In this document: positions 1-64,000 of the stretch, piece by piece
Layout of the letters: every line of letters begins with the position of its first letter
Position numbering within the stretch: the stretch's first letter is position 1
NCBI GenBank assembly: GCA_947581825.1
Contig: CANPVP010000004.1
Span: 124,001 to 188,000 of the forward strand
DNA: 64,000 nucleotides
Direction of reading: 5' to 3'
From: an uncultured Clostridia bacterium
GTDB lineage: Bacteria > Bacillota > Clostridia > TANB77 > CAG-508
The notes under the pieces: generated by a model
Databases searched by the model: none
Told to the model about the DNA's origin: nothing
The model's input: only the letters and a program-made list of their open reading frames with translations
Made by a program: the position numbers and the translations under genes

Positions 1-150
1 TATATATCTTCTTAAAATTTCTTTTAAGAAATTTTCACCTCTCTATTTAAATTTTTAACACTATACTATTATGGTAACATAAAATGGCAAAAAAGTCAAT
101 AATATTGCCATTATTTTACTTTTCAATTATAATCTTTATTTTACACTTAA

Positions 151-185
151 TTAAGAAAAATTGTACCAAGTACAATTTTTCTTAA
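151..185 (-). terminator. rpoD terminator hairpin
   Basis: A perfect 16-base inverted repeat (TTAAGAAAAATTGTAC and its complement) around a 3-base loop lies 33 bases past the rpoD stop. The descending arm ends in a T-rich run when read on the minus strand. The rest of 1-218 is AT-rich sequence with no gene that I can see. Confidence 0.75.
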
Positions 186-218
186 TTTTATATTTTATTC
201 ATATTCAAATTTAAGTTT

Positions 219-1466
219 TTAATTCATATAATCTTTTAATTTTTTACTTCTACTTGGATGTCTTAATTTTCTTAGAGCTTTTGCTTCTATTTGTCTTATT
301 CTTTCTCTTGTAACTTCAAACACTCTTCCAACTTCTTCTAGAGTTCTTGCTTTTCCATCTTCTAATCCAAATCTTAACTTTAATACCTTAGCTTCCCTTG
401 GAGTTAATGTTTCCATTACTTCTTCTAATTGCTCTTTTAATAGTGTATATGCTGCTGAATCATGTGGTGCTGGTGAATCCTCATCTTGTATGAAATCTCC
501 TAAGTGACTGTCATCTTCTTCTCCTATTGGTGTTTCTAGAGATACTGGATCTTGAGCAATCTTTTGAATTTCCATTACTTTCTCTACAGGCATTTCCATT
601 TCCTCTGCAATTTCTTCTGGACTAGGTTCTCTTCCTAATTTTTGAAGTAGGTGTCTTGAAGTACGAATTAGTTTATTTATAGTTTCAACCATGTGTACAG
701 GAATTCTTATAGTTCTTGCTTGATCTGCTATTGCTCTAGTTATAGCTTGTCTTATCCACCAAGTAGCATATGTGCTAAATTTATATCCCTTAGTATAATC
801 AAACTTTTCTACTGCTTTTATTAATCCCATATTTCCTTCTTGTATTAAGTCCAAAAATAGCATTCCTCTTCCTGCATATTTTTTAGCAATACTTACAACT
901 AATCTTAAATTTGATTCAGCTAGTTTTTGTTTAGCCTCTTCATCATTCTCCAAAACTCTTTTGGCTAATTCCAATTCCTCATCATAAGTAAGCAAAGGGA
1001 TTTTTCCAATTTCACGTAAGTACATTTTTACTGGGTCATCTACATTAACTCCATCAAAATTGCTTAGATTGATATCTTCTACTTTTATATCTTCTACTTC
1101 TTCTAAGTCTTCTATATCTGGCTCTTCATCTTCTAATCCATCTTTTAATATATCTACTCCCAATTCTTCAAAAGCATCAAAAACTTTATCTATTTGATCA
1201 ACATTAGCCTCTTCTAATTCTGATGCTAATTCTCCATAAGTAATTTTGCCTTGTTTTTTTGCCTTTTCTAGTATTTGTTTTACTTTAGCTTGTTCATCTT
1301 CTGCTTTTTCTTTTTTTGGCTCTTCTTTTTTTGCTTCTTCTTTAATTGGCTCTTTTTCTTCTATTTTATTATTTTTAGCTGTTTTTTTATCTTTTTTATT
1401 ATCTATTGTTTCATCTTTTGAATCTAAAATATTTTCTTCATCTTTCTTTGCCTTACTCATAAACAT
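219..1466 (-). CDS. rpoD: Primary RNA polymerase sigma factor RpoD (SigA)
   Basis: Housekeeping sigma-70 factor directing core RNA polymerase to -35/-10 promoters. A Lys/Glu-rich N-terminus of about 55 residues precedes a region 1.1-like segment (58-112). Region 1.2 starts at [16 protein letters not shown] (~144). Region 2 (~186-256) includes the -10 recognition helix with [16 protein letters not shown]. Region 3 follows, and region 4 (~345-410) has the helix-turn-helix ending [20 protein letters not shown]. Length 415 aa is ordinary for Clostridia. AGGGAGG (1471-1477) lies 4 bases before the ATG at 1466 and 10 before an in-frame ATG at 1460, so the start could be either. The gene follows dnaG by 9 bases, the classic dnaG-rpoD pair. 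Many TTGACA/TATAAT-like promoters in this window fit its expected specificity. Confidence 0.98.
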
Positions 1467-1475
1467 TATACCTCC

Positions 1476-3263
1476 CTACTTCATTTTAGTTAATCTTTTC
1501 ATGATATCCCTCAATTCATTTTCTAGATTAACTCTTTCATCATTAGTTAAGTTTGTATCTTCTAATTTTTTTAAAATATCATTTCTTTTGTTTATGTTTT
1601 TTTCTTTTATATATATTTTCAGTATGTCATCTACTGCTTTATCTGTATCGTTAACATCATAATCATCTGCCATTATATAAGTTATATGACTAATGATTTT
1701 TTCATCTTCAAATAAAGATAATGCATTCTTTATTTCTCCTTTTTCATACTCCTCATATAATTTTTCTACTATTATTTTGTTTCTTTCATCTTTGAAATCA
1801 GATGGTAAAATTACATCTTTTATTTTATTATAAATATTACTTTCTGTATTCATTAGAAGCGAAACTACCATATTTTCTCTTTTTTGAAGTTTATCATCAA
1901 TATTGTTTTCTTTTTTCTTTATTGCTGTAAAACTTTGTTTTTCTGATTGTTTTATAATTCCGCTTCCCTTATGATTTGAATATAATATCTTATTTATTTG
2001 TGCATATATTGCTTCTTTTGATATTTTGTATTCATTTGAAATTTTATCTATATATATTTCTTTTTCTAATTCGTTATTAACTTTTGATAAAATATTTGCA
2101 ACTTCATTTAAGAAATTGATCTTATCATTTGTATTAGCCAAATCTGCTTTTTGCTTTAACATTTTGACTTTGAATTCTACTAAAGAAATAGCCTTTTGAA
2201 CACATAAATTAAATTTACCACTACCATATTTTAAAACATATTCATCAGGATCTTTTACAGGTTCATCCAATTGCAATATTCGCACATCATAACCTAAAGC
2301 ATCTAAAATTTCTAGTCCCCTCATAGTAGCTGCTTGTCCAGCTCCATCAGCATCATAACCAATTATAATCTGTGAAGCATATTTTCTTAGCATTCTACCT
2401 TGTGCTTGAGTAAGTGCTGTTCCTAATGATGCAACAACATTTGTAATACCTCTTTGATATAATGAAATTGCATCCATATAACCTTCTACAATTATTATCT
2501 TATCTTGACCACTTTTCTTAGCCAGATTCAATCCAAATAATTGTCTTCCTTTACTATATACAATGTTTTCTGGTGAATTTATATATTTGGGTTTTGAATC
2601 ATCTAAAACTCTTCCACCAAAAGCTATAACTCTATCATTTACATCTCTTATAGGTATCATAAGTCTTTTTCTGTAACTATCAAAAACCTTACCATTCTCT
2701 GCTTTTTTTACTAAGCTTGATGCAAAAATTTCCTCATCATTATATCCATTTTGTTTTAGAGCTCTATATAATTCATCATAATTTCCTGAATATCCAATCA
2801 AAAAAGATTTTAATGTATTATTATCCATTTTTCGTTTTTTTATGTATTCTTGTGCTATTTTTGATGTTGGTTTATAAAGATTTTGATGATAAAATTCTGC
2901 TGTAAACTTATTTACCTCATAAACCTTTGATTTTAATTTTTGCATTTTATCTTCTACACCATTATCTAGTGTTGGAAGTGTTATTCCTGCATTTCTTGCT
3001 AAAATCTCTAAAGTTTCCTTAAAACCTATATTTTCAATTTTACTCAGAAAATGTATAACATTGCCTCCTGCCCCACATCCAAAGCAATGGAATATTTGCT
3101 TATTAGGGGACACAGAAAAAGAAGGGGATTTTTCAGAATGAAATGGACATAATCCAAAATAATTACTTCCACTTCGCTTTAATACTACATATTGAGAGAT
3201 TATATCTACTATGTCATTGCTATTCCTAATTTCATCAATTAACTCATCACTATATCGTATCAT
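1476..3263 (-). CDS. dnaG: DNA primase DnaG
   Basis: Synthesises RNA primers for replication. The N-terminal zinc-binding domain has a CHC2 pattern with C39, H42, C60 and C63. The Toprim catalytic domain shows the acidic motif IIIVEGYMDAI (~255) and GYDADGAGQAA (~303). The C-terminal third is diverged and should be the helicase-interacting domain. At 595 aa it is full length for Firmicutes. The ATG at 3263 is preceded by an AAAGG-type ribosome site. It is the first gene of a two-gene operon with rpoD. Two perfect TGTCGAA heptamers lie just upstream (see regulatory entry). Confidence 0.98.
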   Translation of the reverse strand: MIRYSDELIDEIRNSNDIVDIISQYVVLKRSGSNYFGLCPFHSEKSPSFSVSPNKQIFHCFGCGAGGNVIHFLSKIENIGFKETLEILARNAGITLPTLDNGVEDKMQKLKSKVYEVNKFTAEFYHQNLYKPTSKIAQEYIKKRKMDNNTLKSFLIGYSGNYDELYRALKQNGYNDEEIFASSLVKKAENGKVFDSYRKRLMIPIRDVNDRVIAFGGRVLDDSKPKYINSPENIVYSKGRQLFGLNLAKKSGQDKIIIVEGYMDAISLYQRGITNVVASLGTALTQAQGRMLRKYASQIIIGYDADGAGQAATMRGLEILDALGYDVRILQLDEPVKDPDEYVLKYGSGKFNLCVQKAISLVEFKVKMLKQKADLANTNDKINFLNEVANILSKVNNELEKEIYIDKISNEYKISKEAIYAQINKILYSNHKGSGIIKQSEKQSFTAIKKKENNIDDKLQKRENMVVSLLMNTESNIYNKIKDVILPSDFKDERNKIIVEKLYEEYEKGEIKNALSLFEDEKIISHITYIMADDYDVNDTDKAVDDILKIYIKEKNINKRNDILKKLEDTNLTNDERVNLENELRDIMKRLTKMK

Positions 3264-3295
3264 TCCTACTTACCTTTCTTTAATATAATATATTA

Positions 3296-3356
3296 TTCGA
3301 CAGTAATGTTTTAAATCCTTCTTTTAATGTAAACCACATAATTTTATTATGTCGAA
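3296..3356. promoter_or_regulatory. Paired Spo0A-box-like heptamers upstream of dnaG-rpoD
   Basis: TGTCGAA occurs on the minus strand at 3296-3302 and on the plus strand at 3350-3356, in the short gap upstream of dnaG. This is the core of the Spo0A (0A) box. A weak minus-strand promoter (TTTAAA, 17-base spacer, TATATT) would place the proximal box between its -35 and -10. The sequence matches are exact; control by Spo0A is inference. Confidence 0.4.
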
Positions 3357-3413
3357 TTATCTGAATCTATTTATTTATTTTGCAAACTACCAATGTTCCT
3401 TTAACGCCAAATA

Positions 3414-3438
3414 AAGAGAATGTTTTTAACATTCTCTT
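3414..3438 (-). terminator. carD terminator hairpin
   Basis: An 11-base perfect stem (AAGAGAATGTT and complement) with a 3-base loop sits 22 bases after the carD stop and is followed by TATTT on the minus strand. Confidence 0.7.
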
Positions 3439-3460
3439 CATCTCGCGTTTTTTATGTATT

Positions 3461-4036
3461 TTAGCTGTTTGCTGCTGAGTCATCAAATGGAATAAATTTA
3501 TTTACAACACTTGATATTGAATCTATTGGTTGTTCTGCATCTATGTTGAATTCTTTATATGCTTGATTTATCTTGTTATCAATAAGTCCTTCCATTTCAT
3601 TTGTTGGTATTTGCTCTGCTAATACCATTTCACTAACTAAAATTTGTTTTGCATTTGAAAGCATTTTCTTCTCTCCTGTAGAAAGACCCTTTCCTTTTTG
3701 TTTAAAGCTTAAGTTTCTAACTACATCAGCAATTTCATATATGTTTCCACTTTTCATCTTATCCATGTTATCTCTATATCTTTTGTTCCAGTTTAAGTCT
3801 GTATCAGTTCTATCTTCTTCAAGTATTTCCCATACTTTTGCTGTTTCAGATTTTTTAATAACTTCTCTTACTCCAATAGAATCTGCATTTTTAACTGGTA
3901 CCATTACCTTAACTTCTCCAGGCATTTTTAAAATATAATATGATTGTTTTTCACCTAGGATATCCTTTTCTTCTATTGCGTCTATTATTCCTGCACCATG
4001 CATTGGATATACGATATAATCACCTACATTATACAA
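3461..4036 (-). CDS. CarD/CdnL-type transcription regulator
   Basis: CarD-family proteins bind the RNA polymerase beta subunit through an N-terminal Tudor-like RID domain and stabilise open promoter complexes. The product begins MYNVGDYIVYPMHGAGIID, the typical start of the RID, and the alpha-helical C-terminal domain occupies most of the remaining 191 aa. I place the start at a TTG (4036) with a GGAGAG site about 8 bases upstream. Longer in-frame versions reach 4186 but cross the promoter, so they are unlikely. A consensus sigma-A promoter lies at 4119-4147, giving a leader of about 75 bases. It is a single gene between its own promoter and terminator. Family assignment is firm; target promoters are unknown. 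Confidence 0.92.
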   Translation of the reverse strand: MYNVGDYIVYPMHGAGIIDAIEEKDILGEKQSYYILKMPGEVKVMVPVKNADSIGVREVIKKSETAKVWEILEEDRTDTDLNWNKRYRDNMDKMKSGNIYEIADVVRNLSFKQKGKGLSTGEKKMLSNAKQILVSEMVLAEQIPTNEMEGLIDNKINQAYKEFNIDAEQPIDSISSVVNKFIPFDDSAANS

Positions 4037-4118
4037 TTTGCGTCTCTCCTTTCCTAGCTGTTTGTGAAAAAAAAATAATATACATATGCTCTTATTTTTT
4101 TGTCCACTCACCGTATCC

Positions 4119-4147
4119 ATTATATCATAAAAATTACCAAAAGTCAA
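4119..4147 (-). promoter_or_regulatory. Sigma-A promoter of carD
   Basis: Minus-strand -35 TTGACT (4142-4147), exact 17-base spacer, -10 TATAAT (4119-4124). The -35 and spacer fall inside the inverted repeat that follows dut, so promoter and upstream terminator overlap. Confidence 0.8.
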
Positions 4148-4162
4148 AGATTTTGGTAATTT
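4131..4162 (-). terminator. dut terminator overlapping the carD promoter
   Basis: A 12-base stem (AAATTACCAAAA and complement, 8-base loop) lies 34 bases past the dut stop. It ends in a T-rich stretch on the minus strand and contains most of the carD promoter. Confidence 0.6.
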
Positions 4163-4195
4163 ATTTTTAATTTTTATGTTATCCAATTATGGCTC

Positions 4196-4657
4196 TTATT
4201 TGCTTGTTGAGCCGAATCCGCCCTTTCTTTCGCCTATTGCAGTATCATCATCAGTAATTAAGAATTTTTGAAAAATTGCTTGTCCTATTGCATCTCCTTT
4301 TTTGATTGTTATATCCTCATCTTTTATATTATAAAAAGCAAACATTATATGCCCATCATTATCTTCATTTCCATAATAATCTTTATCGATTACACCTATA
4401 CTGTTAGATAAAATTAATCCTTTTTTTCCAGGATTAGAACTTCTATTAGCTAGTATTAAAACTTCATCATCTTGCATATATGCCTTAATTCCTGTTTTTA
4501 TTAAAGTTGGTTTCATACCTTTCTTAAAAGATGGAACTACACAATCCTCTGCTGCCTCTACATCATAACCTGCAGAAAATTTTGTTTTTCTTTTTGGTAA
4601 ATTTATATTTGAATTTTCAAATCCCTTTGCTATTTCAAAGCCACGTTTTCTTTCCAT
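4196..4657 (-). CDS. dut: Deoxyuridine triphosphatase (dUTPase)
   Basis: Hydrolyses dUTP to dUMP and pyrophosphate, keeping uracil out of DNA. Trimeric dUTPase motifs are present in order: AGYDVEA (motif I), NRSS (II), GVIDKDYYGN (III, with the catalytic-site Asp), a GDAIGQAIF segment (IV) and a C-terminal glycine-rich RKGGFGSTSK (V) that closes over the nucleotide. The start is the ATG at 4657 with AAAGGAGGA seven to nine bases upstream, giving 153 aa; an earlier in-frame start would swallow the ribosome site. It appears to be a single-gene unit. Confidence 0.95.
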   Translation of the reverse strand: MERKRGFEIAKGFENSNINLPKRKTKFSAGYDVEAAEDCVVPSFKKGMKPTLIKTGIKAYMQDDEVLILANRSSNPGKKGLILSNSIGVIDKDYYGNEDNDGHIMFAFYNIKDEDITIKKGDAIGQAIFQKFLITDDDTAIGERKGGFGSTSK

Positions 4658-4723
4658 TATTCTTCCTCCTTTTACTATTTCAAATTGTAACACACAATAG
4701 AGTATTTATCAATAAAAAAATCG

Positions 4724-4812
4724 TACCCAAGATTTTTATATTCATAACTTATTCGTATGCATTAAAATGCTACAACTAAAAGATCTAACAAATGCCAAAA
4801 CCCTTTTTTTAC
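4724..4812. repeat. Dispersed repeat family D, copy 1
   Basis: Shares CATAACTTATTCGTA, CATTAAAATGCTAC and ATCTAACAAA, in the same order and spacing, with 33864-33963. The copy lies upstream of dut. Function unknown. Confidence 0.6.
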
Positions 4813-4824
4813 CTTTTATTTCCT

Positions 4825-4853
4825 TTGAATGTTCTTTAATTTTATGTTAACAT
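4825..4853 (+). promoter_or_regulatory. Possible promoter of the 84-aa membrane protein gene
   Basis: TTGAAT (4825-4830), 17 bases, TAACAT (4848-4853), about 20 bases before a GGAGG-led start. The -10 match is weak. Confidence 0.35.
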
Positions 4854-4875
4854 ATGATTATGTGGAGGTGTACAT

Positions 4876-5130
4876 ATGTTGTTTAAAAAATTCATTCCAA
4901 ACATAAAAGATATAGATAAAAAAGTTATAAAAATTATGAAAGTCGGATTAATTATATCTGTTTTGTTAAGCATATTATCTACATTAATTTTATCTGCTTA
5001 TTTAACTTTTTTCAAATCAATTAATGTGTATTACTTAGGTTTAATGTTATTAAAATTAAGTATTTTATTGGCAACAGCATTCATGATTGCCGGACTTAGT
5101 ACAGATAGAATAAAAAAGGAATTGCATTAA
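4876..5130 (+). CDS. Small membrane protein of unknown function (84 aa)
   Basis: I do not recognise a family. The product has a short basic N-terminus (MLFKKFIPNIKDIDKK), two predicted membrane segments (about residues 24-48 and 52-74) and a charged tail TDRIKKELH. The ATG is preceded by GTGGAGG at good spacing and the gene ends within a strong bidirectional terminator, so it is very probably expressed. It is one of the few plus-strand genes in the first 34 kb and stands alone between dut and gatB. Nothing in the neighbours reveals its job. Confidence 0.8.
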   Translation: MLFKKFIPNIKDIDKKVIKIMKVGLIISVLLSILSTLILSAYLTFFKSINVYYLGLMLLKLSILLATAFMIAGLSTDRIKKELH

Positions 5131-5149
5131 TTTAATGCAACTCCTTTTT
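5113..5149. terminator. Bidirectional terminator between the 84-aa gene and gatB
   Basis: AAAAAGGA...TTGCATTAA pairs with TTAATGCAA...TCCTTTTT with one mismatch. It has A and T runs on the two sides and serves both converging genes. Confidence 0.8.
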
Positions 5150-5153
5150 CATT

Positions 5154-6593
5154 TTATTTATTTAATTCTTCTTTAAACATTTCATTTAGCATTTGAGGAT
5201 TTGCTTTTCCTCTTGTTTCTTTCATAGCTTGTCCTACTAAGAAGCCTAATGCTTTCTCTTTACCTGATTTATAATCAGCTACAGATTGAGCATTTGCTGA
5301 TATTACTTTTAATACTACTTCTTTTATTGCTCCTTCATCAGAAATTTGTACCCAACCTTTTTCTTTAATTATTTCTGATGGCATTTTAGCTGATTCAAAC
5401 ATCTCATCTAATACATCTTTTGCAATCTTTGTACTTATTGTTCCTTTTTCAATTAAAGTAATAAGTTCTGCTAAATTTTCTGCTCCAAATGGAATTTCTT
5501 CTGGCTCTAATTCTTTACCATTTAATATTTTAGCAACATCTGACATTAACCAGTTACTAACTGCCTTTGGATTATTGCAAATTTTAGTTGCTCCTTCAAA
5601 TAAGTTAGATAAGTATTTAGATGCTGTTAATGCATTTGCTTCTTTTTCTGTTAGCTTGTATTCTTCTACATATCTTATTTTTCTGCTTTCTGGAAGTTCA
5701 GGTAAATTCTTTTTTATATTCTCTATGTAGTCTTCTGAAAGTCTTATAGCTACTAAATCTGGATCTGGGAAATATCTATAATCTTGAGCATCTTCTTTAT
5801 CTCTCATTGAAAAAGTTTTGCCTGACACATCATCCCATCTTAAAGTTTCCTGATCTATTTTTCCTCCATTTTCTACTACATCTATTTGTCTTTCAACTTC
5901 ATATTCAATAGCTCTTACAATTGATCTGAAAGAGTTCATGTTCTTCATCTCTGTTCTTGTTCCATACTCTGTAGCACCTTTTTTTCTTATTGATACGTTT
6001 ACATCAGCTCTTAAAGATCCTTCTTGCATTTTACAATCTGAAACTTCAATATACTCTAATATTGATTTCAATTTTCTAAGATAACTTTCTGCTTCTTTAG
6101 CAGATCTAATATCTGGTTCTGAAACTATTTCTATTAGTGGTACTCCTGCTCTATTTAAATCTACTAAACTTCCTCTACCATACTCATCATGATTTAACTT
6201 TCCTGCATCTTCTTCTATATGAATTCTTGTAAGTCTTATTTTCTTTTTTCCATCTTCATTTTCAATTTCAACATATCCTCTTTCACAAAGTGGCTTATCA
6301 AACTGAGAAATCTGATATGCTTTTGGAAGATCTGGATAAAAATAATTTTTTCTATCATTCTTACTATCTCTTGATATTTCACAATTTGTAGCTAATCCTG
6401 CTTTAACTGCATATTCTACAACTTTTTCATTTAACACTGGAAGAGTTCCTGGCATTGCCATACATATTGGACAACAATGTGTATTAGGTTCTCCACCAAA
6501 TTCTGTAGGGCAACTACAAAATATTTTTGTTTTTGTAGATAGCTCTGCATGTACTTCAAGTCCAATTACAACTTCATAATCACTTCTTGACAT
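5154..6593 (-). CDS. gatB: Asp/Glu-tRNA(Asn/Gln) amidotransferase subunit B
   Basis: GatB phosphorylates misacylated Glu-tRNA(Gln) or Asp-tRNA(Asn) and transfers ammonia from GatA. The N-terminal cradle domain begins YEVVIGLEVHAEL. It carries the zinc-type cysteine set CSCPTEFGGEPNTHCC-PIC (~27-45) and the nucleotide-site stretch DLNRAGVPLIEIVSEPD. The C-terminal tail (GQAMKETRGKANPQMLNEM) is the YqeY-like tRNA-binding domain. Length 479 aa matches the family (about 475). It is the last gene of gatC-HAD-gatA-gatB. The organism therefore probably makes Gln-tRNA and/or Asn-tRNA indirectly. Confidence 0.98.
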   Translation of the reverse strand: MSRSDYEVVIGLEVHAELSTKTKIFCSCPTEFGGEPNTHCCPICMAMPGTLPVLNEKVVEYAVKAGLATNCEISRDSKNDRKNYFYPDLPKAYQISQFDKPLCERGYVEIENEDGKKKIRLTRIHIEEDAGKLNHDEYGRGSLVDLNRAGVPLIEIVSEPDIRSAKEAESYLRKLKSILEYIEVSDCKMQEGSLRADVNVSIRKKGATEYGTRTEMKNMNSFRSIVRAIEYEVERQIDVVENGGKIDQETLRWDDVSGKTFSMRDKEDAQDYRYFPDPDLVAIRLSEDYIENIKKNLPELPESRKIRYVEEYKLTEKEANALTASKYLSNLFEGATKICNNPKAVSNWLMSDVAKILNGKELEPEEIPFGAENLAELITLIEKGTISTKIAKDVLDEMFESAKMPSEIIKEKGWVQISDEGAIKEVVLKVISANAQSVADYKSGKEKALGFLVGQAMKETRGKANPQMLNEMFKEELNK

Positions 6594-6623
6594 TTATATT
6601 TCCTCCTAAATATACATAATTTC

Positions 6624-8078
6624 TTATTTTTTAAATGTTGGTTTATTCTCTTTAAAATTAGTATTTTGTTCATATGTATAAGCTGCATTTAAAATAGTTT
6701 CTTCTGCAAAATGCTTTCCTATTATCTGCATTCCAATTGGCATACCATTGCTATCTACTCCACATGGTACTGATATAGCAGGCACTCCAGCAATGTTTAT
6801 TGGAACTGTACATATATCTGCTAAATACATTTCTAATGGATTATTTGATTTTTCTCCAATATTAAATGCTACTGTTGGTGCTGTTGGTGTTACTAGGACA
6901 TCATATTTTTCAAAAGCTTTGCTGAATTCATTTTTTACTAATGTTCTAACTTGTTGTGCTTTTTTGTAATATGCATCATAGTAACCAGAACTTAACACAT
7001 AAGTTCCAAGTATTATTCTTCTTTTTACTTCTGCTCCGAATCCTTCACTTCTTGAATTTTTATAAATATCTTTTAAATTACTAAACTCTTTAGTTCTATA
7101 TCCATATCTAATTCCATCAAATCTACCCAAGTTTGAACTTGCTTCTGCACATGCAATTATGTAGTATGTTGCCAAAGCATATTTTGCAACATCCATAGAA
7201 AATTCTTCTACTTCAGCGCCTAATTCTTTATATTTAGCTATTGCAGTTTCTAATGCTTTTTTTACCTCTGGATTTATTCCTTCTCCATAAAACTCTTTTG
7301 GTACACCTATTTTTAATCCTTTTACATCATTTTTTAAAGCTTTTACATAGTCTTTCTTTTCTATATTTTCTGATGTTGTATCTTTTTCATCATGTCCTGC
7401 AATTATATTTAGAAGCATTGCATTATCTCTTACATCTTTTGTTATTGGTCCTATTTGATCTAATGATGATGCAAAAGCAACTAAACCATATCTTGAAACT
7501 AGACCATAAGTTGGTTTCATTCCAACTACTCCACAAAAGCTAGATGGTTGTCTAATAGATCCTCCTGTATCTGATCCTAATGCCCATGGTGCCATTCCTG
7601 CTGCTACTGCTGCTGCACTTCCGCCTGATGATCCTCCAGGTACTCTATTTAGGTCCCATGGATTTGAAGTCTTTTTAAAATATGAATACTCTGTTGATCC
7701 CCCCATAGCAAATTCATCCATATTTAACTTTCCTAAATTTATTATTCCTTCATCTTTTAATTTCTCTATAACAGTTGCATCATATGGTGAAACAAAATTC
7801 TCTAACATTCTTGATGCACATGTTGTTTTTACTCCTGTAATATTTATATTATCTTTAATTCCAATTGGAATTCCTTTAAAAGATGAATAATCTCCTTCTT
7901 CATCTATTTTTTTAGCTTGTTCTAATGCTTCATCACATAAAGTAGTTATAAAAGCTTTTACTTCAGGCTCTTTTTCATTTATTCTATCTACATAAGCTTT
8001 AACTATATCTTGAGATGTAATTTCTTTGTTATTCAATTTTTCTTTCAACTCATGTACTGTTAATTCTGTAAGATTCAT
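6624..8078 (-). CDS. gatA: Asp/Glu-tRNA(Asn/Gln) amidotransferase subunit A
   Basis: Glutaminase subunit of the GatCAB complex, releasing ammonia from glutamine. Amidase-signature residues are visible: [10 protein letters not shown] with the catalytic Lys (~75), [16 protein letters not shown] containing the cis-Ser and the [16 protein letters not shown] block with the nucleophilic Ser. I place the start at the ATG at 8078, with AGAGAGGAG upstream, giving 484 aa, the usual length. The stop of the upstream HAD gene and this ATG overlap as TAATG, suggesting coupled translation. A longer in-frame version to 8126 lies inside the HAD gene and is unlikely. Confidence 0.98.
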
Positions 8079-8671
8079 TATCTTAACTCCTCTCTTTTTT
8101 CTATTTCTGAATAAAAATGTGGCCAAGAAAATATTCTTTTTATGCCAGTTTTGCTTAAATCGATATTTCTATTTGTTCTAATATCCATAATGTAGCTAGC
8201 TACACCATTTTCATCAATACTTTTACAATTAATAAAACTATCATCTATAAATACATCTATATTTTTCTCTTTTGCAAACTTCCCTTTTTCTGCTATATCG
8301 AAATATAATTCATCATATTCTATATTATGATTTTCTAACCATTTAAAGCCAATTTCCATTTCTCCGTTATGTCTAGCTGTTATAATAAAAATTTTATGTC
8401 CTTTTTCTCTTAATGCTGAAATAGTTTCTCTTGCAAAGCTTCTTATACGTGCATCAGATAAAACATTTTCCATGTTTTTGTTCCAAAAATCTTCTGATTC
8501 TTTCTGGCTCCAACCAAATAAATCATCACAATATGATGCATGCTCGCATAATCCTAAATCATTTACTATAACCGGAGTTCTTCGCAAAGTTTCTACAATG
8601 TATTTTTGAGCATATGCATAATATGTTTCTCCATCTGTTATAACATCATCAATATCTATTCCTATGTTCAT
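8078..8671 (-). CDS. HAD-superfamily phosphatase / 5'-nucleotidase-like protein
   Basis: HAD fold with the nucleophile motif DIDDVI (DxD near the N-terminus), motif II ITARH, and an acidic motif IV FIDDSF. This is the layout of small nucleotidases of the YqfW/NT5C-like type. It would dephosphorylate a small phosphorylated metabolite, perhaps a nucleotide; the substrate cannot be read from sequence. The likely start is MNIGIDIDD (8671); an ATG at 8683 directly abuts AAGGA and seems too close. The gene lies between gatC and gatA and overlaps the gatA start by one base, so it is part of the amidotransferase operon. That position is not one I know as standard. Confidence 0.85.
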
Positions 8672-8712
8672 ATATTTTATCATTCCTTATAGCGTAATTA
8701 TTTTTCAATATT

Positions 8713-8997
8713 TTAAATAACTTTTGGAATTTTGAACATTCCATCTTCTTGCTCTGGTGCATTTTGCAATAAAATATCTCTGTTTCCAAATTCTTTTATT
8801 TCATCTTTTCTAAAAACATTATAATTAGAATTTGCACCTATTGTTTCTTGTACTCCTTCTGTAGATGCTTCATTTACTATATCTGCAAAATTTAATATGT
8901 CTTGCAAATTTAATAAATATGATTCTACTTCATCTTCTTTCAAAATTAAATTTGATAATTTTGCAATGTGCAATAACTCTTCTTTACTTACCTTCAT
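8713..8997 (-). CDS. gatC: Asp/Glu-tRNA(Asn/Gln) amidotransferase subunit C
   Basis: Small subunit that wraps GatA and GatB and stabilises the complex. Typical GatC features are present: the N-terminal VSKEELLHIAKLSNLIL helix, the central LQDILNFADIVNE segment, and a C-terminal LRxD-like region where FRKDEI precedes an ILLQNAPEQEDGMFKIPKVI tail. AAAAGGAG is 9 bases before the ATG at 8997, giving 94 aa; the ATG at 9006 touches the ribosome site and is unlikely. It is the first gene of the operon, downstream of a possible promoter at 9026-9054. Confidence 0.95.
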   Translation of the reverse strand: MKVSKEELLHIAKLSNLILKEDEVESYLLNLQDILNFADIVNEASTEGVQETIGANSNYNVFRKDEIKEFGNRDILLQNAPEQEDGMFKIPKVI

Positions 8998-9025
8998 GAC
9001 TATCATCTCCTTTTTGATGTTCCTT

Positions 9026-9054
9026 ATTATATACTTATTTCAATAAAAAAACAA
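9026..9054 (-). promoter_or_regulatory. Possible promoter of the gatC operon
   Basis: -10 TATAAT (9026-9031), 17-base spacer, weak -35 TTGTTT (9049-9054) that overlaps the galE terminator. Confidence 0.4.
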
Positions 9055-9074
9055 GACTAAAAAGTCCTGTTTTT
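9045..9074 (-). terminator. galE terminator
   Basis: AAAAACAGGACT-TTTT-AGTCTTGTTTTTT on the minus strand: a 12-base stem with one mismatch and a clear T-run, 8 bases after the galE stop. Confidence 0.8.
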
Positions 9075-9082
9075 ACACTATT

Positions 9083-10084
9083 TTAATTGTTTTTCATAAA
9101 ATTCCAAGAATCCCTACACATGTCCTCCAAAGACTTTTTGTTTTCCCATCCCAACTCATTTTTTGCCTTTGTGGGGTCAGCATAAAACATATCCAAATCT
9201 CCTGGTCTTCTATCTGTTATTTTATATGGAATTTTTACATTATTTACTTTTTCAAAAGTATTTATTATTTCTAAAACACTATATCCTTGTCCATTTCCTA
9301 GATTATGTATATATACTCCGCTTCCCTTTTTTTCAAGATATTCTAAAGCCTTTAAATGTCCAACTGCTAGATCTTGAACATGAATATAATCTCTTACTCC
9401 TGTACCATCTTTTGTATTATAATCGTTTCCAAAAACTGATACCTCTTTTAATTCTCCTATTGCTACCTTTTGTATATAAGGCATTAAATTATTAGGAATT
9501 CCTTGAGGATTTTCTCCTATAATTCCTGATGGATGAGCACCTATTGGATTAAAATATCTTAAGATTGAAATAGACATATTTTTATCAGCATTATATGTAT
9601 CTTCCAAAATTTCTTCTATCATTGCTTTTGTTTTTCCATATGGATTTGTAGGCACTCCTCTTCCCATTGTTTCAACATACTTTGGATTTCCCGGATTACC
9701 ATATACTGTTGCAGAAGAACTAAATACTATTTTTTTGCAATTATACTTTCTCATTACTTTTAAAAGTATCAAAGTACCAGTTATGTTGTTATAATAATAT
9801 TCTAATGGTTTTTTTACAGATTCTCCAACAGCTTTTAAACCTGCAAAATGTATAACTGCATCTATTTCATTTTCTTGAAAAACTTGATTCATTTTTTCTT
9901 CATCTAATATATCTACTTCATAAAATTTAAAGTCTTTATTTGTTATTTTTTTTATGTTTTCTATTACCTCTGGTCTGCTATTAGAAAAATTATCTACTAC
10001 AACAATATCTTTTCCTATTTCTAATAGTTCAACTACAGTATGACTTCCAATATATCCTGTTCCACCTGTTACTAATATAGACAT
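9083..10084 (-). CDS. galE: UDP-glucose 4-epimerase
   Basis: Interconverts UDP-glucose and UDP-galactose, supplying galactose for surface polymers or the Leloir pathway. Extended short-chain dehydrogenase fold: NAD-binding GGTGYIGSH at the very N-terminus, catalytic Ser/Thr region FSSSATVYGN, and the YGKTK motif holding the active Tyr and Lys. The downstream NPIGAHPSGIIGE and IHVQDLA stretches are typical of GalE. The ATG at 10084 has AAAGGAAG 8 bases upstream; a GTG at 10093 overlaps this site. Length 333 aa is normal. No other Leloir gene is adjacent, so a role in polysaccharide precursor supply is inference. Confidence 0.95.
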   Translation of the reverse strand: MSILVTGGTGYIGSHTVVELLEIGKDIVVVDNFSNSRPEVIENIKKITNKDFKFYEVDILDEEKMNQVFQENEIDAVIHFAGLKAVGESVKKPLEYYYNNITGTLILLKVMRKYNCKKIVFSSSATVYGNPGNPKYVETMGRGVPTNPYGKTKAMIEEILEDTYNADKNMSISILRYFNPIGAHPSGIIGENPQGIPNNLMPYIQKVAIGELKEVSVFGNDYNTKDGTGVRDYIHVQDLAVGHLKALEYLEKKGSGVYIHNLGNGQGYSVLEIINTFEKVNNVKIPYKITDRRPGDLDMFYADPTKAKNELGWENKKSLEDMCRDSWNFMKNN

Positions 10085-10184
10085 ATAAAACACTTCCTTT
10101 TTATTTTTTTATCATATCGCATTACTAGGAAATTTGCAAGAGCAACACGACAATTATAATAATGAATATTTAATAATGAATATT

Positions 10185-10256
10185 TAATAGTGAATAATTA
10201 TGGAAGAAAAATTGCAAAAATGCAATTTTTCTACATTCACTATTCATTAAATATCA
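10185..10256. repeat. AT-rich palindrome with ymxH terminator core
   Basis: Outer arms ATTTAATAGTGAAT / ATTCACTATTCATTAAAT enclose AAAAATTGCA-AAAA-TGCAATTTTT (10206-10233). The inner hairpin follows the ymxH stop and can terminate on the minus strand. The outer arms resemble other AT-rich repeats at 22041, 29474, 30828 and 57336. Confidence 0.6.
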
Positions 10257-10480
10257 ACCAAAATAAGGTCTTCTCCTATGCATTTGATATTTTGCCATGG
10301 TATTACTATATCATTATTAGCTGTAAATCGATTTATCAATTTCATACTACCAGGTACTATTATAGATGTTATCTTCCCTGTTTCCAAATCTGCTGTAACA
10401 TCTTGTACAAATCCCAATCTTTTTCCATCATTTATATTAATAACCTCTTTATGGCTAAAATCTAGTCCTTTTCCACCCAT
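10247..10480 (-). CDS. ymxH: YlmC/YmxH-family PRC-barrel protein
   Basis: A 77-aa single PRC-barrel domain (GKGLDFSHKEVINI, GKRLGFVQDV, GKITSIIVPG, DIVIPWQNIKCIGEDLILV), the hallmark of the YlmC/YmxH group linked to sporulating Firmicutes. PRC barrels mediate protein or RNA contacts; the exact role is not established. The ATG at 10480 has GGAGGG six bases upstream; a TTG four codons earlier overlaps it. It follows sigG by 57 bases, matching the sigG-ylmC neighbourhood known in Bacillus, which supports the assignment. The stop codon lies inside the AT-rich palindrome. Confidence 0.85.
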   Translation of the reverse strand: MGGKGLDFSHKEVININDGKRLGFVQDVTADLETGKITSIIVPGSMKLINRFTANNDIVIPWQNIKCIGEDLILVDI

Positions 10481-10537
10481 TATGCCCTCCAAATAATATA
10501 TATTTTTATATATTATAATATTAATTGGAGAAAAATT

Positions 10538-11311
10538 TTATTCATATAATTTTTTAATTCTTAATATTGCATCTTTTTCTAGCCTTGACACTTGTGCTTG
10601 CGATATTCCTAATTCTTCTGCTACTTCCATTTGAGTTCTTCCATCAAAAAATCTCCTTGCTATTATATTCTTTTCTCTTGCATTTAGTTTTTCTAAAGCT
10701 TGTGCTATTGCTAAATTATTAATCCATTTCTCATCTGTGTTTTTGGTATCTCTTACTTGATCCATTACATAAATGCTTTCAGTTCCATCATTATAAACTG
10801 GTTCTTGCAATGATATTGGATCTTGAATTGCATCTAAACTTATTACTACCTCTTCTTTTTCTACTCCTAACCTTTTCGCAATTTCTTCTATTTTAGGCTC
10901 TTTTCCAGTTTCTCTAGTTATTTGTTCTTTAGCTTGTAGAACTCTATATGCCATATCTCTAATTGATCTGCTTACTCGTATAGGATTATTATCTCTTAAA
11001 TGCCTTCTAATTTCACCAATAATCATTGGAACAGCATACGTTGAAAATTGAACATTTTGTGATAAATCAAACTTATCTATTGCTTTTATCATTCCAACAC
11101 ATCCCACTTGGAATAGGTCATCTGCACTTTCGCCTCTTCCTCCAAAACGCTGAACCACACTCAAAACTAACCTTAAGTTTCCATTTATAAATTTTTCTCT
11201 CGCTTCTTCATCTCCATTTTTTACTTTTAATAATAATTCATTTTTTTCTTTATTTGATAGTACGGGTAATTTATTAGTATTCACAGAAGCAATCTCTACC
11301 CTATTTATCAA
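10538..11311 (-). CDS. sigG: Sporulation sigma factor SigG (late forespore)
   Basis: Forespore-specific sigma factor controlling late forespore and germination genes. Sigma-70 region 2 (GNLRLVLSVVQRF, DLFQVGCVGMIKAIDKFD, FSTYAVPMIIGEIRRHLRD) is followed by region 3 and a region 4 helix-turn-helix (TQMEVAEELGISQAQVSRLE). The motifs and 257-aa length match SigG; SigF is close in sequence, but the adjacent ymxH supports SigG. The start is TTG (11311) with AGGAGG upstream. That ribosome site is locked in a large hairpin on any read-through transcript (see 11317-11370). Confidence 0.93.
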   Translation of the reverse strand: MINRVEIASVNTNKLPVLSNKEKNELLLKVKNGDEEAREKFINGNLRLVLSVVQRFGGRGESADDLFQVGCVGMIKAIDKFDLSQNVQFSTYAVPMIIGEIRRHLRDNNPIRVSRSIRDMAYRVLQAKEQITRETGKEPKIEEIAKRLGVEKEEVVISLDAIQDPISLQEPVYNDGTESIYVMDQVRDTKNTDEKWINNLAIAQALEKLNAREKNIIARRFFDGRTQMEVAEELGISQAQVSRLEKDAILRIKKLYE

Positions 11312-11316
11312 AATAA

Positions 11317-11370
11317 AAACCTCCTATTCAAAAATAATGATATTCTCATTATTTCCAAAATAGGAAGTTT
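11317..11370 (-). promoter_or_regulatory. sigG leader hairpin sequestering the ribosome site
   Basis: On the minus strand AAACTTCCTATT pairs over 12 bases (one G-U) with AATAGGAGGTTT, which includes the sigG AGGAGG. Inside it AAATAATGA pairs with TCATTATTT around a 5-base loop. The structure would block translation of any transcript that enters from upstream. Confidence 0.75.
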
Positions 11371-11375
11371 TATGC
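11347..11375 (-). promoter_or_regulatory. Forespore-type (SigF/SigG-like) promoter of sigG
   Basis: Minus strand GCATA (11371-11375), 14 bases, then GGAAATAATG (11347-11356), which fits the remembered SigF -10 consensus GgnnAnAhTr. Transcripts from here would begin inside the leader hairpin and lack its 5' arm. Confidence 0.5.
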
Positions 11376-11396
11376 ACATTTGAAGATATGTAGCAC

Positions 11397-11424
11397 TTGA
11401 TTTTTTTGCTAAAGGTGATATAAT
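11397..11424 (+). promoter_or_regulatory. Sigma-A promoter of the 89-aa cassette gene
   Basis: TTGATT (11397-11402), 16 bases, TATAAT (11419-11424), leading into a structured leader. Confidence 0.7.
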
Positions 11425-11431
11425 AGATTTA

Positions 11432-11488
11432 TTGGAGAGAACACGCTCTCCAACGCTTGTTATGAAATACTAGCAAGTGCCGTTTTTT
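11432..11488 (+). promoter_or_regulatory. Two-hairpin leader with attenuator-like terminator
   Basis: Hairpin 1 is TTGGAGAG-AACACG-CTCTCCAA (11432-11453). Hairpin 2 pairs CGCTTGTTA with TAGCAAGTG (11454-11479) and is followed by TTTTTT (11483-11488). This intrinsic-terminator shape lies before the gene's AAGGAGG site, so it could attenuate expression or end a short RNA. Confidence 0.55.
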
Positions 11489-11513
11489 ATACACAAAGGA
11501 GGATTGAATTCCT

Positions 11514-11783
11514 ATGATTAAGAACAAGAGACTATATGTCTCTACCAAATGGCGGACTCACTGTTCTGACCCCGTCGAAGCAAGAAGGCCTATTGAGCTA
11601 ACCAACTTCATGAAGGGTTTTCAGCAAACCTTTCCCACTGTACAATTAAGCCATTTCAGGAGCCATAAGCCTGGAAGTGTTCAGCTTATTTTTGCAGTAA
11701 GGTACAACTCAGACGAGGAGTCCTTAATCTTAGAGAAGCTGAAATCGAATCCAAATATCGAAATCAGCATATCTTGTCCATAA
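11514..11783 (+). CDS. Unrecognised 89-aa cassette protein
   Basis: I recognise no family. The product is basic at its N-terminus (MIKNKRLYVSTKWRTH), with an IELTNFMKGFQQTFPTVQL helix-like stretch, then SVQLIFAVRYN (strand-like) and a C-terminal LKSNPNIEISIS strand. This could be a small alpha/beta fold. The ATG has AAGGAGG about 11 bases upstream. It has its own promoter (11397), a structured leader and a terminator (11795). Codon use (CGG, CTG, GTC, ACC) and base composition are clearly GC-richer than the flanking sigG and dfx, pointing to horizontal transfer together with the convergent gene at 12011. Confidence 0.7.
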   Translation: MIKNKRLYVSTKWRTHCSDPVEARRPIELTNFMKGFQQTFPTVQLSHFRSHKPGSVQLIFAVRYNSDEESLILEKLKSNPNIEISISCP

Positions 11784-11794
11784 CCTTTGCATTT

Positions 11795-11820
11795 AGAGAC
11801 TGACAGTGTCAGCCTCTTTT
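11795..11820 (+). terminator. Terminator of the 89-aa cassette gene
   Basis: AGAGACTGACA / TGTCAGCCTCT with one mismatch, then TTTTT, 12 bases after the stop. Confidence 0.75.
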
Positions 11821-11833
11821 TCTATAAAAAAAA

Positions 11834-11930
11834 GCGGATTAACAAATTCTAAATAACAGAGTTATTAAAAATTTGTAACATTCGCATAATTATCTAGTAT
11901 GGAGCTTTTCTCTTTCAAAGAAAGAGAAAA
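11834..11930. repeat. Two tandem palindromes between the convergent cassette genes
   Basis: The first (11834-11885) pairs ACAAATT...AATAAC with GTTATT...AATTTGT between GCG and CGC ends; its core resembles the hairpin at 52218-52254. The second (11906-11930) is a perfect 11-base stem TTTTCTCTTTC-AAA-GAAAGAGAAAA. No gene is visible between 11784 and 12010; the stretch is filled with hairpins. Confidence 0.6.
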
Positions 11931-11948
11931 TTTCTACTATATAAAAAA

Positions 11949-11967
11949 GCGCCTCCCCCTTAGGCGC
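11949..11967 (-). terminator. Terminator of the 184-aa cassette gene
   Basis: GCGCCT-AAGGGGG-AGGCGC followed by TTTTTT on the minus strand (T-run at 11943-11948). Confidence 0.85.
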
Positions 11968-12010
11968 TAATTATACCGTGTAAAAGGGGAAGACACTTAG
12001 GGATTCTGTC

Positions 12011-12565
12011 TCAAGCACCAACGAAGCGCAGGTAACCCACGCCATCAGCGCACTTAACTGTTTCAAACCAGCGTTCCATATGTCTTGCAATCTGGCTAGA
12101 AGTGAACTTGCGGTCGCCTCTTGCATACAGGTCTCTGTTGAAGAGATCCGTGATGTCCGCTTCTTTGCCATGCTCTTCCGCATCCGCTAAAGCCTGCATG
12201 AAAATCATTGCCAGTACGCATTCCCATTCCACATGTCCTGTTTCGCGAAACACGCTCATGAGGTTCCATGTAGTAATATTCGGGTTTGCAATACACTCAT
12301 TGGTATTGCTCAGAAGAATTTTGGGACAATCCTGTGTGACTTCCCAACCGTAATCTCCAGAGCTGAGTGTTATGCCAACAATCACAGAATCTTCTGCGAT
12401 GCGCGACTTTACGGTAGAGATTGTCTGCGCGGTAGCAGCAAGCTCAGTTGCGGCGGGTACGACCTTTTCGCTAGTAGCGATTGCCTGCTTGGAAGCAGGT
12501 GCCTGGGTTGTGGTTTCGGCGTTCTTGCTTTTCAGCATTTCAGCCATGTGTTTGAAAAAGTTCAT
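12011..12565 (-). CDS. Unrecognised 184-aa cassette protein
   Basis: No family recognised. The N-terminus (MNFFKHMAEMLKSKNAETT) is followed by an Ala/Thr-rich linker to about residue 48 (QAPASKQAIATSEK, ATELAATAQT). A compact domain of about 130 residues comes next, containing GITLSSGDYGWEVTQ, IANPNITTWNLMSVF, VEWECVLAMIFMQALADAE, and a C-terminal IARHMERWFETVKCADGVGYL. There is no signal peptide or membrane segment. The ATG at 12565 has AAGGGAG 9 bases upstream, and a consensus promoter lies at 12619-12647. The composition is markedly GC-richer than its neighbours, like the convergent 89-aa gene; both look acquired. Confidence 0.75.
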   Translation of the reverse strand: MNFFKHMAEMLKSKNAETTTQAPASKQAIATSEKVVPAATELAATAQTISTVKSRIAEDSVIVGITLSSGDYGWEVTQDCPKILLSNTNECIANPNITTWNLMSVFRETGHVEWECVLAMIFMQALADAEEHGKEADITDLFNRDLYARGDRKFTSSQIARHMERWFETVKCADGVGYLRFVGA

Positions 12566-12618
12566 AGAGTTTAACTCCCTTACGAAAAAGTATTCCACCA
12601 ATGGCAGAACCTAATTCT

Positions 12619-12647
12619 ATTATACCACTTTTATCCAAATCTTTCAA
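12619..12647 (-). promoter_or_regulatory. Sigma-A promoter of the 184-aa cassette gene
   Basis: TTGAAA (12642-12647), 17-base spacer, TATAAT (12619-12624) on the minus strand. Confidence 0.8.
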
Positions 12648-12665
12648 GTTTTATGTAAATTTTCC

Positions 12666-13046
12666 TTATTTAACTGTTGTTTTCCATAATCCATGTTTAT
12701 TGCAATATGCATATATTATAGAATTTGGTATATATTTAAATTTTGTTTCTGTAGATTGTCCTGGATTTAATCTTACTCTTGTTGTTTGTTTATCTGTAAC
12801 TTGAGCAATCCATGTTATATAATGATCTTCTTCCATTGGGTGTTCTACTTCTCCAACTTTAACTACTATTTCGTCTCCTACTTTTTCGCATACTGGAACA
12901 TGTTTTTCTGTTGCTCCATCACATTCGTTTCCTGTCATTGCTATCATTTCTTTTCCACAGCAAGTTATATGTTTGCTATCTCCATTTATTAGCCCTATTA
13001 CATTTCCACATATTGGACATTTATAAAATCTAACATTTTCTTCCAT
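12666..13046 (-). CDS. dfx: Desulfoferrodoxin (2Fe superoxide reductase)
   Basis: Reduces superoxide to peroxide without releasing oxygen, using electrons from rubredoxin. The N-terminal desulforedoxin-like Fe(Cys)4 site is C10, C13, C29, C30. The catalytic square-pyramidal iron site is H49, H69, H75, C115 and H118, with the lid pair E47-K48 in EKHVPV. The ligand spacing matches characterised desulfoferrodoxins. 126 aa is full length. AAAGGA precedes the ATG. It is the last gene of the fprA-rubredoxin-dfx operon, so donor and acceptor are made together. Confidence 0.96.
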   Translation of the reverse strand: MEENVRFYKCPICGNVIGLINGDSKHITCCGKEMIAMTGNECDGATEKHVPVCEKVGDEIVVKVGEVEHPMEEDHYITWIAQVTDKQTTRVRLNPGQSTETKFKYIPNSIIYAYCNKHGLWKTTVK

Positions 13047-13082
13047 TTTAATTATCCTTTCTTTTCTAGTTATATTCTTATA

Positions 13083-13223
13083 TTAATCTTCTACTTTTTC
13101 AAATAAATCCTTTCCTACTCCACATAAAGGACATACCCAATCATCTGGTAAATCTTCAAATTTAACTCCTTCTGTAGCTTCATCATATATATGACCACAA
13201 ACTGTACATTTATATTTATTCAT
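13083..13223 (-). CDS. Rubredoxin (46 aa)
   Basis: Small one-iron electron carrier. The product starts [20 protein letters not shown] and ends [11 protein letters not shown]. The four iron ligands are C6, C9, C31 and C34 in the patterns CTVCG and CPLCG. The region in between has the aromatic and acidic residues typical of rubredoxin ([12 protein letters not shown]). The ATG at 13223 has AGGAAG 10 bases upstream. It lies 24 bases after fprA and 36 before dfx, so it very likely passes electrons to both the flavodiiron protein and superoxide reductase. Confidence 0.95.
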
Positions 13224-13247
13224 AATTATTCTTCTTCCTTTCCTATT

Positions 13248-14414
13248 TTATTTACTTAATATATCTGTTGCAAGATTTTCAAGTTTACTAATATCTTCAT
13301 CTTTCATTGTTGATTTTATTGTTACAACATTTTCAGATATAGTAATATTTTTCATACCTTCTAAAGTTGATTTCATGCATTTAGCTGCTGATGGTGCCCA
13401 TGATCCATTTTCAATTATTCCGACTTTTCTATTTTGATAATTTTTTCCTTTTAAATGATTCAAGAATTCTTGCATTGGTGGAAATACTTCTCCATTATAA
13501 CTTGATGCTGCAAGTATTACTTTATCATATCTAAAAGCATCTTCAATAGCTTCTGCCATATCGTCTCTAGCTAGATCTGTAACTACTACTTTTTTTGCTC
13601 CTTTTTCATTTAGTATTTCTTCCATTTTTTTAGCTACATTCATAGTATTTCCATGTATTGATGCACAAGCGATAAATACACCATCATCTTCTGGCTTATA
13701 ACTGCTCCAAACATCATATTTATTTATATAATATTCTAAATTATCTTTTAATATTGGTCCATGTAATGGGCAAATCATTTTGATATCTAATGTTGCAGCT
13801 TTTTTCAATAAAGCTTGTACTTGCATTCCATATTTTCCAACAATATTAAAATAATATCTTCTTGCTTCACATGTCCAATCTTCTTCAGTATCAAGTGTTC
13901 CAAATTTTCCAAAACCATCTGCAGGAAATAATATTTTTTCACTTTTCTCATATGTAACCATTACTTCTGGCCAATGAACCATTGGAGCCATAAAGAATTG
14001 TAAAGTATGTTTTCCTATATTTATTTCTTCTCCCTCTGATACTACTACTTTTCTGTCTGTTAAATCAATATCAAAGAATTGTGGTAACATATTAAATGTT
14101 TTTGCATTTCCTATTAATTTCATCTCTGGAAACTTGTCTGCTAAAAGTTTAATATTATATGCATGATCTGGTTCCAAATGAGATACTACTAAGTAGTCTA
14201 CTTTTGCTCCTGCTAAAGCTTTTTCTAGATTTGATATCCATTCATCTGTTTTTCTTGAGTCAATCGTATCCATGACAACATTTTTTTCATCTTTTATTAA
14301 GTATGAATTATATGATATACCATTAGGAACATCATATTGACTTTCAAATAAACCTATATCATGGTCATCTGCTCCTATGTATATAATATCTTCTGAAATT
14401 ACTGTGTCTTTCAT
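13248..14414 (-). CDS. fprA: Flavodiiron protein (FprA-type oxygen or NO reductase)
   Basis: Reduces oxygen to water (or NO to N2O) in anaerobes. The N-terminal metallo-beta-lactamase-like domain has the diiron ligands H79, E81, D83, H84 (HLEPDH), H147 (MVHWPE), D166 (PADGFG) and a His in PLHGP (~218). The C-terminal flavodoxin domain starts near residue 245 (ASIHGNTMNVAKKM phosphate loop). Length 388 aa is typical of the class without fused rubredoxin, and a rubredoxin gene follows. GGAGG lies about 8 bases before the ATG. That site is one arm of a 10-base inverted repeat overlapping the promoter. Confidence 0.96.
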   Translation of the reverse strand: MKDTVISEDIIYIGADDHDIGLFESQYDVPNGISYNSYLIKDEKNVVMDTIDSRKTDEWISNLEKALAGAKVDYLVVSHLEPDHAYNIKLLADKFPEMKLIGNAKTFNMLPQFFDIDLTDRKVVVSEGEEINIGKHTLQFFMAPMVHWPEVMVTYEKSEKILFPADGFGKFGTLDTEEDWTCEARRYYFNIVGKYGMQVQALLKKAATLDIKMICPLHGPILKDNLEYYINKYDVWSSYKPEDDGVFIACASIHGNTMNVAKKMEEILNEKGAKKVVVTDLARDDMAEAIEDAFRYDKVILAASSYNGEVFPPMQEFLNHLKGKNYQNRKVGIIENGSWAPSAAKCMKSTLEGMKNITISENVVTIKSTMKDEDISKLENLATDILSK

Positions 14415-14416
14415 GA

Positions 14417-14470
14417 AAAATACCTCCTTCTTTACAGAGGTATTTTATCATATTTAATATGTAATGGCAA
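14417..14470 (-). promoter_or_regulatory. fprA promoter with inverted repeat spanning -10 and ribosome site
   Basis: -35 TTGCCA (14465-14470), 17 bases, -10 TAAAAT (14442-14447). The repeat AAAATACCTC / GAGGTATTTT (14437-14446 and 14417-14426, 10-base loop) runs from the -10 into the GGAGG. It could be an operator, or a hairpin that masks the ribosome site on read-through RNA from sigE. Confidence 0.6.
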
Positions 14471-14502
14471 TTTTTCGCACAAAATTTTTTAAGTCAAAAA
14501 CT

Positions 14503-15240
14503 TTATGCAATTATCTTTCCCATAATTTCTTTTTTCATCTTTCCTATTATCTTTTTTTCTAATCTAGATATATAACTTTGAGAAATTCCTAGCATGTCTG
14601 CTACTTCTTTCTGAGTTTTTTCTTCTCCAGTTATAAAACCAAATCTTAACTCCATTATATTTCTTTCCCTATTCGATAATTTAGACATCGAAATTCTCAA
14701 TAATTTTTTATCAACCTCTTCTTCTACACCCCTAGAAGTAATATCCCCATCTGTTCCCAATATATCTGATAATAGTAATTCATTTCCTTCTCCATCTTTA
14801 TTTAAAGGTTCATCTATTGAAACTTCTCCTTTTAATTTATTGCTTCTTCTTAAAAACATAAGAATTTCATTTTCTATACATCTTGAAGCATATGTAGCCA
14901 ATTTTATATTTTTATCTTTATTAAAAGTATTAATTGCTTTCATTAGTCCAATAGTTCCTATTGATATTAAATCCTCAATTCCAACTCCTGTATTTTCAAA
15001 CTTTTTTGCAATATATACAACTAATCTTAAATTTCTTTCAACTAAGGTTTGTCTAGCTTCTTCGTCATTATTAGCTAGTCTCTCTAAATATTCGTTCTCT
15101 TCTTCTGAAAGTAATGGTGGTGGAAGAGTTTGACTTCCTCCTATATAAAAAATTGGCATTTCCTCTATCTCTTCATCTTTGGAAATGTACTTAACGTAAA
15201 TATTGTTTATATTGTTCTTAATAATTTCCAATAATCTCAT
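14503..15240 (-). CDS. sigE: Pro-sigma-E, mother-cell sporulation sigma factor
   Basis: Early mother-cell sigma factor made as an inactive precursor. The first ~28 residues (ending near [12 protein letters not shown]) are the pro-sequence. Regions 2 ([51 protein letters not shown]) and 4 ([22 protein letters not shown]) follow. 245 aa is the normal length. The ATG overlaps the spoIIGA stop by four bases (ATGA), so the protease and its substrate are translationally coupled, as in the classic spoIIG operon. The usual downstream neighbour, sigG, is displaced about 3.2 kb away. Confidence 0.96.
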
Positions 15241-16136
15241 ACAGACATCTCCTTTTCTATAAAATCTAATCCTATTAAACCTGAATACTCTCCCGTTCTA
15301 CACAGTGGTTTATCGTAAATTCCTATAATTGCACTTTTTATATTTACTGTTTCATTATCAATATAAATTTTAAGTCCATCAATTCTTATTCCCAATAGTA
15401 TTCCATTTTCTTTTCCTATTGATGAAAAGGGTATAATTTTAAACTTAGATATATATTTTGCATCAATGCTATTGTCTGTAATTTCTCCTTTTAATATTTT
15501 TTGTAAATTTTCTAAAATTTCTTTTGGTATAATACTTTCAAGTACATCTTTTTCCACAACTACAACTGGTGTATTTGTTATTGGATCTTTTAACAAATTT
15601 CCTGAATCTATCATTGCTCTTATTTCTTTTTTCTTTCCTTCAAATAGTATTTCTATATTGCATAACATATTTTTCTTATTTATTCCATTTTTTATCATTT
15701 TAAAAGAAAGGTATATTAATACAAATCCTAAAACCACTCCTAATACTGCAATTTTTATTGGATATGAACCAAACCACACACCATCTACGAAAAAGATTCC
15801 TTCTGGTTTTACTACATATAAAAGAAAAAATGTTACTCCTCCAAAAGCAAAAGTTGTTAAGTAAAATATCAAAAGTTGCTTAAATAATTTTTTTATTTTT
15901 CGTGGTCTAAAAGCTATATAAATCATTAATATAGAAAAAATTATTTTAATAGTTATACTATTTTTTATTTTTTCAATAGTTAGATATGTAAATATCGAAT
16001 ATATTGCTCCTAATATGCTTGCAAAAATTAATTTGTAATGCTTTATTTTTGCTTTATTTATAAGACCTGTTGCTAATAAAATGATGTAATTTATTACTAA
16101 ATTTTCTACAAATACTACGTCTAAATATACTGTCAC
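15237..16136 (-). CDS. spoIIGA: Pro-sigma-E processing aspartic protease SpoIIGA
   Basis: Membrane-anchored protease that cleaves pro-SigE in the mother cell after the forespore signals. Five hydrophobic segments fill residues 1-150. The soluble domain carries the active-site motif [11 protein letters not shown] with D177, and ends [10 protein letters not shown]. Length 299 aa matches the family. The start is GTG (16136) with AGAGG six bases upstream. It is first in the spoIIGA-sigE operon. I see no clear 0A-box match before it, although Spo0A control is expected from known biology. Confidence 0.93.
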
Positions 16137-16227
16137 TTTCCACCTCTTTTTATAAAACTAAAAGTGTTATAGTGAGAGTATTTTACTATATGCTCTTTTA
16201 AAAAGCTGTCATTTTCTAGGGTAGAAA

Positions 16228-16263
16228 AAAAGAAATAATCTACAATATTAGATTATTTCTTTT
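16228..16263 (-). terminator. ftsZ terminator
   Basis: A 15-base stem AAAAGAAATAATCTA with its complement and a 6-base loop, followed by a T-run on the minus strand. It separates ftsZ from spoIIGA. Confidence 0.85.
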
Positions 16264-16359
16264 TAGATTGTTTATACTATTACAATAACTTGTTTATTTT
16301 TCTTAAATTTTATTAGTTTTTATAATAGTTTTTTATGAATTATGTATTTTAATAATATA

Positions 16360-17475
16360 TTATTTATTTGCATTTTTATTTTTCTTTAAGAATGATGGTA
16401 TATCTAAATCTCCGCTACTTCCTGTAGAATCTGATGATGGAATTGAACTTACTGTTTTATCCCATGGTCTTGAGCTTATTTTATCTATTCCTCTACTTGG
16501 AACATTTGGCTCTTTTTCAAAACCTGTTGCTATAACTGTAATTAAAATTTCATCTGCCATAGAATCATCTCTAACTGTACCAAATATAATGTTAGCTTCA
16601 GGATCTACACTTCTTTGTACTAATTCAGCTGCTGTATTTACTTCTTGTAATCCTAAATCTTCACCACCAGTAATATTGATGATAACTCCTCTTGCTCCTT
16701 CAATAGAGGTTTCTAATAATGGACTTTGAATAGCTTGTTTTGCTGCATCTTCTGCTCTATTTTCTCCTGTTGCTCTACCAATACCCATATGAGCCATTCC
16801 TGTATTTAACATTATAGTTTTAACATCTGCAAAGTCTAGGTTAACTTCTCCAGTTATTGTAATTAAATCTGATATTCCTTGTACACCTTGTCTTAAAATA
16901 TCATCAGCCATTTGGAAAGCTTCTAGTACTGTTGTTTTTCTATCTATGATTTGTAATAATTTATCATTAGGAATAACAACTAAAGCATCAACTCTTCCTT
17001 TTAAACTATCTATTCCACGTTCTGCTTGTGATAATCTTTTTTTACCTTCAAAAGTGAATGGCTTTGTAACAACACCTATTGTTAATATTCCAAGTTCTCT
17101 TGCTGTTGAAGCTACAACTGGTGCAGCACCAGTTCCAGTTCCACCACCCATTCCAGCTGTAACAAATACCATATCTGCTCCTCTTAAAGCTTCTGCGATT
17201 TCTGTTTTGCTTTCTTCTGCAGCTTGTGCTCCAATATCAGGATTTGCTCCAGCACCTAATCCTCTTGTTATTTTTTCTCCGATTTGAATTTTTGTACTAG
17301 CCTCTGACTTTTGAAGTACTTGTCTGTCTGTATTTACTGCTATAAATTCCACTCCTTTGATACCTGATTCTATCATTCTATTTATAGCGTTATTTCCAGC
17401 ACCTCCAACACCAATTACTTTTATTGTTGCTGTTCCATCATTTTGTTTATTGTCCAATTCATCATACTCGTACAT
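16360..17475 (-). CDS. ftsZ: Cell division tubulin homologue FtsZ
   Basis: GTPase that forms the division ring. The tubulin signature GGGTGTG is at about 110-117. The N-terminal nucleotide fold begins [17 protein letters not shown], and the T7 synergy-loop region [11 protein letters not shown] supplies the catalytic acid. A short linker precedes the conserved C-terminal tail [10 protein letters not shown], the docking peptide for FtsA and other partners. 371 aa is normal. AGGGAGG precedes the ATG. It follows ftsA by 51 bases and ends at a strong terminator. Confidence 0.98.
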
Positions 17476-17526
17476 ACTGTTATTCCTCCCTAACTTATTT
17501 TTTATCTTTCATTTCTTTTCCTTTTA

Positions 17527-18765
17527 TTAAGAATAAAAAAACTCTTTTATTCTTGATAGTATATTTTTAAAAAAGCTTTCTTCTGTTTTCGAATCTATAC
17601 TACTTGCTACTGTTTTAGCAAAAGGTCTTGATGCAACATATCTTAACAGTGCATATGATGTTCTATAACTTGGTTTAATAGTGCTTATTAGTCTTCCTGT
17701 GGCCATTTTTACTGGAATGTTTAAAACTATTTTTCCAGCTACATCACTCTTACTTATATTAGTAATTCCTTGTCCTGTTAATATTACGTTATTTATTCTA
17801 GGCTTAATACCCTCTCTCATAATGTTTTTATTTACTAGAGAAAATATTTCCTCTATTCTAGCTTCTATTATTTCTATTAAATATGAGCTTTTAATAGTTC
17901 TTTGACTTGTGTCTTTTGAGTCTCCAGTATTAGTATTTAAGATTATATCATTATCATTATCAATAAAAGATTTTAAAGCTAGACCATATTGTTTTTTTAA
18001 TCTGTCTGCTTCTTCCTCTGTTATCTCTAAAACTAATGATATATCTCTTGTTATACTGTCTCCTCCTAAAGGAATTGTATCTGTGTATATAAAAGACGAA
18101 CCTTCAAAGACACCTATTTCAGTATTCCCTGCTCCAATATTTAATATCATTACATTATCATTTAATTCATTAGCATCCAAAATTAAGTTTCTTTCTGCTA
18201 AAGTGCTTGGAACGATACCATCTATCTCAATTCCGGCTTTCTTAAATATCATATATAACTGTCTTATATATGTTTTCTCAGCTAATATTATTTGAGCACT
18301 AAGAGTAAAATGTGAACTTAAGCTTCCTACTGGATCGCTAACTATTTTTCCATCATCTAATTCAAATTTATCTGGAACAATATCTATCAATGTTTTTCCA
18401 TCAGGAATATTTATATCCCTAACTTGTCCTATTGCTGCACTGACATCCTTTGCAGATATACCCGCATATTTTTCTTTTAATTCTTTTAATATACTGTTTT
18501 GAACAATTGTTGTATACTTTCCAGGAATTGTTACATATGCAGAGTTTATTTTTAAATTAGCTTCTTCTTCTGCTTCATGAATTGTTTTGACAATCGCTGC
18601 GGCAACTTCTTCTTCATTTACTATTTTGCTCTTTTTCATGCCTGCACATTTTGCTTTTGTAGAGCAAATTATCTCGATTTGGTTGAAATTATTTACTTCA
18701 CCCACAACAGTAGATACTTTAGAAGTTCCTATATCGATGCCAACAATTATATCTCCTATTGCCAA
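17527..18765 (-). CDS. ftsA: Cell division actin homologue FtsA
   Basis: Actin-like protein that tethers FtsZ to the membrane. The phosphate-1 motif VGIDIGTSKV is at the N-terminus. Phosphate-2 NIGAGNTEIGVF and the adenosine motif ILTGQGITNI follow. The C-terminal amphipathic helix SFFKNILSRIKEFFYS should be the membrane-targeting sequence. The likely start is TTG at 18765, 8 bases after GGAGG, giving 412 aa beginning MAIGDIIVG; a TTG at 18780 would place the ribosome site inside the gene. FtsZ follows. Confidence 0.96.
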   Translation of the reverse strand: MAIGDIIVGIDIGTSKVSTVVGEVNNFNQIEIICSTKAKCAGMKKSKIVNEEEVAAAIVKTIHEAEEEANLKINSAYVTIPGKYTTIVQNSILKELKEKYAGISAKDVSAAIGQVRDINIPDGKTLIDIVPDKFELDDGKIVSDPVGSLSSHFTLSAQIILAEKTYIRQLYMIFKKAGIEIDGIVPSTLAERNLILDANELNDNVMILNIGAGNTEIGVFEGSSFIYTDTIPLGGDSITRDISLVLEITEEEADRLKKQYGLALKSFIDNDNDIILNTNTGDSKDTSQRTIKSSYLIEIIEARIEEIFSLVNKNIMREGIKPRINNVILTGQGITNISKSDVAGKIVLNIPVKMATGRLISTIKPSYRTSYALLRYVASRPFAKTVASSIDSKTEESFFKNILSRIKEFFYS

Positions 18766-18957
18766 ATTTAACTCCTCCAATTTTTTGTATTCCTGTTCCT
18801 AAGAATATTATATTTCGATAAAAAAGTCAATACTATTTTGTTATATTTTCGTAATAATGTCGTCACTGTTTTGTCACAAATTTTAAAGTTCTTTTCTCCC
18901 TAGGATTATAGGATTTTTCTATTTTTTAATATTACTTTTTGAATCATTATAATACAA

Positions 18958-18985
18958 AAATGACCTACCTTTTGGTAAGCCATTT
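18958..18985 (-). terminator. sbp terminator
   Basis: AAATGGCTTACC-AAAA-GGTAGGTCATTT on the minus strand: 12 pairs including two G-U, followed by TTTGT. The rest of 18781-19003 holds no visible gene; it should contain the ftsA promoter. Confidence 0.75.
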
Positions 18986-19003
18986 CTTGTAGTTTTTGGG
19001 TAG

Positions 19004-19372
19004 CTATTTTGAATTTTTTGCCACTTCTTTTTTCTTTGTAAATTTATTTAAATAATGCATACGGATTATTGATAAATTTGTAAACATTCTTCCAACAAAA
19101 ACTACTATAGCTGCTAGGTATATATCAACATTTAATTTTTCTCCAAGATATGTTAGCAATATTGATAATATTGCATTTCCAAAAAATCCTGAAACGAATA
19201 CTTTTAAATCAAACTTACCTTCTAGAGTTGATCTTATTCCTCCAAATACTGTATCTAATGCTGCAACTATTGATATTGCTAGATATCCAGAATATGTATA
19301 TGGAATTATTGGAGCTTTTGACCCTAATATTGCGCCTATTATACATCCTAAAATTATTGAAAATAAAACCAT
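19004..19372 (-). CDS. sbp: Small basic membrane protein (Sbp, DUF1290 family)
   Basis: 122 aa with about three membrane segments (roughly 3-17, 26-45 and 80-95 with intervening hydrophobic stretches) and a basic tail LNKFTKKKEVAKNSK. The stretch ALDTVFGGIRSTLEGKFD is the conserved core of the Sbp family encoded next to ftsA/ftsZ and DUF881 genes in Firmicutes. Its exact role is unknown; the location suggests the divisome or cell envelope. It lies 16 bases after the second DUF881 gene. Confidence 0.88.
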   Translation of the reverse strand: MVLFSIILGCIIGAILGSKAPIIPYTYSGYLAISIVAALDTVFGGIRSTLEGKFDLKVFVSGFFGNAILSILLTYLGEKLNVDIYLAAIVVFVGRMFTNLSIIRMHYLNKFTKKKEVAKNSK

Positions 19373-19388
19373 TTTTATATCCTCCTAA

Positions 19389-20090
19389 CTATTTTATATA
19401 TTTCAATTCCATTTTTCCATTGTATTTAGGAATTTCTAAATCCTTTACTTTTTCTATTTTGATTTTATATCCTATTTTACTATACTTATCTGCAAAACCT
19501 GAATTTTTTACATTTAATGCACTATCTAGATATGTTTGATCTCCTATAACTTTAATTTCAAAAGGTGAATTTATATTTTTTCCACTATTCATTATTATAT
19601 CTCCGCTGGTAATTTCTACAATATCAGTTACATTTACAACTCTTTCACCATTTATTGAAATTGCGTCTGCCCCAGCTAATTTTAATTCATTTATTAGTTC
19701 TATTAATAATGTAGCTGTTATTTCATGTTCTTCATTATCTTCTAAAGTAATTATAATTCCATCTCCAGTTACTTTAGTAACACCTAATAACATTCTAGAT
19801 TGTTTTAATTCTTTCTCTAATAGTTCTGAAGCTTCTTCATTTGTTTCTGCTGATTTTTTATATTCATCTATTTTTTCCTCTTTTTCTTTTATTTGCTTTT
19901 CCAATTCTTCACATTTTGTTTTCCAATCAGCTAACTTTTCAGTTAACTCAGCTTCTCTCAAATCTTCAATTTCTGCAATATCTGTTTTTTCTATAACTCT
20001 AAATTGTATAAACATTATATACACTAATACAAAACATACTAGTCCTATTGTAATTGTCATTGTTATTTTCCCTTTTTGCACAACTACCAT
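19389..20090 (-). CDS. DUF881-family (YlxX/YlxW-like) envelope protein, copy 2
   Basis: A single N-terminal membrane segment (TMTITIGLVCFVLVYIMFI) is followed by a coiled coil (about residues 40-90, EELEKQIKEKEEKIDEYKK). The DUF881 domain has GDGIIITLEDN, LINELKLAGADAISINGERV and a SPFEIKVIGD block. The orientation predicts a large extracytoplasmic domain. Two tandem DUF881 genes beside ftsA/ftsQ are usual in Clostridia and Bacilli; function is not established. The start is uncertain: the ATGs at 20093 and 20090 both crowd AAAGGA, and no ribosome site precedes 20108. Confidence 0.87.
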   Translation of the reverse strand: MVVVQKGKITMTITIGLVCFVLVYIMFIQFRVIEKTDIAEIEDLREAELTEKLADWKTKCEELEKQIKEKEEKIDEYKKSAETNEEASELLEKELKQSRMLLGVTKVTGDGIIITLEDNEEHEITATLLIELINELKLAGADAISINGERVVNVTDIVEITSGDIIMNSGKNINSPFEIKVIGDQTYLDSALNVKNSGFADKYSKIGYKIKIEKVKDLEIPKYNGKMELKYIK

Positions 20091-20165
20091 CATTCCTTTC
20101 TTAGGCATCTGGTTGGATAAGACGTATAATTTCTTTCCAAAATTGTAATATTTTTTAGCTAAAAT

Positions 20166-20894
20166 CTATTTTGAACTTTTTATTGTCTTTGCATCTAAAA
20201 TTCCACTATACTTTGGTATTGTAATGCTATCTTTACTCTCAACATTAGTTTCAATACCATCATTATTTAGAATATCTATATACCCACCTGGTCTCATAAG
20301 AGCTCCAGTCATTAATTCTGGAAAACCTATCGCTTTTATTTCAAATGGAGCTCCAACTTTTTCTCCATTTATTAATACAACATTTCCATCACATGTTATT
20401 GTTGTTGAATTAACAATTCGCTGATTATTAATTGAAATTGCCTCTGCTCCAGCATTTTTCAATTCATTTACAACTATTCTTAAGTCCTCATCATGAATCA
20501 AATATCTGCTTATGCTATCATACCCTCCAAGCATATCTGTGCTAATACTTTGATTATCATTCAAACTTACTATTATTCCACTTCCTGATACCTCAGTTAA
20601 CCCTAATAATATGTTATTCTTCTTCAACTCTTCTTCCATTGCCTTAGCTGATGAATCGTCTTTTGTTATTTCCTCTCTTGCCTTTTCTAATTCTTTATCA
20701 GTTTTTTCTAAACTTGCATACAAAGCATCATATTTATCTTTCCATTCTAAAACTTGATCTTTTAATTTGTTCTCTGTTCTTTCAACTCCTACAATTTCAC
20801 TCGCTGCATTTATAGTATTTATTTGCCAAACTATTGCAAATGATAGTAACACACACATTAGCCCTAAAGTTATAGCACTTTGTATTTTCTTCAT
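20166..20894 (-). CDS. DUF881-family (YlxW-like) envelope protein, copy 1
   Basis: Same architecture as its downstream neighbour: membrane segment (AITLGLMCVLLSFAIVWQI), coiled coil (~38-92) and DUF881 domain with GSGIIVSLNDN, VVNELKNAGAEAISINNQRI and APFEIKAIGFPE. An ATG at 20894 has AAAGGAG five bases upstream, giving 242 aa; a GTG at 20900 touches the site. It has about 25 extra residues in the middle of the domain (LGGYDSISRYLIHDE) that copy 2 lacks, so the pair has diverged in structure. Confidence 0.87.
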   Translation of the reverse strand: MKKIQSAITLGLMCVLLSFAIVWQINTINAASEIVGVERTENKLKDQVLEWKDKYDALYASLEKTDKELEKAREEITKDDSSAKAMEEELKKNNILLGLTEVSGSGIIVSLNDNQSISTDMLGGYDSISRYLIHDEDLRIVVNELKNAGAEAISINNQRIVNSTTITCDGNVVLINGEKVGAPFEIKAIGFPELMTGALMRPGGYIDILNNDGIETNVESKDSITIPKYSGILDAKTIKSSK

Positions 20895-20926
20895 AAGCAC
20901 TCCTTTCTTCTATACTTATAGCTTCT

Positions 20927-21907
20927 CTATTTTTTCTCTTTATCATTATCTTTCTTATCTTCTTTTTTTTCTACTTTCTTTTCTGGAGAAAAATATACAG
21001 GTTGTGTATTTAAATCTCTATCAGCGTGAATATCTCCTTTTTTTCCTTTTGTATTCTCTATTGTAGCCTTAATCCAATCAAATTTATTAATTAGATTATC
21101 TGCCTCACCAATATATACATTCTTTTTTTCACTCTCTAATACAAGTTTGTAATTTGATTTATTAGAAATATCTATTTCTGTTATAAGATTTGCAACATTT
21201 GTTGTTTCAGCAACTTGATATATTTCCAAAACATCATTTAGTTTTTCCAAGTCCTCTTCGCATAATCTATTATTAACTTTTATATCTTCCATATCAGTTT
21301 TTATTCCTGTTAATAACGGCGCTTCTATTTTGTCCTCAGATATTTCTAGCATATAACCTTGATTATCTATATACATATACGAACTACCTAACTGCAACAT
21401 ATATGTTGCAACACGCTCATCTGCTTCAATTATTAATTTGTTTGGCAATGCTCTTTTTATAGTTACATTTTTTACATAAGCATTTTCTTTTATTTTTTCT
21501 ATAATTTGCTTTTTACTTATTCTATATATGTTTTCACCATATTTAACACCTGATAGACTTATATAAGTATCACTACTTAATTTTATATTGTTATTTACCT
21601 GAATTTCTTCTATATTAAACATTGGAGAAATCATTAAAAATGATATTATTCCAATTATTAAGCCCACAAAAACTATAAGTTTCAAAAAAGTTTTTAATAC
21701 TGACTTCTTTTTTTTCTTCGTATTTTTCTGTTGAGACTCATTATTATTATTTTGATTTTGTCTTTTGACAGCATTTGTATTTCTTTCAGTTCTTCTCTCT
21801 ACATCTTTTGTGATTCTCTCATCAGTATTATAGTTTTCTCTATTAACTTTATTTGTACTTTTCTTTTTTTGAGGTTGTCTTTTACTTGTTTTGTTTGGCA
21901 AAATCAT
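20927..21907 (-). CDS. ftsQ: Cell division protein FtsQ/DivIB
   Basis: Bitopic divisome protein that recruits and regulates the FtsBLWI synthase. The long cytoplasmic tail (~75 residues) is basic and rich in Asn, Gln and Lys. A membrane segment follows (LKLIVFVGLIIGIISFLMI), then a POTRA domain (FNIEEIQVNNNIKLSSDTYI) and a beta domain (KNVTIKRALPNKLIIEADER, VATYMLQLGSSYMYID). The Lys/Asp/Glu C-terminal tail (KKVEKKEDKKDNDKEKK) is unusually charged. The start is probably ATG at 21907 or the TTG two codons on, behind GGGGTG. Confidence 0.9.
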   Translation of the reverse strand: MILPNKTSKRQPQKKKSTNKVNRENYNTDERITKDVERRTERNTNAVKRQNQNNNNESQQKNTKKKKKSVLKTFLKLIVFVGLIIGIISFLMISPMFNIEEIQVNNNIKLSSDTYISLSGVKYGENIYRISKKQIIEKIKENAYVKNVTIKRALPNKLIIEADERVATYMLQLGSSYMYIDNQGYMLEISEDKIEAPLLTGIKTDMEDIKVNNRLCEEDLEKLNDVLEIYQVAETTNVANLITEIDISNKSNYKLVLESEKKNVYIGEADNLINKFDWIKATIENTKGKKGDIHADRDLNTQPVYFSPEKKVEKKEDKKDNDKEKK

Positions 21908-21985
21908 CACCCCATAAACTGAATTTTTACATAGCCAATTATACACCATTAAGTTTTAATTGTACAACTTTTTTTCAAAAAAACA

Positions 21986-22029
21986 GAACTAAAATTTTCT
22001 TGCAACAACTTGCAAAAAAATCTCAGTTC
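21986..22029 (-). terminator. murA terminator
   Basis: GAACTGAGATTTTTTTGCAA pairs with TTGCAAGAAAATTTTAGTTC around GTTG, followed by a T-run on the minus strand. Confidence 0.75.
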
Positions 22030-22040
22030 CGTTCCCCACT

Positions 22041-22125
22041 CATAATTCACTATTAATCATTTCTCTTTCGCAATTTTCCATTCATCATTCACCATTAATC
22101 ATTAATTATTCACTATTCATTATAT
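22041..22125. repeat. AT-rich palindromic repeat after murA
   Basis: A run of related units (ATTCACTATTAATCATT, CATTCATCATTCACC, TTATTCACTATTCATT) like those at 10185, 30828 and 57336. It overlaps the last codons of murA. Confidence 0.5.
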
Positions 22126-23366
22126 AAATGTATCCTTCCTCCCAAGCTTCTAATTTTATTATCCAAATTATCATATCCCCTTAAAATATATTCTATATTA
22201 TCAACCTTAGTTTTGCCATTTGCATACATTCCCGCAATTACCAATGAAATTCCTCCTCTTAAATCTTTTGCTCGAACATTAGCTGAATTTAATTTTCTTA
22301 CACCTTTAATAATTGCTGTTCTTCCCTCTATAGTATATTTTGCTCCCATTCTTGAAAGCTCATCTAAATATTTAAATCTGTTCTCAAAAATATTTTCTAT
22401 AACTATTGATGTACCTTTTGCCACTGTCATTATTGTTCCAAATATTGATTGCATATCGGTTGGGAAACCCGGATATGGCATAGTTTTAATATCAACCGCT
22501 CTCAACCTCTTTGGAGCTTTCAATTCAATACCATTATGTATTATATTTAATTTACACCCTGCATCCTCTAACTTCTGTATTACTGGCTCTATATGTTCTG
22601 AAATAACATTATTTAATTTTACTTCTCCACCATTCATAGCCGTCATGCACAAAAAAGTACCTGCTTCAATTCTATCTGGAATAATATTGTAACTAACATC
22701 TTTTAATTTTTTCACTCCATTTATAACAATCACATTGCTTCCAGCACCGGCTATTTTTGCTCCCATTCTATTTAAAAAATTCTGCAAATCAACAATTTCT
22801 GGCTCCATAGCTGCATTGATAATAGTAGTTTCTCCTTCTGCTAATACAGATGATAAAATAATATTTTCAGTAGCACCAACACTTGGAAAATCCAATCTTA
22901 TTTTACTTCCATTAATATTATCAGCTGAACATTCAATTCTTCCAGAATCTTCGCTTATATTTATTCCTAATTCTTTAAAAGCTTTCAAATGTAAATCAAT
23001 AGGCCTAGAACCAATATCACATCCACCTGGGCATGAAAAACATGCTTTTCTATTTTTTCCTATCAAAGCCCCTGCAATAATTACCGAAGATCTCATCTCT
23101 CTCATCAAATCTTCTGGTATATCGCAACTATTAAGCCTACTAGAATCTATTATGTACTTGTTTTTATCTTTTTTTACCTTACACCCTAACTCTTCCAAAA
23201 TGCGAAACATCATTTTTGTATCATGTATATTTGGAACATTATACAGTTTAGAAATACCGCCATTCAAAATAGTTCCCGCAATTATAGGAAGAGCTGAATT
23301 TTTAGCACCAGAAATATCTACTTCACCTTCTAGCTTTCTTCCCCCTTCTATTATATAACTTGCCAT
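22113..23366 (-). CDS. murA: UDP-N-acetylglucosamine 1-carboxyvinyltransferase MurA
   Basis: First committed step of peptidoglycan synthesis: adds enolpyruvate from PEP to UDP-GlcNAc. The catalytic loop has C116 in CPGGCDIGSRPIDLH (the fosfomycin-target Cys). The N-terminal SGAKNSALPI and the late GFPTDMQSIF segments are typical of the two-lobed EPT fold. 417 aa is full length. The ATG is preceded by AGGAGG, which is paired in a leader hairpin (23374-23420). In Clostridia this gene commonly begins the ftsQ-ftsA-ftsZ group, as here. Confidence 0.97.
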   Translation of the reverse strand: MASYIIEGGRKLEGEVDISGAKNSALPIIAGTILNGGISKLYNVPNIHDTKMMFRILEELGCKVKKDKNKYIIDSSRLNSCDIPEDLMREMRSSVIIAGALIGKNRKACFSCPGGCDIGSRPIDLHLKAFKELGINISEDSGRIECSADNINGSKIRLDFPSVGATENIILSSVLAEGETTIINAAMEPEIVDLQNFLNRMGAKIAGAGSNVIVINGVKKLKDVSYNIIPDRIEAGTFLCMTAMNGGEVKLNNVISEHIEPVIQKLEDAGCKLNIIHNGIELKAPKRLRAVDIKTMPYPGFPTDMQSIFGTIMTVAKGTSIVIENIFENRFKYLDELSRMGAKYTIEGRTAIIKGVRKLNSANVRAKDLRGGISLVIAGMYANGKTKVDNIEYILRGYDNLDNKIRSLGGRIHLYNE

Positions 23367-23373
23367 AAAAAAA

Positions 23374-23420
23374 CCTCCTACTTTATTTGCTATATATTAT
23401 GCAAACTAAGTAGGCGGTGT
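23374..23420 (-). promoter_or_regulatory. murA leader hairpin (direct repeat with 24433-24480)
   Basis: On the minus strand CCTACTT pairs with AAGTAGG, and the 3' arm runs into the murA AGGAGG followed by seven Ts and ATG. The hairpin could act as terminator or mask the ribosome site. The sequence is repeated on the other side of dinD. Confidence 0.6.
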
Positions 23421-23423
23421 GTT

Positions 23424-24278
23424 TTATTTTAACCTTTTTTTATTGTTTGATTTTAATTCTTCATTTTTCTCTTTTTCTTTTTCTATTTGTTTTGCACTCT
23501 TGCTTGGTGTTGGTAAATCTTCTGGCATAGTACCACCAATTCTTTTTATAGTTTGTCTAACAGCTTGTCCTACATTATGATGAGTTTTACAAGCATCATC
23601 TTCATTATCTATATTTTTGTTTTTTAGAACTTCATCTGTTTGAGTAATTCTAAATAAATTAGCTGCAAGTTCTGTACTACTCATATAGTCTAATATATCT
23701 TCTTTTTCTGATATACCTTTTCTATTTGCAATATCTTTAGCTGTTTCTCCATTATACAGTCCTCTATAGCCATAATTATTAAATTTCCCATAATTCTTTA
23801 CACCTGCTAATTTGGCTGTATCAAATAAATATTTATTTTTATCTTTTACATTTTTTCTTGTATATAATCTCTTTTCATCCTCATTTAATTGTTCATATTC
23901 TTGTCTTGTTAACTCTTGTTTTCTAGTTTGTACTGCAAAATAAGTTTGAGCTAATGCTATTGCTTTTTTTCTACTGTCTCCATTTTGTGCAATTAAGTAA
24001 CATGCATATCTTGTTAATTTTAAATCGTCTACTTCCATTTCCGCATTATTCCCGACTTTTAACACCCTCCCGACGTCGGCAAAGTGTTCGTCTTGTGCAA
24101 TATTACTACCATTACAAGCTTCTTTTGCTTTAGTTATTACATTTTTAAAATTACCCCATTTACTATATTCTAACATCAACATTAGCTCTCTAGCATACCA
24201 AAATTCTATTCCATTTTCATCAATATGTTTAATACTTTCAAAATCCTTTTCTGTTTTATTTACCAAATCATTTGCCAT
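23424..24278 (-). CDS. dinD: DNA damage-inducible protein D (DinD), Bro-N family
   Basis: Close in layout to E. coli DinD, which is SOS-induced and inhibits RecA-driven strand exchange. The N-terminal Bro-N-type domain (FWYARELMLMLEYSKWGNF, ITKAKEAC) is followed by LTRYACYLIAQNGDSRKK, QTYFAVQTRKQELTR, the FNNYGYRGLYNGETAKDI block and STELAANLFRITQTDE. A GGTMPEDLPTP motif and a Lys/Glu-rich tail finish the protein. 284 aa from the ATG at 24278 (AAAGGAG 9 bases upstream) matches the family. A near-consensus LexA box lies 60 bases before the start. The gene is bracketed by two copies of the same hairpin, suggesting insertion. Confidence 0.92.
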   Translation of the reverse strand: MANDLVNKTEKDFESIKHIDENGIEFWYARELMLMLEYSKWGNFKNVITKAKEACNGSNIAQDEHFADVGRVLKVGNNAEMEVDDLKLTRYACYLIAQNGDSRKKAIALAQTYFAVQTRKQELTRQEYEQLNEDEKRLYTRKNVKDKNKYLFDTAKLAGVKNYGKFNNYGYRGLYNGETAKDIANRKGISEKEDILDYMSSTELAANLFRITQTDEVLKNKNIDNEDDACKTHHNVGQAVRQTIKRIGGTMPEDLPTPSKSAKQIEKEKEKNEELKSNNKKRLK

Positions 24279-24337
24279 AAATATCATCTCCTTTCTTCTA
24301 TTCATATCACATTTGCAATTCTTATTCAATAGTTTTA

Positions 24338-24351
24338 CGAATTTTTGTTCT
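24338..24351. promoter_or_regulatory. LexA (DinR)-box-like site upstream of dinD
   Basis: CGAATTTTTGTTCT matches the Gram-positive SOS box CGAACNNNNGTTCG except at positions 5 and 14. It sits just before a TTGAAT-17-TATGAA promoter-like pair. Confidence 0.45.
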
Positions 24352-24432
24352 TGTTTTCTGTTTATGTTTTTATTTTACTTTATCATAAATAATACTGATG
24401 AATAGCTGTTTAATATAATTTGATATAAAAAG

Positions 24433-24480
24433 TCACCTACTTTTTTGTCATATTATACAAACTAAGTAGGTGGTGTGTTA
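24433..24480 (-). terminator. Second copy of the murA-leader hairpin, terminator-like
   Basis: CACCTACTT...AAGTAGGTG followed by ACTTTTTAT on the minus strand. Over ~45 bases it is nearly identical to 23374-23420, including AGTTTG and CACACC. It can end transcription from the flavoprotein gene. Apart from the LexA-like site and this hairpin, 24279-24579 shows nothing else. Confidence 0.6.
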
Positions 24481-24579
24481 ATTTGAGTGTTCTTTTTCCA
24501 ATATTCTGCCATACAAGTATTTTTCGAAATCATTTTTCAATATCGGTCACATCGTAGCTTAAATAAGAACTCAATTATG

Positions 24580-25155
24580 CTAATTCTTATTTATAAGGTT
24601 AAGAATTCTTTTTCCAAGCTCATATGCTTCATCGATTTTTTCCTGATTATTCTGCTTCAAATCATCCAATGAGCTCACTTTTGTTACAGTTAAATTAGCT
24701 ACAGGTTCAACTTCCATATGTCCAAAATAATGTTCAATTGATTCGACAATAACCTTGTTCTCTCTTTCCGTTCCACCTTCGCGTACCGAAACAGAAATTC
24801 CAACTCTTCTTTTTTCCATAGAAATTCTTCTAGGATTAGTGTTTGCGTATGGAGTATTTCTGTCAAAGAAAACCTTGAGTTGTCCTGAAACATATCCCCA
24901 ATAATCAGGAGTACCAATAATGATGATATCTGCTTCTTTAAAGTCCTCAATAATCTTATCCATGCTGTCATGCTGAATACACTTGCCGTCTTTGTAGCAC
25001 ATCTTACACCCTGTACAGTAATTGATTTTTTCCTCGCCCAGACAGTAACATCTCGTTTCAACGCCTACTTTTTCCATGCCTTTAAGCATAGTACGTATTA
25101 AATAAGCTGTACTTCCGTTTGGATTTGGACTTCCTACAATTGCTAGAGCTTTCAT
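24580..25155 (-). CDS. Iron-sulfur flavoprotein / NADPH-dependent FMN reductase-like
   Basis: Flavodoxin-like fold with the FMN phosphate loop GSPNPNGSTAYLIRTML and the IIIGTPDYWGYVSGQLKVFFDR aromatic loop. A compact cysteine motif CTGCKMCYKDGKC (CX2CX2CX5C) marks it as an Isf-type protein carrying a 4Fe-4S cluster and FMN, probably shuttling electrons from ferredoxin to reactive oxygen species or other acceptors. An ATG at 25155 with AAAGGAG gives 191 aa; a longer version to 25236 would overlap mutL. The gene is somewhat GC-richer than mutL. It follows mutL by 23 bases, but I see no functional link. Confidence 0.88.
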   Translation of the reverse strand: MKALAIVGSPNPNGSTAYLIRTMLKGMEKVGVETRCYCLGEEKINYCTGCKMCYKDGKCIQHDSMDKIIEDFKEADIIIIGTPDYWGYVSGQLKVFFDRNTPYANTNPRRISMEKRRVGISVSVREGGTERENKVIVESIEHYFGHMEVEPVANLTVTKVSSLDDLKQNNQEKIDEAYELGKRILNLINKN

Positions 25156-25178
25156 ACAAAAACTCCTTTCTTTTTTGT

Positions 25179-26882
25179 TTATTTTACAATTTCTTCTCTT
25201 TTCATTTTTATTGTTGTTGGTCTTCCGTGTGGACAAGTATATGGGTTTTGCAATTTTAATAAATTTTGTATTAGTATATCTACTTCTTCTCTTTTTAAAT
25301 CCATATTAGCTTTTACTGCTGCTTTACATGCTACAGTTGCAATAAATCTGTCTTCTATATCTTTTATTTGACTTCTTGAATCATTCAACATTTCATCAAG
25401 TATATCTAAAAACATATCTTTTCTATTAGTTTTTTCTCTATATTCTATATCTGGTACACCATTTATTTTGATAGTGTTCTCTCCAAAAAATTCTATATCA
25501 TAACCAATCTTTTTTAGTAATTCTTCATTATTTTTTATGAATTCAATTTCTCTATGTGTTAAATTAATAACTTCAGGAACAAGCATCATTTGGCTATTAC
25601 TTTGATTATTCTTTTTATAGTTGTCCTTTATCTGCTCATATAATACCCTTTCATGTGCTGCATGTTGATCTATTAAATATATTTCATTTTCTACCTGTAT
25701 TATAATATATGTTTTGAAAGCAATTCCTATATATGTATATTTTACTTCTCTTTTATTTTCTCTTTTTATTAAATCTTTTTCTTCTTGATTATTTTCTAAG
25801 CTCTCATTTTGATTTGTATGATTGTTTGCAAAATTATATTCATTTAAAATATAATTTTCTTTTTCTTTAGATATTTCTTCGTTTCCTAGAAATTTCTCAT
25901 TTAATATTGAATTTTTTATTGCACTATATACTACTCTATGTAATTCTTCTTCATTTTTAAATCTAACTTCCATTTTAGTTGGATGAACATTTACATCATA
26001 ATAATTTGCTGGCATTTCAATATTCATTATAAAAAAGCCATACATTCCAATTCCAGTGCTTCCTTTAAATGCCTGGTCTGCACTGTTTGTTATTATTGCA
26101 TTTTTTATATTTCTTTTATTTAAAAATATAATTTGATTTTTTCTACTATCTTTAGCAATTCGCGTATTACCAATAACTCCTGTTATTCTTATATTTTCTT
26201 CTTTATAATCAACATCAATTATATTATCTGCTATTTCTTTTCCATACAATGTATATATAATGTCTTTTATGTTTCCATTTCCATTTGATTGAAATATATT
26301 TTTTCCATCATTTATTAGTTTAAAAGAAATACTTGGATTTGCTAGTGCTACCTTTTGTATCCATTCTTTTATGTATCTAAATTCTGTTGCATCTTGCTTT
26401 AAAAATTTATATCTAACAGGTGTGTTAAAGAATAAATTTTCTACAGTTATAGTGGTTCCTGTTTTAGCTCCAACCTCTTCTCTACTTAAAATATCTCCTG
26501 CTTCTGCTTCTATTTTTATTCCAAAATCTTGATTTGCAGTTTTTGATATCATTGTTAATTTTGATATTGCTACAATACTTGCTAAAGCTTCTCCTCTAAA
26601 ACCCATTGAGTATATTTTTTCTAGATCTTCTACCTGTTTTATTTTACTTGTAGCATGTCTCTCTAAAGAAATAAACATTTCGTCAGCTTCTATTCCTTTT
26701 CCGTTATCTACGACTTTTATTAAGGACTTTCCACCTTTTTTTATTTCAACTATTATATTAGTAGCTCCAGCATCTATTGAATTCTCTACTAGCTCTTTAA
26801 CAACATTTGCTGGTCTTTCAATTACCTCACCAGCCGCCATTTTATTAATTGTTAAATCATCTAAGATGACAATATTCCCCAT
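25179..26882 (-). CDS. mutL: DNA mismatch repair protein MutL
   Basis: Links mismatch recognition to strand incision. The GHKL ATPase domain shows INKMAAGEVIERPANVVKEL, DAGATNI, DNGKGI and GFRGEALASI. The C-terminal domain carries the metal-dependent endonuclease motif DQHAAHERVLYE (~403), with ACKAAVKA and CPHGRPT late motifs, so this is a nicking MutL as expected where MutH is absent. 567 aa is slightly short because the linker (~335-385) is compact. No mutS lies next to it in the window. Confidence 0.96.
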   Translation of the reverse strand: MGNIVILDDLTINKMAAGEVIERPANVVKELVENSIDAGATNIIVEIKKGGKSLIKVVDNGKGIEADEMFISLERHATSKIKQVEDLEKIYSMGFRGEALASIVAISKLTMISKTANQDFGIKIEAEAGDILSREEVGAKTGTTITVENLFFNTPVRYKFLKQDATEFRYIKEWIQKVALANPSISFKLINDGKNIFQSNGNGNIKDIIYTLYGKEIADNIIDVDYKEENIRITGVIGNTRIAKDSRKNQIIFLNKRNIKNAIITNSADQAFKGSTGIGMYGFFIMNIEMPANYYDVNVHPTKMEVRFKNEEELHRVVYSAIKNSILNEKFLGNEEISKEKENYILNEYNFANNHTNQNESLENNQEEKDLIKRENKREVKYTYIGIAFKTYIIIQVENEIYLIDQHAAHERVLYEQIKDNYKKNNQSNSQMMLVPEVINLTHREIEFIKNNEELLKKIGYDIEFFGENTIKINGVPDIEYREKTNRKDMFLDILDEMLNDSRSQIKDIEDRFIATVACKAAVKANMDLKREEVDILIQNLLKLQNPYTCPHGRPTTIKMKREEIVK

Positions 26883-26961
26883 TATTATTCCCTTTCATGT
26901 TATTTTTGGTAATTATATCATTATTCCTATTTTTTTTGCAAACCTTTTAGTTTTTTAATTT

Positions 26962-27738
26962 TTATCCAAAAGCTATATCTAATATCATCATAATAACAAA
27001 ACCTATTGCAACACCTATTGTTCCAAGATTTGAATGTTCTCCCTCCTGTAAAGATGGTATTAGTTCTTCTACTACAACATAAATCATGGCTCCTGCTGCT
27101 AAAGCCAATAAATATGGTAATATCGGAACAACTAAACTTGTGAGTAATATTGTGATAACTGCTGCTATTGGTTCCACAATTCCAGATAAAACTCCATATA
27201 TAAAAGCCTTTGTCTTTGAAGTTCCTTCACTTTTTAATGGCAATGAAATGATTGCACCCTCTGGAAAATTTTGAATTGCTATACCAATAGCTAACACTAA
27301 AGCACCTGCAATCGTTATTCCTGTATTCCCTATAATAGAACCTGCTAAAGTTACTCCTAAAGCCATTCCCTCTGGTATATTATGCAAAGTTACTGCCAAA
27401 ACCATCATTGTTGTCTTTTTCAATTTTGCTTTGATTCCTTCGGGTTTATCACCTTTTATATGTAAATGAGGAATTAAACTATCTAAAGTTAATAAAAAAA
27501 CAATTCCTAGTAAAAATCCTATACTTGCAGGTAACCAAGCAATTATTTTTTGTTCTTCTGCCATATCAATTGAAGGTAGCATAAGTGACCATATTGAAGC
27601 TGCAATCATTACACCAGAAGCAAACCCTAATAATAACTTTTCTATCTTCACGTTTATTTTATCTTTCATAAAAAATACCATTCCAGAACCTATGGCTGTT
27701 CCTAAAAATGGTATTAGTAGTATTATTAAAACTTGCAT
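26962..27738 (-). CDS. ZIP-family metal transporter
   Basis: Imports divalent metals (zinc, possibly iron or manganese). About eight membrane segments are visible. The intramembrane metal site is VTLHNIPEGMALGV in helix 4 and IQNFPEGAIIS in helix 5. The HLHIKGDK loop (~92) is a possible cytosolic histidine site. 258 aa is typical of the bacterial ZupT/GufA type. The start at 27738 lies 23 bases after the sufU stop, so it may be read from the SUF operon. Metal specificity cannot be read from sequence; iron supply would fit the context. Confidence 0.9.
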   Translation of the reverse strand: MQVLIILLIPFLGTAIGSGMVFFMKDKINVKIEKLLLGFASGVMIAASIWSLMLPSIDMAEEQKIIAWLPASIGFLLGIVFLLTLDSLIPHLHIKGDKPEGIKAKLKKTTMMVLAVTLHNIPEGMALGVTLAGSIIGNTGITIAGALVLAIGIAIQNFPEGAIISLPLKSEGTSKTKAFIYGVLSGIVEPIAAVITILLTSLVVPILPYLLALAAGAMIYVVVEELIPSLQEGEHSNLGTIGVAIGFVIMMILDIAFG

Positions 27739-27761
27739 TGCTTCACCTCTATTTTTTTATA

Positions 27762-28193
27762 TTATCTTTTATTCAATATATCCTCAATTGTATGCCATGC
27801 TAAAAGAGCACATTTTACTCTAGCTGGCATATGAGATACATTTCTAAAAGCAATAGCATCTTCTAATTTTTTCAAATTTTCTTCATCTGTTTCTTCTCTT
27901 TTTATCATATCAATAAAAGTTTTTATAATCTCTTTTGCTTCCTCTATTGTTTTACCTTTTAATGTATCTATCATTATAGAGGTAGATGCCTGTGATATAG
28001 CACAACCATGACCTGAAAAAGCCATATCTTTAATAACATTTCCATCTAATTTAATTTCTAATGTTATTTCATCTCCACAATTAGGATTGTGCCCTATTTC
28101 AGAATAATCTGGATTTTCTAATTTCTTTTTATTATATGAATTCATGCTATGCTCCATAATAAGCTCATTATAAACATCATTTAATTCATCCAT
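27762..28193 (-). CDS. sufU: SufU iron-sulfur scaffold / zinc-dependent sulfurtransferase
   Basis: Accepts persulfide sulfur from SufS. The ligand set is C39, D41, C64 and C128 in HNPNCGDE, GHGCAISQAS and RVKCALLAW. An insert between the second and third cysteines (residues ~75-115) distinguishes SufU from IscU. 143 aa is the normal size. It follows sufS by 40 bases and is the last SUF gene; a ZIP transporter follows. Confidence 0.95.
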   Translation of the reverse strand: MDELNDVYNELIMEHSMNSYNKKKLENPDYSEIGHNPNCGDEITLEIKLDGNVIKDMAFSGHGCAISQASTSIMIDTLKGKTIEEAKEIIKTFIDMIKREETDEENLKKLEDAIAFRNVSHMPARVKCALLAWHTIEDILNKR

Positions 28194-28233
28194 ATTGTTT
28201 TAATTAGCATTAATATAGCTAATATCTCCTTTC

Positions 28234-29457
28234 CTATTTTTTTATATATTTTTCAAACATACTATATGCTTTTTTCAAACCTTTAACCAATCTATCAACA
28301 TCATCTTTTGTATTATAAATATAGAAACTAGCTCTACATGTAGAATCTATTCCTAAGAATCTCATCAAAGGCTGTGCACAATGGTTACCAGAACGAACAC
28401 AAACACCTTCTCCATCTAATATACTTGCAACATCATGTGGATGTACTCCTTTTATATTAAAAGAAATAACAGCAGAATGATTTTCTTTATTTTTAGTTAA
28501 ATACAAATCTAAATAATCTAATTTTGATAATTCTTCTACTGCATAAGAAACTACTTCTTTCTCAATTTTTTGAATATTATCATAACCGATTTTTTCTATA
28601 TAATCAATTGCTGCCCCTAAACCTATTACACCTTCTACATTTTGAGTACCCGCTTCAAATTTATTAGGAAGAGGTGCAAAAGTAGTATCCTGTTCATAAA
28701 CATATTCTATCATATCTCCTCCCATTAAGAAAGGACTCATACTATTTAAAATTTCTTTTTTACCATATAATACACCTATTCCTAGAGGAGCTAGCATTTT
28801 ATGTCCTGAGAAAATTAGAAAATCAGCATCTAAAGCTTGTACATCAATTCTCATATGAGGAATACTTTGAGATGCATCTACAATAACTACTGCACCTTTC
28901 TTATGTGCATAATCAATTATTTTCTTCACATTATTAATAGTTCCTAAAGCATTAGAAACATGCGTAATTCCAACAATCTTAGTTTTATCTGTAATTTTAT
29001 TCTCTATTTCTTCATCATCAATTTCAAAGTTTTCATTTATATACATATAGCTCAATTTACTTCCAGTAGCCTTTGTTACATTTTGCCATGGAACTAAATT
29101 AGAATGATGCTCCATTATAGAAATTACAATCTCATCATCTTGTTTAACATTACTCATTCCATAAGAATATGCAATTAAATTTAAGCTCTCTGTTGCATTT
29201 TTAGAAAAAATAATCTCTTCTCTACTTTTTGCATTTATAAACTTTGCAATTTTAGTTCTAACATTTTCATACTCTTCTGTTGCTTCAATACTCAAAGAAT
29301 ATGCCCCTCTATGAGGATTAGCATTATATCTATTATAAAAATCCTCAATTGCATTTATTACTTGAAAAGGCTTTTGAGTAGTAGCCCCACTATCTAAATA
29401 TGAAATTTTTCTATTTTCTAAAATTGGAAAATCTTTTTTTATTTCTTCTCCGTTCAA
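28234..29457 (-). CDS. sufS: Cysteine desulfurase SufS
   Basis: PLP enzyme converting cysteine to alanine and an enzyme-bound persulfide. The PLP Lys is in FSGHKMLAPLGIGVLYG. The persulfide Cys is in VCVRSGNHCAQPLM (a short group II loop). The N-terminal YLDSGATTQKP binds PLP phosphate. I place the start at TTG 29457, 8 bases after GGAGG, giving 407 aa, the usual size; upstream codons to 29499 run into an AT-rich repeat. A 280-base gap holding repeat element B1 separates it from sufD. Confidence 0.95.
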   Translation of the reverse strand: MNGEEIKKDFPILENRKISYLDSGATTQKPFQVINAIEDFYNRYNANPHRGAYSLSIEATEEYENVRTKIAKFINAKSREEIIFSKNATESLNLIAYSYGMSNVKQDDEIVISIMEHHSNLVPWQNVTKATGSKLSYMYINENFEIDDEEIENKITDKTKIVGITHVSNALGTINNVKKIIDYAHKKGAVVIVDASQSIPHMRIDVQALDADFLIFSGHKMLAPLGIGVLYGKKEILNSMSPFLMGGDMIEYVYEQDTTFAPLPNKFEAGTQNVEGVIGLGAAIDYIEKIGYDNIQKIEKEVVSYAVEELSKLDYLDLYLTKNKENHSAVISFNIKGVHPHDVASILDGEGVCVRSGNHCAQPLMRFLGIDSTCRASFYIYNTKDDVDRLVKGLKKAYSMFEKYIKK

Positions 29458-29473
29458 AACTCTCTCCTCCATC

Positions 29474-29528
29474 GTTTGTGCAATGCTTTCGCATTGCAAT
29501 TAATATTTAATAGTTAATAATGAATAAT
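29474..29528. repeat. AT-rich/GCAATGC repeat before sufS
   Basis: GTGCAATGCTTTCGCATTGC hairpin followed by AATTAATATTTAATAGTTAAT. It is the near-exact reverse complement of 57418-57467. Confidence 0.6.
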
Positions 29529-29580
29529 GTTTAATTTTTACATTACAAAAGTTATAATATTTTTGAAAAATTATCTGCTA

Positions 29581-29718
29581 CCTTAATATTATATTATTTT
29601 AAGCGAGCTTGTGTGGGGACCGACGAATTAGAAACTATTTAAAAAATATGACGTCAGATATATTTTTTAATATAGTTTCTATGAAGTTGGGACGAGCGAA
29701 AATAATATAATATTAAGG
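29581..29718. repeat. Structured element family B, copy 1
   Basis: A perfect 20-base outer inverted repeat (CCTTAATATTATATTATTTT and complement) encloses the conserved core AGCGAGCTTG...TGTGGGGACCGACGA...TTAGAAA [inner stem] TTTCTA...GAAGTTGGGACGAGC. It lies between sufD and sufS, inside the SUF transcription unit. Copies 2 and 3 share the core but have unrelated outer arms. Confidence 0.85.
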
Positions 29719-29737
29719 TTGGATGAATACACAAACA

Positions 29738-30802
29738 TTAATCCAAAATCTTATCAATAGAATCTAAAATTTCATTTTTCAAATCCTCATTCTTAATATT
29801 ATCTAATATTTTATTAAACTTAGCTCTTACCATAAGCTTCATTGCCTCTTTTAATTCAAACCCTCTACTCATGATATAGAAAAGTTCTTTTTCTCCTACT
29901 TTTCCAGCTGAACTACTATGGTTACCTTCCACATCTTCTTCTGAGCATAAAAGCATTGGCAATGCTAAAGATTTAGCTGTATCTGACAACAACATACAAT
30001 CTTCATTCTCATTTCCTGTTGCTTTCTTACAACCTTTTTTAAAATCTATTGTACCCTTAAAATGTTTTTTTGCATTATCCTTTAAAGCTCCCTGTACTTC
30101 AATATCTATATTAGATTTCTTTCCTCTTAACTCTCCTATATAATTCAAATCAAATAATTGATTATCCTTACCTAAATATATTGTACTTAGCTTATTATCT
30201 GATAACTCTCCCTCTAGGTCTGAAAAATAATTTGTTATACTATTTTTTCCTCCAAAATCCACTATTGTATAGTTAACTTTTGACTCATCCTCAAACTTAT
30301 TCTCTATACTCATAAAATTATTTGATAATTCATTCATTAAATTAGCTACAATGATATTAACTTTAGAATTCTTCTTTGCTAATAATCTAATTACACCATT
30401 GTGAAAAGCTTGTATATTTTTATCTGTTACATACTTTATAATTACAGTTCCTTTTGCCTGTTCTTCAGCTACAATCTCAATATTATCAATTAAATCATTA
30501 TTCTCTTTATCAAATTTAAAATCTATCTCTATCTCTTTATTCACTTTTTTATCAATAACAATTTTAATTTTTTTATTAGCATTATTAGAAACTTGATTAG
30601 TAAAGAAATCTCCTAAGCCATATGTTAAATTTAATTTTGTATTTTGATTATCAATTATTACTTTAGATTCATCACCATACACTTGCATATTATTAAAATT
30701 ATTTATCTCTTGTGGTATTGATATATTTTCTAATTTAATATTATTAATATTAAAGTTTCTTGAAGTCCTTACAGGAGTTTCGTTTAATTTTAATAGTTCC
30801 AT
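29738..30802 (-). CDS. sufD: SufD, Fe-S assembly scaffold component
   Basis: Partner of SufB in the SufBC2D scaffold. Beta-helix protein with the C-terminal block MSRGFELKEAMKLMVRAKFNKIL and the upstream NHSSSAGKVGEKELFY, matching SufB/SufD family ends. The N-terminus is divergent and Asn/Lys-rich. 354 aa from the ATG at 30802 (AAAGGA 8 bases upstream) is somewhat shorter than many SufD. It sits downstream of sufB with a 171-base gap carrying two repeats. Confidence 0.92.
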   Translation of the reverse strand: MELLKLNETPVRTSRNFNINNIKLENISIPQEINNFNNMQVYGDESKVIIDNQNTKLNLTYGLGDFFTNQVSNNANKKIKIVIDKKVNKEIEIDFKFDKENNDLIDNIEIVAEEQAKGTVIIKYVTDKNIQAFHNGVIRLLAKKNSKVNIIVANLMNELSNNFMSIENKFEDESKVNYTIVDFGGKNSITNYFSDLEGELSDNKLSTIYLGKDNQLFDLNYIGELRGKKSNIDIEVQGALKDNAKKHFKGTIDFKKGCKKATGNENEDCMLLSDTAKSLALPMLLCSEEDVEGNHSSSAGKVGEKELFYIMSRGFELKEAMKLMVRAKFNKILDNIKNEDLKNEILDSIDKILD

Positions 30803-30827
30803 TCTTATTATCCTTTCAATTAGATAA

Positions 30828-30895
30828 AAAATTGCCTTGCAATTTTTCACATTAATTATTCAATATTAATTATTAATTATTCATCATTCATTAAA
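30828..30895. repeat. AT-rich palindromic repeat between sufB and sufD
   Basis: AAAAATTGC-CTT-GCAATTTTT hairpin followed by ATTAATTATTCAATATTAAT units. It matches 57340-57410 in inverse orientation. Confidence 0.55.
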
Positions 30896-30923
30896 TTTCC
30901 ATTAACATCTCTATTATTTTTGT

Positions 30924-30952
30924 GTAGGCGGGCGATTACTAATCGCCCCTAC
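30924..30952. repeat. REP-like repeat family A (GATT core)
   Basis: GTAGGCGGGCGATT-ACT-AATCGCCCCTAC: conserved GGGCG/CGCCCCTAC ends with variable complementary centre. Confidence 0.75.
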
Positions 30953-30973
30953 GTCTATTCACTGCATTCGCAA

Positions 30974-32374
30974 TTACCCAATGGCTCCATCCAATTCTAA
31001 ATTAATAAGATTATTCATTTCTACTGCATATTCTACTGGTAATTCTTTAGAAATTGGATATGCAAATCCTCTTACTATCATTGCTTTTGCATCCTCTTCC
31101 GATAACCCTCTACTCATCAAATAGAAAATTGTTTTGTCACTTATTTTTCCAATCTTAGCTTCATGAGAAAATTCAACTTCATCTGTTCTTATATCATTTA
31201 CTGGAATTGTATCAGAAATTGAAATGTCATCTAACATAAGAGATTCACAAGATACAGATGATTTGGAATTCTTAGCTTTTTCATTTATTCTAACTAAAGA
31301 TCTATAAGTACACTTTCCTCCATTTTTAGAAATTGACTTTGCATTTACTAAACTTGATGTGTTTTCTGCATTATGCACTACCTTAAAGCCGTTATCTAGA
31401 TTTTGTCCTTTACCTGCAAAAGAAATTCCTGTGTACTCAGTTTTAGCACCTTCACCATTTAAAATACTCATAGGATACAACATTGATATTTTTGATCCAA
31501 AAGAACCTGTTACCCAATCTACTTGTGCATTTTTACCTACTATTGCTTTTTTAGTATTTAAATTTAACATATTCTTTGACCAATTTTCTATTGTTGAATA
31601 TCTTAAATATGCATTATCTTTTACATATAGCTCAACACACCCAGCATGTAAATTTACTTTATTATATTTTGGAGCACTACATCCTTCTATAAAATGCAAA
31701 CTTGCTCCTTCATCAACAATTATTAAAGTATGTTCAAATTGTCCTGATTCTGGTGAATTCAATCTAAAATAAGATTGAAGCGGAATATCTACTTTTACTC
31801 CTTTAGGTACATATACAAAAGACCCTCCAGACCATACAGCTCCATGTAAAGCAACAAATTTATGATCATTTACAGGAACACATTTCATAAAATGGTCTCG
31901 AACTAAATCTGGATATTCTCTTACAGCTGTTTCCATATCAGTATATACAACCCCTTGCTTTATAAGGTCTTCTTTCATACTGTGATATACTACCTCTGAA
32001 TCATACTGTGCACCTACACCTGCCAAAGATCTCTTTTCAGCTTCTGGGATACCCAACTTATCAAAAGTACTTTTAATATCTTCTGGTACATCTTCCCAAG
32101 AATTACTCAAACCAGTTTTAGGTCTTACATATGTTGCAATCTCATCCATATTAAGTTCTGAAATATCAGGCCCCCATGTTGGAAGCTCTAATTTATTGTA
32201 GACATCTAGAGCCTTTAATCTAAATTCTCTCATCCAATCAGGATCATTTTTTTGTTTTGATATTTCTTCGATAATCTCTTTAGTTAAACCTTTTTTTATC
32301 TTAAAATCATATTCATCTTTATTTTTTATATCGTAAATATTTCTATTTATCTCTTCTAACTTTGTTTTTGCCAT
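30974..32374 (-). CDS. sufB: SufB, Fe-S assembly scaffold
   Basis: Core scaffold of the SufBCD complex, where Fe-S clusters are built. Characteristic blocks are present: FVYVPKGVKVDIPLQSYFR, LIIVDEGASLHFIEGCSAP, VTGSFGSKISMLYPMSIL and the C-terminal FYLMSRGLSEEDAKAMIVRG. Cys residues in EGCSAP and GGKCTYRS correspond to family-conserved positions. 466 aa is full length. The ATG has AAAGGA upstream. It lies 58 bases after sufC. Confidence 0.97.
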   Translation of the reverse strand: MAKTKLEEINRNIYDIKNKDEYDFKIKKGLTKEIIEEISKQKNDPDWMREFRLKALDVYNKLELPTWGPDISELNMDEIATYVRPKTGLSNSWEDVPEDIKSTFDKLGIPEAEKRSLAGVGAQYDSEVVYHSMKEDLIKQGVVYTDMETAVREYPDLVRDHFMKCVPVNDHKFVALHGAVWSGGSFVYVPKGVKVDIPLQSYFRLNSPESGQFEHTLIIVDEGASLHFIEGCSAPKYNKVNLHAGCVELYVKDNAYLRYSTIENWSKNMLNLNTKKAIVGKNAQVDWVTGSFGSKISMLYPMSILNGEGAKTEYTGISFAGKGQNLDNGFKVVHNAENTSSLVNAKSISKNGGKCTYRSLVRINEKAKNSKSSVSCESLMLDDISISDTIPVNDIRTDEVEFSHEAKIGKISDKTIFYLMSRGLSEEDAKAMIVRGFAYPISKELPVEYAVEMNNLINLELDGAIG

Positions 32375-32432
32375 CTTGCTATCCTTTCAGTTAAATTTTA
32401 TTACAATAGTCAAACCTCTTGATTCCACTGTA

Positions 32433-33164
32433 TTAATTTTTATACTTACTATATCCATTCTCTTCAATTTCTTTTGCCAATTCTTGAGTTCCTGTTTTAA
32501 CAATCTTTCCATTAACTAATACATGCACATAATCAACTTTTAAACTATGCAAAATTTTAGTATTATGAGTAATTATAAGAACTGCATTATTTTCATTTTT
32601 AAACATTTCTATTCCTTTAGATACTGTTTTTATTGCATCTACATCTAGACCAGAATCAGTTTCATCTAATATTGCAAGTTTTGGATTTAAAACAAGCATT
32701 TGAAGAATTTCGTTTTTCTTTTTCTCTCCTCCAGAAAAGCCTACATTTAAACTTCTTTCCATATACTTAGGATTCATGTTTAATTCTTCCATATATTTTT
32801 TCAATTCTTCTTTAAAAGCAAATATCTTTACAGGCTCACCTGTTACTTTATTTTTAGCATACTTCAAAAAATTTGTAACAGAAACTCCTGGTATTTCTTC
32901 TGGTAATTGGAAAGACATAAAAACACCTTTTCTTGCGATTTCATCAGTCTTTTCGTGAGTAATATCTTGTCCATCAAAAATAATGTTTCCTCCAATTTTT
33001 GTATAAGCAGGATTATTCAAAATTGCATTTGCTGTTGTAGTTTTTCCAGAACCATTTGGTCCCATTATTACATGAATTTCTCCTTTATTTATTTTAAGAT
33101 TAATACCTTTTAAAATTTCTTTATCTTCTGCATTTACACACAAATCATTAATCTCTAATAGCAT
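32433..33164 (-). CDS. sufC: SufC, Fe-S assembly ATPase
   Basis: ABC-type ATPase that drives SufBD conformational change. Walker A GPNGSGKTT, Q-loop MSFQLPEEIPGVS, signature FSGGEKKKNEILQ, Walker B LAILDETDSGLDVDA and H-loop ITHNTKIL are all present. The start at 33164 (AAAGGATTAGG upstream) gives 243 aa, the family length; an in-frame extension to 33287 runs into a repeat and is not coding. First SUF enzyme gene after the regulator. Confidence 0.97.
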   Translation of the reverse strand: MLLEINDLCVNAEDKEILKGINLKINKGEIHVIMGPNGSGKTTTANAILNNPAYTKIGGNIIFDGQDITHEKTDEIARKGVFMSFQLPEEIPGVSVTNFLKYAKNKVTGEPVKIFAFKEELKKYMEELNMNPKYMERSLNVGFSGGEKKKNEILQMLVLNPKLAILDETDSGLDVDAIKTVSKGIEMFKNENNAVLIITHNTKILHSLKVDYVHVLVNGKIVKTGTQELAKEIEENGYSKYKN

Positions 33165-33235
33165 AATTCCTAATCCTTTCTTTTTATTATTACAGATAAT
33201 TTTTATCTTTAATAAATCTTTTAATATTATCATTT

Positions 33236-33260
33236 GTGGGCGAATACTATTCGCCCCTAC
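33236..33260. repeat. REP-like repeat family A (GAATA core)
   Basis: GTGGGCGAATA-C-TATTCGCCCCTAC between the SUF regulator and sufC. Confidence 0.75.
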
Positions 33261-33291
33261 ACACATTTTTTGTATTTTTAATAACAACAGT

Positions 33292-33741
33292 TTATTTTTT
33301 TAATTGAGTTCTTCTAGCACAAGTACGACACTTTTCCTTATTCACATCATACTCACACTCTAAGCTGTTAAAGTCTAAAACTTTATGCACATACTTTGCC
33401 AGTTTATTTATAGTTTCATCTGTTATCGCCAATTTTATACTTTCAGCCTCTTTTTCTGCTGTTTCTTTATCTAAATTAAGTACTTCTTTTAAAAATACAT
33501 AAACAATGTCATATGTTTCAAGAATTTTCTTTGCTAAGTTCTCTCCACTTTCTGTAAGTTCAATAGTGCCATACGATTCATAATTTAATAGTCCATTATC
33601 TTTTAAGTTATATATCGCCTTATTAACACTTGGTTTTGTACAATTCATAATATTAGCAATATCTGTTACTCTAATATTTCCATTTTTCTTTTTTAAAACA
33701 TACATTGTTTTCAAGTATTCTTCTAATGATTTTGATATCAT
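33292..33741 (-). CDS. DtxR/MntR-fold regulator with C-terminal cysteine cluster (SUF operon)
   Basis: A winged helix-turn-helix (residues ~5-65: SLEEYLKTMYVLKKKNGNI, VTDIANIMNCTKPSVNKAI, YGTIELTESGENLA) and a dimerisation region (~70-125) of the DtxR/MntR type. The canonical metal-binding His residues of MntR (near 77 and 103) are absent: the sequence reads LETYDIVYVFL and EAESIKLAIT. A tail with C129, C138 and C141 (CX8CX2C) could bind an Fe-S cluster or zinc, with C34 a possible extra ligand. The likely start is ATG 33741; upstream codons to 33888 cross the promoter. Its place directly before sufC suggests it controls SUF expression, as IscR or SufR do elsewhere. That role is inference. 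Confidence 0.88.
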   Translation of the reverse strand: MISKSLEEYLKTMYVLKKKNGNIRVTDIANIMNCTKPSVNKAIYNLKDNGLLNYESYGTIELTESGENLAKKILETYDIVYVFLKEVLNLDKETAEKEAESIKLAITDETINKLAKYVHKVLDFNSLECEYDVNKEKCRTCARRTQLKK

Positions 33742-33773
33742 ATTCCACCACATTTCCATTAGTTTTTCTTTTT

Positions 33774-33791
33774 TGTTAACCGTAGTTAACA
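33774..33791. promoter_or_regulatory. Palindromic operator at the SUF regulator promoter
   Basis: TGTTAAC-CGTA-GTTAACA: perfect 7-base arms covering the predicted transcription start and touching the -10. The position suits autorepression. Confidence 0.6.
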
Positions 33792-33819
33792 TTATATAAT
33801 CATATGTAATGTTTGTCAA
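33791..33819 (-). promoter_or_regulatory. Consensus sigma-A promoter of the SUF regulator and operon
   Basis: TTGACA (33814-33819), 17 bases, TATAAT (33791-33796): a perfect consensus. Confidence 0.9.
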
Positions 33820-33863
33820 GGCTAACACGCAAATAAAACCAAGATCTTTCCTACAAAAAAAAA

Positions 33864-33963
33864 GCGGAACTAAGATTTTTCTACGCATAACTTATTCGTA
33901 CACATTAAAATGCTACGACTAAGAAATCTAACAAACGCAAATTTTAAGAAAATCTAAGTTTCG
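33864..33963. repeat. Dispersed repeat family D, copy 2
   Basis: Arms GCGGAACTAAGATTTT / AAAATCTAAGTTTCGC enclose CATAACTTATTCGTA, CATTAAAATGCTAC and ATCTAACAAA, shared with 4724-4812. Confidence 0.65.
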
Positions 33964-33987
33964 CCATAATTATCTTTTATCTTTAAC

Positions 33988-34563
33988 TTAATAATTTATT
34001 CCCAACTTATCAAGTTGTTCTTTAATATTCTTTTTATAATTGTTGATATACTCTTGCCCTTTTTCCTTATTTTCATTTATATATTCTTCTATAGCTTCTT
34101 TTATATCTTTCTCTATTTTAAACAATTTAAGATTACACACCATCTCATCATATTTTTCTAATGCAATATTCTCTTTTATATTATTTTGCATCTCTTCATT
34201 ATCTGTGTTTTCTTTTCTAAATAATTTATTTAAAAAGTTAGTCCTTACCTTATTTCTAAGCTCATTTTTATTTTTTATTTGGCTTGCTTCCATTATTTCA
34301 ACATATTCATTAAGTGCTTTTGATGCTTCTTTTATGTAATTCATCATTTTATTATTAATTGTATTTGTAAGTTCTGTTGCCATTGAAAAAGTTAAATTAT
34401 TTTCCTTTAGCCTATTTCCAATCTCTATTAATTTTTGATTATATATGACCTGTATATTTTCCAATTCTCTACCACTTTGTTGCTTTATTTTATCCAATAA
34501 AACTTTTAAAGCCTTATATAAATTATATATTGTAAGTTCTTCTTTTTTCTGACTTTCTTCCAT
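33988..34563 (-). CDS. Hypothetical coiled-coil protein (191 aa)
   Basis: Not recognised. Almost wholly alpha-helical and rich in Lys, Glu, Asn and Ile, with likely coiled coils at about 10-50, 85-130 and 145-185. No membrane segment or signal peptide. GGAG lies 6 bases before the ATG, and the base composition is like the neighbours, so it looks native. It is transcribed away from the CDF gene at 34713, which starts 150 bases away, so the two may share a divergent control region. Function unknown. Confidence 0.75.
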   Translation of the reverse strand: MEESQKKEELTIYNLYKALKVLLDKIKQQSGRELENIQVIYNQKLIEIGNRLKENNLTFSMATELTNTINNKMMNYIKEASKALNEYVEIMEASQIKNKNELRNKVRTNFLNKLFRKENTDNEEMQNNIKENIALEKYDEMVCNLKLFKIEKDIKEAIEEYINENKEKGQEYINNYKKNIKEQLDKLGINY

Positions 34564-34712
34564 CTTTACTCCTTATCTTTTTGTCTAATTCTATCATACT
34601 ATTTTTATTTTTTAAATATCTGTTTTATATAAAAATAATTTTGTAAATCATTGTATAATAGCAACTCATACTATATAATATTAAATACATTTTATTAATT
34701 GGAGATGATAAT

Positions 34713-35570
34713 TTGGACAGATTTAATCAAGCAAAAAAAGTAGGAATTTTAGGCATATTAGGTAATCTATTTTTACTTATTATAAAAGGTAGTGTAGGTA
34801 TTATTTTTAAGAGTCAAGCTATGATTGCCGATTCTGCTAATAGTGCCAGTGATATTTTTGCTTCATTTATGACTTATATTGGTAATAAGATTTCAAGCGA
34901 ACCATCTGACGATAATCATAATTTTGGTCATGGCAAAGCTGAATACATATTTTCACTTTTCATAAGTATATCTATGATAGTCCTTTCTATCAACATACTA
35001 ATAACAGCAATAAAAACATTACTTTTTGGAAATGATATTGAATTTTCATGGCTTTTAGTTGTAGTTTGTATCATAACAATCATACTAAAATTCGCATTAT
35101 ATCTTCATGCTAAAGCTATTAACAAATCATATGAAAATATCTTAGTATCTTCCACAATGAATGATCATAGAAACGATTGCTTTGTTACATTTTTTACATT
35201 AATCTCTATACTATTTAGTTTATTCAAAATATATATTGTAGATAGTATTGTTGGAATTGGAATTTCTTTATTAATATGTTTCACTGGATTAAAAATATTT
35301 GTAGAAAGTTTCAAAGTTTTAATGGATACATCAATAGATGAAACTTCAAAGCAAAAAATATTATCTCTTGTTAAAGAAACTGATGGTGTTAAGAATATAG
35401 ATAATTTCTCATCTGTACCTGTTGGTTATCAATATTTTATTTTCATAACAATATGTGTTGATGGCAATATGTCAACATTTGAAAGTCATTCTTTAGCCGA
35501 TAAATTAGAGGAACAAATAACAAAATTAGACAAAGTATATAAGGCTACAATACATGTTCATCCTGTATAA
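34713..35570 (+). CDS. Cation diffusion facilitator (CDF) family transporter
   Basis: Exports divalent metal ions in exchange for protons. Membrane segments fill residues ~12-200. The metal site signature ADSANSASDIFASF is in helix 2, with NFGHGKAEYIFSL next to it. SSTMNDHRNDCFVTFFT supplies the second pair (HxxxD) in helix 5. The C-terminal cytoplasmic domain (EETDGVKNIDNFSSVPVG, ATIHVHPV) is the usual metal-sensing module. The start is TTG (34713) with GGAGATGATAAT upstream. 285 aa is normal. The metal is not predictable here. Confidence 0.93.
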   Translation: MDRFNQAKKVGILGILGNLFLLIIKGSVGIIFKSQAMIADSANSASDIFASFMTYIGNKISSEPSDDNHNFGHGKAEYIFSLFISISMIVLSINILITAIKTLLFGNDIEFSWLLVVVCIITIILKFALYLHAKAINKSYENILVSSTMNDHRNDCFVTFFTLISILFSLFKIYIVDSIVGIGISLLICFTGLKIFVESFKVLMDTSIDETSKQKILSLVKETDGVKNIDNFSSVPVGYQYFIFITICVDGNMSTFESHSLADKLEEQITKLDKVYKATIHVHPV

Positions 35571-35583
35571 GTACTACTTGCAT

Positions 35584-35722
35584 GTGGATTCTATGTTTTT
35601 TCGTAGCGAGCTTGTGTGGGGACCGACGAGTTAGAAAATATAAAAGAAATGTACCATCAGGTGCATTTCTTTTTATAGTTTCTACGAAGTTGGGACGAGC
35701 GAGAAAAAAGCATAGAATCCAC
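35584..35722. repeat. Structured element family B, copy 2
   Basis: Outer arms GTGGATTCTATG / CATAGAATCCAC enclose the same core as copy 1 (TGTGGGGACCGACGA, GAAGTTGGGACGAGC) with a different inner stem (GAAATGTACC / GGTGCATTTC). It lies between two converging genes. Confidence 0.85.
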
Positions 35723-35800
35723 CGTAATTTTTTTCTATTCTTGTTTTATTAAGCCAAACTATTATAATAACCTCTTTACCAATTTAATGAATAATAAATT

Positions 35801-35823
35801 GGGCGACCACTGGTCGCCCCTAC
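35801..35823. repeat. REP-like repeat family A (GACCA core)
   Basis: GGGCGACCA-C-TGGTCGCCCCTAC downstream of clpC. Confidence 0.75.
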
Positions 35824-35862
35824 AATGATTTTGGAAATTCATGAAAATTTTCTATTATAATT

Positions 35863-38331
35863 TTACTTTTTCTTTTTTATAACAACCTTATCATCTTCCA
35901 CAGTTGCTATTGCAGTATCTTTTGTTTTTACAATTCCATCTAAAATTGCCTCTGCTATTCTATCTTCCAACTTATTTTGTATTGTTCTTCTAAGCGGTCT
36001 TGCTCCATATGCTTTATCTATTCCCTCTTTTATAATTAACTCTTTAACAGTATCATCAATTTCAATAATAATATCTTTTTCCTTTAATCTATTTTTTACT
36101 TCTTCTAACATTATATCAATAATTGATTTTATTTCTTCATCTCCTAGTTTGTGGAATACTATAATTTCATCAATACGATTTAAAAATTCTGGTCTGAATG
36201 ATCTTTTTAATTCTGCCATAACTTCTTTTTTCGTATCTTCATATTCTTTCTTAATATCTTTTTCACTATCTTCAGACTTACTATTGAAACCTAAAGTTTT
36301 CTTATCCGTTATTACTCTTGCTCCTACATTTGATGTCATTATTATAACTGTATCTTTGAAATTTACCACTCTACCTTGTGAATCTGTTAATCTTCCATCA
36401 TCTAATATTTGAAGTAATATATTCATTACATCTGGATGAGCTTTTTCTATTTCATCAAATAATATTACTGAATATGGTTTTCTTCTTACTTTTTCAGTTA
36501 ATTGACCTCCTTCATCAAATCCTACATATCCAGGAGGTGATCCTATTAATTTTGATGTTGAATGTGATTCCATAAACTCAGACATATCTACTCTTATAAT
36601 TGCATTTTCATCTCCAAATAAAACTTCTGCTAATGCTTTTGATAACTCTGTTTTACCAACACCTGTTGGGCCTAAGAATATGAATGAACCTACTGGTCTT
36701 TTAGGATCTTTTAATCCTACTCTTCCTCTTCTTATTGCCTTTGCCACAGCATCTACTGCTTCATTTTGTCCTATTACTCTTTTATGAAGAGCTTTTTCTA
36801 GATTTTTAAGTTTCTCATTCTCATTCTCGCTAATTTTATTAACTGGTATACCAGTCCAAGAAGCAATTACTTCTGCAATTTCTTCCTCAGTAATTATAGA
36901 TACTGTTTTTGTGTTTTTATCTTTCCATTTAGTTTTTGACTTTTCTAGCTTTTCTTTTTGTTTATGTTCTTTATCTCTTAATTTTGCTGCTTTTTCAAAA
37001 TCTTGAACTTTAATTGCCTCTTCTTTTTCCTTTTCTATTTTCTCTATGCTTTCTTCTAATACCTTAATTTCATCTGGCTCTGTATATGTTTTCATTCTTA
37101 CTCTTGATGCCGCTTCATCAATTAAATCTACTGCTTTATCTGGTAAAAATCTATCATTTATATATCTAACAGAAAAGTTTACTGCACTAGATATAGCTTC
37201 ATCAGTTATCTTTACATTATGATGTGCTTCATATTTATCTCTTAAACCTTTTAATATACTAATTGTATCCTCTACTGTAGGTTCAGTAACTGTAATTGGA
37301 CTAAATCTTCTTTCCAAAGCAGCATCTTTTTCAATGTATTTTCTATATTCATTAAGCGTTGTTGCTCCTATTAATTGTATCTCTCCTCTTGCTAATAATG
37401 GTTTTAAAATATTAGCTGCATCTATTGCTCCTTCTGCTGATCCGGCTCCCACTATTGTATGAATTTCATCTATAAATAATATTACATCTCCTGCCTTTTT
37501 TACTTCATTTAAAGCTTTCTTGATACGTTCCTCAAAATCGCCTCTATATTTTGCCCCAGCTACCATTCCTGATATATCTACACTTACTAATCTTTTATCT
37601 TTTAGCATTTCTGGAACATCACCTGAAACAATCTTTTCTGCAATTCCTTCTGCTATTGCAGTTTTACCAACACCTGGTTCTCCAATTAAACATGGATTAT
37701 TTTTTGTTCTTCTTGAAAGTATTTGTATTACTCTTTCTATTTCACTTTTTCTTCCTATAATTGGATCCAACTTGCCTTCTTCTGCTTGTTTAGTTAAATC
37801 AGAACCAAATTGGTTTAATGTTGGAGTCATATTAAAACTATTTTTTGTATTCTTTGATTTATTTCCACCATTGTTGTTTATATTCTGCATATCATCATCT
37901 TCATTTACTACTTTATAAATTTCATTGTATAACTTTTGTGGATTAACATCTAAATCTAATAAAATTCTAACTGCCACACTATCTGCTTCTCTCATTATGC
38001 CTATTAAAATATGCTCTGTTCCTATATAATCAGAACCTACTTTTCTAGCTTCTCTGAAAGCATTTTCTATTACTCTTTTAGTTCTTGGAGTAAAGCCTAT
38101 AGTTTTTGAACTCTCAGTTGTTGATTTTCCAATTAATTCTTCTATTTCTTCTAAAACATCTTCTTTAGTTACATTTTGATTTTCTAATACTTTTCCAGCT
38201 ACGCCTTCCTGTTCATCAACTAAGCCATACAAAAGATGTTCTGTTCCTATATAATCATGTCCTAATTCTATTGCTATTTCATTTGCAGATTCCATTGCAT
38301 CCTTTGCACTGTTAGTAAATTTATACGTCAT
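35863..38331 (-). CDS. clpC: ATP-dependent Clp protease ATPase subunit ClpC
   Basis: Hexameric AAA+ unfoldase that feeds ClpP and recognises arginine-phosphorylated proteins. Two N-terminal Clp repeats (~4-75 and 80-145) are followed by AAA1 with Walker [10 protein letters not shown] (~220) and Walker [11 protein letters not shown]. The middle UVR-containing coiled coil is at ~420-470 ([19 protein letters not shown]). AAA2 has [16 protein letters not shown] and a conserved GFxS-like region for ClpP docking. The ATG at 38331 is preceded by AGGTGAGG. It is the last gene of ctsR-mcsA-mcsB-clpC. Confidence 0.97.
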
Positions 38332-38363
38332 ATTCCTCACCTACCCTTTCAAAATATCTTTTA

Positions 38364-39380
38364 CTATTCATTTATAATTTTCTTTATCAACTCTGCTCTT
38401 TCTATATCTCTTTCATATGCATCTAAAGTTTTTCCTAAATATCTTTGTAAATTTGCTGGTTTTCCATACAACTCTAGTTTCATAATTTTACTATCTGTAA
38501 GTTCTTTTATAATACCTAAATCTGTTCCTAATTTAACTTCTGATAATTTATCATTTAATTCATTCCATGTTATTTTTTTGCAATTACTTAGTATTCCGAA
38601 ATTTCTATAAACTCTATCTTCTAGTTCAATTTCATTTTTAGTAAGAAGTTTTCTTGCAATTCTTTCTTGCTCAATAATTTTTTCTGTAACTATTTTTATA
38701 TTTTTTGCTATTTCTTTTTCTGAAATACCTAGTGTTTGTTTATTTGAAATTTGATATATATTTCCTTGTGAATTAGAGCCTTCTCCATAAACTCCTCTTA
38801 TATTTGTTCCAAATCCTTGAACAGCTTGTAATACTTTACCTATATTTCCTGTTAATGATAAGCCTGGTAAAGAAACCATAACTGAAACTCTCATTCCAGT
38901 ACCAGCATTAGTAGGACAACTTGTTAAATATCCATACTTTTCACTAAATGCATATTGTAACTTTTCTCCTATTTTTTCTTCTATCTCAATTGCCAAATTA
39001 CATGTATTTTCGATCTCTAAACCTGCTGAAAATACTTGTATTCTAAAATGATCTTCTTCATTAATCATTATACAAATATTTTCATCATCATTAATCAAAA
39101 TACTTCCTTCATTATTTTCATTTAAAGCAAATTCAGGACTGATTAAATGTTTTTCTACTAATGTCATTTTAGTAATATCATCTATATCTTTTAATTTAAA
39201 TAATCTAAGCCCATATCCTAATGATGGCAATATTTCTTCTACATCTTTTACTAAATCCTCTCTTTGTTTTTTATTGCATCTTAATGAAAATGGATATTTT
39301 TCTAAATTTCTACCAAATCTAACTCTTGTACTTATTACTACATCTGAATCTTTTCCACTTTGCAAATACCAATTACTCAT
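38364..39380 (-). CDS. mcsB: Protein arginine kinase McsB
   Basis: Phosphorylates arginines to mark proteins for ClpCP. Phosphagen-kinase-like catalytic domain: STRVRFGRNLEKYPF near the N-terminus, CPTNAGTGMRVSVMVSLPGL holding the conserved catalytic-loop Cys, and the RGVYGEGSNSQGNIYQ block. 338 aa is normal. It follows mcsA by 88 bases, a gap carrying a shrunken repeat of family C. Confidence 0.96.
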   Translation of the reverse strand: MSNWYLQSGKDSDVVISTRVRFGRNLEKYPFSLRCNKKQREDLVKDVEEILPSLGYGLRLFKLKDIDDITKMTLVEKHLISPEFALNENNEGSILINDDENICIMINEEDHFRIQVFSAGLEIENTCNLAIEIEEKIGEKLQYAFSEKYGYLTSCPTNAGTGMRVSVMVSLPGLSLTGNIGKVLQAVQGFGTNIRGVYGEGSNSQGNIYQISNKQTLGISEKEIAKNIKIVTEKIIEQERIARKLLTKNEIELEDRVYRNFGILSNCKKITWNELNDKLSEVKLGTDLGIIKELTDSKIMKLELYGKPANLQRYLGKTLDAYERDIERAELIKKIINE

Positions 39381-39413
39381 TTTTCACATCATTCCTTTCT
39401 CAGTTATAAATCT

Positions 39414-39464
39414 GGTTTGAAAAGAACTAAATTTCTATTGCAAAATTGTAATTATTTTTCAACC
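39414..39464. repeat. Structured element family C, internally deleted remnant
   Basis: GGTTTGAAAAGAACTAAATT...AATTATTTTTCAACC keeps only the outer arms of family C. It sits 4 bases after the mcsA stop. Confidence 0.6.
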
Positions 39465-39468
39465 CTTA

Positions 39469-40029
39469 TTAAATATCTTTTTCTAATTCTTTAATTTCAT
39501 CTCTTAATTTAGCTGCATCTTCATATTTTTCTTCTCTAATAGCTTCTTTCAATTTTGCTTTTAAGTCTTTCAATTTTTCATGTTTGCTACTCTTTTTTTC
39601 TTCTTCATTATTATTAGATTCTGTATTACTTGTATCTGATATTTCTAGTTTTTTTGCTCTTCTTCCTATATGCTTTTTTGCCCCATGTATTTGCTTCATA
39701 ACTTCATCTAATTTACTTTCAAATGTAGAATAACAATTACTGCATCCAAATTTTCCTTTGTTTAAGAACTCGTCAAAAGTCATACCGCAATTTAAACATT
39801 TCATTTCATTTTTATTTGTAAAAGGATTTAAGAATAAATTATCATCATCATTCCAAAAATCTCCTAAAAAGCTTGAAAAATCAATTGGCATGTTAAAATC
39901 AAAATTCCAATCATCAAGTCCTAATTTTTTTGCACATTCATCACAAAGTATAAGTTCTTGTTTTTCTCCATTTACTATTTTTGTATACCTAAAATTAGCT
40001 TCATTTTTTCCACAATTTTTACACTTCAT
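39469..40029 (-). CDS. mcsA: McsA, activator of the McsB kinase
   Basis: Zinc-binding protein needed for McsB activity and CtsR control. Two pairs of CXXC motifs (KCKNCGKNEA, LCDECAKK; KCLNCGMTFDEF, CSNCYSTF) bind two zinc ions. A C-terminal UVR motif (LKEAIREEKYEDAAKLRDEI) contacts ClpC or McsB. 186 aa is normal. The ATG is 16 bases after ctsR. Confidence 0.95.
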   Translation of the reverse strand: MKCKNCGKNEANFRYTKIVNGEKQELILCDECAKKLGLDDWNFDFNMPIDFSSFLGDFWNDDDNLFLNPFTNKNEMKCLNCGMTFDEFLNKGKFGCSNCYSTFESKLDEVMKQIHGAKKHIGRRAKKLEISDTSNTESNNNEEEKKSSKHEKLKDLKAKLKEAIREEKYEDAAKLRDEIKELEKDI

Positions 40030-40045
40030 AAAATCACATCCTTTT

Positions 40046-40495
40046 CTAATCTATTAAATTAAGCAACATATTCTTAAATATATTTGCTCTTATATAGTCT
40101 TTATATTCTTTAGGTAAATTTAAAACATTATCACTTGTAGCTACTTTCAGTAGTTTTGCCTCTCTTGGAGTAACCATGTTGTATGATAAGAAATTACTGA
40201 TATAAATGTCTACTTCATTTCCTGTTAAAGTATCTGTCATGTTATTTATTATATGCATCATATAGTTATCTTTATTTATATCAACTTTTTTTATCCTTAT
40301 ATGACCACCACCGCCACGTCTACTTTCTACATAATATCCTTGCGATGGTCTAAATCTTGTTGATATAACATAATTTATCTGCGAAGGTACACAATTAAAA
40401 TGCTCTGCCAACTCATTTCTTTGTATTTCTATATATTCTTCTTCAGCTTTTAATAAGTCTTTTATAAATTCTTCTATTTCATCTGATATTCTCAT
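40046..40495 (-). CDS. ctsR: Heat-shock repressor CtsR
   Basis: Represses clp genes by binding a GGTCAAA heptad direct repeat; McsB and ClpC relieve it. The N-terminal winged HTH (SDEIEEFIKDLLKAEEEYIE, HFNCVPSQINYVISTRF) is followed by the glycine-rich wing tip ESRRGGGGHIRIKK, the known thermosensing loop. The ATG at 40495 has GGGTGG upstream; 149 aa is usual. First gene of the operon, with its own operator at 40539-40555. Confidence 0.96.
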   Translation of the reverse strand: MRISDEIEEFIKDLLKAEEEYIEIQRNELAEHFNCVPSQINYVISTRFRPSQGYYVESRRGGGGHIRIKKVDINKDNYMMHIINNMTDTLTGNEVDIYISNFLSYNMVTPREAKLLKVATSDNVLNLPKEYKDYIRANIFKNMLLNLID

Positions 40496-40538
40496 ATTTC
40501 CACCCTTACTTAAATGTATTTTTTGATGTTTGTTTGAC

Positions 40539-40555
40539 TTTGACTTTCTTTGACC
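40539..40555 (-). promoter_or_regulatory. CtsR operator
   Basis: GGTCAAA-GAA-AGTCAAA on the minus strand, an exact heptad direct repeat with 3-base spacing, just after the -10. Further GTCAAA half-sites follow. Confidence 0.88.
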
Positions 40556-40565
40556 TTTCATGAAT

Positions 40566-40593
40566 ATTATACACCCTTTTCTAAAAAAATCAA
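40566..40593 (-). promoter_or_regulatory. Sigma-A promoter of ctsR
   Basis: TTGATT (40588-40593), 16 bases, TATAAT (40566-40571). Confidence 0.78.
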
Positions 40594-40596
40594 TAC

Positions 40597-40749
40597 CTAT
40601 TTATTATTTTTTTTATTTTTATCTGTCATATTCTCCAAATTTCTTACTGTTTTCTTCTGTTCATCTGGTGTTATCCAAGTAAAATATGATGGAATAAATT
40701 CCCCATATTTTGTTGCATCTTCCTTTTCTCTTTTATCTTTTTTATCCAT
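40597..40749 (-). CDS. Small hypothetical protein (50 aa)
   Basis: Reads MDKKDKREKEDATKYGEF, then IPSYFTWITPDEQKKTVRN and LENMTDKNKKNNK. The ATG is preceded by ATAGGAGG at good spacing. It is a charged, soluble peptide with a central aromatic PSYFTWITP segment; no family recognised. It lies between the natB terminator and the ctsR promoter, so it must have its own promoter, which I do not see clearly. The ribosome site and codon use favour a real gene, but its shortness leaves doubt. Confidence 0.6.
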   Translation of the reverse strand: MDKKDKREKEDATKYGEFIPSYFTWITPDEQKKTVRNLENMTDKNKKNNK

Positions 40750-40805
40750 AAAAACCTCCTATAATTTTACTATGATTATTATGGCTATAAAAAAAGGTTT
40801 TATTC

Positions 40806-40832
40806 AAAAAAAGGGTAATCTATTGATTACCC
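40806..40832 (-). terminator. natB terminator
   Basis: GGGTAATC-AATA-GATTACCC followed by seven Ts on the minus strand. Confidence 0.88.
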
Positions 40833-40845
40833 TCTGCATTTTATT

Positions 40846-42096
40846 TTAATTATTCTCTTTTCTTTTTATCAAATTAAAGATATCTTTAACACTCATCTTT
40901 GATCCATAATTTAAAATTGCTGAAGAATATACTTTTATTGATATTTTTGCAATTAAAGCTATAGTTATTACAGAAACTAATATTGAAATTGCAATCACAC
41001 TAAATTTGGCAGTTCCTAATAGCATACTAAATGGTACACTAAATGGTGCTGATAGTGGAAGAATATTGGCAAAAGTATTCATTTCACTAGCAGGATTCAT
41101 CATTGCAAAGTATGCTATATAAAAACCAAATACTGCTAGAATTGATGCTGGTGCACTTGCTGATTGTACATCTTCTGGTCTTGCTATTGCTGAACCAGTT
41201 AGTGCAAATATAAATGCAAAGATAAAGTATCCAATTAGGAAGTATAGTAATGTAATTAATCCTAAACCAATATTTACATTTGATAAATCAATTAGATTAT
41301 TTAAAACTTCTTTATCCATAAATAAGTTTGCAGAAACTATTCCAGTTACAATAATTAGTATTAATTGTATTAGTCCTACAATACCTATTCCTATTGTTTT
41401 TCCCATTATTATAGTACTTGGAGATGTAGATGTTACTAGTGTTTCCATTATTTTTGATGTTTTTTCTGTAGTCACTGAAGTTGCTACTTTGTTTGCACAG
41501 AAGAATATTGCATAAAATAATATAATTGATAATATCATTACTAACCCAATCTGACCACTTGCAGAATTTTCATTTGTTTCTTTAAAAGAAAATTCAAATT
41601 GTGGATTAATTGATGCAAGCTCTTCTTCACTTAAATTTAATTTCATTATTTGCATATTTTTATATGCCTCTGTTAACATTTGTATTACATCTTCTGGTAT
41701 TTCTGCCATTCCTACAAATGTATTTAAACTTTCTACTGTATATTCCAAATTTATATTATTCTTATTTTTTGTAATTTTTATACAAGAATCAATCTCTTCA
41801 TTTTCTATTTTTTCTTTAATTTGTTCATCAGAATAATTTTCATTTTTTACTTCAAACTTATACCATTCATCTGAAGCTTCTAAGGCTTTTAAATTTCCTT
41901 CAAAAATATTATCAGAATCAATTATCAGCATTTTTTCTGTTCCAAAATCTTCTCCATCAGAAAATTTATTTAAAATGTTTGGAACATTAAAAGCCAGTAC
42001 GATTAACACTAAAATTATTATTGTTGAAATTATAAAAGACTTTTTTGTTATCATTTCTTTGATTGAAAATTTCATTACTGTTATAAAATCTCTCAT
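40846..42096 (-). CDS. ABC exporter permease (NatB/ABC-2 type)
   Basis: Membrane half of an exporter paired with the ATPase at 42337. One N-terminal membrane segment (SFIISTIIILVLIVLAFNV) is followed by a large extracytoplasmic domain (~40-185). Five or six C-terminal segments start at QIGLVMILSIILFYAIFF and include SATTEKTSKIMETLVTS-like coupling residues (TSVTTEKTSKIMETLVTS). This is the NatB layout, known for Na+ extrusion in Bacillus; the substrate here is not established. 416 aa. Confidence 0.9.
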   Translation of the reverse strand: MRDFITVMKFSIKEMITKKSFIISTIIILVLIVLAFNVPNILNKFSDGEDFGTEKMLIIDSDNIFEGNLKALEASDEWYKFEVKNENYSDEQIKEKIENEEIDSCIKITKNKNNINLEYTVESLNTFVGMAEIPEDVIQMLTEAYKNMQIMKLNLSEEELASINPQFEFSFKETNENSASGQIGLVMILSIILFYAIFFCANKVATSVTTEKTSKIMETLVTSTSPSTIIMGKTIGIGIVGLIQLILIIVTGIVSANLFMDKEVLNNLIDLSNVNIGLGLITLLYFLIGYFIFAFIFALTGSAIARPEDVQSASAPASILAVFGFYIAYFAMMNPASEMNTFANILPLSAPFSVPFSMLLGTAKFSVIAISILVSVITIALIAKISIKVYSSAILNYGSKMSVKDIFNLIKRKENN

Positions 42097-42214
42097 TTTT
42101 AATCTCTCCTAAAATTAATTTATTATTAACAAGTATTTATTTATATGTTATTTTTTCTTATACTCTGTCCTAATAATTATATTATGCAGATTTTTTCTTA
42201 TTTCAAAAACGTAA

Positions 42215-42336
42215 GTTTGAAAAAGAATTAGTATATTGCTAGGCACATGAGTTTGAAATCAATGAGGCGTACTGGTGTACGTTGATTTGATTTCAAATGA
42301 AATGTAACGACGCAAGATGCTGATTATTTTTCAAAC
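42215..42336. repeat. Structured element family C, copy A
   Basis: 122 bases. Outer arms GTTTGAAAAAGAATTA / GATTATTTTTCAAAC. The inner branched hairpin is TTTGAAATCAA...GAGGCGTAC-TGGT-GTACG...TTGATTTGATTTCAAA. It abuts the natA stop codon (42337) directly and separates natA from natB. Same length as copy D. Confidence 0.85.
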
Positions 42337-43230
42337 CTATGCCTCTCCAACTTTTTCAATGAATATTTCATGCAAACTTGGCTTCTTAACTTCAAATTTA
42401 ATAACCTTTACACCTTTTACTGCTAACTCTTTATATAATCTATCTGGCTCATCTTCACTTTTTATTAAAATCTCATATTTATTGTCTACATTACTCTTTA
42501 TCTTAAGTCCTAGATTTTCAACTATTTTCGTTATATCTTCTTTTGTTATAACTTCCATGTTGTTAGATGGATATGAATTCTTTATCTCTTTTAAATTTCC
42601 TTTTAATACTGTCTTCCCTTTATTCAATATTAATACATCTGTACAAAATTCTTCTATTGATACCATTTGATGACTAGACATTACAATGTATTTGCCTTTT
42701 TCTATCAATTCTAAAATTATATTTTTTAACATTTCTGTATTTACAGGATCTAATCCGCTAAATGGTTCATCTAGAATTATCAAATCAGGATTATGAATAA
42801 TTGCTGTTATAAATTGAATTTTTTGTTGATTTCCTTTAGATAATTTCTCTGCTACTTTAAATTTATATTCTTCTATGTTTAATTTTTTTAACCAATAGTC
42901 AATTGAAGTATCTGCATTTTTTTTACTCATTCCTTTTAGATTTGCAAAATACATTAATTGATCATATACTTTAGTTTTTGGATATACTCCTCTTTCCTCT
43001 GGTAAATATCCAAAATTAACATTTTTTCTTGTAACTTCTTTTCCATTCCAATCAATTTTGCCTTGATCTTTTTTTAAGATTCCTAGCATCATTCTAATAG
43101 TAGTAGTTTTTCCAGCACCATTTGTTCCTAGCAAGCCAAATACTCCTGGCTTATCTATTTCAAAAGATATAGAGTCTACAGCTACTTTATCTTCAAACTT
43201 CTTTGTGACATTCTCTACCTTTAGCCCCAT
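42337..43230 (-). CDS. ABC exporter ATPase (NatA-like)
   Basis: Walker A GTNGAGKTTT, Q-loop region LPEERGVYPKTKV, signature LSKGNQQKIQF, Walker B LIILDEPFSGLDPVN and switch His SSHQM are all present. The C-terminal ~75 residues form the accessory domain seen in NatA/DrrA-type exporters. 297 aa. It is upstream of the permease at 40846 with a 240-base gap holding repeat copy A. Confidence 0.93.
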   Translation of the reverse strand: MGLKVENVTKKFEDKVAVDSISFEIDKPGVFGLLGTNGAGKTTTIRMMLGILKKDQGKIDWNGKEVTRKNVNFGYLPEERGVYPKTKVYDQLMYFANLKGMSKKNADTSIDYWLKKLNIEEYKFKVAEKLSKGNQQKIQFITAIIHNPDLIILDEPFSGLDPVNTEMLKNIILELIEKGKYIVMSSHQMVSIEEFCTDVLILNKGKTVLKGNLKEIKNSYPSNNMEVITKEDITKIVENLGLKIKSNVDNKYEILIKSEDEPDRLYKELAVKGVKVIKFEVKKPSLHEIFIEKVGEA

Positions 43231-43333
43231 TAACTTTTCCCCCTTGAATTATTTTATGTTGAAATATTATCATAATATTAAGCTACATGCAACAAAATTC
43301 CTACTCTACAAAATAAAAATATATAATTCATCC

Positions 43334-45706
43334 TTATTTTCTTAACTTAGCCTTGCATTTGCTTTCTACAGTACTAATAATTTTGTTGAAAATTTCTGTA
43401 ACTTCTTCTTCCGTTAATGTTTTCTTCGCATCATTAAATGTTAAAGAATATGCTATTGATTTTTCATTTTCTCCTACATTTTCTCCAGTATAAACATCGA
43501 AAACTTCTATATTTGTAAGAAGTGAACCTCCAGATTTTTTTATAACCATTTCAATTTCTTTTGATTCTGTATTTTTGTCTACAACAAAAGCTACATCTTT
43601 TTTGATATTTGGGAATTTTGAAATTTCTTTATATTTCATCTTTCCTACTTTTTTGCTTAATAATTTATCTAGGTTGATTTCCATTACAAAAACTGCATCT
43701 TTAATTTCTTGTGGATGTAATTTTCCTATAATACCAACACTATCACCATTTACATTTATTTCTGCTACTTGTCCTGGATGGAATTCATTTGGAATTTCTT
43801 TTGGAACTATGAAACTATATCTATTTGCATAACCTAAGTAATCTAGTAATTCTTCTACTATTCCTTTAATTATGTAAAAATCAACATTTGCTTCATTTCC
43901 TACACCTAAATAATATTTACCTGTCATAAGAGCAGCTATTTTTTGATTTTCGCCATATTCCCCATTCTTTTTGAAGAATCCCTTTCCTATTTCAAATAAA
44001 GCTATATCTTTATTATAATGTGCTTTATTATATTCATACGTTTTAACTAGTGATGGTATTACACTATATCTTAAAGTATTACGATCTTCTGTAATTGGAT
44101 CTAGTAATTTAATTTCTTCAAAATTATCTGTAGTATATTTGTGAACTTCTTTATCATTAATTAAGATATATGTTAATGTTTCATTTAAACCAAGTTCCAT
44201 CATCTTGTGTCTGATAGATCTTATAGTGTTATCATAATTTGCCATTTTTTCTCCCATTACAGGAAGAGTTCCTTCTATGTTATCAACACCATATATTCTG
44301 CTAACTTCTTCTATTAAATCTTCTTTTATTGATATATCACGTCTTCTGCTTGGTACATTTACTATTGCTTCTGTCTCATTTGCTTCATATGTAAAGCCAA
44401 GTCTTCTAAACACATTTAATATTTCATCTTTTGAAATATTTGAACCTAATACATCATTTATATTTTGATATTTTATTGTAATCTTTTTATCCTCTTCTTT
44501 TATTTCATCATGTTTACATATACCTTTTAATACAGTTCCATTTGCATATTGTTCCAACAACTTACATGCTCTTTCCATTGCCATATATGTACGTTTTGGA
44601 TCTAATCCTTTTTCAAATCTATTGCTTGCTTCACTTCTAACTATTTTCTTTGATGTTTTTCTAACCTTAACTCCATCAAATATGGCTGCTTCAATTATTA
44701 CATTTTTAGTAGTTGCTGTAACTTCTGTATCTAGTCCTCCCATCACTCCTGCTAAACCTACAGATTTTTCTTTATCCGCAATAACAATATCATTCTCATC
44801 TAGTACTCTTTCTATATTATCTAAAGTTGTTAATTTTTCTCCATTCTCTGCCATTCTAACAACTAATGTATCCCCTAAATTATCTGCATCATAGAAATGC
44901 AAAGGTTGCCCAAGCTCTAACATTACATAGTTACTAATATCAACAACATTATTAATAGGTCTTATTCCACATGCCATTAATCTATTTTTAATAAAATCAG
45001 GACTTTCTTTAATTTCAACATTTTCCACTTTTCTTGCTAAAAACAATTTACAATTTTCTGTTTTTATATCAATTTTAAATTGACTATTTACATCTTCTCC
45101 AGATTCTTTGTGTGATAAATCCACATCTTTTACAGGCTTATCATAAATTGCTCCTAATTCATATGCCATTCCTAACATGCTTAATAAATCTCCTCTATTA
45201 GCTGTTAGATCAAAATCTACAATCTCATCATCCCATCCTAAATATTTAATTGGATTTTCTCCTACTACAGCATCTTCCCCTAATTCTGCTATTCCTTCTT
45301 TATCCTCTGGTTTCAAAAATTTATTATCTAATCCAAGTTCTGCTATAGAACACATCATTCCATTTGACTCTTGACCACGAATAGAACCCTTCTTTATTTC
45401 TCCACCAGGAAGCATAGCTCCTGCTAGTGCAACTATTACTTTAATTCCTTTTCTTGCATTTGGTGCTCCACATACTATTTGTAAAACTTCATTTCCAACA
45501 TTTACTTTACACACATGTAAATGATCTGAGTCAGGATGCTCTACACATTCTATTATTTCACCAATAACAAGATTTGTGCAATCAATGAATTTTTGTGCTA
45601 CATCATATTCATTTCCAACTCTTGTCATATCTTCACCTATAGTTTTGATATCTAGGTTTTCATCTAAATCTATATAATCTTTAACAAAATTTCTACTTAA
45701 TATCAT
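43334..45706 (-). CDS. pheT: Phenylalanyl-tRNA synthetase beta subunit
   Basis: Beta subunit of the heterotetrameric enzyme. The N-terminal EMAP/OB tRNA-binding domain (VIGEIIECVEHPDSDHLHVC) is followed by the B3/B4 editing domain (FDLTANRGDLLSMLGMAYE), B5, the catalytic-like domain and the C-terminal FDX-ACB anticodon-binding domain (KFPNIKKDVAFVVDK). 790 aa is full length. It lies 15 bases after pheS under T-box control. Confidence 0.98.
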   Translation of the reverse strand: MILSRNFVKDYIDLDENLDIKTIGEDMTRVGNEYDVAQKFIDCTNLVIGEIIECVEHPDSDHLHVCKVNVGNEVLQIVCGAPNARKGIKVIVALAGAMLPGGEIKKGSIRGQESNGMMCSIAELGLDNKFLKPEDKEGIAELGEDAVVGENPIKYLGWDDEIVDFDLTANRGDLLSMLGMAYELGAIYDKPVKDVDLSHKESGEDVNSQFKIDIKTENCKLFLARKVENVEIKESPDFIKNRLMACGIRPINNVVDISNYVMLELGQPLHFYDADNLGDTLVVRMAENGEKLTTLDNIERVLDENDIVIADKEKSVGLAGVMGGLDTEVTATTKNVIIEAAIFDGVKVRKTSKKIVRSEASNRFEKGLDPKRTYMAMERACKLLEQYANGTVLKGICKHDEIKEEDKKITIKYQNINDVLGSNISKDEILNVFRRLGFTYEANETEAIVNVPSRRRDISIKEDLIEEVSRIYGVDNIEGTLPVMGEKMANYDNTIRSIRHKMMELGLNETLTYILINDKEVHKYTTDNFEEIKLLDPITEDRNTLRYSVIPSLVKTYEYNKAHYNKDIALFEIGKGFFKKNGEYGENQKIAALMTGKYYLGVGNEANVDFYIIKGIVEELLDYLGYANRYSFIVPKEIPNEFHPGQVAEINVNGDSVGIIGKLHPQEIKDAVFVMEINLDKLLSKKVGKMKYKEISKFPNIKKDVAFVVDKNTESKEIEMVIKKSGGSLLTNIEVFDVYTGENVGENEKSIAYSLTFNDAKKTLTEEEVTEIFNKIISTVESKCKAKLRK

Positions 45707-45721
45707 GTTTTAAACCTCCCT

Positions 45722-46771
45722 TTAGTCTATATCTTTTCTATCAAATTGTTTTAAAAATCTTACATCATTTGTGTATAAATATCTCATATCTGGAATTCCA
45801 TATTTAAACATTGCCATTCTATCTATACCAGTTCCAAAAGCGAATCCTCCCCAGACTTCTGGATCATATCCATTCATTCTTAAAACATTTGGATGTACTA
45901 TTCCAGAACCTAAAACTTCTATCCAGCCTGTTTGCTTACATAGATTACATCCTTTTCCTCCACATTTGAAGCATGTACAGTCAACTTCATAAGAAGGTTC
46001 TGTGAAAGGGAAATAACTTGGTCTGAAACGTAATTGTGTATTTTCTCCTAACATTTTTCTCACAAATACTTCTAAAGTTCCTTTTAAGTCCGCAAGAGAA
46101 ACTTTATTTTCTTTTTTATCAATTACTAAGCCTTCTACTTGATTAAATTGATGTGAATGAGTAGCATCGTCTTCTCTTCTATATGTTTTACCAACGCAAA
46201 TCATCTTTATAGGTCTTGTTCCACCATATTTAAGCATAGTTCTTGCTTGAACAGCAGAAGTTTGTGCACGTAAAACATATTCATCATTTATATAGAAAGA
46301 ATCTTGCATATCTCTTGCTGGATGTCCTTTAGGAAGATTTAATCTTTCAAAACAGAATTCATCTGTTTCTAGTTCTGGCCCTTCTATAACTTCATATCCC
46401 ATAGAAATAAATAAATCCTCTATTTCTTCTATTGTTCTGTTTAAGGGATGTTCACTTCCTCTTATTGCTTTTTTACTAGGAAGTGTTACATCTATTTTTT
46501 CTTTTTCTAGTTTTTTATTTAACTCTGCTTGTTTAAAACTATTTTCTTTACTTGAAATAAGTTCTTCTAATGTATCTCTTACTTCATTTACTAAACTTCC
46601 TATTATTGGTCTTTCTTCTGGTGATAAAGCTCCCATACCTCTTAAAACTGATGTAAGCTCTCCTTTTTTTCCTAAATATTTTACACGAACACCATCTAGG
46701 CTTTGTAAATCTTTAGCATCATTTATTTCTTTAGTAGCATTTTCTTTAATTGATAAAATTTGATCTTTCAT
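45722..46771 (-). CDS. pheS: Phenylalanyl-tRNA synthetase alpha subunit
   Basis: Catalytic subunit charging tRNA(Phe). An N-terminal coiled coil precedes the class II core, with motif 2 [27 protein letters not shown] and motif 3 [18 protein letters not shown]. The [17 protein letters not shown] cysteine cluster inserted in the C-terminal half is the usual zinc-type feature of bacterial PheS. 349 aa is normal. The leader carries a T-box riboswitch. Confidence 0.98.
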
Positions 46772-46836
46772 AAAAACTCCTTTCTTTATTTTAATTTATA
46801 TAAAAATTATTATTATTGGCATTATTTAGTCTAGAA

Positions 46837-47011
46837 ACATAAATTATTATTTTTTATTAGCTCCTGCTCATTGCAATCGGTTAGAAATTGTAACATAAAA
46901 GAATTAAGACTCTGTCAAAATCACAATTTGACCCCCCTCAATCCTTTTATTAACAATTTCTACACCTCATTCCATTACGAGACGTCGCTAAATCAAAATA
47001 ATAATTTATGT
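46837..47011. repeat. Large nested palindrome in the pheS leader (family B-like architecture)
   Basis: A perfect 17-base outer repeat (ACATAAATTATTATTTT and complement) surrounds two unpaired asymmetric stretches. An inner stem TAGAAATTGT / ACAATTTCTA then contains GTCAAA / TTTGAC. The TAGAAA/TTTCTA inner border and GACG/GAGC-type flanks recall family B, but the loops differ. No gene lies in 46772-47176; it is filled by this element and family C copy B. Confidence 0.7.
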
Positions 47012-47046
47012 TTTGTAATAATCGTTCCTAAGCCTTATTAGTTAGC

Positions 47047-47176
47047 TTAGTTGGAAAAGAATTAAATTTTGGCAAGGAAAATTTTATTAAAAAGGCAAGG
47101 GCGCATACTCTTTGTATGTAACCGCGTTTTTAATGAAATTTGACGTAGTAAAAATTGTAATTATTTTTCAACTAAA
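47047..47176. repeat. Structured element family C, copy B
   Basis: Outer arms TTAGTTGGAAAAGAATTAAA / AATTATTTTTCAACTAA. The inner hairpin is TTAAAAAGGC...GGGCGCATAC-TCTTT-GTATG...GCGTTTTTAA. It begins at the T-run of the pheS T-box terminator. Confidence 0.78.
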
Positions 47177-47177
47177 A

Positions 47178-47380
47178 AAGTGATTTCATCCTACATAGGA
47201 CGAAATCACTCGTGGTACCACCTAATTTCATTAATTTACAAAAATTAAACTCTAATAGTTTTAACGTAACAACCGCTTTGACCTACTTTTGATTTCTGCC
47301 AAAGGCAAAGAAAGTGAAATTTCTAATATATACGCAATAATGGATTTCAGCTATTTTCCATCTCTCTGTAAATGCAATTT
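47178..47380 (-). promoter_or_regulatory. T-box riboswitch (Phe) of pheST
   Basis: The minus strand holds the T-box core AGGTGGTACCACG. A terminator follows: AGTGATTTCGTCCTA pairs with TAGGATGAAATCACT and leads into a T-run. Upstream is a stem I region beginning ACAGAGAGATGGAA with CTGAAATCCAT. A TTC triplet in AAATTTCACTTTC could be the Phe specifier. Uncharged tRNA(Phe) would favour the antiterminator and turn on pheS-pheT. Confidence 0.92.
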
Positions 47381-47524
47381 ATATATTATACTTTGCTTTC
47401 TTATATGCTTATATATAATTAATGTAAATATTTTACCATAAAATATTTTACATTTCAATATTCCGTAATAATTTATTATAAATTTTTTTCATCTTTCATA
47501 TATCAAAACATTTATAATTTATAT

Positions 47525-47553
47525 TTGATTTTTTATGTTTTTAATGCTATCAT
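47525..47553 (+). promoter_or_regulatory. Sigma-A promoter of the HD-GYP gene
   Basis: TTGATT (47525-47530), 17 bases, TATCAT (47548-47553). Confidence 0.6.
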
Positions 47554-47583
47554 GTTCTCATAAATAATTATTTGGAGGTTACT

Positions 47584-48534
47584 ATGGCAAAAGATGAATT
47601 TGATTTTTATAGCAAAACAAGTATAAAATCTTATAATTTAAATGAATCCATGAGATATCAACTACAAATGCTTGACCAACTAGATGTTTTTACTAGAAAG
47701 CATTGTGAAAATGTTGCAAATATAACTTGTAGATTGTGCGAATATCTTCACTGTAGTAAAGATTTTATTGTATATTGTACAACTTGTGCATATTTACATG
47801 ATTTAGGTAAATTATTTATACCTGCTTCTGTTTTACAATTTCCTGGTAGACTATCAGAAGAACAATTTAAAATAATGAGAACTCACACTACTCTTGGATA
47901 TGAAATGTGTATGAAAGATCCTAAACTTAGAAAATATGCTGCTGGAACTATTTATCATCATGAAGGTCTAGATGGTAGTGGCTATCCTAAAGGATTAACA
48001 AAAAAAGATATTCCAATTGAAGGTCAAATAATCAGAGTAGCAGACGAATACGATGCTATAGTTAGTAAAAGGCAATACAAATCACATATAGATATTTCAG
48101 ATACATTAAAAATTTTAGTTGATGATGCCCTACCTCTTATAGGTCATAGATATGGAAAGATTAATAAAACAGTTTTAAAATCTTTATTTAAAGTTGTTAT
48201 TGATGATGTTGAGTTCGAAATATATCAAGTTGAAAAATATGTTGAATCATTAAAAAAAGATATATCAAGAATGCAAGAAGTTGTTGGTTTTAAAAAACAT
48301 ATGGATAATACTAAATCTCAGAAGAAAAAAGACTATTATTTAGAAGGTATTAAGTTATTAACAAAAAAAGGAGAAACTGCTGAAAATTGTGAAGAAGCTA
48401 TTATCAATTATCAAGATGCATTAGAATTAAAAAAAGAAGCTTTAAAGAAGCTTCATAGTGAAATTAGAAAAATTAAGTTTTTACGATTTACACTATTGTT
48501 TAGAAGGCATAAACTTCCTAAAAAGGAAAGCTAA
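47584..48534 (+). CDS. HD-GYP domain protein
   Basis: Probable cyclic dinucleotide phosphodiesterase or related metal-dependent hydrolase. HD motif CAYLHDLGKLFIP, second His cluster MRTHTTLGYEM, YHHEGLDGSGYPKGL (GYP motif) and IIRVADEYDAIVSKR appear in order over residues ~45-195. After residue ~215 comes a helical coiled-coil tail of ~100 residues, possibly for oligomerisation. No receiver or membrane segment is attached. The start is the ATG behind GGAGG (47584); 316 aa. Whether it degrades c-di-GMP needs biochemical data. It stands alone. Confidence 0.9.
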   Translation: MAKDEFDFYSKTSIKSYNLNESMRYQLQMLDQLDVFTRKHCENVANITCRLCEYLHCSKDFIVYCTTCAYLHDLGKLFIPASVLQFPGRLSEEQFKIMRTHTTLGYEMCMKDPKLRKYAAGTIYHHEGLDGSGYPKGLTKKDIPIEGQIIRVADEYDAIVSKRQYKSHIDISDTLKILVDDALPLIGHRYGKINKTVLKSLFKVVIDDVEFEIYQVEKYVESLKKDISRMQEVVGFKKHMDNTKSQKKKDYYLEGIKLLTKKGETAENCEEAIINYQDALELKKEALKKLHSEIRKIKFLRFTLLFRRHKLPKKES

Positions 48535-48564
48535 AACTTCTGATTACATTTTAAATTAAAATCT

Positions 48565-48587
48565 CGGGCGAGCACTGCTCGCCCCTA
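48565..48587. repeat. REP-like repeat family A (GAGCA core)
   Basis: CGGGCGAGCA-C-TGCTCGCCCCTAC between two converging genes. Confidence 0.75.
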
Positions 48588-48627
48588 CAAAAGTAATAAA
48601 TTTATCTGTTTTATTGAGCTACATTTT

Positions 48628-48981
48628 CTAATCTAAAGCTAATCCAAAACTTACTCCTATTGCATTATTAATTTTATCTATTATTTTCCCATCATCTATA
48701 TGCCCTATTTTTTCCTTTAATCTACTTTTATCTATAGTTCTTATTTGTTCTGTTAAAACAACTGAATCTGCTTTTAAACCATAGCTTTTAGAATCTATTT
48801 CAATATGTGTTGGAAGTTTATTTTTCCCTGTTTGTGAAGTAATAGCTGCTGCTATAACAGTTGGACTATATTTATTTCCTCTATCATTTTGTATAATTAA
48901 AACTGGTCTTACCCCTCCTTGCTCTGAACCAATTACTGGACTCAAATCAGCATAAAACATATCTCCTCTTTTGACTACCAT
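48628..48981 (-). CDS. MazF/EndoA-type endoribonuclease toxin
   Basis: PemK/MazF fold: [44 protein letters not shown] and LPTHIEID, then [13 protein letters not shown] with the catalytic Arg and Thr region. Closest in style to Bacillus EndoA/NdoA, which cuts UACAU in mRNA; cleavage site here not predictable. The ATG at 48981 has GGAG 8 bases upstream; 117 aa. The expected antitoxin gene (about 80-95 codons immediately upstream) is absent: only 106 bases separate it from the next gene. Confidence 0.93.
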
Positions 48982-49087
48982 ATTATTCACTCCTAATACT
49001 AGAATATTTTATTTTAAATTTTTTAATATATTTAAATTTAGTTCGAGATAAATGTTTCTACTTATTTAATTAATACTACTCAAGCTT

Positions 49088-49783
49088 TTATACGTCTATA
49101 TCATTTGTATTAAAAGCCAATATTTCTCCTTTATTTGTGCTATCTATTTCTATCTCATTATATTCTATGTATATTAATGTGTTTCGGTTAATATCTTTTA
49201 TTTCCATTTTAGTAGGCTTTAAACTTTCTTTATCTATGTAAAGTGTTTTATACATCATATATTTATTACTTTCGTTTTTAGTTTTAGTATTCATAATTAT
49301 TTGCTTATCTGTTTCTTCTACATTTGATTGTTCTGATGCTCTATAATCTTCAATGAAATTATATAAACAAAGTGAATTCTCTGATATGTATTCATATTGT
49401 TCATAAATCTCATTCAAATTAAGTTTTGTATTTTCTATTTTTAAATTTTCACCATTATATATTACAGTTAACCCTTTAATATTACTTGGCTCTATAACCT
49501 CTTGCTTAAATACATTATCTTCATTTGTATATTTCTGATTTAAAATATATTGATTTTTGTTTTTATTACTTTCAATAGTTATTTTGATTTTTGCTTCATA
49601 TGAACTAATATTTAATATATAATTAGTAATTCCCTGAGTTGTTCTATCAATATTATTTCCAGTAAAAAATTTTTTATAAGCAAAAATTATAAAAAAAATC
49701 AAAACTAAAATAATTCCAATAATCAAAACTATCTTTGGTTTACCATATTTCTCTTTTGAATGATATCCTTTATCATTCTTCAT
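49088..49783 (-). CDS. GerS-like / LolA-fold membrane-anchored protein
   Basis: A basic N-terminus is followed by one membrane segment (IVLIIGIILVLIFFIIFAY) and an extracytoplasmic domain of ~190 residues. Strand-rich pieces include ISSYEAKIKITIESNKNKN, FKQEVIEPSNIKGLTVIY, LYIDKESLKPTKMEI and LIYIEYNEIEI. This pattern (small substrate-carrier-like beta domain after a single anchor) resembles LolA-fold proteins such as clostridial GerS, needed for spore cortex changes in germination. There is no lipobox Cys, unlike GerS of C. difficile. The assignment is by pattern memory and moderate. Confidence 0.6.
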   Translation of the reverse strand: MKNDKGYHSKEKYGKPKIVLIIGIILVLIFFIIFAYKKFFTGNNIDRTTQGITNYILNISSYEAKIKITIESNKNKNQYILNQKYTNEDNVFKQEVIEPSNIKGLTVIYNGENLKIENTKLNLNEIYEQYEYISENSLCLYNFIEDYRASEQSNVEETDKQIIMNTKTKNESNKYMMYKTLYIDKESLKPTKMEIKDINRNTLIYIEYNEIEIDSTNKGEILAFNTNDIDV

Positions 49784-49840
49784 AATATAGCCTCCTTAAA
49801 ATTACAATTTTCAAAAAATATATAAAAGCTCTCCCATACT

Positions 49841-49986
49841 CCTAACCTATAATTATATTATTTAAAGCGAGCTTGTGTGGGGACCGACGAGTTAGAAAAT
49901 ATAAAAAAAATGTATCGTCAGATATATTTTTTTGTATAATTTCTACGAAGTTGGGACGAGCTTAAATAATATAATTATATATTAGG
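49841..49986. repeat. Structured element family B, copy 3
   Basis: A perfect 17-base outer repeat (ATAATTATATTATTTAA, 49849-49865, with its complement at 49962-49978) and weaker CCTAA/TTAGG ends enclose the family B core, with inner stem AAAAATGTATCG / CAGATATATTTTT-type arms. Located between the GerS-like gene and dusB. The 49784-50053 gap has nothing else. Confidence 0.85.
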
Positions 49987-50053
49987 ACGGAATTATAAAT
50001 ATAAATATAAATTAAAAGAATAGATTAAATAATCTATTCTCCTAATTTATATT

Positions 50054-51031
50054 CTATATTGATTTAAAATATTCTTTTAAACAACTTTCTAACTCTTGTC
50101 TATCTTCAATTCTATTAATCATATCTCTTGTCTTTGTTGCATCTTTCATATTTTTTATATACCATGAAATATGCTTCCTCATTTCTCTTATTCCTGTATA
50201 TTCTCCTTTTTCTTTTATTTCTAAATCTATGTGTTTTAAAATAATATTTAATTTTTCTTCTTTTGAAATTGGTAATTGATTTTTTTCTCCTGTTTGCAGA
50301 TATTCTATTATATTCTTAAAAAGCCATGGATTTCCTAAAGTACCTCTACCACACATAATTCCATCTACTCCAGTATATTCAAACATTCTATAAGCATCAT
50401 CTTCATTAAATATGTTTCCATTTCCTATAACTGGTATTTTAACACTTTCCTTTACTTTTTTTATTATATCTAAATCCACTTCTCCTGAAAAGAATTCTTC
50501 TCTAGTCCTTCCATGAACAATCACTGCTGAAGCTCCTTTGGTTTCTGCAATTTTAGCAATTTCTGTAGCTACTATATTATCACTATCCCAACCTTTTCTT
50601 ATCTTAACTGTTACTGGTATGTCAACAGATTTAACTACATTTTCAATAATTTCTTCTGCCAATTTTAAATTAGTTAATAATTTACTTCCATCACCATTTT
50701 TTACTACCTTAGGTGCAGGACATCCCATATTTATATCTACTATATCTGCAAAATTGCTTACATATTTAGCTGCTTCACTCATTGTTGTAACATCACTACC
50801 AAATATTTGAACTGCTATTGGTCTTTTCTCCCCTTCAATATTTAATAATTTCTTTGTTTTTTCATCCCCATAATAAATTGCTTTTGCACTTGCCATTTCT
50901 GTATATACAAGTCCTGGTCCGAAGCTTTTACATATTATTCTAAATGGCAGGTCTGTGATACCTGCCATTGGAGCTAATATTATATTATTTTCTAATTCGA
51001 TATTTCCTATTTTTAATTTTTTTAAATACAT
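50054..51031 (-). CDS. dusB: tRNA-dihydrouridine synthase
   Basis: FMN-dependent reduction of uridine in tRNA D-loops. TIM barrel with LAPMAGITDLPFR (FMN site), IAVQIFGSD and the catalytic Cys in NMGCPAPKVVKNGDG. KIRKGWD and VIVHGRTREEFFSGEVD follow, with phosphate-binding PVIGNGNIF and IMCGRGTLGNPW. Helical tRNA-binding tail. The start is probably ATG 51031, 6 bases after GGAG; 325 aa. It follows rodA by 43 bases. Confidence 0.95.
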   Translation of the reverse strand: MYLKKLKIGNIELENNIILAPMAGITDLPFRIICKSFGPGLVYTEMASAKAIYYGDEKTKKLLNIEGEKRPIAVQIFGSDVTTMSEAAKYVSNFADIVDINMGCPAPKVVKNGDGSKLLTNLKLAEEIIENVVKSVDIPVTVKIRKGWDSDNIVATEIAKIAETKGASAVIVHGRTREEFFSGEVDLDIIKKVKESVKIPVIGNGNIFNEDDAYRMFEYTGVDGIMCGRGTLGNPWLFKNIIEYLQTGEKNQLPISKEEKLNIILKHIDLEIKEKGEYTGIREMRKHISWYIKNMKDATKTRDMINRIEDRQELESCLKEYFKSI

Positions 51032-51074
51032 TTTCTTCTCCATTATTTATATCATTATGCACTTTCTTTTATTA

Positions 51075-52184
51075 CTAATCTACGAATATAGTTTTCTTTC
51101 TTCTTCCACTTATATTAAGTAGTAAGCCTATACATATAAAGTTAGTTACTAATGAACTTCCTCCATAACTTACAAACGGAAGCGGAACTCCTGTGATTGG
51201 TAATAGCCCTATTGTCATTCCTATATTTTCTACCATGTGAAAGAAAAATAATCCAACAATTCCAATTGCTATATACGATCCCAAATCATCTTTTGCAGTT
51301 TTTGCTATATAAACTCCTTTTGTCAGTAGCACTACATATAAAATTACTATTACACTGGTTGATATAAAGCCGAGTTCTTCTCCTATAACTGCAAATATAA
51401 AATCGGTTGTTTTAGGATACAAGAAACCTAACTGTGTTTGATTTCCTTTTAGTAGTCCCATTCCAAATAATTGTCCTGCACCAATTGCTAATTTTGATTG
51501 AATTATATTATATCCACTTCCTCTTGGATCTAATTCTGGATTTAAGAATACATCTATTCTTGTTTTAGCATGTTGTGGTAAAACATACATATAAGCTAAT
51601 GGTACAGATATTGTAACTAATAAAATGGCACATACTATATATTTTTTATTTATTCCAGAAACAAATAGCATAAATATCATAGCCATTACATAAGATGCTG
51701 CCGTTCCTATATCTGGTTGTATTGCTATTAAACCTATTGGAATTCCCATAACTATAAAAAATATAAATAGCTTCCAAATCTTGTTTATCTCTTTCCTACC
51801 TTTTTTTTGTAGTTTTACTAATAGAACTGATGATGTCATAATAACGAATACCTTTGCCAACTCACTTGGTTGAAAATTCAAGGATTCAGAAATTTTAAAC
51901 CAGCTCCTTGCACCATTTATCGGCTCAGTAAATAATACCAATACACACAGAATTATAAAAATAGCATAAAAGATAGGTGATACTTTTGCAATTTCTTCAT
52001 AATCTATCCACATTACAATTATCATTATTGGAATACTAATAACTGCCCAAACTATTTGCCTCGTTAGTTCTCCATTTCCATCTTCTCTTGTAGCAGAAAA
52101 TAAAGCAAGCATTCCAATAATTAGTAAAATCATAGCACAGACTAAAATTACCCATTCCATGTTTTTTATTATTTTATTTTTCAT
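51075..52184 (-). CDS. rodA: Rod-shape SEDS peptidoglycan polymerase RodA
   Basis: SEDS-family glycosyltransferase of the elongasome. Ten membrane segments are predicted. Family motifs include GARSWFKI, FQPSELAKVFVIM, ALQPDIGTAA (here IAIQPDIGTAASYV, with the catalytic Asp in a nearby loop), QSKLAIGAGQLFGMGL and LPFVSYGGSSLVTNF. 369 aa is normal. The minD-minE-rodA order is common in Clostridia, and dusB follows. Distinguished from FtsW by context and size; SpoVE/FtsW cannot be fully excluded. Confidence 0.93.
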   Translation of the reverse strand: MKNKIIKNMEWVILVCAMILLIIGMLALFSATREDGNGELTRQIVWAVISIPIMIIVMWIDYEEIAKVSPIFYAIFIILCVLVLFTEPINGARSWFKISESLNFQPSELAKVFVIMTSSVLLVKLQKKGRKEINKIWKLFIFFIVMGIPIGLIAIQPDIGTAASYVMAMIFMLFVSGINKKYIVCAILLVTISVPLAYMYVLPQHAKTRIDVFLNPELDPRGSGYNIIQSKLAIGAGQLFGMGLLKGNQTQLGFLYPKTTDFIFAVIGEELGFISTSVIVILYVVLLTKGVYIAKTAKDDLGSYIAIGIVGLFFFHMVENIGMTIGLLPITGVPLPFVSYGGSSLVTNFICIGLLLNISGRRKKTIFVD

Positions 52185-52217
52185 ACTCTTTCCTTCTTAT
52201 TCTCCTTAAAATGAATT

Positions 52218-52254
52218 AACAAATTCTAAATAGCAAAGATATTTAGAATTTGTT
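52218..52254 (-). terminator. minE terminator-like hairpin
   Basis: A 15-base perfect stem AACAAATTCTAAATA with its complement and a 7-base loop, 61 bases after the minE stop. Its sequence recurs at 11834-11885. Confidence 0.55.
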
Positions 52255-52315
52255 ATACTTCATACAATATTATTACACTGCTGTTCCATCTAAAAGATTC
52301 TTATATAACTTTCCG

Positions 52316-52852
52316 TTATGCATTTTCAGTTTTTACTGTATCTACTACTTTTTCTTCGTCACTACCTTTTTCTAAATTTTCAGCTTCTTCTATTTCCTCT
52401 TCAACTATTTCTTCTGTTATTACGTTTTCTTCATTTTCCTTTACTGTGTCTGTATTATCTTCTTTATCGCTTTCTTTTTGTATTTCTGCACAATCATTAT
52501 TTTCTTTTTTCTCTACGCTATCTTCTTTTTGAAATACTTTTGCTTTTTTTCTAGCTTCATCCTTTATTGTCATAATTGGAATATTGGCATATAAAGCTGG
52601 AGCACCTGTTGTACCATCATCATTTTGTTTATTTGTAAGCCTTACATCCATTGCTTCCTCATCAATGTCAATATATTTTTTAATTACTTCTATTATTTCT
52701 TGTTTCATTAAATCTAGGAAATCAGCTGATACGTTTGCTCTATCCTGCATCAAAACCAAATGTAATCTTTCTTTTGCTGCATCCTTAGAGCGAGTTGTAT
52801 CTTTTTCTGTTTTTCCAAGCTTTTTAAAAAAATTTACTATGCTTTCAAACAT
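52316..52852 (-). CDS. minE: Cell division topological factor MinE with acidic C-terminal extension
   Basis: MinE drives MinD off the membrane. The N-terminus is an amphipathic membrane helix (MFESIVNFFKKLGK). The MinD-contact region is AAKERLHLVLMQDRANVSADF, and the dimerisation part is LMKQEIIEVIKKYIDIDEEA. The MinE domain ends near residue 100; ordinary MinE is about 85-95 aa. Here ~75 extra residues follow, overwhelmingly Glu/Asp (EENVITEEIVEEEIEEAENL), probably disordered. It follows minD by 20 bases. Confidence 0.92.
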   Translation of the reverse strand: MFESIVNFFKKLGKTEKDTTRSKDAAKERLHLVLMQDRANVSADFLDLMKQEIIEVIKKYIDIDEEAMDVRLTNKQNDDGTTGAPALYANIPIMTIKDEARKKAKVFQKEDSVEKKENNDCAEIQKESDKEDNTDTVKENEENVITEEIVEEEIEEAENLEKGSDEEKVVDTVKTENA

Positions 52853-52872
52853 TTAAATACAACCTCCATCTT

Positions 52873-53667
52873 TTATTTTCTGCCAAATATTCTTTTGATT
52901 TTCGAAAAGAATCCCTTTTCTCTTCCAGGAATTGTTATTTCTACATTCTCCCCTAATATTCTTTTTGCTATTTCTAAATATGCTTTTCCTGATGGAGCTC
53001 TTTTATTTGATATTACTGGTTCACCTTTATTCGTTTGTGTAATTATATATTCATCATCTGGCACTACTCCTATTAAATCTATTGAAAGCAAATCTACTAT
53101 ATCATCAACATCCATCATTTCGCCTTTTTTTACCATTGCTGGGCGAAGCCTATTTACTACTAGTTCTGGATTTTTTATTTCCGATGCTTCTAGTAATCCA
53201 ATAATTCTATCAGCATCTCTTATTGCTGATATTTCAGCAGTTGTAACAACAATTGCTCTATCAGCTCCTGCAATTGCATTTTTAAATCCTTGTTCTATTC
53301 CTGCTGGACAGTCTATTAAAATATAATCAAACTCTTCTTTTAACTTATCAGTTAATTCTTTCATTTGTTCTTCATTAATGGCACTTTTATCTCTTGTTTG
53401 GGCAGCTGGTAATAAAAATAATTCTTCAAAACGCTTGTCCTTGATAAGGGCTTGTCTTAGTTTGCACTTTTCTTCTACAACATCGACTATATCATAAACA
53501 ATTCTGTTTTCTAATCCCATAACTACATCTAGATTTCTTAAACCTATATCAGTATCAACTAATACAACTTTTTTTCCTTCTAGAGCTAATGATGAACCTA
53601 AGTTAGCTGTTGTTGTAGTTTTACCTACACCACCTTTTCCAGATGTTATAACAATAACCTCTCCCAT
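52873..53667 (-). CDS. minD: Septum site-determining ATPase MinD
   Basis: Deviant Walker A ATPase that oscillates or accumulates at the membrane to place the septum. N-terminal SGKGGVGKTTTTANLG, switch I/II VLVDTDIGLRNLD and IDCPAGIEQGF, and a C-terminal amphipathic membrane helix GFFSKIKRIFGRK. 264 aa is normal. minE follows; minC is not found upstream in this window. Confidence 0.97.
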   Translation of the reverse strand: MGEVIVITSGKGGVGKTTTTANLGSSLALEGKKVVLVDTDIGLRNLDVVMGLENRIVYDIVDVVEEKCKLRQALIKDKRFEELFLLPAAQTRDKSAINEEQMKELTDKLKEEFDYILIDCPAGIEQGFKNAIAGADRAIVVTTAEISAIRDADRIIGLLEASEIKNPELVVNRLRPAMVKKGEMMDVDDIVDLLSIDLIGVVPDDEYIITQTNKGEPVISNKRAPSGKAYLEIAKRILGENVEITIPGREKGFFSKIKRIFGRK

Positions 53668-53788
53668 AACTTTTCCTCCTTATTTGTGCGTAACTTACAT
53701 TGTATTGTGCCTTATAAAGTTTATATTTAATCTATCAATTCTCCTCCATTTTTATGTTACTAGAGAATACTATTTTTCACGTTATTAT

Positions 53789-53815
53789 ATTATACGAAAA
53801 TTACAAAAAAGTCAA
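53789..53815 (-). promoter_or_regulatory. Possible minD promoter
   Basis: TTGACT (53810-53815) with overlapping TATAAT hexamers at 53789-53794 (15-base spacer) and 53784-53789 (20-base spacer). Neither spacing is ideal. Confidence 0.4.
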
Positions 53816-53957
53816 TTCAAAGATTTCAATTTTAAGTAGATTTATTAAAAAAATATTACTATATTATTACATTAGATAATAAAAAAAATTTTTTTTAATT
53901 TCATTTTCAAATAATATACATTTTTGCAAACTGCTTTCGCAGATTGTAATGTTTCCC

Positions 53958-53986
53958 TTGACATTTAGCCCTTTTAAGTATATATT
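53958..53986 (+). promoter_or_regulatory. Promoter of the pyruvate:ferredoxin oxidoreductase operon
   Basis: TTGACA (53958-53963), 17 bases, TATATT (53981-53986), leaving a ~105-base leader. Confidence 0.8.
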
Positions 53987-54098
53987 TTATTTGATATGGA
54001 AGTTGCACTATTAACTATGCTTAAAATTTCTCTGCAACCGCAACTCCCCTAGACTTTGGTTCTATTTTGAACTACATTTTTTTAAGGAGGTTTATTAC

Positions 54099-54677
54099 AT
54101 GGATAACTTGATTGAAATTAGATGGCACGGTAGAGGTGGACAAGGTGCAAAAACAGCATCACTTTTACTTGCTGATGCTGCCTTCAATACTGGTAAATAT
54201 ATTCAAGGATTTCCTGAATATGGTCCAGAAAGAATGGGTGCTCCTATTACTGCTTATAATCGTATCAGTAACTCACCAATAACAATACATAGCAATATAT
54301 ATGAACCTGATTATGTTGTTGTTGTTGACGATTCTCTTTTAGAATCTGTTGATGTTACTTCTGGTTTAAAATCTACAGGAGCTATAATTATTAATACTAC
54401 TAAAGATGCTGAATATCTAAAAAGTAAATTAAATTCATATAGTGGTTCTATCTATACTTTAGATGCTAGAAAAATATCTGAGGAAGCTTTAGGAAGATAT
54501 TTTCCAAACACACCTATGCTTGCTGCAATAGTAAAAGTAAGTGGTATTATGACAGATGAAGAATTGCTAAATGATATGAAAGGATCTTTTAAACATAAAT
54601 TTGCAAAAAAACCTGAAGTTATCGAGGGTAATATGAAAGCTCTTGAATTAGCTCTACAACAAGTTAAAAAGATATAA
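54099..54677 (+). CDS. porC: 2-Oxoacid (pyruvate):ferredoxin oxidoreductase gamma subunit
   Basis: Gamma subunit of the four-subunit enzyme converting pyruvate (or a branched 2-oxoacid) and CoA to acyl-CoA, CO2 and reduced ferredoxin. Signature IRWHGRGGQGAKTASLLLADA is followed by GFPEYGPERMGAPITAYNR, a typical gamma-subunit start. 192 aa. GGAGG precedes the ATG. First gene of gamma-delta-alpha-beta. Substrate preference between pyruvate and isovalerate-type acids cannot be settled by eye; symbols assume pyruvate. Confidence 0.93.
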   Translation: MDNLIEIRWHGRGGQGAKTASLLLADAAFNTGKYIQGFPEYGPERMGAPITAYNRISNSPITIHSNIYEPDYVVVVDDSLLESVDVTSGLKSTGAIIINTTKDAEYLKSKLNSYSGSIYTLDARKISEEALGRYFPNTPMLAAIVKVSGIMTDEELLNDMKGSFKHKFAKKPEVIEGNMKALELALQQVKKI

Positions 54678-54713
54678 TTATATATATTCTTAATAAATAG
54701 AAAGGAGAAAATT

Positions 54714-55004
54714 ATGACTGATATAAATTCTAAAACACCAGCAAGTAAATTAACTATAGGTGGAAATATATATAATGCTGGAAATGCTAGGGATTTTAAA
54801 ACTGGTGATTGGCGTTCAGCAAAACCTGTTTTTATAGAAGAAAAATGTAAACAATGTGGGCTTTGCTTCCCTGTTTGTCCAGATGATTCTATTCCTGTAA
54901 ATAAAGATCAAAAAAGAGAAGATTTTAATTATGATTTCTGCAAAGGATGTGGCGTTTGCGCTAAGGTGTGTCCTTTTGGGGCAATTGAAATGAAATCAAA
55001 CTAG
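54714..55004 (+). CDS. porD: 2-Oxoacid (pyruvate):ferredoxin oxidoreductase delta subunit
   Basis: Ferredoxin-like subunit with two 4Fe-4S binding motifs: CKQCGLCFPVCP and CKGCGVCAKVCP, each CX2CX2CX3C. It passes electrons from the beta/alpha core to external ferredoxin. 96 aa with an N-terminal ~40-residue lead (KTGDWRSAKPVF) typical of PorD. It starts 36 bases after the gamma gene behind AAAGGAG. A family C repeat lies between it and the alpha gene. Confidence 0.94.
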   Translation: MTDINSKTPASKLTIGGNIYNAGNARDFKTGDWRSAKPVFIEEKCKQCGLCFPVCPDDSIPVNKDQKREDFNYDFCKGCGVCAKVCPFGAIEMKSN

Positions 55005-55017
55005 TAAAAACATAAAT

Positions 55018-55136
55018 CTTCGAAAAGAATTGTGAATTTGGCAAGGCAAACGAACGAGAAAACCGGAGGCGTACGATTGTACTCCGAGGATTTTCGAGGT
55101 GAAGTTTAACACAGCCAAAACCAATTATTTTCGAAG
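55018..55136. repeat. Structured element family C, copy C (inside the por operon)
   Basis: Outer arms CTTCGAAAAGAATTG / CAATTATTTTCGAAG. GGCAAGGC is followed by the inner hairpin CGAGAAAACC-GGAGGCGTAC-GATT-GTACTCC-GAGGATTTTCG. It starts 13 bases after the porD stop and ends just before the porA ribosome site, within one transcription unit. Confidence 0.82.
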
Positions 55137-55158
55137 GAAGTGAAAGGAGAAATTTAAC

Positions 55159-56343
55159 ATGTCTATAAGAGAACGTTTAAGTGGTAATGAAGCTGTTGCT
55201 ATTGCTATGAAACAAATCAATCCTGATGTTGTTGCAGCATTTCCTATAACACCTTCAACAGAAATACCACAATACTTTTCAACATTTGTTAGTAACGGAA
55301 CTGTAGATACAGAATTCGTTGCTGTAGAAAGTGAGCACAGTGCAATGACTGCATGTATTGGTGCTGAAGCTGCTGGAGGTAGAGCTATGACTGCTACTTC
55401 AGCTAATGGTTTATCTTTAATGTGGGAAATGATTTACATTGCTTCAAGTTTAAGATTACCTATTGTTATGTCTTTAGTTAATCGTGCTGTATCTGGACCT
55501 TTAAATATTCACAATGATCATTCAGATGCAATGGGTGTTAGAGATGCTGGTTGGATAATGCTATTTAGTGAAAGCAATCAAGAAGCTTATGATAATATGT
55601 TAATGGCTCATAAAATTGCTGAACACAAAGATGTATTACTTCCTTTAATGGTTTGCCAAGATGGATTTATAACATCTCACTCTATAGAAAATATAGAACT
55701 AGTTGAAGATGAAAAAGTAAAAGCATTTGTTGGAGAATATAAACCAGAACATTATTTATTAAATAAAAAAGAGCCTATTGCTGTTGGACCTTTAGATCTT
55801 CAAGCTTATTTATTCGAGCATAAATTCCAACAAGCTGAAGCTATGAGAAAAGCAAAACAAGTTATTCTTGATGTTGCTAAAGAATTCGAAGAATTAACTG
55901 GAAGAAAATATTCTTTCTTCGAGGAATATAAATTAGACGATGCTGAAGTTGCTATCGTTTGTATGAATTCAACTGCAGGTACAACTAAAGCTGTTGTAGA
56001 TTCTTTAAGAGCTCAAGGTGTAAAAGCTGGACTATTAAAAGTCCGTGTATTTAGACCTTTCCCTACTGAAGAAATTGCAAATGCTTTATCTCATTTAAAA
56101 GCTGTAGCAGTTTTAGATAAAGCAGATTCATTAAATGCTGCTGGTGGTGCATTATTCGAAGATGTTACTTCAGCAATGTATGTTTCTGGAAAACAAGTTC
56201 CAATGGTAAATTATGTTTACGGTATTGGTGGAAGAGATACAAAAACAGATGATATTGAGGGTGTTTATAAAGATTTATTGGAAATAGTAAAATCTGGTAA
56301 AATAGATAATCCTTATAGATATTTTGGATTAAGGGAGGAATAA
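55159..56343 (+). CDS. porA: 2-Oxoacid (pyruvate):ferredoxin oxidoreductase alpha subunit
   Basis: Substrate-side subunit. The N-terminus GNEAVAIAMKQINPDVVAAF leads to PITPSTEIPQYFSTF, VAVESEHSAMTACIGAEAAG and ATSANGLSLMWEMI. The C-terminal transketolase-like CoA region is AIVCMNSTAGTTKAVVDSLR. 394 aa is normal for alpha. AAAGGAG precedes the ATG. The stop is three bases from the beta-subunit start. Confidence 0.95.
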   Translation: MSIRERLSGNEAVAIAMKQINPDVVAAFPITPSTEIPQYFSTFVSNGTVDTEFVAVESEHSAMTACIGAEAAGGRAMTATSANGLSLMWEMIYIASSLRLPIVMSLVNRAVSGPLNIHNDHSDAMGVRDAGWIMLFSESNQEAYDNMLMAHKIAEHKDVLLPLMVCQDGFITSHSIENIELVEDEKVKAFVGEYKPEHYLLNKKEPIAVGPLDLQAYLFEHKFQQAEAMRKAKQVILDVAKEFEELTGRKYSFFEEYKLDDAEVAIVCMNSTAGTTKAVVDSLRAQGVKAGLLKVRVFRPFPTEEIANALSHLKAVAVLDKADSLNAAGGALFEDVTSAMYVSGKQVPMVNYVYGIGGRDTKTDDIEGVYKDLLEIVKSGKIDNPYRYFGLREE

Positions 56344-56346
56344 AAA

Positions 56347-57303
56347 ATGGCATATAACTTAAAACAAATTATGGCAGAAAAGCCAGCTAGATTTACTGCT
56401 GGTCATAGAATGTGTGCTGGATGTGCTGCTCCAATTGTTGGTAGAACAGTTTTGAGAGCTTTAAAGAATGAAGATCATGCAGTTATTTCTTGTGCTACTG
56501 GTTGTATGGAAGTTTCTACATTCATTTATCCATACTCATCTTGGACAGATTCATTCATTCATACAGCATTTGAATGTGCAGCTGCAAATCTTGCAGGAGC
56601 TGAAGCTGCTTATAAAGCAATGAAAAGAACTGGAAAATTACCTAATGATGAACATACTAAGTTCATCGCTTTTGGTGGAGATGGTGGAACTTATGATATA
56701 GGTTTACAAAGTTTATCCGGAGCTATGGAAAGAGGACATGATATGGTATATGTATGCTATGATAATGGTGCATACATGAATACTGGTATTCAACGTTCTT
56801 CAGCAACACCTAGATTTGCTGATACTACTACTTCTCCTGCTGGTTCTAAAATCCCAGGAAAAATGCAATCAAGAAAAGATTTAGCTCAAGTTATGGCTGG
56901 ACATCATTTACCTTATGTTGCACAAACTGCACCACTTGGTAATTTTAAAGATTTATATGAAAAATCTGAAAAAGCTATATATACAGAAGGTGCTTGTTTC
57001 TTAAATGTTTTAGCTCCATGTCCAAGAGGTTGGGGATATGCAACTGAAGATTTAATGCAAATTATTAAGCTTGCTGTTGAAACTTGCTATTGGCCATTAT
57101 ATGAAATAGAGAACGGAAAATATACTATAAACTACAAACCAAAGAACAAACTTCCAATAGAAGAATTCTTAAAACCTCAAAAGAGATTTAAACATATGTT
57201 TAAACCAGGTAATGAATGGATGATAGAAGAATTCCAAAAAGAAGTTGATGCTAGATGGAATGAGTTATTAGTATTAGAAGAAGCAACAAACAAAGGCGAA
57301 TAA
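56347..57303 (+). CDS. porB: 2-Oxoacid (pyruvate):ferredoxin oxidoreductase beta subunit
   Basis: TPP-binding catalytic subunit. The N-terminal cysteine pair CAGCAAP and the CATGCMEVST segment provide Fe-S ligands. GGDGGTYDIGLQSLSGAMERG, then NGAYMNTGIQRSSATP, form the TPP and Mg2+ site (GDG...NxxYxNTG). 318 aa. The terminator that follows uses a REP-like palindrome. Together the four subunits supply reduced ferredoxin, fitting the AdhE and rubredoxin genes in the same window. Confidence 0.96.
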   Translation: MAYNLKQIMAEKPARFTAGHRMCAGCAAPIVGRTVLRALKNEDHAVISCATGCMEVSTFIYPYSSWTDSFIHTAFECAAANLAGAEAAYKAMKRTGKLPNDEHTKFIAFGGDGGTYDIGLQSLSGAMERGHDMVYVCYDNGAYMNTGIQRSSATPRFADTTTSPAGSKIPGKMQSRKDLAQVMAGHHLPYVAQTAPLGNFKDLYEKSEKAIYTEGACFLNVLAPCPRGWGYATEDLMQIIKLAVETCYWPLYEIENGKYTINYKPKNKLPIEEFLKPQKRFKHMFKPGNEWMIEEFQKEVDARWNELLVLEEATNKGE

Positions 57304-57304
57304 A

Positions 57305-57336
57305 ACAAAGGGCGACCATTGGTCGTCCTTTGTTTT
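57305..57336 (+). terminator. por operon terminator built on a REP-like palindrome
   Basis: ACAAAGGGCGACC-ATT-GGTCGTCCTTTGT, 13-base stem with one G-U, then TTTT, right after the porB stop. Confidence 0.85.
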
Positions 57337-57466
57337 AATGAATAATGAATATTGAATAATTAATAATTATTGTAAAAAAATTGCTTTGCAATTTTTTATC
57401 TAAAATTATATATTATTCATTATTAACTATTAAATATTAATTGCAATGCGAATGCATTGCACAAAC
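57336..57466. repeat. AT-rich palindromic repeats after porB
   Basis: Units AATGAATAATGAATATTGAA, AAAAAATTGC-TTT-GCAATTTTTT and AATTGCAATGC-GAAT-GCATTGC. They match, inverted, the repeats at 29474 and 30828. Confidence 0.6.
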
Positions 57467-57490
57467 GTAGGGGCGACCAGTGGTCGCCCG
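57467..57490. repeat. REP-like repeat family A (GACCA core, full)
   Basis: GTAGGGGCGACCA-G-TGGTCGCCCG. Confidence 0.75.
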
Positions 57491-57496
57491 CAAAGC

Positions 57497-57524
57497 AAAA
57501 AGAGGTGACTAAATCATCACCTCT
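57497..57524 (-). terminator. coaD terminator
   Basis: AGAGGTGA / TCACCTCT with an 8-base loop and a T-run on the minus strand, next to the coaD stop; T-rich on the plus side too. Confidence 0.8.
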
Positions 57525-57529
57525 CTTTT

Positions 57530-58003
57530 TTATTTATAGAATTCTTTTAACAATTTTTCTACTGGTTTTGGTACATATTCATCCAATGGTTTATTATTTT
57601 TTAATAAATCCATAACAATACTAGAAGATAAATAACCTAATTTTCCCGCTCTAAAATAGCAAGTATCAATATTAGCTATCTTCTCATTTGCAGCAGAAAT
57701 TTGCTCTTCATATTCGTAATCTGTACCACTTCTCAATCCTCTAATCAAAATGTTAGCATTCATTTCTAATGCTTTATCTGTTGTTAAGCCATCATAAAGT
57801 ACAACTTCTACATTTGCTAATTTTTCAATAGATATAGTTTCCTTAATTGCTTCCATCATCTTTTCTTTATCTATTCTAATTTCTTTTTCAGTATTATATC
57901 CAATTCCAATAATTACTTTTTCGAAACATCTAGAAGCTTTTTTAACTATTTCTAAATGTCCATTTGTAAATGGATCAAAAGATCCAGCGTAAAAACCTAC
58001 CAT
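57530..58003 (-). CDS. coaD: Phosphopantetheine adenylyltransferase
   Basis: Transfers AMP to 4'-phosphopantetheine in CoA synthesis. Nucleotidyltransferase motif YAGSFDPFTNGHLEIVKKA, the LIRGLRSGTDYEYEEQ active-site loop and YLSSSIVMDL (the ISSS-like phosphate motif). An ATG at 58003 with AAAGGA upstream gives 157 aa, the family size. A single-gene unit. Confidence 0.96.
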   Translation of the reverse strand: MVGFYAGSFDPFTNGHLEIVKKASRCFEKVIIGIGYNTEKEIRIDKEKMMEAIKETISIEKLANVEVVLYDGLTTDKALEMNANILIRGLRSGTDYEYEEQISAANEKIANIDTCYFRAGKLGYLSSSIVMDLLKNNKPLDEYVPKPVEKLLKEFYK

Positions 58004-58075
58004 TCTATTTTTTCCTTTCACAATTTCGTTTGTACTATCTGGTCATCCTACAGATATCGATATTATATAAAAACT

Positions 58076-58114
58076 CGGGCGACCTACACAGCCTCAGCAA
58101 CTGGTCGCCCCTAC
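58076..58114. repeat. REP-like repeat family A with expanded loop
   Basis: CGGGCGACC and GGTCGCCCCTAC separated by 18 bases instead of the usual 1-6. Confidence 0.65.
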
Positions 58115-58120
58115 TAATAA

Positions 58121-58242
58121 GTTTGAAAAAGAATTAGTATATTGCTAGGCAGACGAATTTGAAATCAATGAGGCGTACTGGCGTACGTTGATTTGATTTC
58201 AAATGATGTCTAACGACGCAAGATGCTGATTCTTTTTCAAAC
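58121..58242. repeat. Structured element family C, copy D
   Basis: 122 bases, about 90% identical to copy A (same GAGGCGTAC-TGGC-GTACG tip and TTTGAAATC arms). It begins one base after the adhE stop on the minus strand. Confidence 0.86.
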
Positions 58243-58243
58243 G

Positions 58244-60844
58244 CTAAATTTCTTTTCCATAATAAGCATCCAACATAATCTGCTTAATTTCTGATACTAA
58301 TGGAACTCTTGGATTTGCACCTGTACATTGATCTTCAAAAGCTTTATCTGCTAATTCATCAACTTTAGATAAAAATTCTTTTTCATCTATACCAGCTTCT
58401 TTTAAGCTCTTTGGTATATTAAGTTTTTCAATTAAACCTTTTATTGCTTCTATTAAAGATTCTACACCTTGTTTATTAGTATCTGCTTTAAGTCCTATTC
58501 TCTTAGCTAATCTAGCATATTTTTCATCTGCTATAAAATATTCATATTTTGGGAATGAAACAAATTTTGTTGGCATTGTAGCATTGTATTTTATTACATA
58601 TGGTAATATTATAGCATTTGCTCTACCATGTGGTATATGGAATTCTCCTCCTAATTTATGTGCTATAGAGTGATTTAATCCTAAGAATGCATTTGTAAAT
58701 GCCATACCTGCTATACAACTTGCATTATGCATTTTTTCTCTTGCAACAACATTTGAACCGTTTTCGTATGCTTCTACCAAATTGTTAAATACTAATTCAA
58801 CAGCTTTTTCTGATAAACCATCAGTATAATCTGATGCCATATTAGAAACATAAGCTTCTATTGCATGTGTTAAAACATCCATACCTGTATCTGCAGTTAT
58901 ACTCTTTGGAAGAGACATAACTAAATCTGGATCTATAATTGCAACATCTGGTGTTAATTCATAATCAGCAAGTGGATATTTCATATTTTTTTCTTTATCA
59001 GATATTACCGCAAAAGATGTAACCTCTGATCCTGTTCCAGATGTTGTTGGAATTGCTACTAATTTTGCTTTTGATCCCATCTTAGGGAATTTATAAGTAC
59101 GTTTTCTTATATCCATAAATTTAAGTTTTAATCCTTCAACATCTGCATCTGGATTTTCATAGAATAACCACATACCTTTTGCAGCATCAATAGCACTACC
59201 TCCACCTAATGCTATAATAACATCTGGTTTAAATCTTTCCATTGACTCTACTCCTCTTTTAATAGTATTAAAAGAAGGATCTGACTCTACATCTGAGAAT
59301 ATCTCAGAGTGAACATATTCAGCTCTTTTTCTTAAATGATATAATATTTTATCTACATATCCTAATTTTACCATTGATTCATCTGTAACAATGAAAGCTC
59401 TTGTAATATTAGGCATTTTCTCTAAATATCCTATTGAACCTGCTTCAAAATATATTTTTTCTGGAACTTTAAACCATTGCATATTAACCCTCCTCTTTGC
59501 AACTCTCTTTACATTAATTAAATTAACTGAAGACACATTTGCTGTTGTTGAATTTCCACCAAAAGTACCACATCCTAATGTAAGTGATGGCATATTTGTA
59601 TTGTATATATCTCCAATAGCTCCATGTGTTGATGGTGAGTTAACAATTATTCTTCCTACTCTTACTCTATTTGAAAATTCTTGTATAGTTTCTTTATCTT
59701 CTGAATGAATTACTGCTGAATGTCCTAAACCTCCAAATTCTAGTAGTCTCTCAGCTAAGTCAAATGCTTCTTCTTTATTTTTTACAGTATAATATGCTAA
59801 TACTGGACTTAGTTTTTCTCTTGAGAAAGGATGCTCCTCTCCAACTCCATCTTCTTTAACTACTAAAACTTTTGTGTCTTCTGGAATTTCTATTCCAGCA
59901 CTTTTTGCAATGTTGTATGGGCTACTTCCTGCAATTTTTGAATTTAATGTATTTCCCTTTTCTGCTACAAACATTGATTTTTGTAATTGTTCTTTTTCTT
60001 TGCTAGTACACAAATAACATCCTGCATCTTTCATTAATTTTTCAAATTCTTTACTTATTTCTTTATCTACAATTACAGCTTGTTCTGATGCACAAATCAT
60101 TCCATTATCAAAAGATTTTGACATTACTAAGTCATTTACTGATGTCTTTAATTTTGCTGTTTTATCTATATAACAAGGAACATTTCCAGGTCCAACTCCT
60201 AGAGCTGGTTTTCCACATGAATATGCAGCCTTTACCATTCCTGTTCCACCTGTTGCTAATATTAAATTTACATCTGGATGATTCATAAGCATACTTGTTG
60301 CTGTTATACTAGGTTCTTCTATCCATAATATACAATTTTCAGGTGCTCCTGCTTCAATAGCAGCATCCCTTAATATTCTAGCAGCTTCTACACTACATTT
60401 TTGAGCTGATGGATGGAATCCAAAAACTATAACATTTCTTGTTTTTGCTGCTATTAATGATTTAAACATTGTTGTTGATGTTGGATTAGTAACTGGTGTA
60501 ACACCTGCTATGATTCCTATAGGCTCTGCTATTTCCTCATATCCTTCTTCTTCATTTTCTGCAATTACACCTACTGTTTTTCCATATTTTATGCTGTGAT
60601 ATACATACTCTGTAGCAAACATATTCTTTGTAATCTTATCTTCGTATATACCTCTTCCTGTTTCTTCAACAGCCATTTTAGCTAATTTCATATGGTTTTC
60701 CAAACCTGCCATAGCCATTTTTTTAATGATGTTATCAACAGTTTTTTGATCTAATTTTAAGTATTCTTTTGAAGCTTTCTTTGCCTTAACTATAAGGTCG
60801 TCTATCATCTGTTTAATCTTCTCTTCATTATTATCTTTTTCCAT
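58244..60844 (-). CDS. adhE: Bifunctional aldehyde/alcohol dehydrogenase AdhE
   Basis: Reduces acetyl-CoA to ethanol in two steps, regenerating NAD+. N-terminal CoA-acylating ALDH domain (residues ~1-440) with NAD site and catalytic Cys in [15 protein letters not shown]-terminal iron alcohol dehydrogenase domain (~450-866) with [30 protein letters not shown] and iron-ligand region [19 protein letters not shown]. 866 aa is the family length. AGGGAGG precedes the ATG. An extended -10 lies at 60911-60919; no perfect Rex site is seen. Confidence 0.98.
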
Positions 60845-60910
60845 AATTACCTCCCTATATATTTTTGTTAATTTAAATCATGGAATCAATTATAATTATC
60901 CAACATGTGT

Positions 60911-60919
60911 ATTATATCA
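60911..60919 (-). promoter_or_regulatory. Extended -10 promoter element of adhE
   Basis: TGATATAAT on the minus strand (TGnTATAAT type) about 65 bases before the adhE start, without a clear -35. Confidence 0.55.
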
Positions 60920-60972
60920 CGTTTTTCATAAATTTTACATATTTTCTTTATTTTATTAAAAAAAATGAACAA

Positions 60973-61005
60973 AAAAAATTCTAGAATGTTCTTCTAGAAT
61001 TTTTT
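60973..61005 (-). terminator. M23 peptidase terminator
   Basis: AAAAAATTCTAGAA and its complement form a perfect 14-base stem with a 5-base loop, then a T-run on the minus strand. Confidence 0.85.
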
Positions 61006-61011
61006 AATCGA

Positions 61012-61986
61012 TTAATTATTATATAAATATTGTTGTGGGTTTGTTGCTACTCCATCTATACGAATTTCAAAGTGGCAATGTGGTCCAGTAGAATCACCTG
61101 TTGAACCAACAGCAGCTATTACATCTCCCGCAGAAATTTTCTGACCTTTTTTTACATACAATTTGCTACAGTGAGCATAATATGTTTGAATTCCATTACC
61201 ATGAGAAATTACCACTAAATTTCCATATCCAACATTACTATTTACAACTTTTTCTACTGTTCCATCTCCTGCTGCATGTATATCTGTACCAATTGGAGCA
61301 CCTATATCTAATCCCTTATGTGTTGTTCCCCATCTAGAACCATATCTTGATGTTATAACACCACTTACTGGTGTTTGTGCAAGTAGAATTCCATTTACAG
61401 TATGTTTTTTATTTTCATGTTCTTCTTCAAGTTTTTTATCTACTACTTTTGTAACTTCTTTTTTTGCTAAACTACTTTTATCTATTGTATAATCCTCTGC
61501 ATTTTGAGTATATACTTGATGTACTCCTATATTTATATCAAGGTCTTCATCATTTTTTGCATACTTTTTAGATAGTTCTCCTACAAGCTTTTCTGCTTCT
61601 TCAACATTTCCCACATATGCCTCTTCTTCTCCATCAACAGTAATTGCATAAGCAGAATAAGTAATTTGTGTATTTTCAGCTATTTTATTATATACCGCAT
61701 CTTTATTAAATTCTTCTTTTTTTGATACAAAAGCAAATTCATATTTTGGTTCTTTCTCAACTGAATAAAAAGCTATATATTTTATTAAATTCATTTTTCC
61801 ATCAAAGTATTTTTCAAACTCTTGTACATTTTCAACCAAGCCTACTTGTTCTCCATCGACAAAAACTTTATAGGCTGGCTTATACTTTAGTAAAACTATC
61901 GCTATGATAATTGTTATTGCAAGTGCTAAAACGCATAAGACTTTAAAAGCTACTTTTCCGTAAAATAAAACTCCTCTTTTTAAAAT
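61012..61986 (-). CDS. M23-family peptidoglycan endopeptidase, membrane anchored
   Basis: Zinc endopeptidase (LytM type). After a short basic N-terminus comes one membrane segment (VLCVLALAITIIIAIVLL). A mixed region of ~180 residues with a G5/YabE-like part (AVDGEEEAYVGNVEEAEKL-type sequence) follows. The M23 domain has HKGLDIGAPIGTDIHA, NLVVISHGNGIQTYYAHC and GPHCHFEIRIDG, giving zinc ligands H, D, H in order. The start is a puzzle: a consensus promoter lies inside the longest open frame (62024-62052), and downstream of it the only initiation-like codon behind GGAG is ATT at 61986. A TTG at 62052 is the -35 itself. Confidence 0.85.
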   Translation of the reverse strand: MLKRGVLFYGKVAFKVLCVLALAITIIIAIVLLKYKPAYKVFVDGEQVGLVENVQEFEKYFDGKMNLIKYIAFYSVEKEPKYEFAFVSKKEEFNKDAVYNKIAENTQITYSAYAITVDGEEEAYVGNVEEAEKLVGELSKKYAKNDEDLDINIGVHQVYTQNAEDYTIDKSSLAKKEVTKVVDKKLEEEHENKKHTVNGILLAQTPVSGVITSRYGSRWGTTHKGLDIGAPIGTDIHAAGDGTVEKVVNSNVGYGNLVVISHGNGIQTYYAHCSKLYVKKGQKISAGDVIAAVGSTGDSTGPHCHFEIRIDGVATNPQQYLYNN

Positions 61987-62023
61987 AAATATCCATCTCC
62001 TTTTATTTTCATGCGACTTGCTT

Positions 62024-62052
62024 ATTATACCATATAGTTTGTCTGTTTTCAA
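62024..62052 (-). promoter_or_regulatory. Sigma-A promoter of the M23 peptidase gene
   Basis: TTGAAA (62047-62052), 17 bases, TATAAT (62024-62029). Confidence 0.75.
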
Positions 62053-62206
62053 ATTATATATACATTCTATTCCTTTATATGAAGATATATACAAAGTTAA
62101 TTTTTGGATATTTTGTAATTTAGTACCTTTTCTCCGTTTTTCTTCCGTTTTCTCTTTTTTACTCTTGTTTTCTTTTCTTGCTTTTTTAAGAAAATTATTA
62201 GCACAC

Positions 62207-62240
62207 ACAAAAAAACAGGCGACCATAATAGGTCGCCTGT
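62207..62240 (-). terminator. Terminator after the coupling-protein gene
   Basis: ACAGGCGACC-TATTAT-GGTCGCCTGT followed by TTTTTT on the minus strand. The GGCGACC core matches repeat family A. Confidence 0.88.
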
Positions 62241-62247
62241 TTTTTTA

Positions 62248-63789
62248 TTACTCCTCTGTATCATCTGTTATTAATGGACCAAACAATTCATCAAACTTTG
62301 CTTCTAGCTCTTTTTGTAAATCAAAATCTATTTCTTCTTGTGTTTTCTCTGGTCGAGGTTGAGCTTGAGGCTTACTTTCCTGTTTTATTTTTTCAATAGG
62401 CTTACTCTCAGTTTTAGTAGCTTCTGGTTCATCATTAAACAAATCATCTAAAGATTCTATATTTAAGTTGTTATCTTTATTCTTTCCTTCATCTTCTGGT
62501 TTATATGGATTATATGGATTATACTTTCTCCATACTCCCCTATCAATTTCACCAATATCATTATGGCTTATTTCATTTGCTTTGAATTGTTTTACCATAT
62601 TAGGTTTATTAAAGAAATAGAATTTCTTTTCTTTTATTGGTTTTAAACCTTTTACAAAAATTATACATAAGTCTGTATCCATTCTTCTAAGTTCATCTGG
62701 TGTCATTAAAGCTCTTGCCATAATTTGATCAGACAAGCTCTTACCAGAACGTTGATTATCTTTATCTCTACTATAGGATATACTATCTCTTGTTATTGTT
62801 TTCTCACCAAGTGCTTTAGAGAAATATTCAACTGTTTTTTGTGAGTTACTTCCTAAGAATAAGTGAGTATCACAGTTACCAATAATCGTTTCATATGCTT
62901 TATCATATACAGCCTCTAATTGGTCTAAGTTTTGAAGTATAACACTAAATGAAATTTTTCTACTTCTTGATGTAGATATTTTTTTATCAAAATCTGGTAT
63001 TTTTCCTATATTTGCGAACTCGTCTAGTATAAAGAATGTTGGAACTTGCAAAGCTCCTCCATTTTGATCTGCATAATCATATAATTGTTGAATCATCTGT
63101 GCAAAGAATATTGTAAGCAAGAAATCATATGCTGTATGTGTATCTGATGATATTACATATACTGCAGTTTTTTTCTTACCAATACCCTCAAAATCAATAG
63201 TATCTGTTGACGTTAGCTCAGCAATATCCTTTGAATCAAACTTACCTAATTTTGATTGAAGTGTACTTAAAATTGATCCATAAGTTTTTTCAGGTGCAAT
63301 CTCTATTGATTTATAATACATTCTAGCTGGATGATCATATGGTAATTGATTAATCAATTCTGTTAATAAGTTTCCTCCACCATTGCTATTAGCAGCCCTT
63401 ACCATTTCTGCACAACTTGCTAAATTTTGTTCTTCTGGTGGTCTTGTTGCTATTAAATAATAAATTAATGCTTTTAATAACATTTCTGCCATATCATCCC
63501 AGTAAGGATCAGAACCACCATCACCGGTTTTTTGTCCCTTTACAATTGTATTTGCAATAACATCTACATCAAGTTCACTTGATATATGCATTAAAGGATT
63601 ATATCCATCACTATACTGAGGACGTACTAAATTTAATACCTTTATATCATAACCATTCTTCTTTAAATATCCTGCTGTTCTATCATAAATTTCTCCCTTA
63701 GGATCTGTAAAGATATATGAACCTAACATTTGAAAAGCATTAGGAAATGAGTATGCTGTAGATTTACCAGCACCAGATCCGTCCAACAA
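62248..63789 (-). CDS. VirD4/TraG-type conjugative coupling protein (3' part, frameshifted)
   Basis: Type IV secretion coupling ATPase that delivers DNA to the conjugation channel. Walker A GSGAGKSTAYSFPNAFQM, then FTDPKGEIYD, Walker B-like FFILDEFANIGKIPDFDKK and the family segment SVILQNLDQLEAVYDKAY. The C-terminal ~110 residues are hydrophilic and Pro/Glu-rich. The open frame begins at the Walker A only because one extra base near 63781 shifts the frame: the upstream sequence continues in another frame (next entry). Gene end and terminator are intact. It implies an integrative conjugative element extending past the window. Confidence 0.9.
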   Translation of the reverse strand: MLDGSGAGKSTAYSFPNAFQMLGSYIFTDPKGEIYDRTAGYLKKNGYDIKVLNLVRPQYSDGYNPLMHISSELDVDVIANTIVKGQKTGDGGSDPYWDDMAEMLLKALIYYLIATRPPEEQNLASCAEMVRAANSNGGGNLLTELINQLPYDHPARMYYKSIEIAPEKTYGSILSTLQSKLGKFDSKDIAELTSTDTIDFEGIGKKKTAVYVISSDTHTAYDFLLTIFFAQMIQQLYDYADQNGGALQVPTFFILDEFANIGKIPDFDKKISTSRSRKISFSVILQNLDQLEAVYDKAYETIIGNCDTHLFLGSNSQKTVEYFSKALGEKTITRDSISYSRDKDNQRSGKSLSDQIMARALMTPDELRRMDTDLCIIFVKGLKPIKEKKFYFFNKPNMVKQFKANEISHNDIGEIDRGVWRKYNPYNPYKPEDEGKNKDNNLNIESLDDLFNDEPEATKTESKPIEKIKQESKPQAQPRPEKTQEEIDFDLQKELEAKFDELFGPLITDDTEE

Positions 63790-64000
63790 TTAAAACATTT
63801 ACGTTTCCTCTTTTATCAAGTGGTAGATAATTATTTTCAGCAAGGATTATACCTTTTTTATTACTTAATATCTTATATTGTTCTCCACCCTTAGACCAGT
63901 CACTTGATCCATGTTCAATATCTTTATATTCTGTGTTTTTAGCATTTTTTATAAATCCAAAAACAACTATTATTACATATACTATAGTAAACTTTAAGGT
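63781..64000 (-). pseudogene. 5' fragment of the coupling-protein gene in shifted frame
   Basis: In the frame one base off, the minus strand from 64000 reads a hydrophobic segment (FTIVYVIIVVFGFIKN), then EHGSSDWSKGGEQYK and LPLDKRGNVNVLIVG, the block that normally runs straight into GSGAGKS. Removing one base within 63781-63784 joins it to the previous entry. The gene continues beyond the window edge. Either a real frameshift or a sequencing/assembly error. Confidence 0.8.

Follow-up and report, generated by a model that had tools for sequence, protein, structure and literature searches.

A widespread, mobile, structure-coded hairpin abutting gene ends in Clostridia and other bacteria

Long intergenic hairpins inside transcription units are represented by ERIC (127 bp), bcr1, NEMIS and other MITE-like elements, and ERIC, bcr1 and NEMIS, which are confined to one bacterial group, have conserved terminal inverted repeats. 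The element described here, found in a 64,000-nt stretch of DNA from an uncultured Clostridia bacterium (the window), resembles them in length, in forming a long hairpin and in its intergenic position within transcription units, but its ends are random in sequence yet complementary, its core is conserved and its range extends across phyla. Skipping-rope RNA is a long hairpin reported near opposite-strand terminators; neither its Rfam model nor that of any other bacterial motif matches any copy tested. Integron attC sites, which are recognised by structure as a folded single strand and in cassettes lie right after stop codons, also invite comparison. Unlike attC, the element lacks conserved RYYYAAC/GTTRRRY ends and cassette arrays, and is dispersed beside housekeeping genes.

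There is a further likeness to REPINs and BIMEs, which go with RAYTs (relatives of IS200/IS605): these too are short, non-coding, multi-copy intergenic palindromes that form a hairpin on one strand, carry no gene of their own and often lie in operons. However, REPINs have conserved ends, and the REP/REPIN class is defined by a conserved GTAG/GTGG tetranucleotide at the hairpin foot (PMC6006769), whereas the present element is ~120 nt long with near-invariant internal loops and freely varying outer arms that leave no fixed foot. Its outer stem differs from site to site, its 3' end is set against stop codons, it is also present where no Y1 protein was detected in the genome, and none of 20 RAYT-like genes is flanked by copies. 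The element works like a member of the REPIN/MITE class, being small, non-autonomous and hairpin-forming, but lacks the conserved ends and the flanking RAYT.

A sequence-only reading of the window had proposed a family of four such copies and a remnant, all of which proved real, with the motif strand on the plus strand in each. Copy A (42215..42336; 127.1 bits with a covariance model) has its 3' end flush (0 nt) with the TAG stop of gene 42337-43230, and copy D (58121..58242; 125.8 bits) ends 1 nt off the TAG stop of gene 58244-60844, both genes lying on the opposite strand, so that the distances of 0 and 1 nt first noted hold, with the 3' ends facing the stops. The two are, as had been claimed, equal in length (122 nt each) and very similar (94% identity across an extended 125-nt repeat); copies B and C are more distant relatives that share the layout. 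Copy B (47049..47173, refined by the covariance model from a start at 47047; 65.7 bits) does lie beside the pheS terminator. This is a T-box terminator on the opposite strand (Rfam T-box 47193-47413), and the 3' end of B stands against its U-run. Copy C (55017..55137, likewise refined from 55018; 96.2 bits) starts 12 nt past the porD stop, one less than the 13 first given, and its 3' end is 6 nt ahead of the Shine-Dalgarno sequence of gene 55159-56343. The remnant at 39414..39464 (plus strand, 51 nt) is internally deleted, consists of the outer arms of a B-like copy and adjoins the mcsA stop; its covariance-model match is weak (E 0.097). A probable second 51-nt remnant (20111..20161, plus strand) has ~70% identity to it and is without covariance-model support. 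About 17 copies and a remnant are found by a covariance model built from ten copies in the 1.79-Mb source genome, and the presence of four of them within 64 kb is a significant clustering (p 0.003). The window also holds a second, short REP-like palindrome family (GGGCGACCACTGGTCGCCCCTACA; 30929-30961, 33237-33269, 35792-35825, 48557-48590, 57301-57334 and 57462-57495), which has many copies in the sister genome too and is possibly the true RAYT substrate here.

Each window copy forms one long hairpin with internal loops. The original description of a branched, two-level palindrome with compensating arms stands as regards the compensation, for which the covariation is strong, and not as regards the branching. 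Fold z-scores are -11.6 for copy D and -10.8 for copy A (0/200 among dinucleotide-shuffled controls), and copy D folded as RNA has an energy of -57 kcal/mol against a shuffled mean of -22.5. The covariation score of 0.519 compares with 0.185 for shuffles, none of 500 of which reaches it, and with at most 0.15 when the partners are slid; changes on both sides are seen in 44 of the 49 base pairs (42 copies from ~20 genomes). In 28 copies from other phyla, whose GTAC letters were partly forced by the search pattern, both-side changes occur in 19 of 26 predicted pairs. The near-invariant letters are in the internal loops, AGG on the 5' side and AAC on the 3' side, and in a tandem G.A motif flanking the apical stem (GAGGCGTAC....GTACGYYGA), giving a plus-strand pattern of ...GCnAGGC...GAGGCGTAC....GTACGYYGA...AACnnnGC.... 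A conserved mismatch ~11 nt from the ends marks the border between variable outer arms and constant core, and almost all copies are ~105-127 nt long, ~120 nt being typical.

One strand of the element is its functional folded form, as judged from an excess of G.T over A.C pairs in the outer 8 bp (55:8 in a close set of copies and 32:11 in a wide set) and from the better folding of the motif strand, which outfolds its complement in 142 of 149 close-set and 90 of 97 wide-set copies. In most copies this strand runs antisense to the mRNA that the element adjoins, so the strand constraint is best put down to the element's own propagation rather than to a role in the mRNA.

Placement is far from random. 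Of 319 copies, 156 have their motif-strand 3' end at -14 to +9 nt relative to a stop codon of the opposite strand, compared with 8/319 in the mirror control (a 5' end beside a same-strand stop), and where the intergenic gap is at least 60 nt, 41 of 74 copies are within 7 nt of the stop as against 3.3 expected. The suggestion of a 3'-end-targeting element is thus upheld in the window, in its genome and in other phyla; single distances are less sure in GC-rich genomes, the gene calls being plain longest-ORF calls. In 30 of 122 stop-abutting copies, those with a gap of -4 or less, the stop codon is well inside the element arm and is thus provided by the element itself. The remaining copies mostly stand against opposite-strand terminators (like B), short genes that the ORF calling overlooked, or same-strand Shine-Dalgarno sequences (like C). 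Flank logos revealed no sequence motif common to the flanks and no fixed target motif beside the 3' end. Copies follow stop codons inside ribosomal-protein operons, and some are kept at orthologous sites across genera, for example before a 275-aa gene in G000, G001, G004 and G024 that, from its length, we take to be rplB. One copy (L202 3957-4078) lies directly upstream of 16S rRNA and another (L186 1317-1436) in a probable rRNA leader or spacer.

The hairpin is mobile. Near-identical copies occupy non-homologous sites, and several copies, A among them, have empty sites in a sister genome (G001) that is 97% identical in the ribosomal-protein region, in support of the recent spread proposed from the sequence; the site orthologous to copy D is filled in G001 as well (L061/L049). 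At copy A the empty site, ttttttcttaTTTCAAACctatgcc (L139), reads ttttttctta-TTTCAAAC-ctatgcc, and the filled site reads ttttttctta-TTTCAAA-AACGTAA-GTTTGAAA...core...TTTCAAAC-ctatgcc. The 3' arm therefore predates the insertion and the 5' arm is its complement. The 7-nt target TTTCAAA is present on the right within the 3' arm (42329-42335) and again on the far side (42201..42207, plus strand), where it is followed by a 7-nt spacer, AACGTAA (42208..42214, plus strand), that came in with copy A. The same junction formula is seen at L062-4271 and L081-1492, and with one mismatch at L018, so that the argument about target and arm is made from three clean filled/empty pairs and one imperfect one. 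A left target copy sought at a fixed offset is undetectable in most copies, as is to be expected only if those copies are old, and the weak signal means that the formula rests on recent insertions. In some distant copies (L202, L196, L206) direct repeats of 8-10 nt lie immediately beyond the arms, and a single junction formula does not, therefore, cover all cases. DDE-type MITEs combine conserved terminal inverted repeats with a target duplication of constant length; here three or four insertions have direct repeats of 7 nt, others have repeats of 8-10 nt and most copies have none, and the termini are complementary without being conserved in sequence.

The outer arms appear to be rewritten in the course of transposition. 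Paralogs with similar cores (90-99% identical) often differ at the outermost pairs on both sides together, as with the arms AAATCAATTA/TAATTGATTT versus GAATAAATTA/TAATTTATTC, whose cores are 99% identical, or TGTCCAAAAA versus CGTTGGAAAA, whose cores are 97% identical. Over the outer 9 pairs, intact double changes relative to one-sided changes among paralogs in five genome groups number 39/21, 15/2, 108/20, 34/2 and 47/46, whereas orthologous copies at the same site show 28 one-sided and only 2 double changes over 642 pairs, 11 of the 28 breaking the pair. The difference has a Fisher p of 9e-6 to 6e-16 per genome group, the pairs compared being not independent, and implies that complementary change goes with movement and not with residence. 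Continuous hairpin gene conversion at fixed sites is ruled out, since orthologous copies change on one side only. The inner arm bases are mostly retained from hop to hop, so the old arm may help to select a site by pairing in part with the new target.

The reading to which we incline, though only a little beyond even, is that the element is mobile but non-autonomous, is recognised by its structure and takes up a copy of its target in its stem. The plus strand, probably as single-stranded DNA although RNA is possible, would fold into the ~120-nt hairpin, and its internal-loop motifs would be bound by a mobilising enzyme supplied in trans. Insertion would put the 3' end of the folded strand after an opposite-strand stop or terminator, or just before a Shine-Dalgarno sequence. 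A target sequence of ~7-10 nt would be turned into one outer arm at insertion and the other arm would be newly synthesised, or altered, to complement it. The simplest route is a snap-back step in which the strand would fold back and prime synthesis on the target. A short repeat of the target and a spacer of ~7 nt would remain on the far side. However, the ~7-nt spacer is left without explanation by this copying model, and one sublineage, Y, has fixed, non-complementary ends and lies away from stops. In addition, if copies that transpose were strongly selected for a perfect stem, the outcome after several hops could mimic the rewriting of arms. The members of sublineage Y (L319, L320, L322, L323, L324, L325 and L327-L329, from G321, G198 and part of G248) have the ends GACCCAGGGGTAG ... 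CAGCATGCA and lack both a target repeat and an association with stop codons; they may show ancestral or autonomous ends.

Mobilisation by a RAYT-like Y1 transposase in trans, with the hairpin as a non-autonomous element of the IS200/IS605 (HUH/Y1) type, is unlikely. The 5' arm would then be a guide that pairs with the left target for left cleavage and with the element 3' end for right cleavage, and the apparent 7-nt duplication would simply be the identity of the two cleavage sites. Guides of IS200/IS605 type sit 5' to the hairpin foot (PMC6006769). The filled-site formula, T-S-T'-core-T, suits such a guide geometry, as does the use of a single folded strand, and RAYT-like Y1 proteins of at least 240 aa are found in 10 of 13 element-rich relatives but in only 4 of 18 element-free ones (p 0.004). 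Even so, no Y1 match is found in G017 and G024, with 16 copies each, or in G088, and no element is near any of the 20 RAYT genes, so the search for a RAYT partner, proposed from the sequence, has not established one. Target-matching guides should not shift by 2-4 bp per hop, a guide in this family would have a length of ~7-10 nt instead of 4, and Y1 elements favour the lagging-strand template, whereas the folded strand of copies beside co-oriented genes would lie on the other strand. Non-autonomous IS200/IS605 derivatives insert 3' of a fixed short target, with a guide that pairs with the target and no target duplication; here the target is complementary to the 5' arm in the filled/empty pairs and sublineage Y shows no duplication, but the target is not fixed and the arms are rewritten.

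A retro-element, whose plus-strand RNA is reverse transcribed from its 3' end onto a transcript 3' end or a nicked strand, would account for 3' ends that coincide with stops, terminators and the edges of Shine-Dalgarno sequences, for a 3' junction that is precise while the 5' junction is loose, and for wobble pairs, which are typical of RNA. It is nevertheless very unlikely, as no RVT_1 gene is present in the element-rich G000, G001, G004, G027 and G029, five draft genomes that may miss genes, and neither poly(A)- nor cDNA-like features were seen. Bridge-RNA recombination of the IS110 type is not supported, the DEDD recombinase exceeding the cut-off in only 8 of 38 relatives and in none of G000, G001, G004 and G014. 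No mobilising gene was found among the RT, Y1/RAYT and IS110 candidates checked, none of which is supported as a universal partner, and the 97 wide-set copies have no recurrent neighbouring gene beyond ordinary shared operons. Finally, the hairpin might be an RNA structure useful to the host, such as a 3'-UTR stabiliser, a processing site or an attenuator, selected after stops and spread incidentally. The copies in ribosomal-protein operons and those conserved between genera are as such a role would predict, but the well-folding, wobble-carrying strand is the antisense one, occurrence among relatives is patchy, and the one-sided, pair-breaking stem changes at fixed sites mean that single copies are not under strong structural selection. 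The mRNA 3' structure offered earlier as an alternative to targeting is accordingly not favoured, and a host-useful RNA is given a very low probability.

The family is widespread as well as patchy. It is present in 20 of 38 relatives, with up to 28 copies each (4-28 in many), and in at least 26 of 348 genomes sampled phylum-wide, the counts in this sample being lower bounds as ten candidates were scored per genome. A DNA pattern for the apical part picked out at least 113 stretches in Planctomycetota, Myxococcota, Rokubacteria, Nitrospira, Acidobacteria, Spirochaetia, delta-proteobacterial lineages, Burkholderiales and Clostridia, and full-length structures in those phyla were recovered by a model trained on relatives of the window only. 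Copies per genome reach 19 and 22 in two Rokubacteria, 15 in a member of the Myxococcales, 18 in a planctomycete, 18 in Nitrospira, 34 in Syntrophobacterales, 11 in Acidobacteria, 20 in Oryzomonas (a relative of Geobacter) and 6 in Spirochaetia, and an uncultured Clostridium MAG (G396) has 71 matches, or ~70 copies. Two copies (747-872 and 5426-5551) are carried by L301, a phage-like IMG/VR contig with tailed-phage structural genes, and a phage of this type is a possible vehicle for transfer between phyla; blastn of three query copies against plasmid and phage collections gave no match.

The Rfam 15 covariance models, at gathering and permissive thresholds, gave no credible match on the elements, and no description of the family was found in Rfam or in the open-access papers searched; it may have a name in the subscription literature or in ISfinder. 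Random placement or a match to a known repeat family would have spoken against the first interpretation, and neither was found. It is conceivable, though we hold it as a tentative view, that this is a previously undescribed class of element present across many phyla, recognised as a folded single strand, landing at gene 3' ends and often supplying the stop, with its outer stem rewritten as a copy and an inverted copy of the target by a novel enzyme; there is a fair chance that the mechanism of insertion is new. If so, one ~120-nt structure-coded family would explain many unexplained gene-end palindromes throughout bacteria, and would provide a new, testable mode of DNA insertion in which the stem is templated by the target. 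It would also point to a novel enzyme that reads a conserved fold, and to the editing of gene ends, last codons as well as stops, by a mobile element, in ribosomal-protein genes too. An annotation model made from the element would flag thousands of copies.

Some copies depart from the simple hairpin. Tandem copies a few to ~40 nt apart (L063 7070-7302, L064 1-243, L178 1280-1547 and L171 1039-1325) suggest local amplification of the element plus its flank. In Acidobacteria (L353, L416, L417) and Planctomycetota (L241, L245, L377) the element can lie within a longer palindrome, with ~20 nt extra per side. The apical loop of long copies (~171-174 nt; L062 6807-6980 and L078 11461-11631) holds another hairpin repeat, CTGAGGCTGTTAAGGC..GCCTGTTACAGCCTCAG-like, which also adjoins the G001 copy orthologous to D. 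Similarly nested mobile hairpins are seen in L459 (G407 C1:171900-172900), the ortholog of G396 C11:19310, where the stem contains a ~118-nt hairpin-like insert with the inverted end AAAGTAACAAAG../..GTTACAAAGA.
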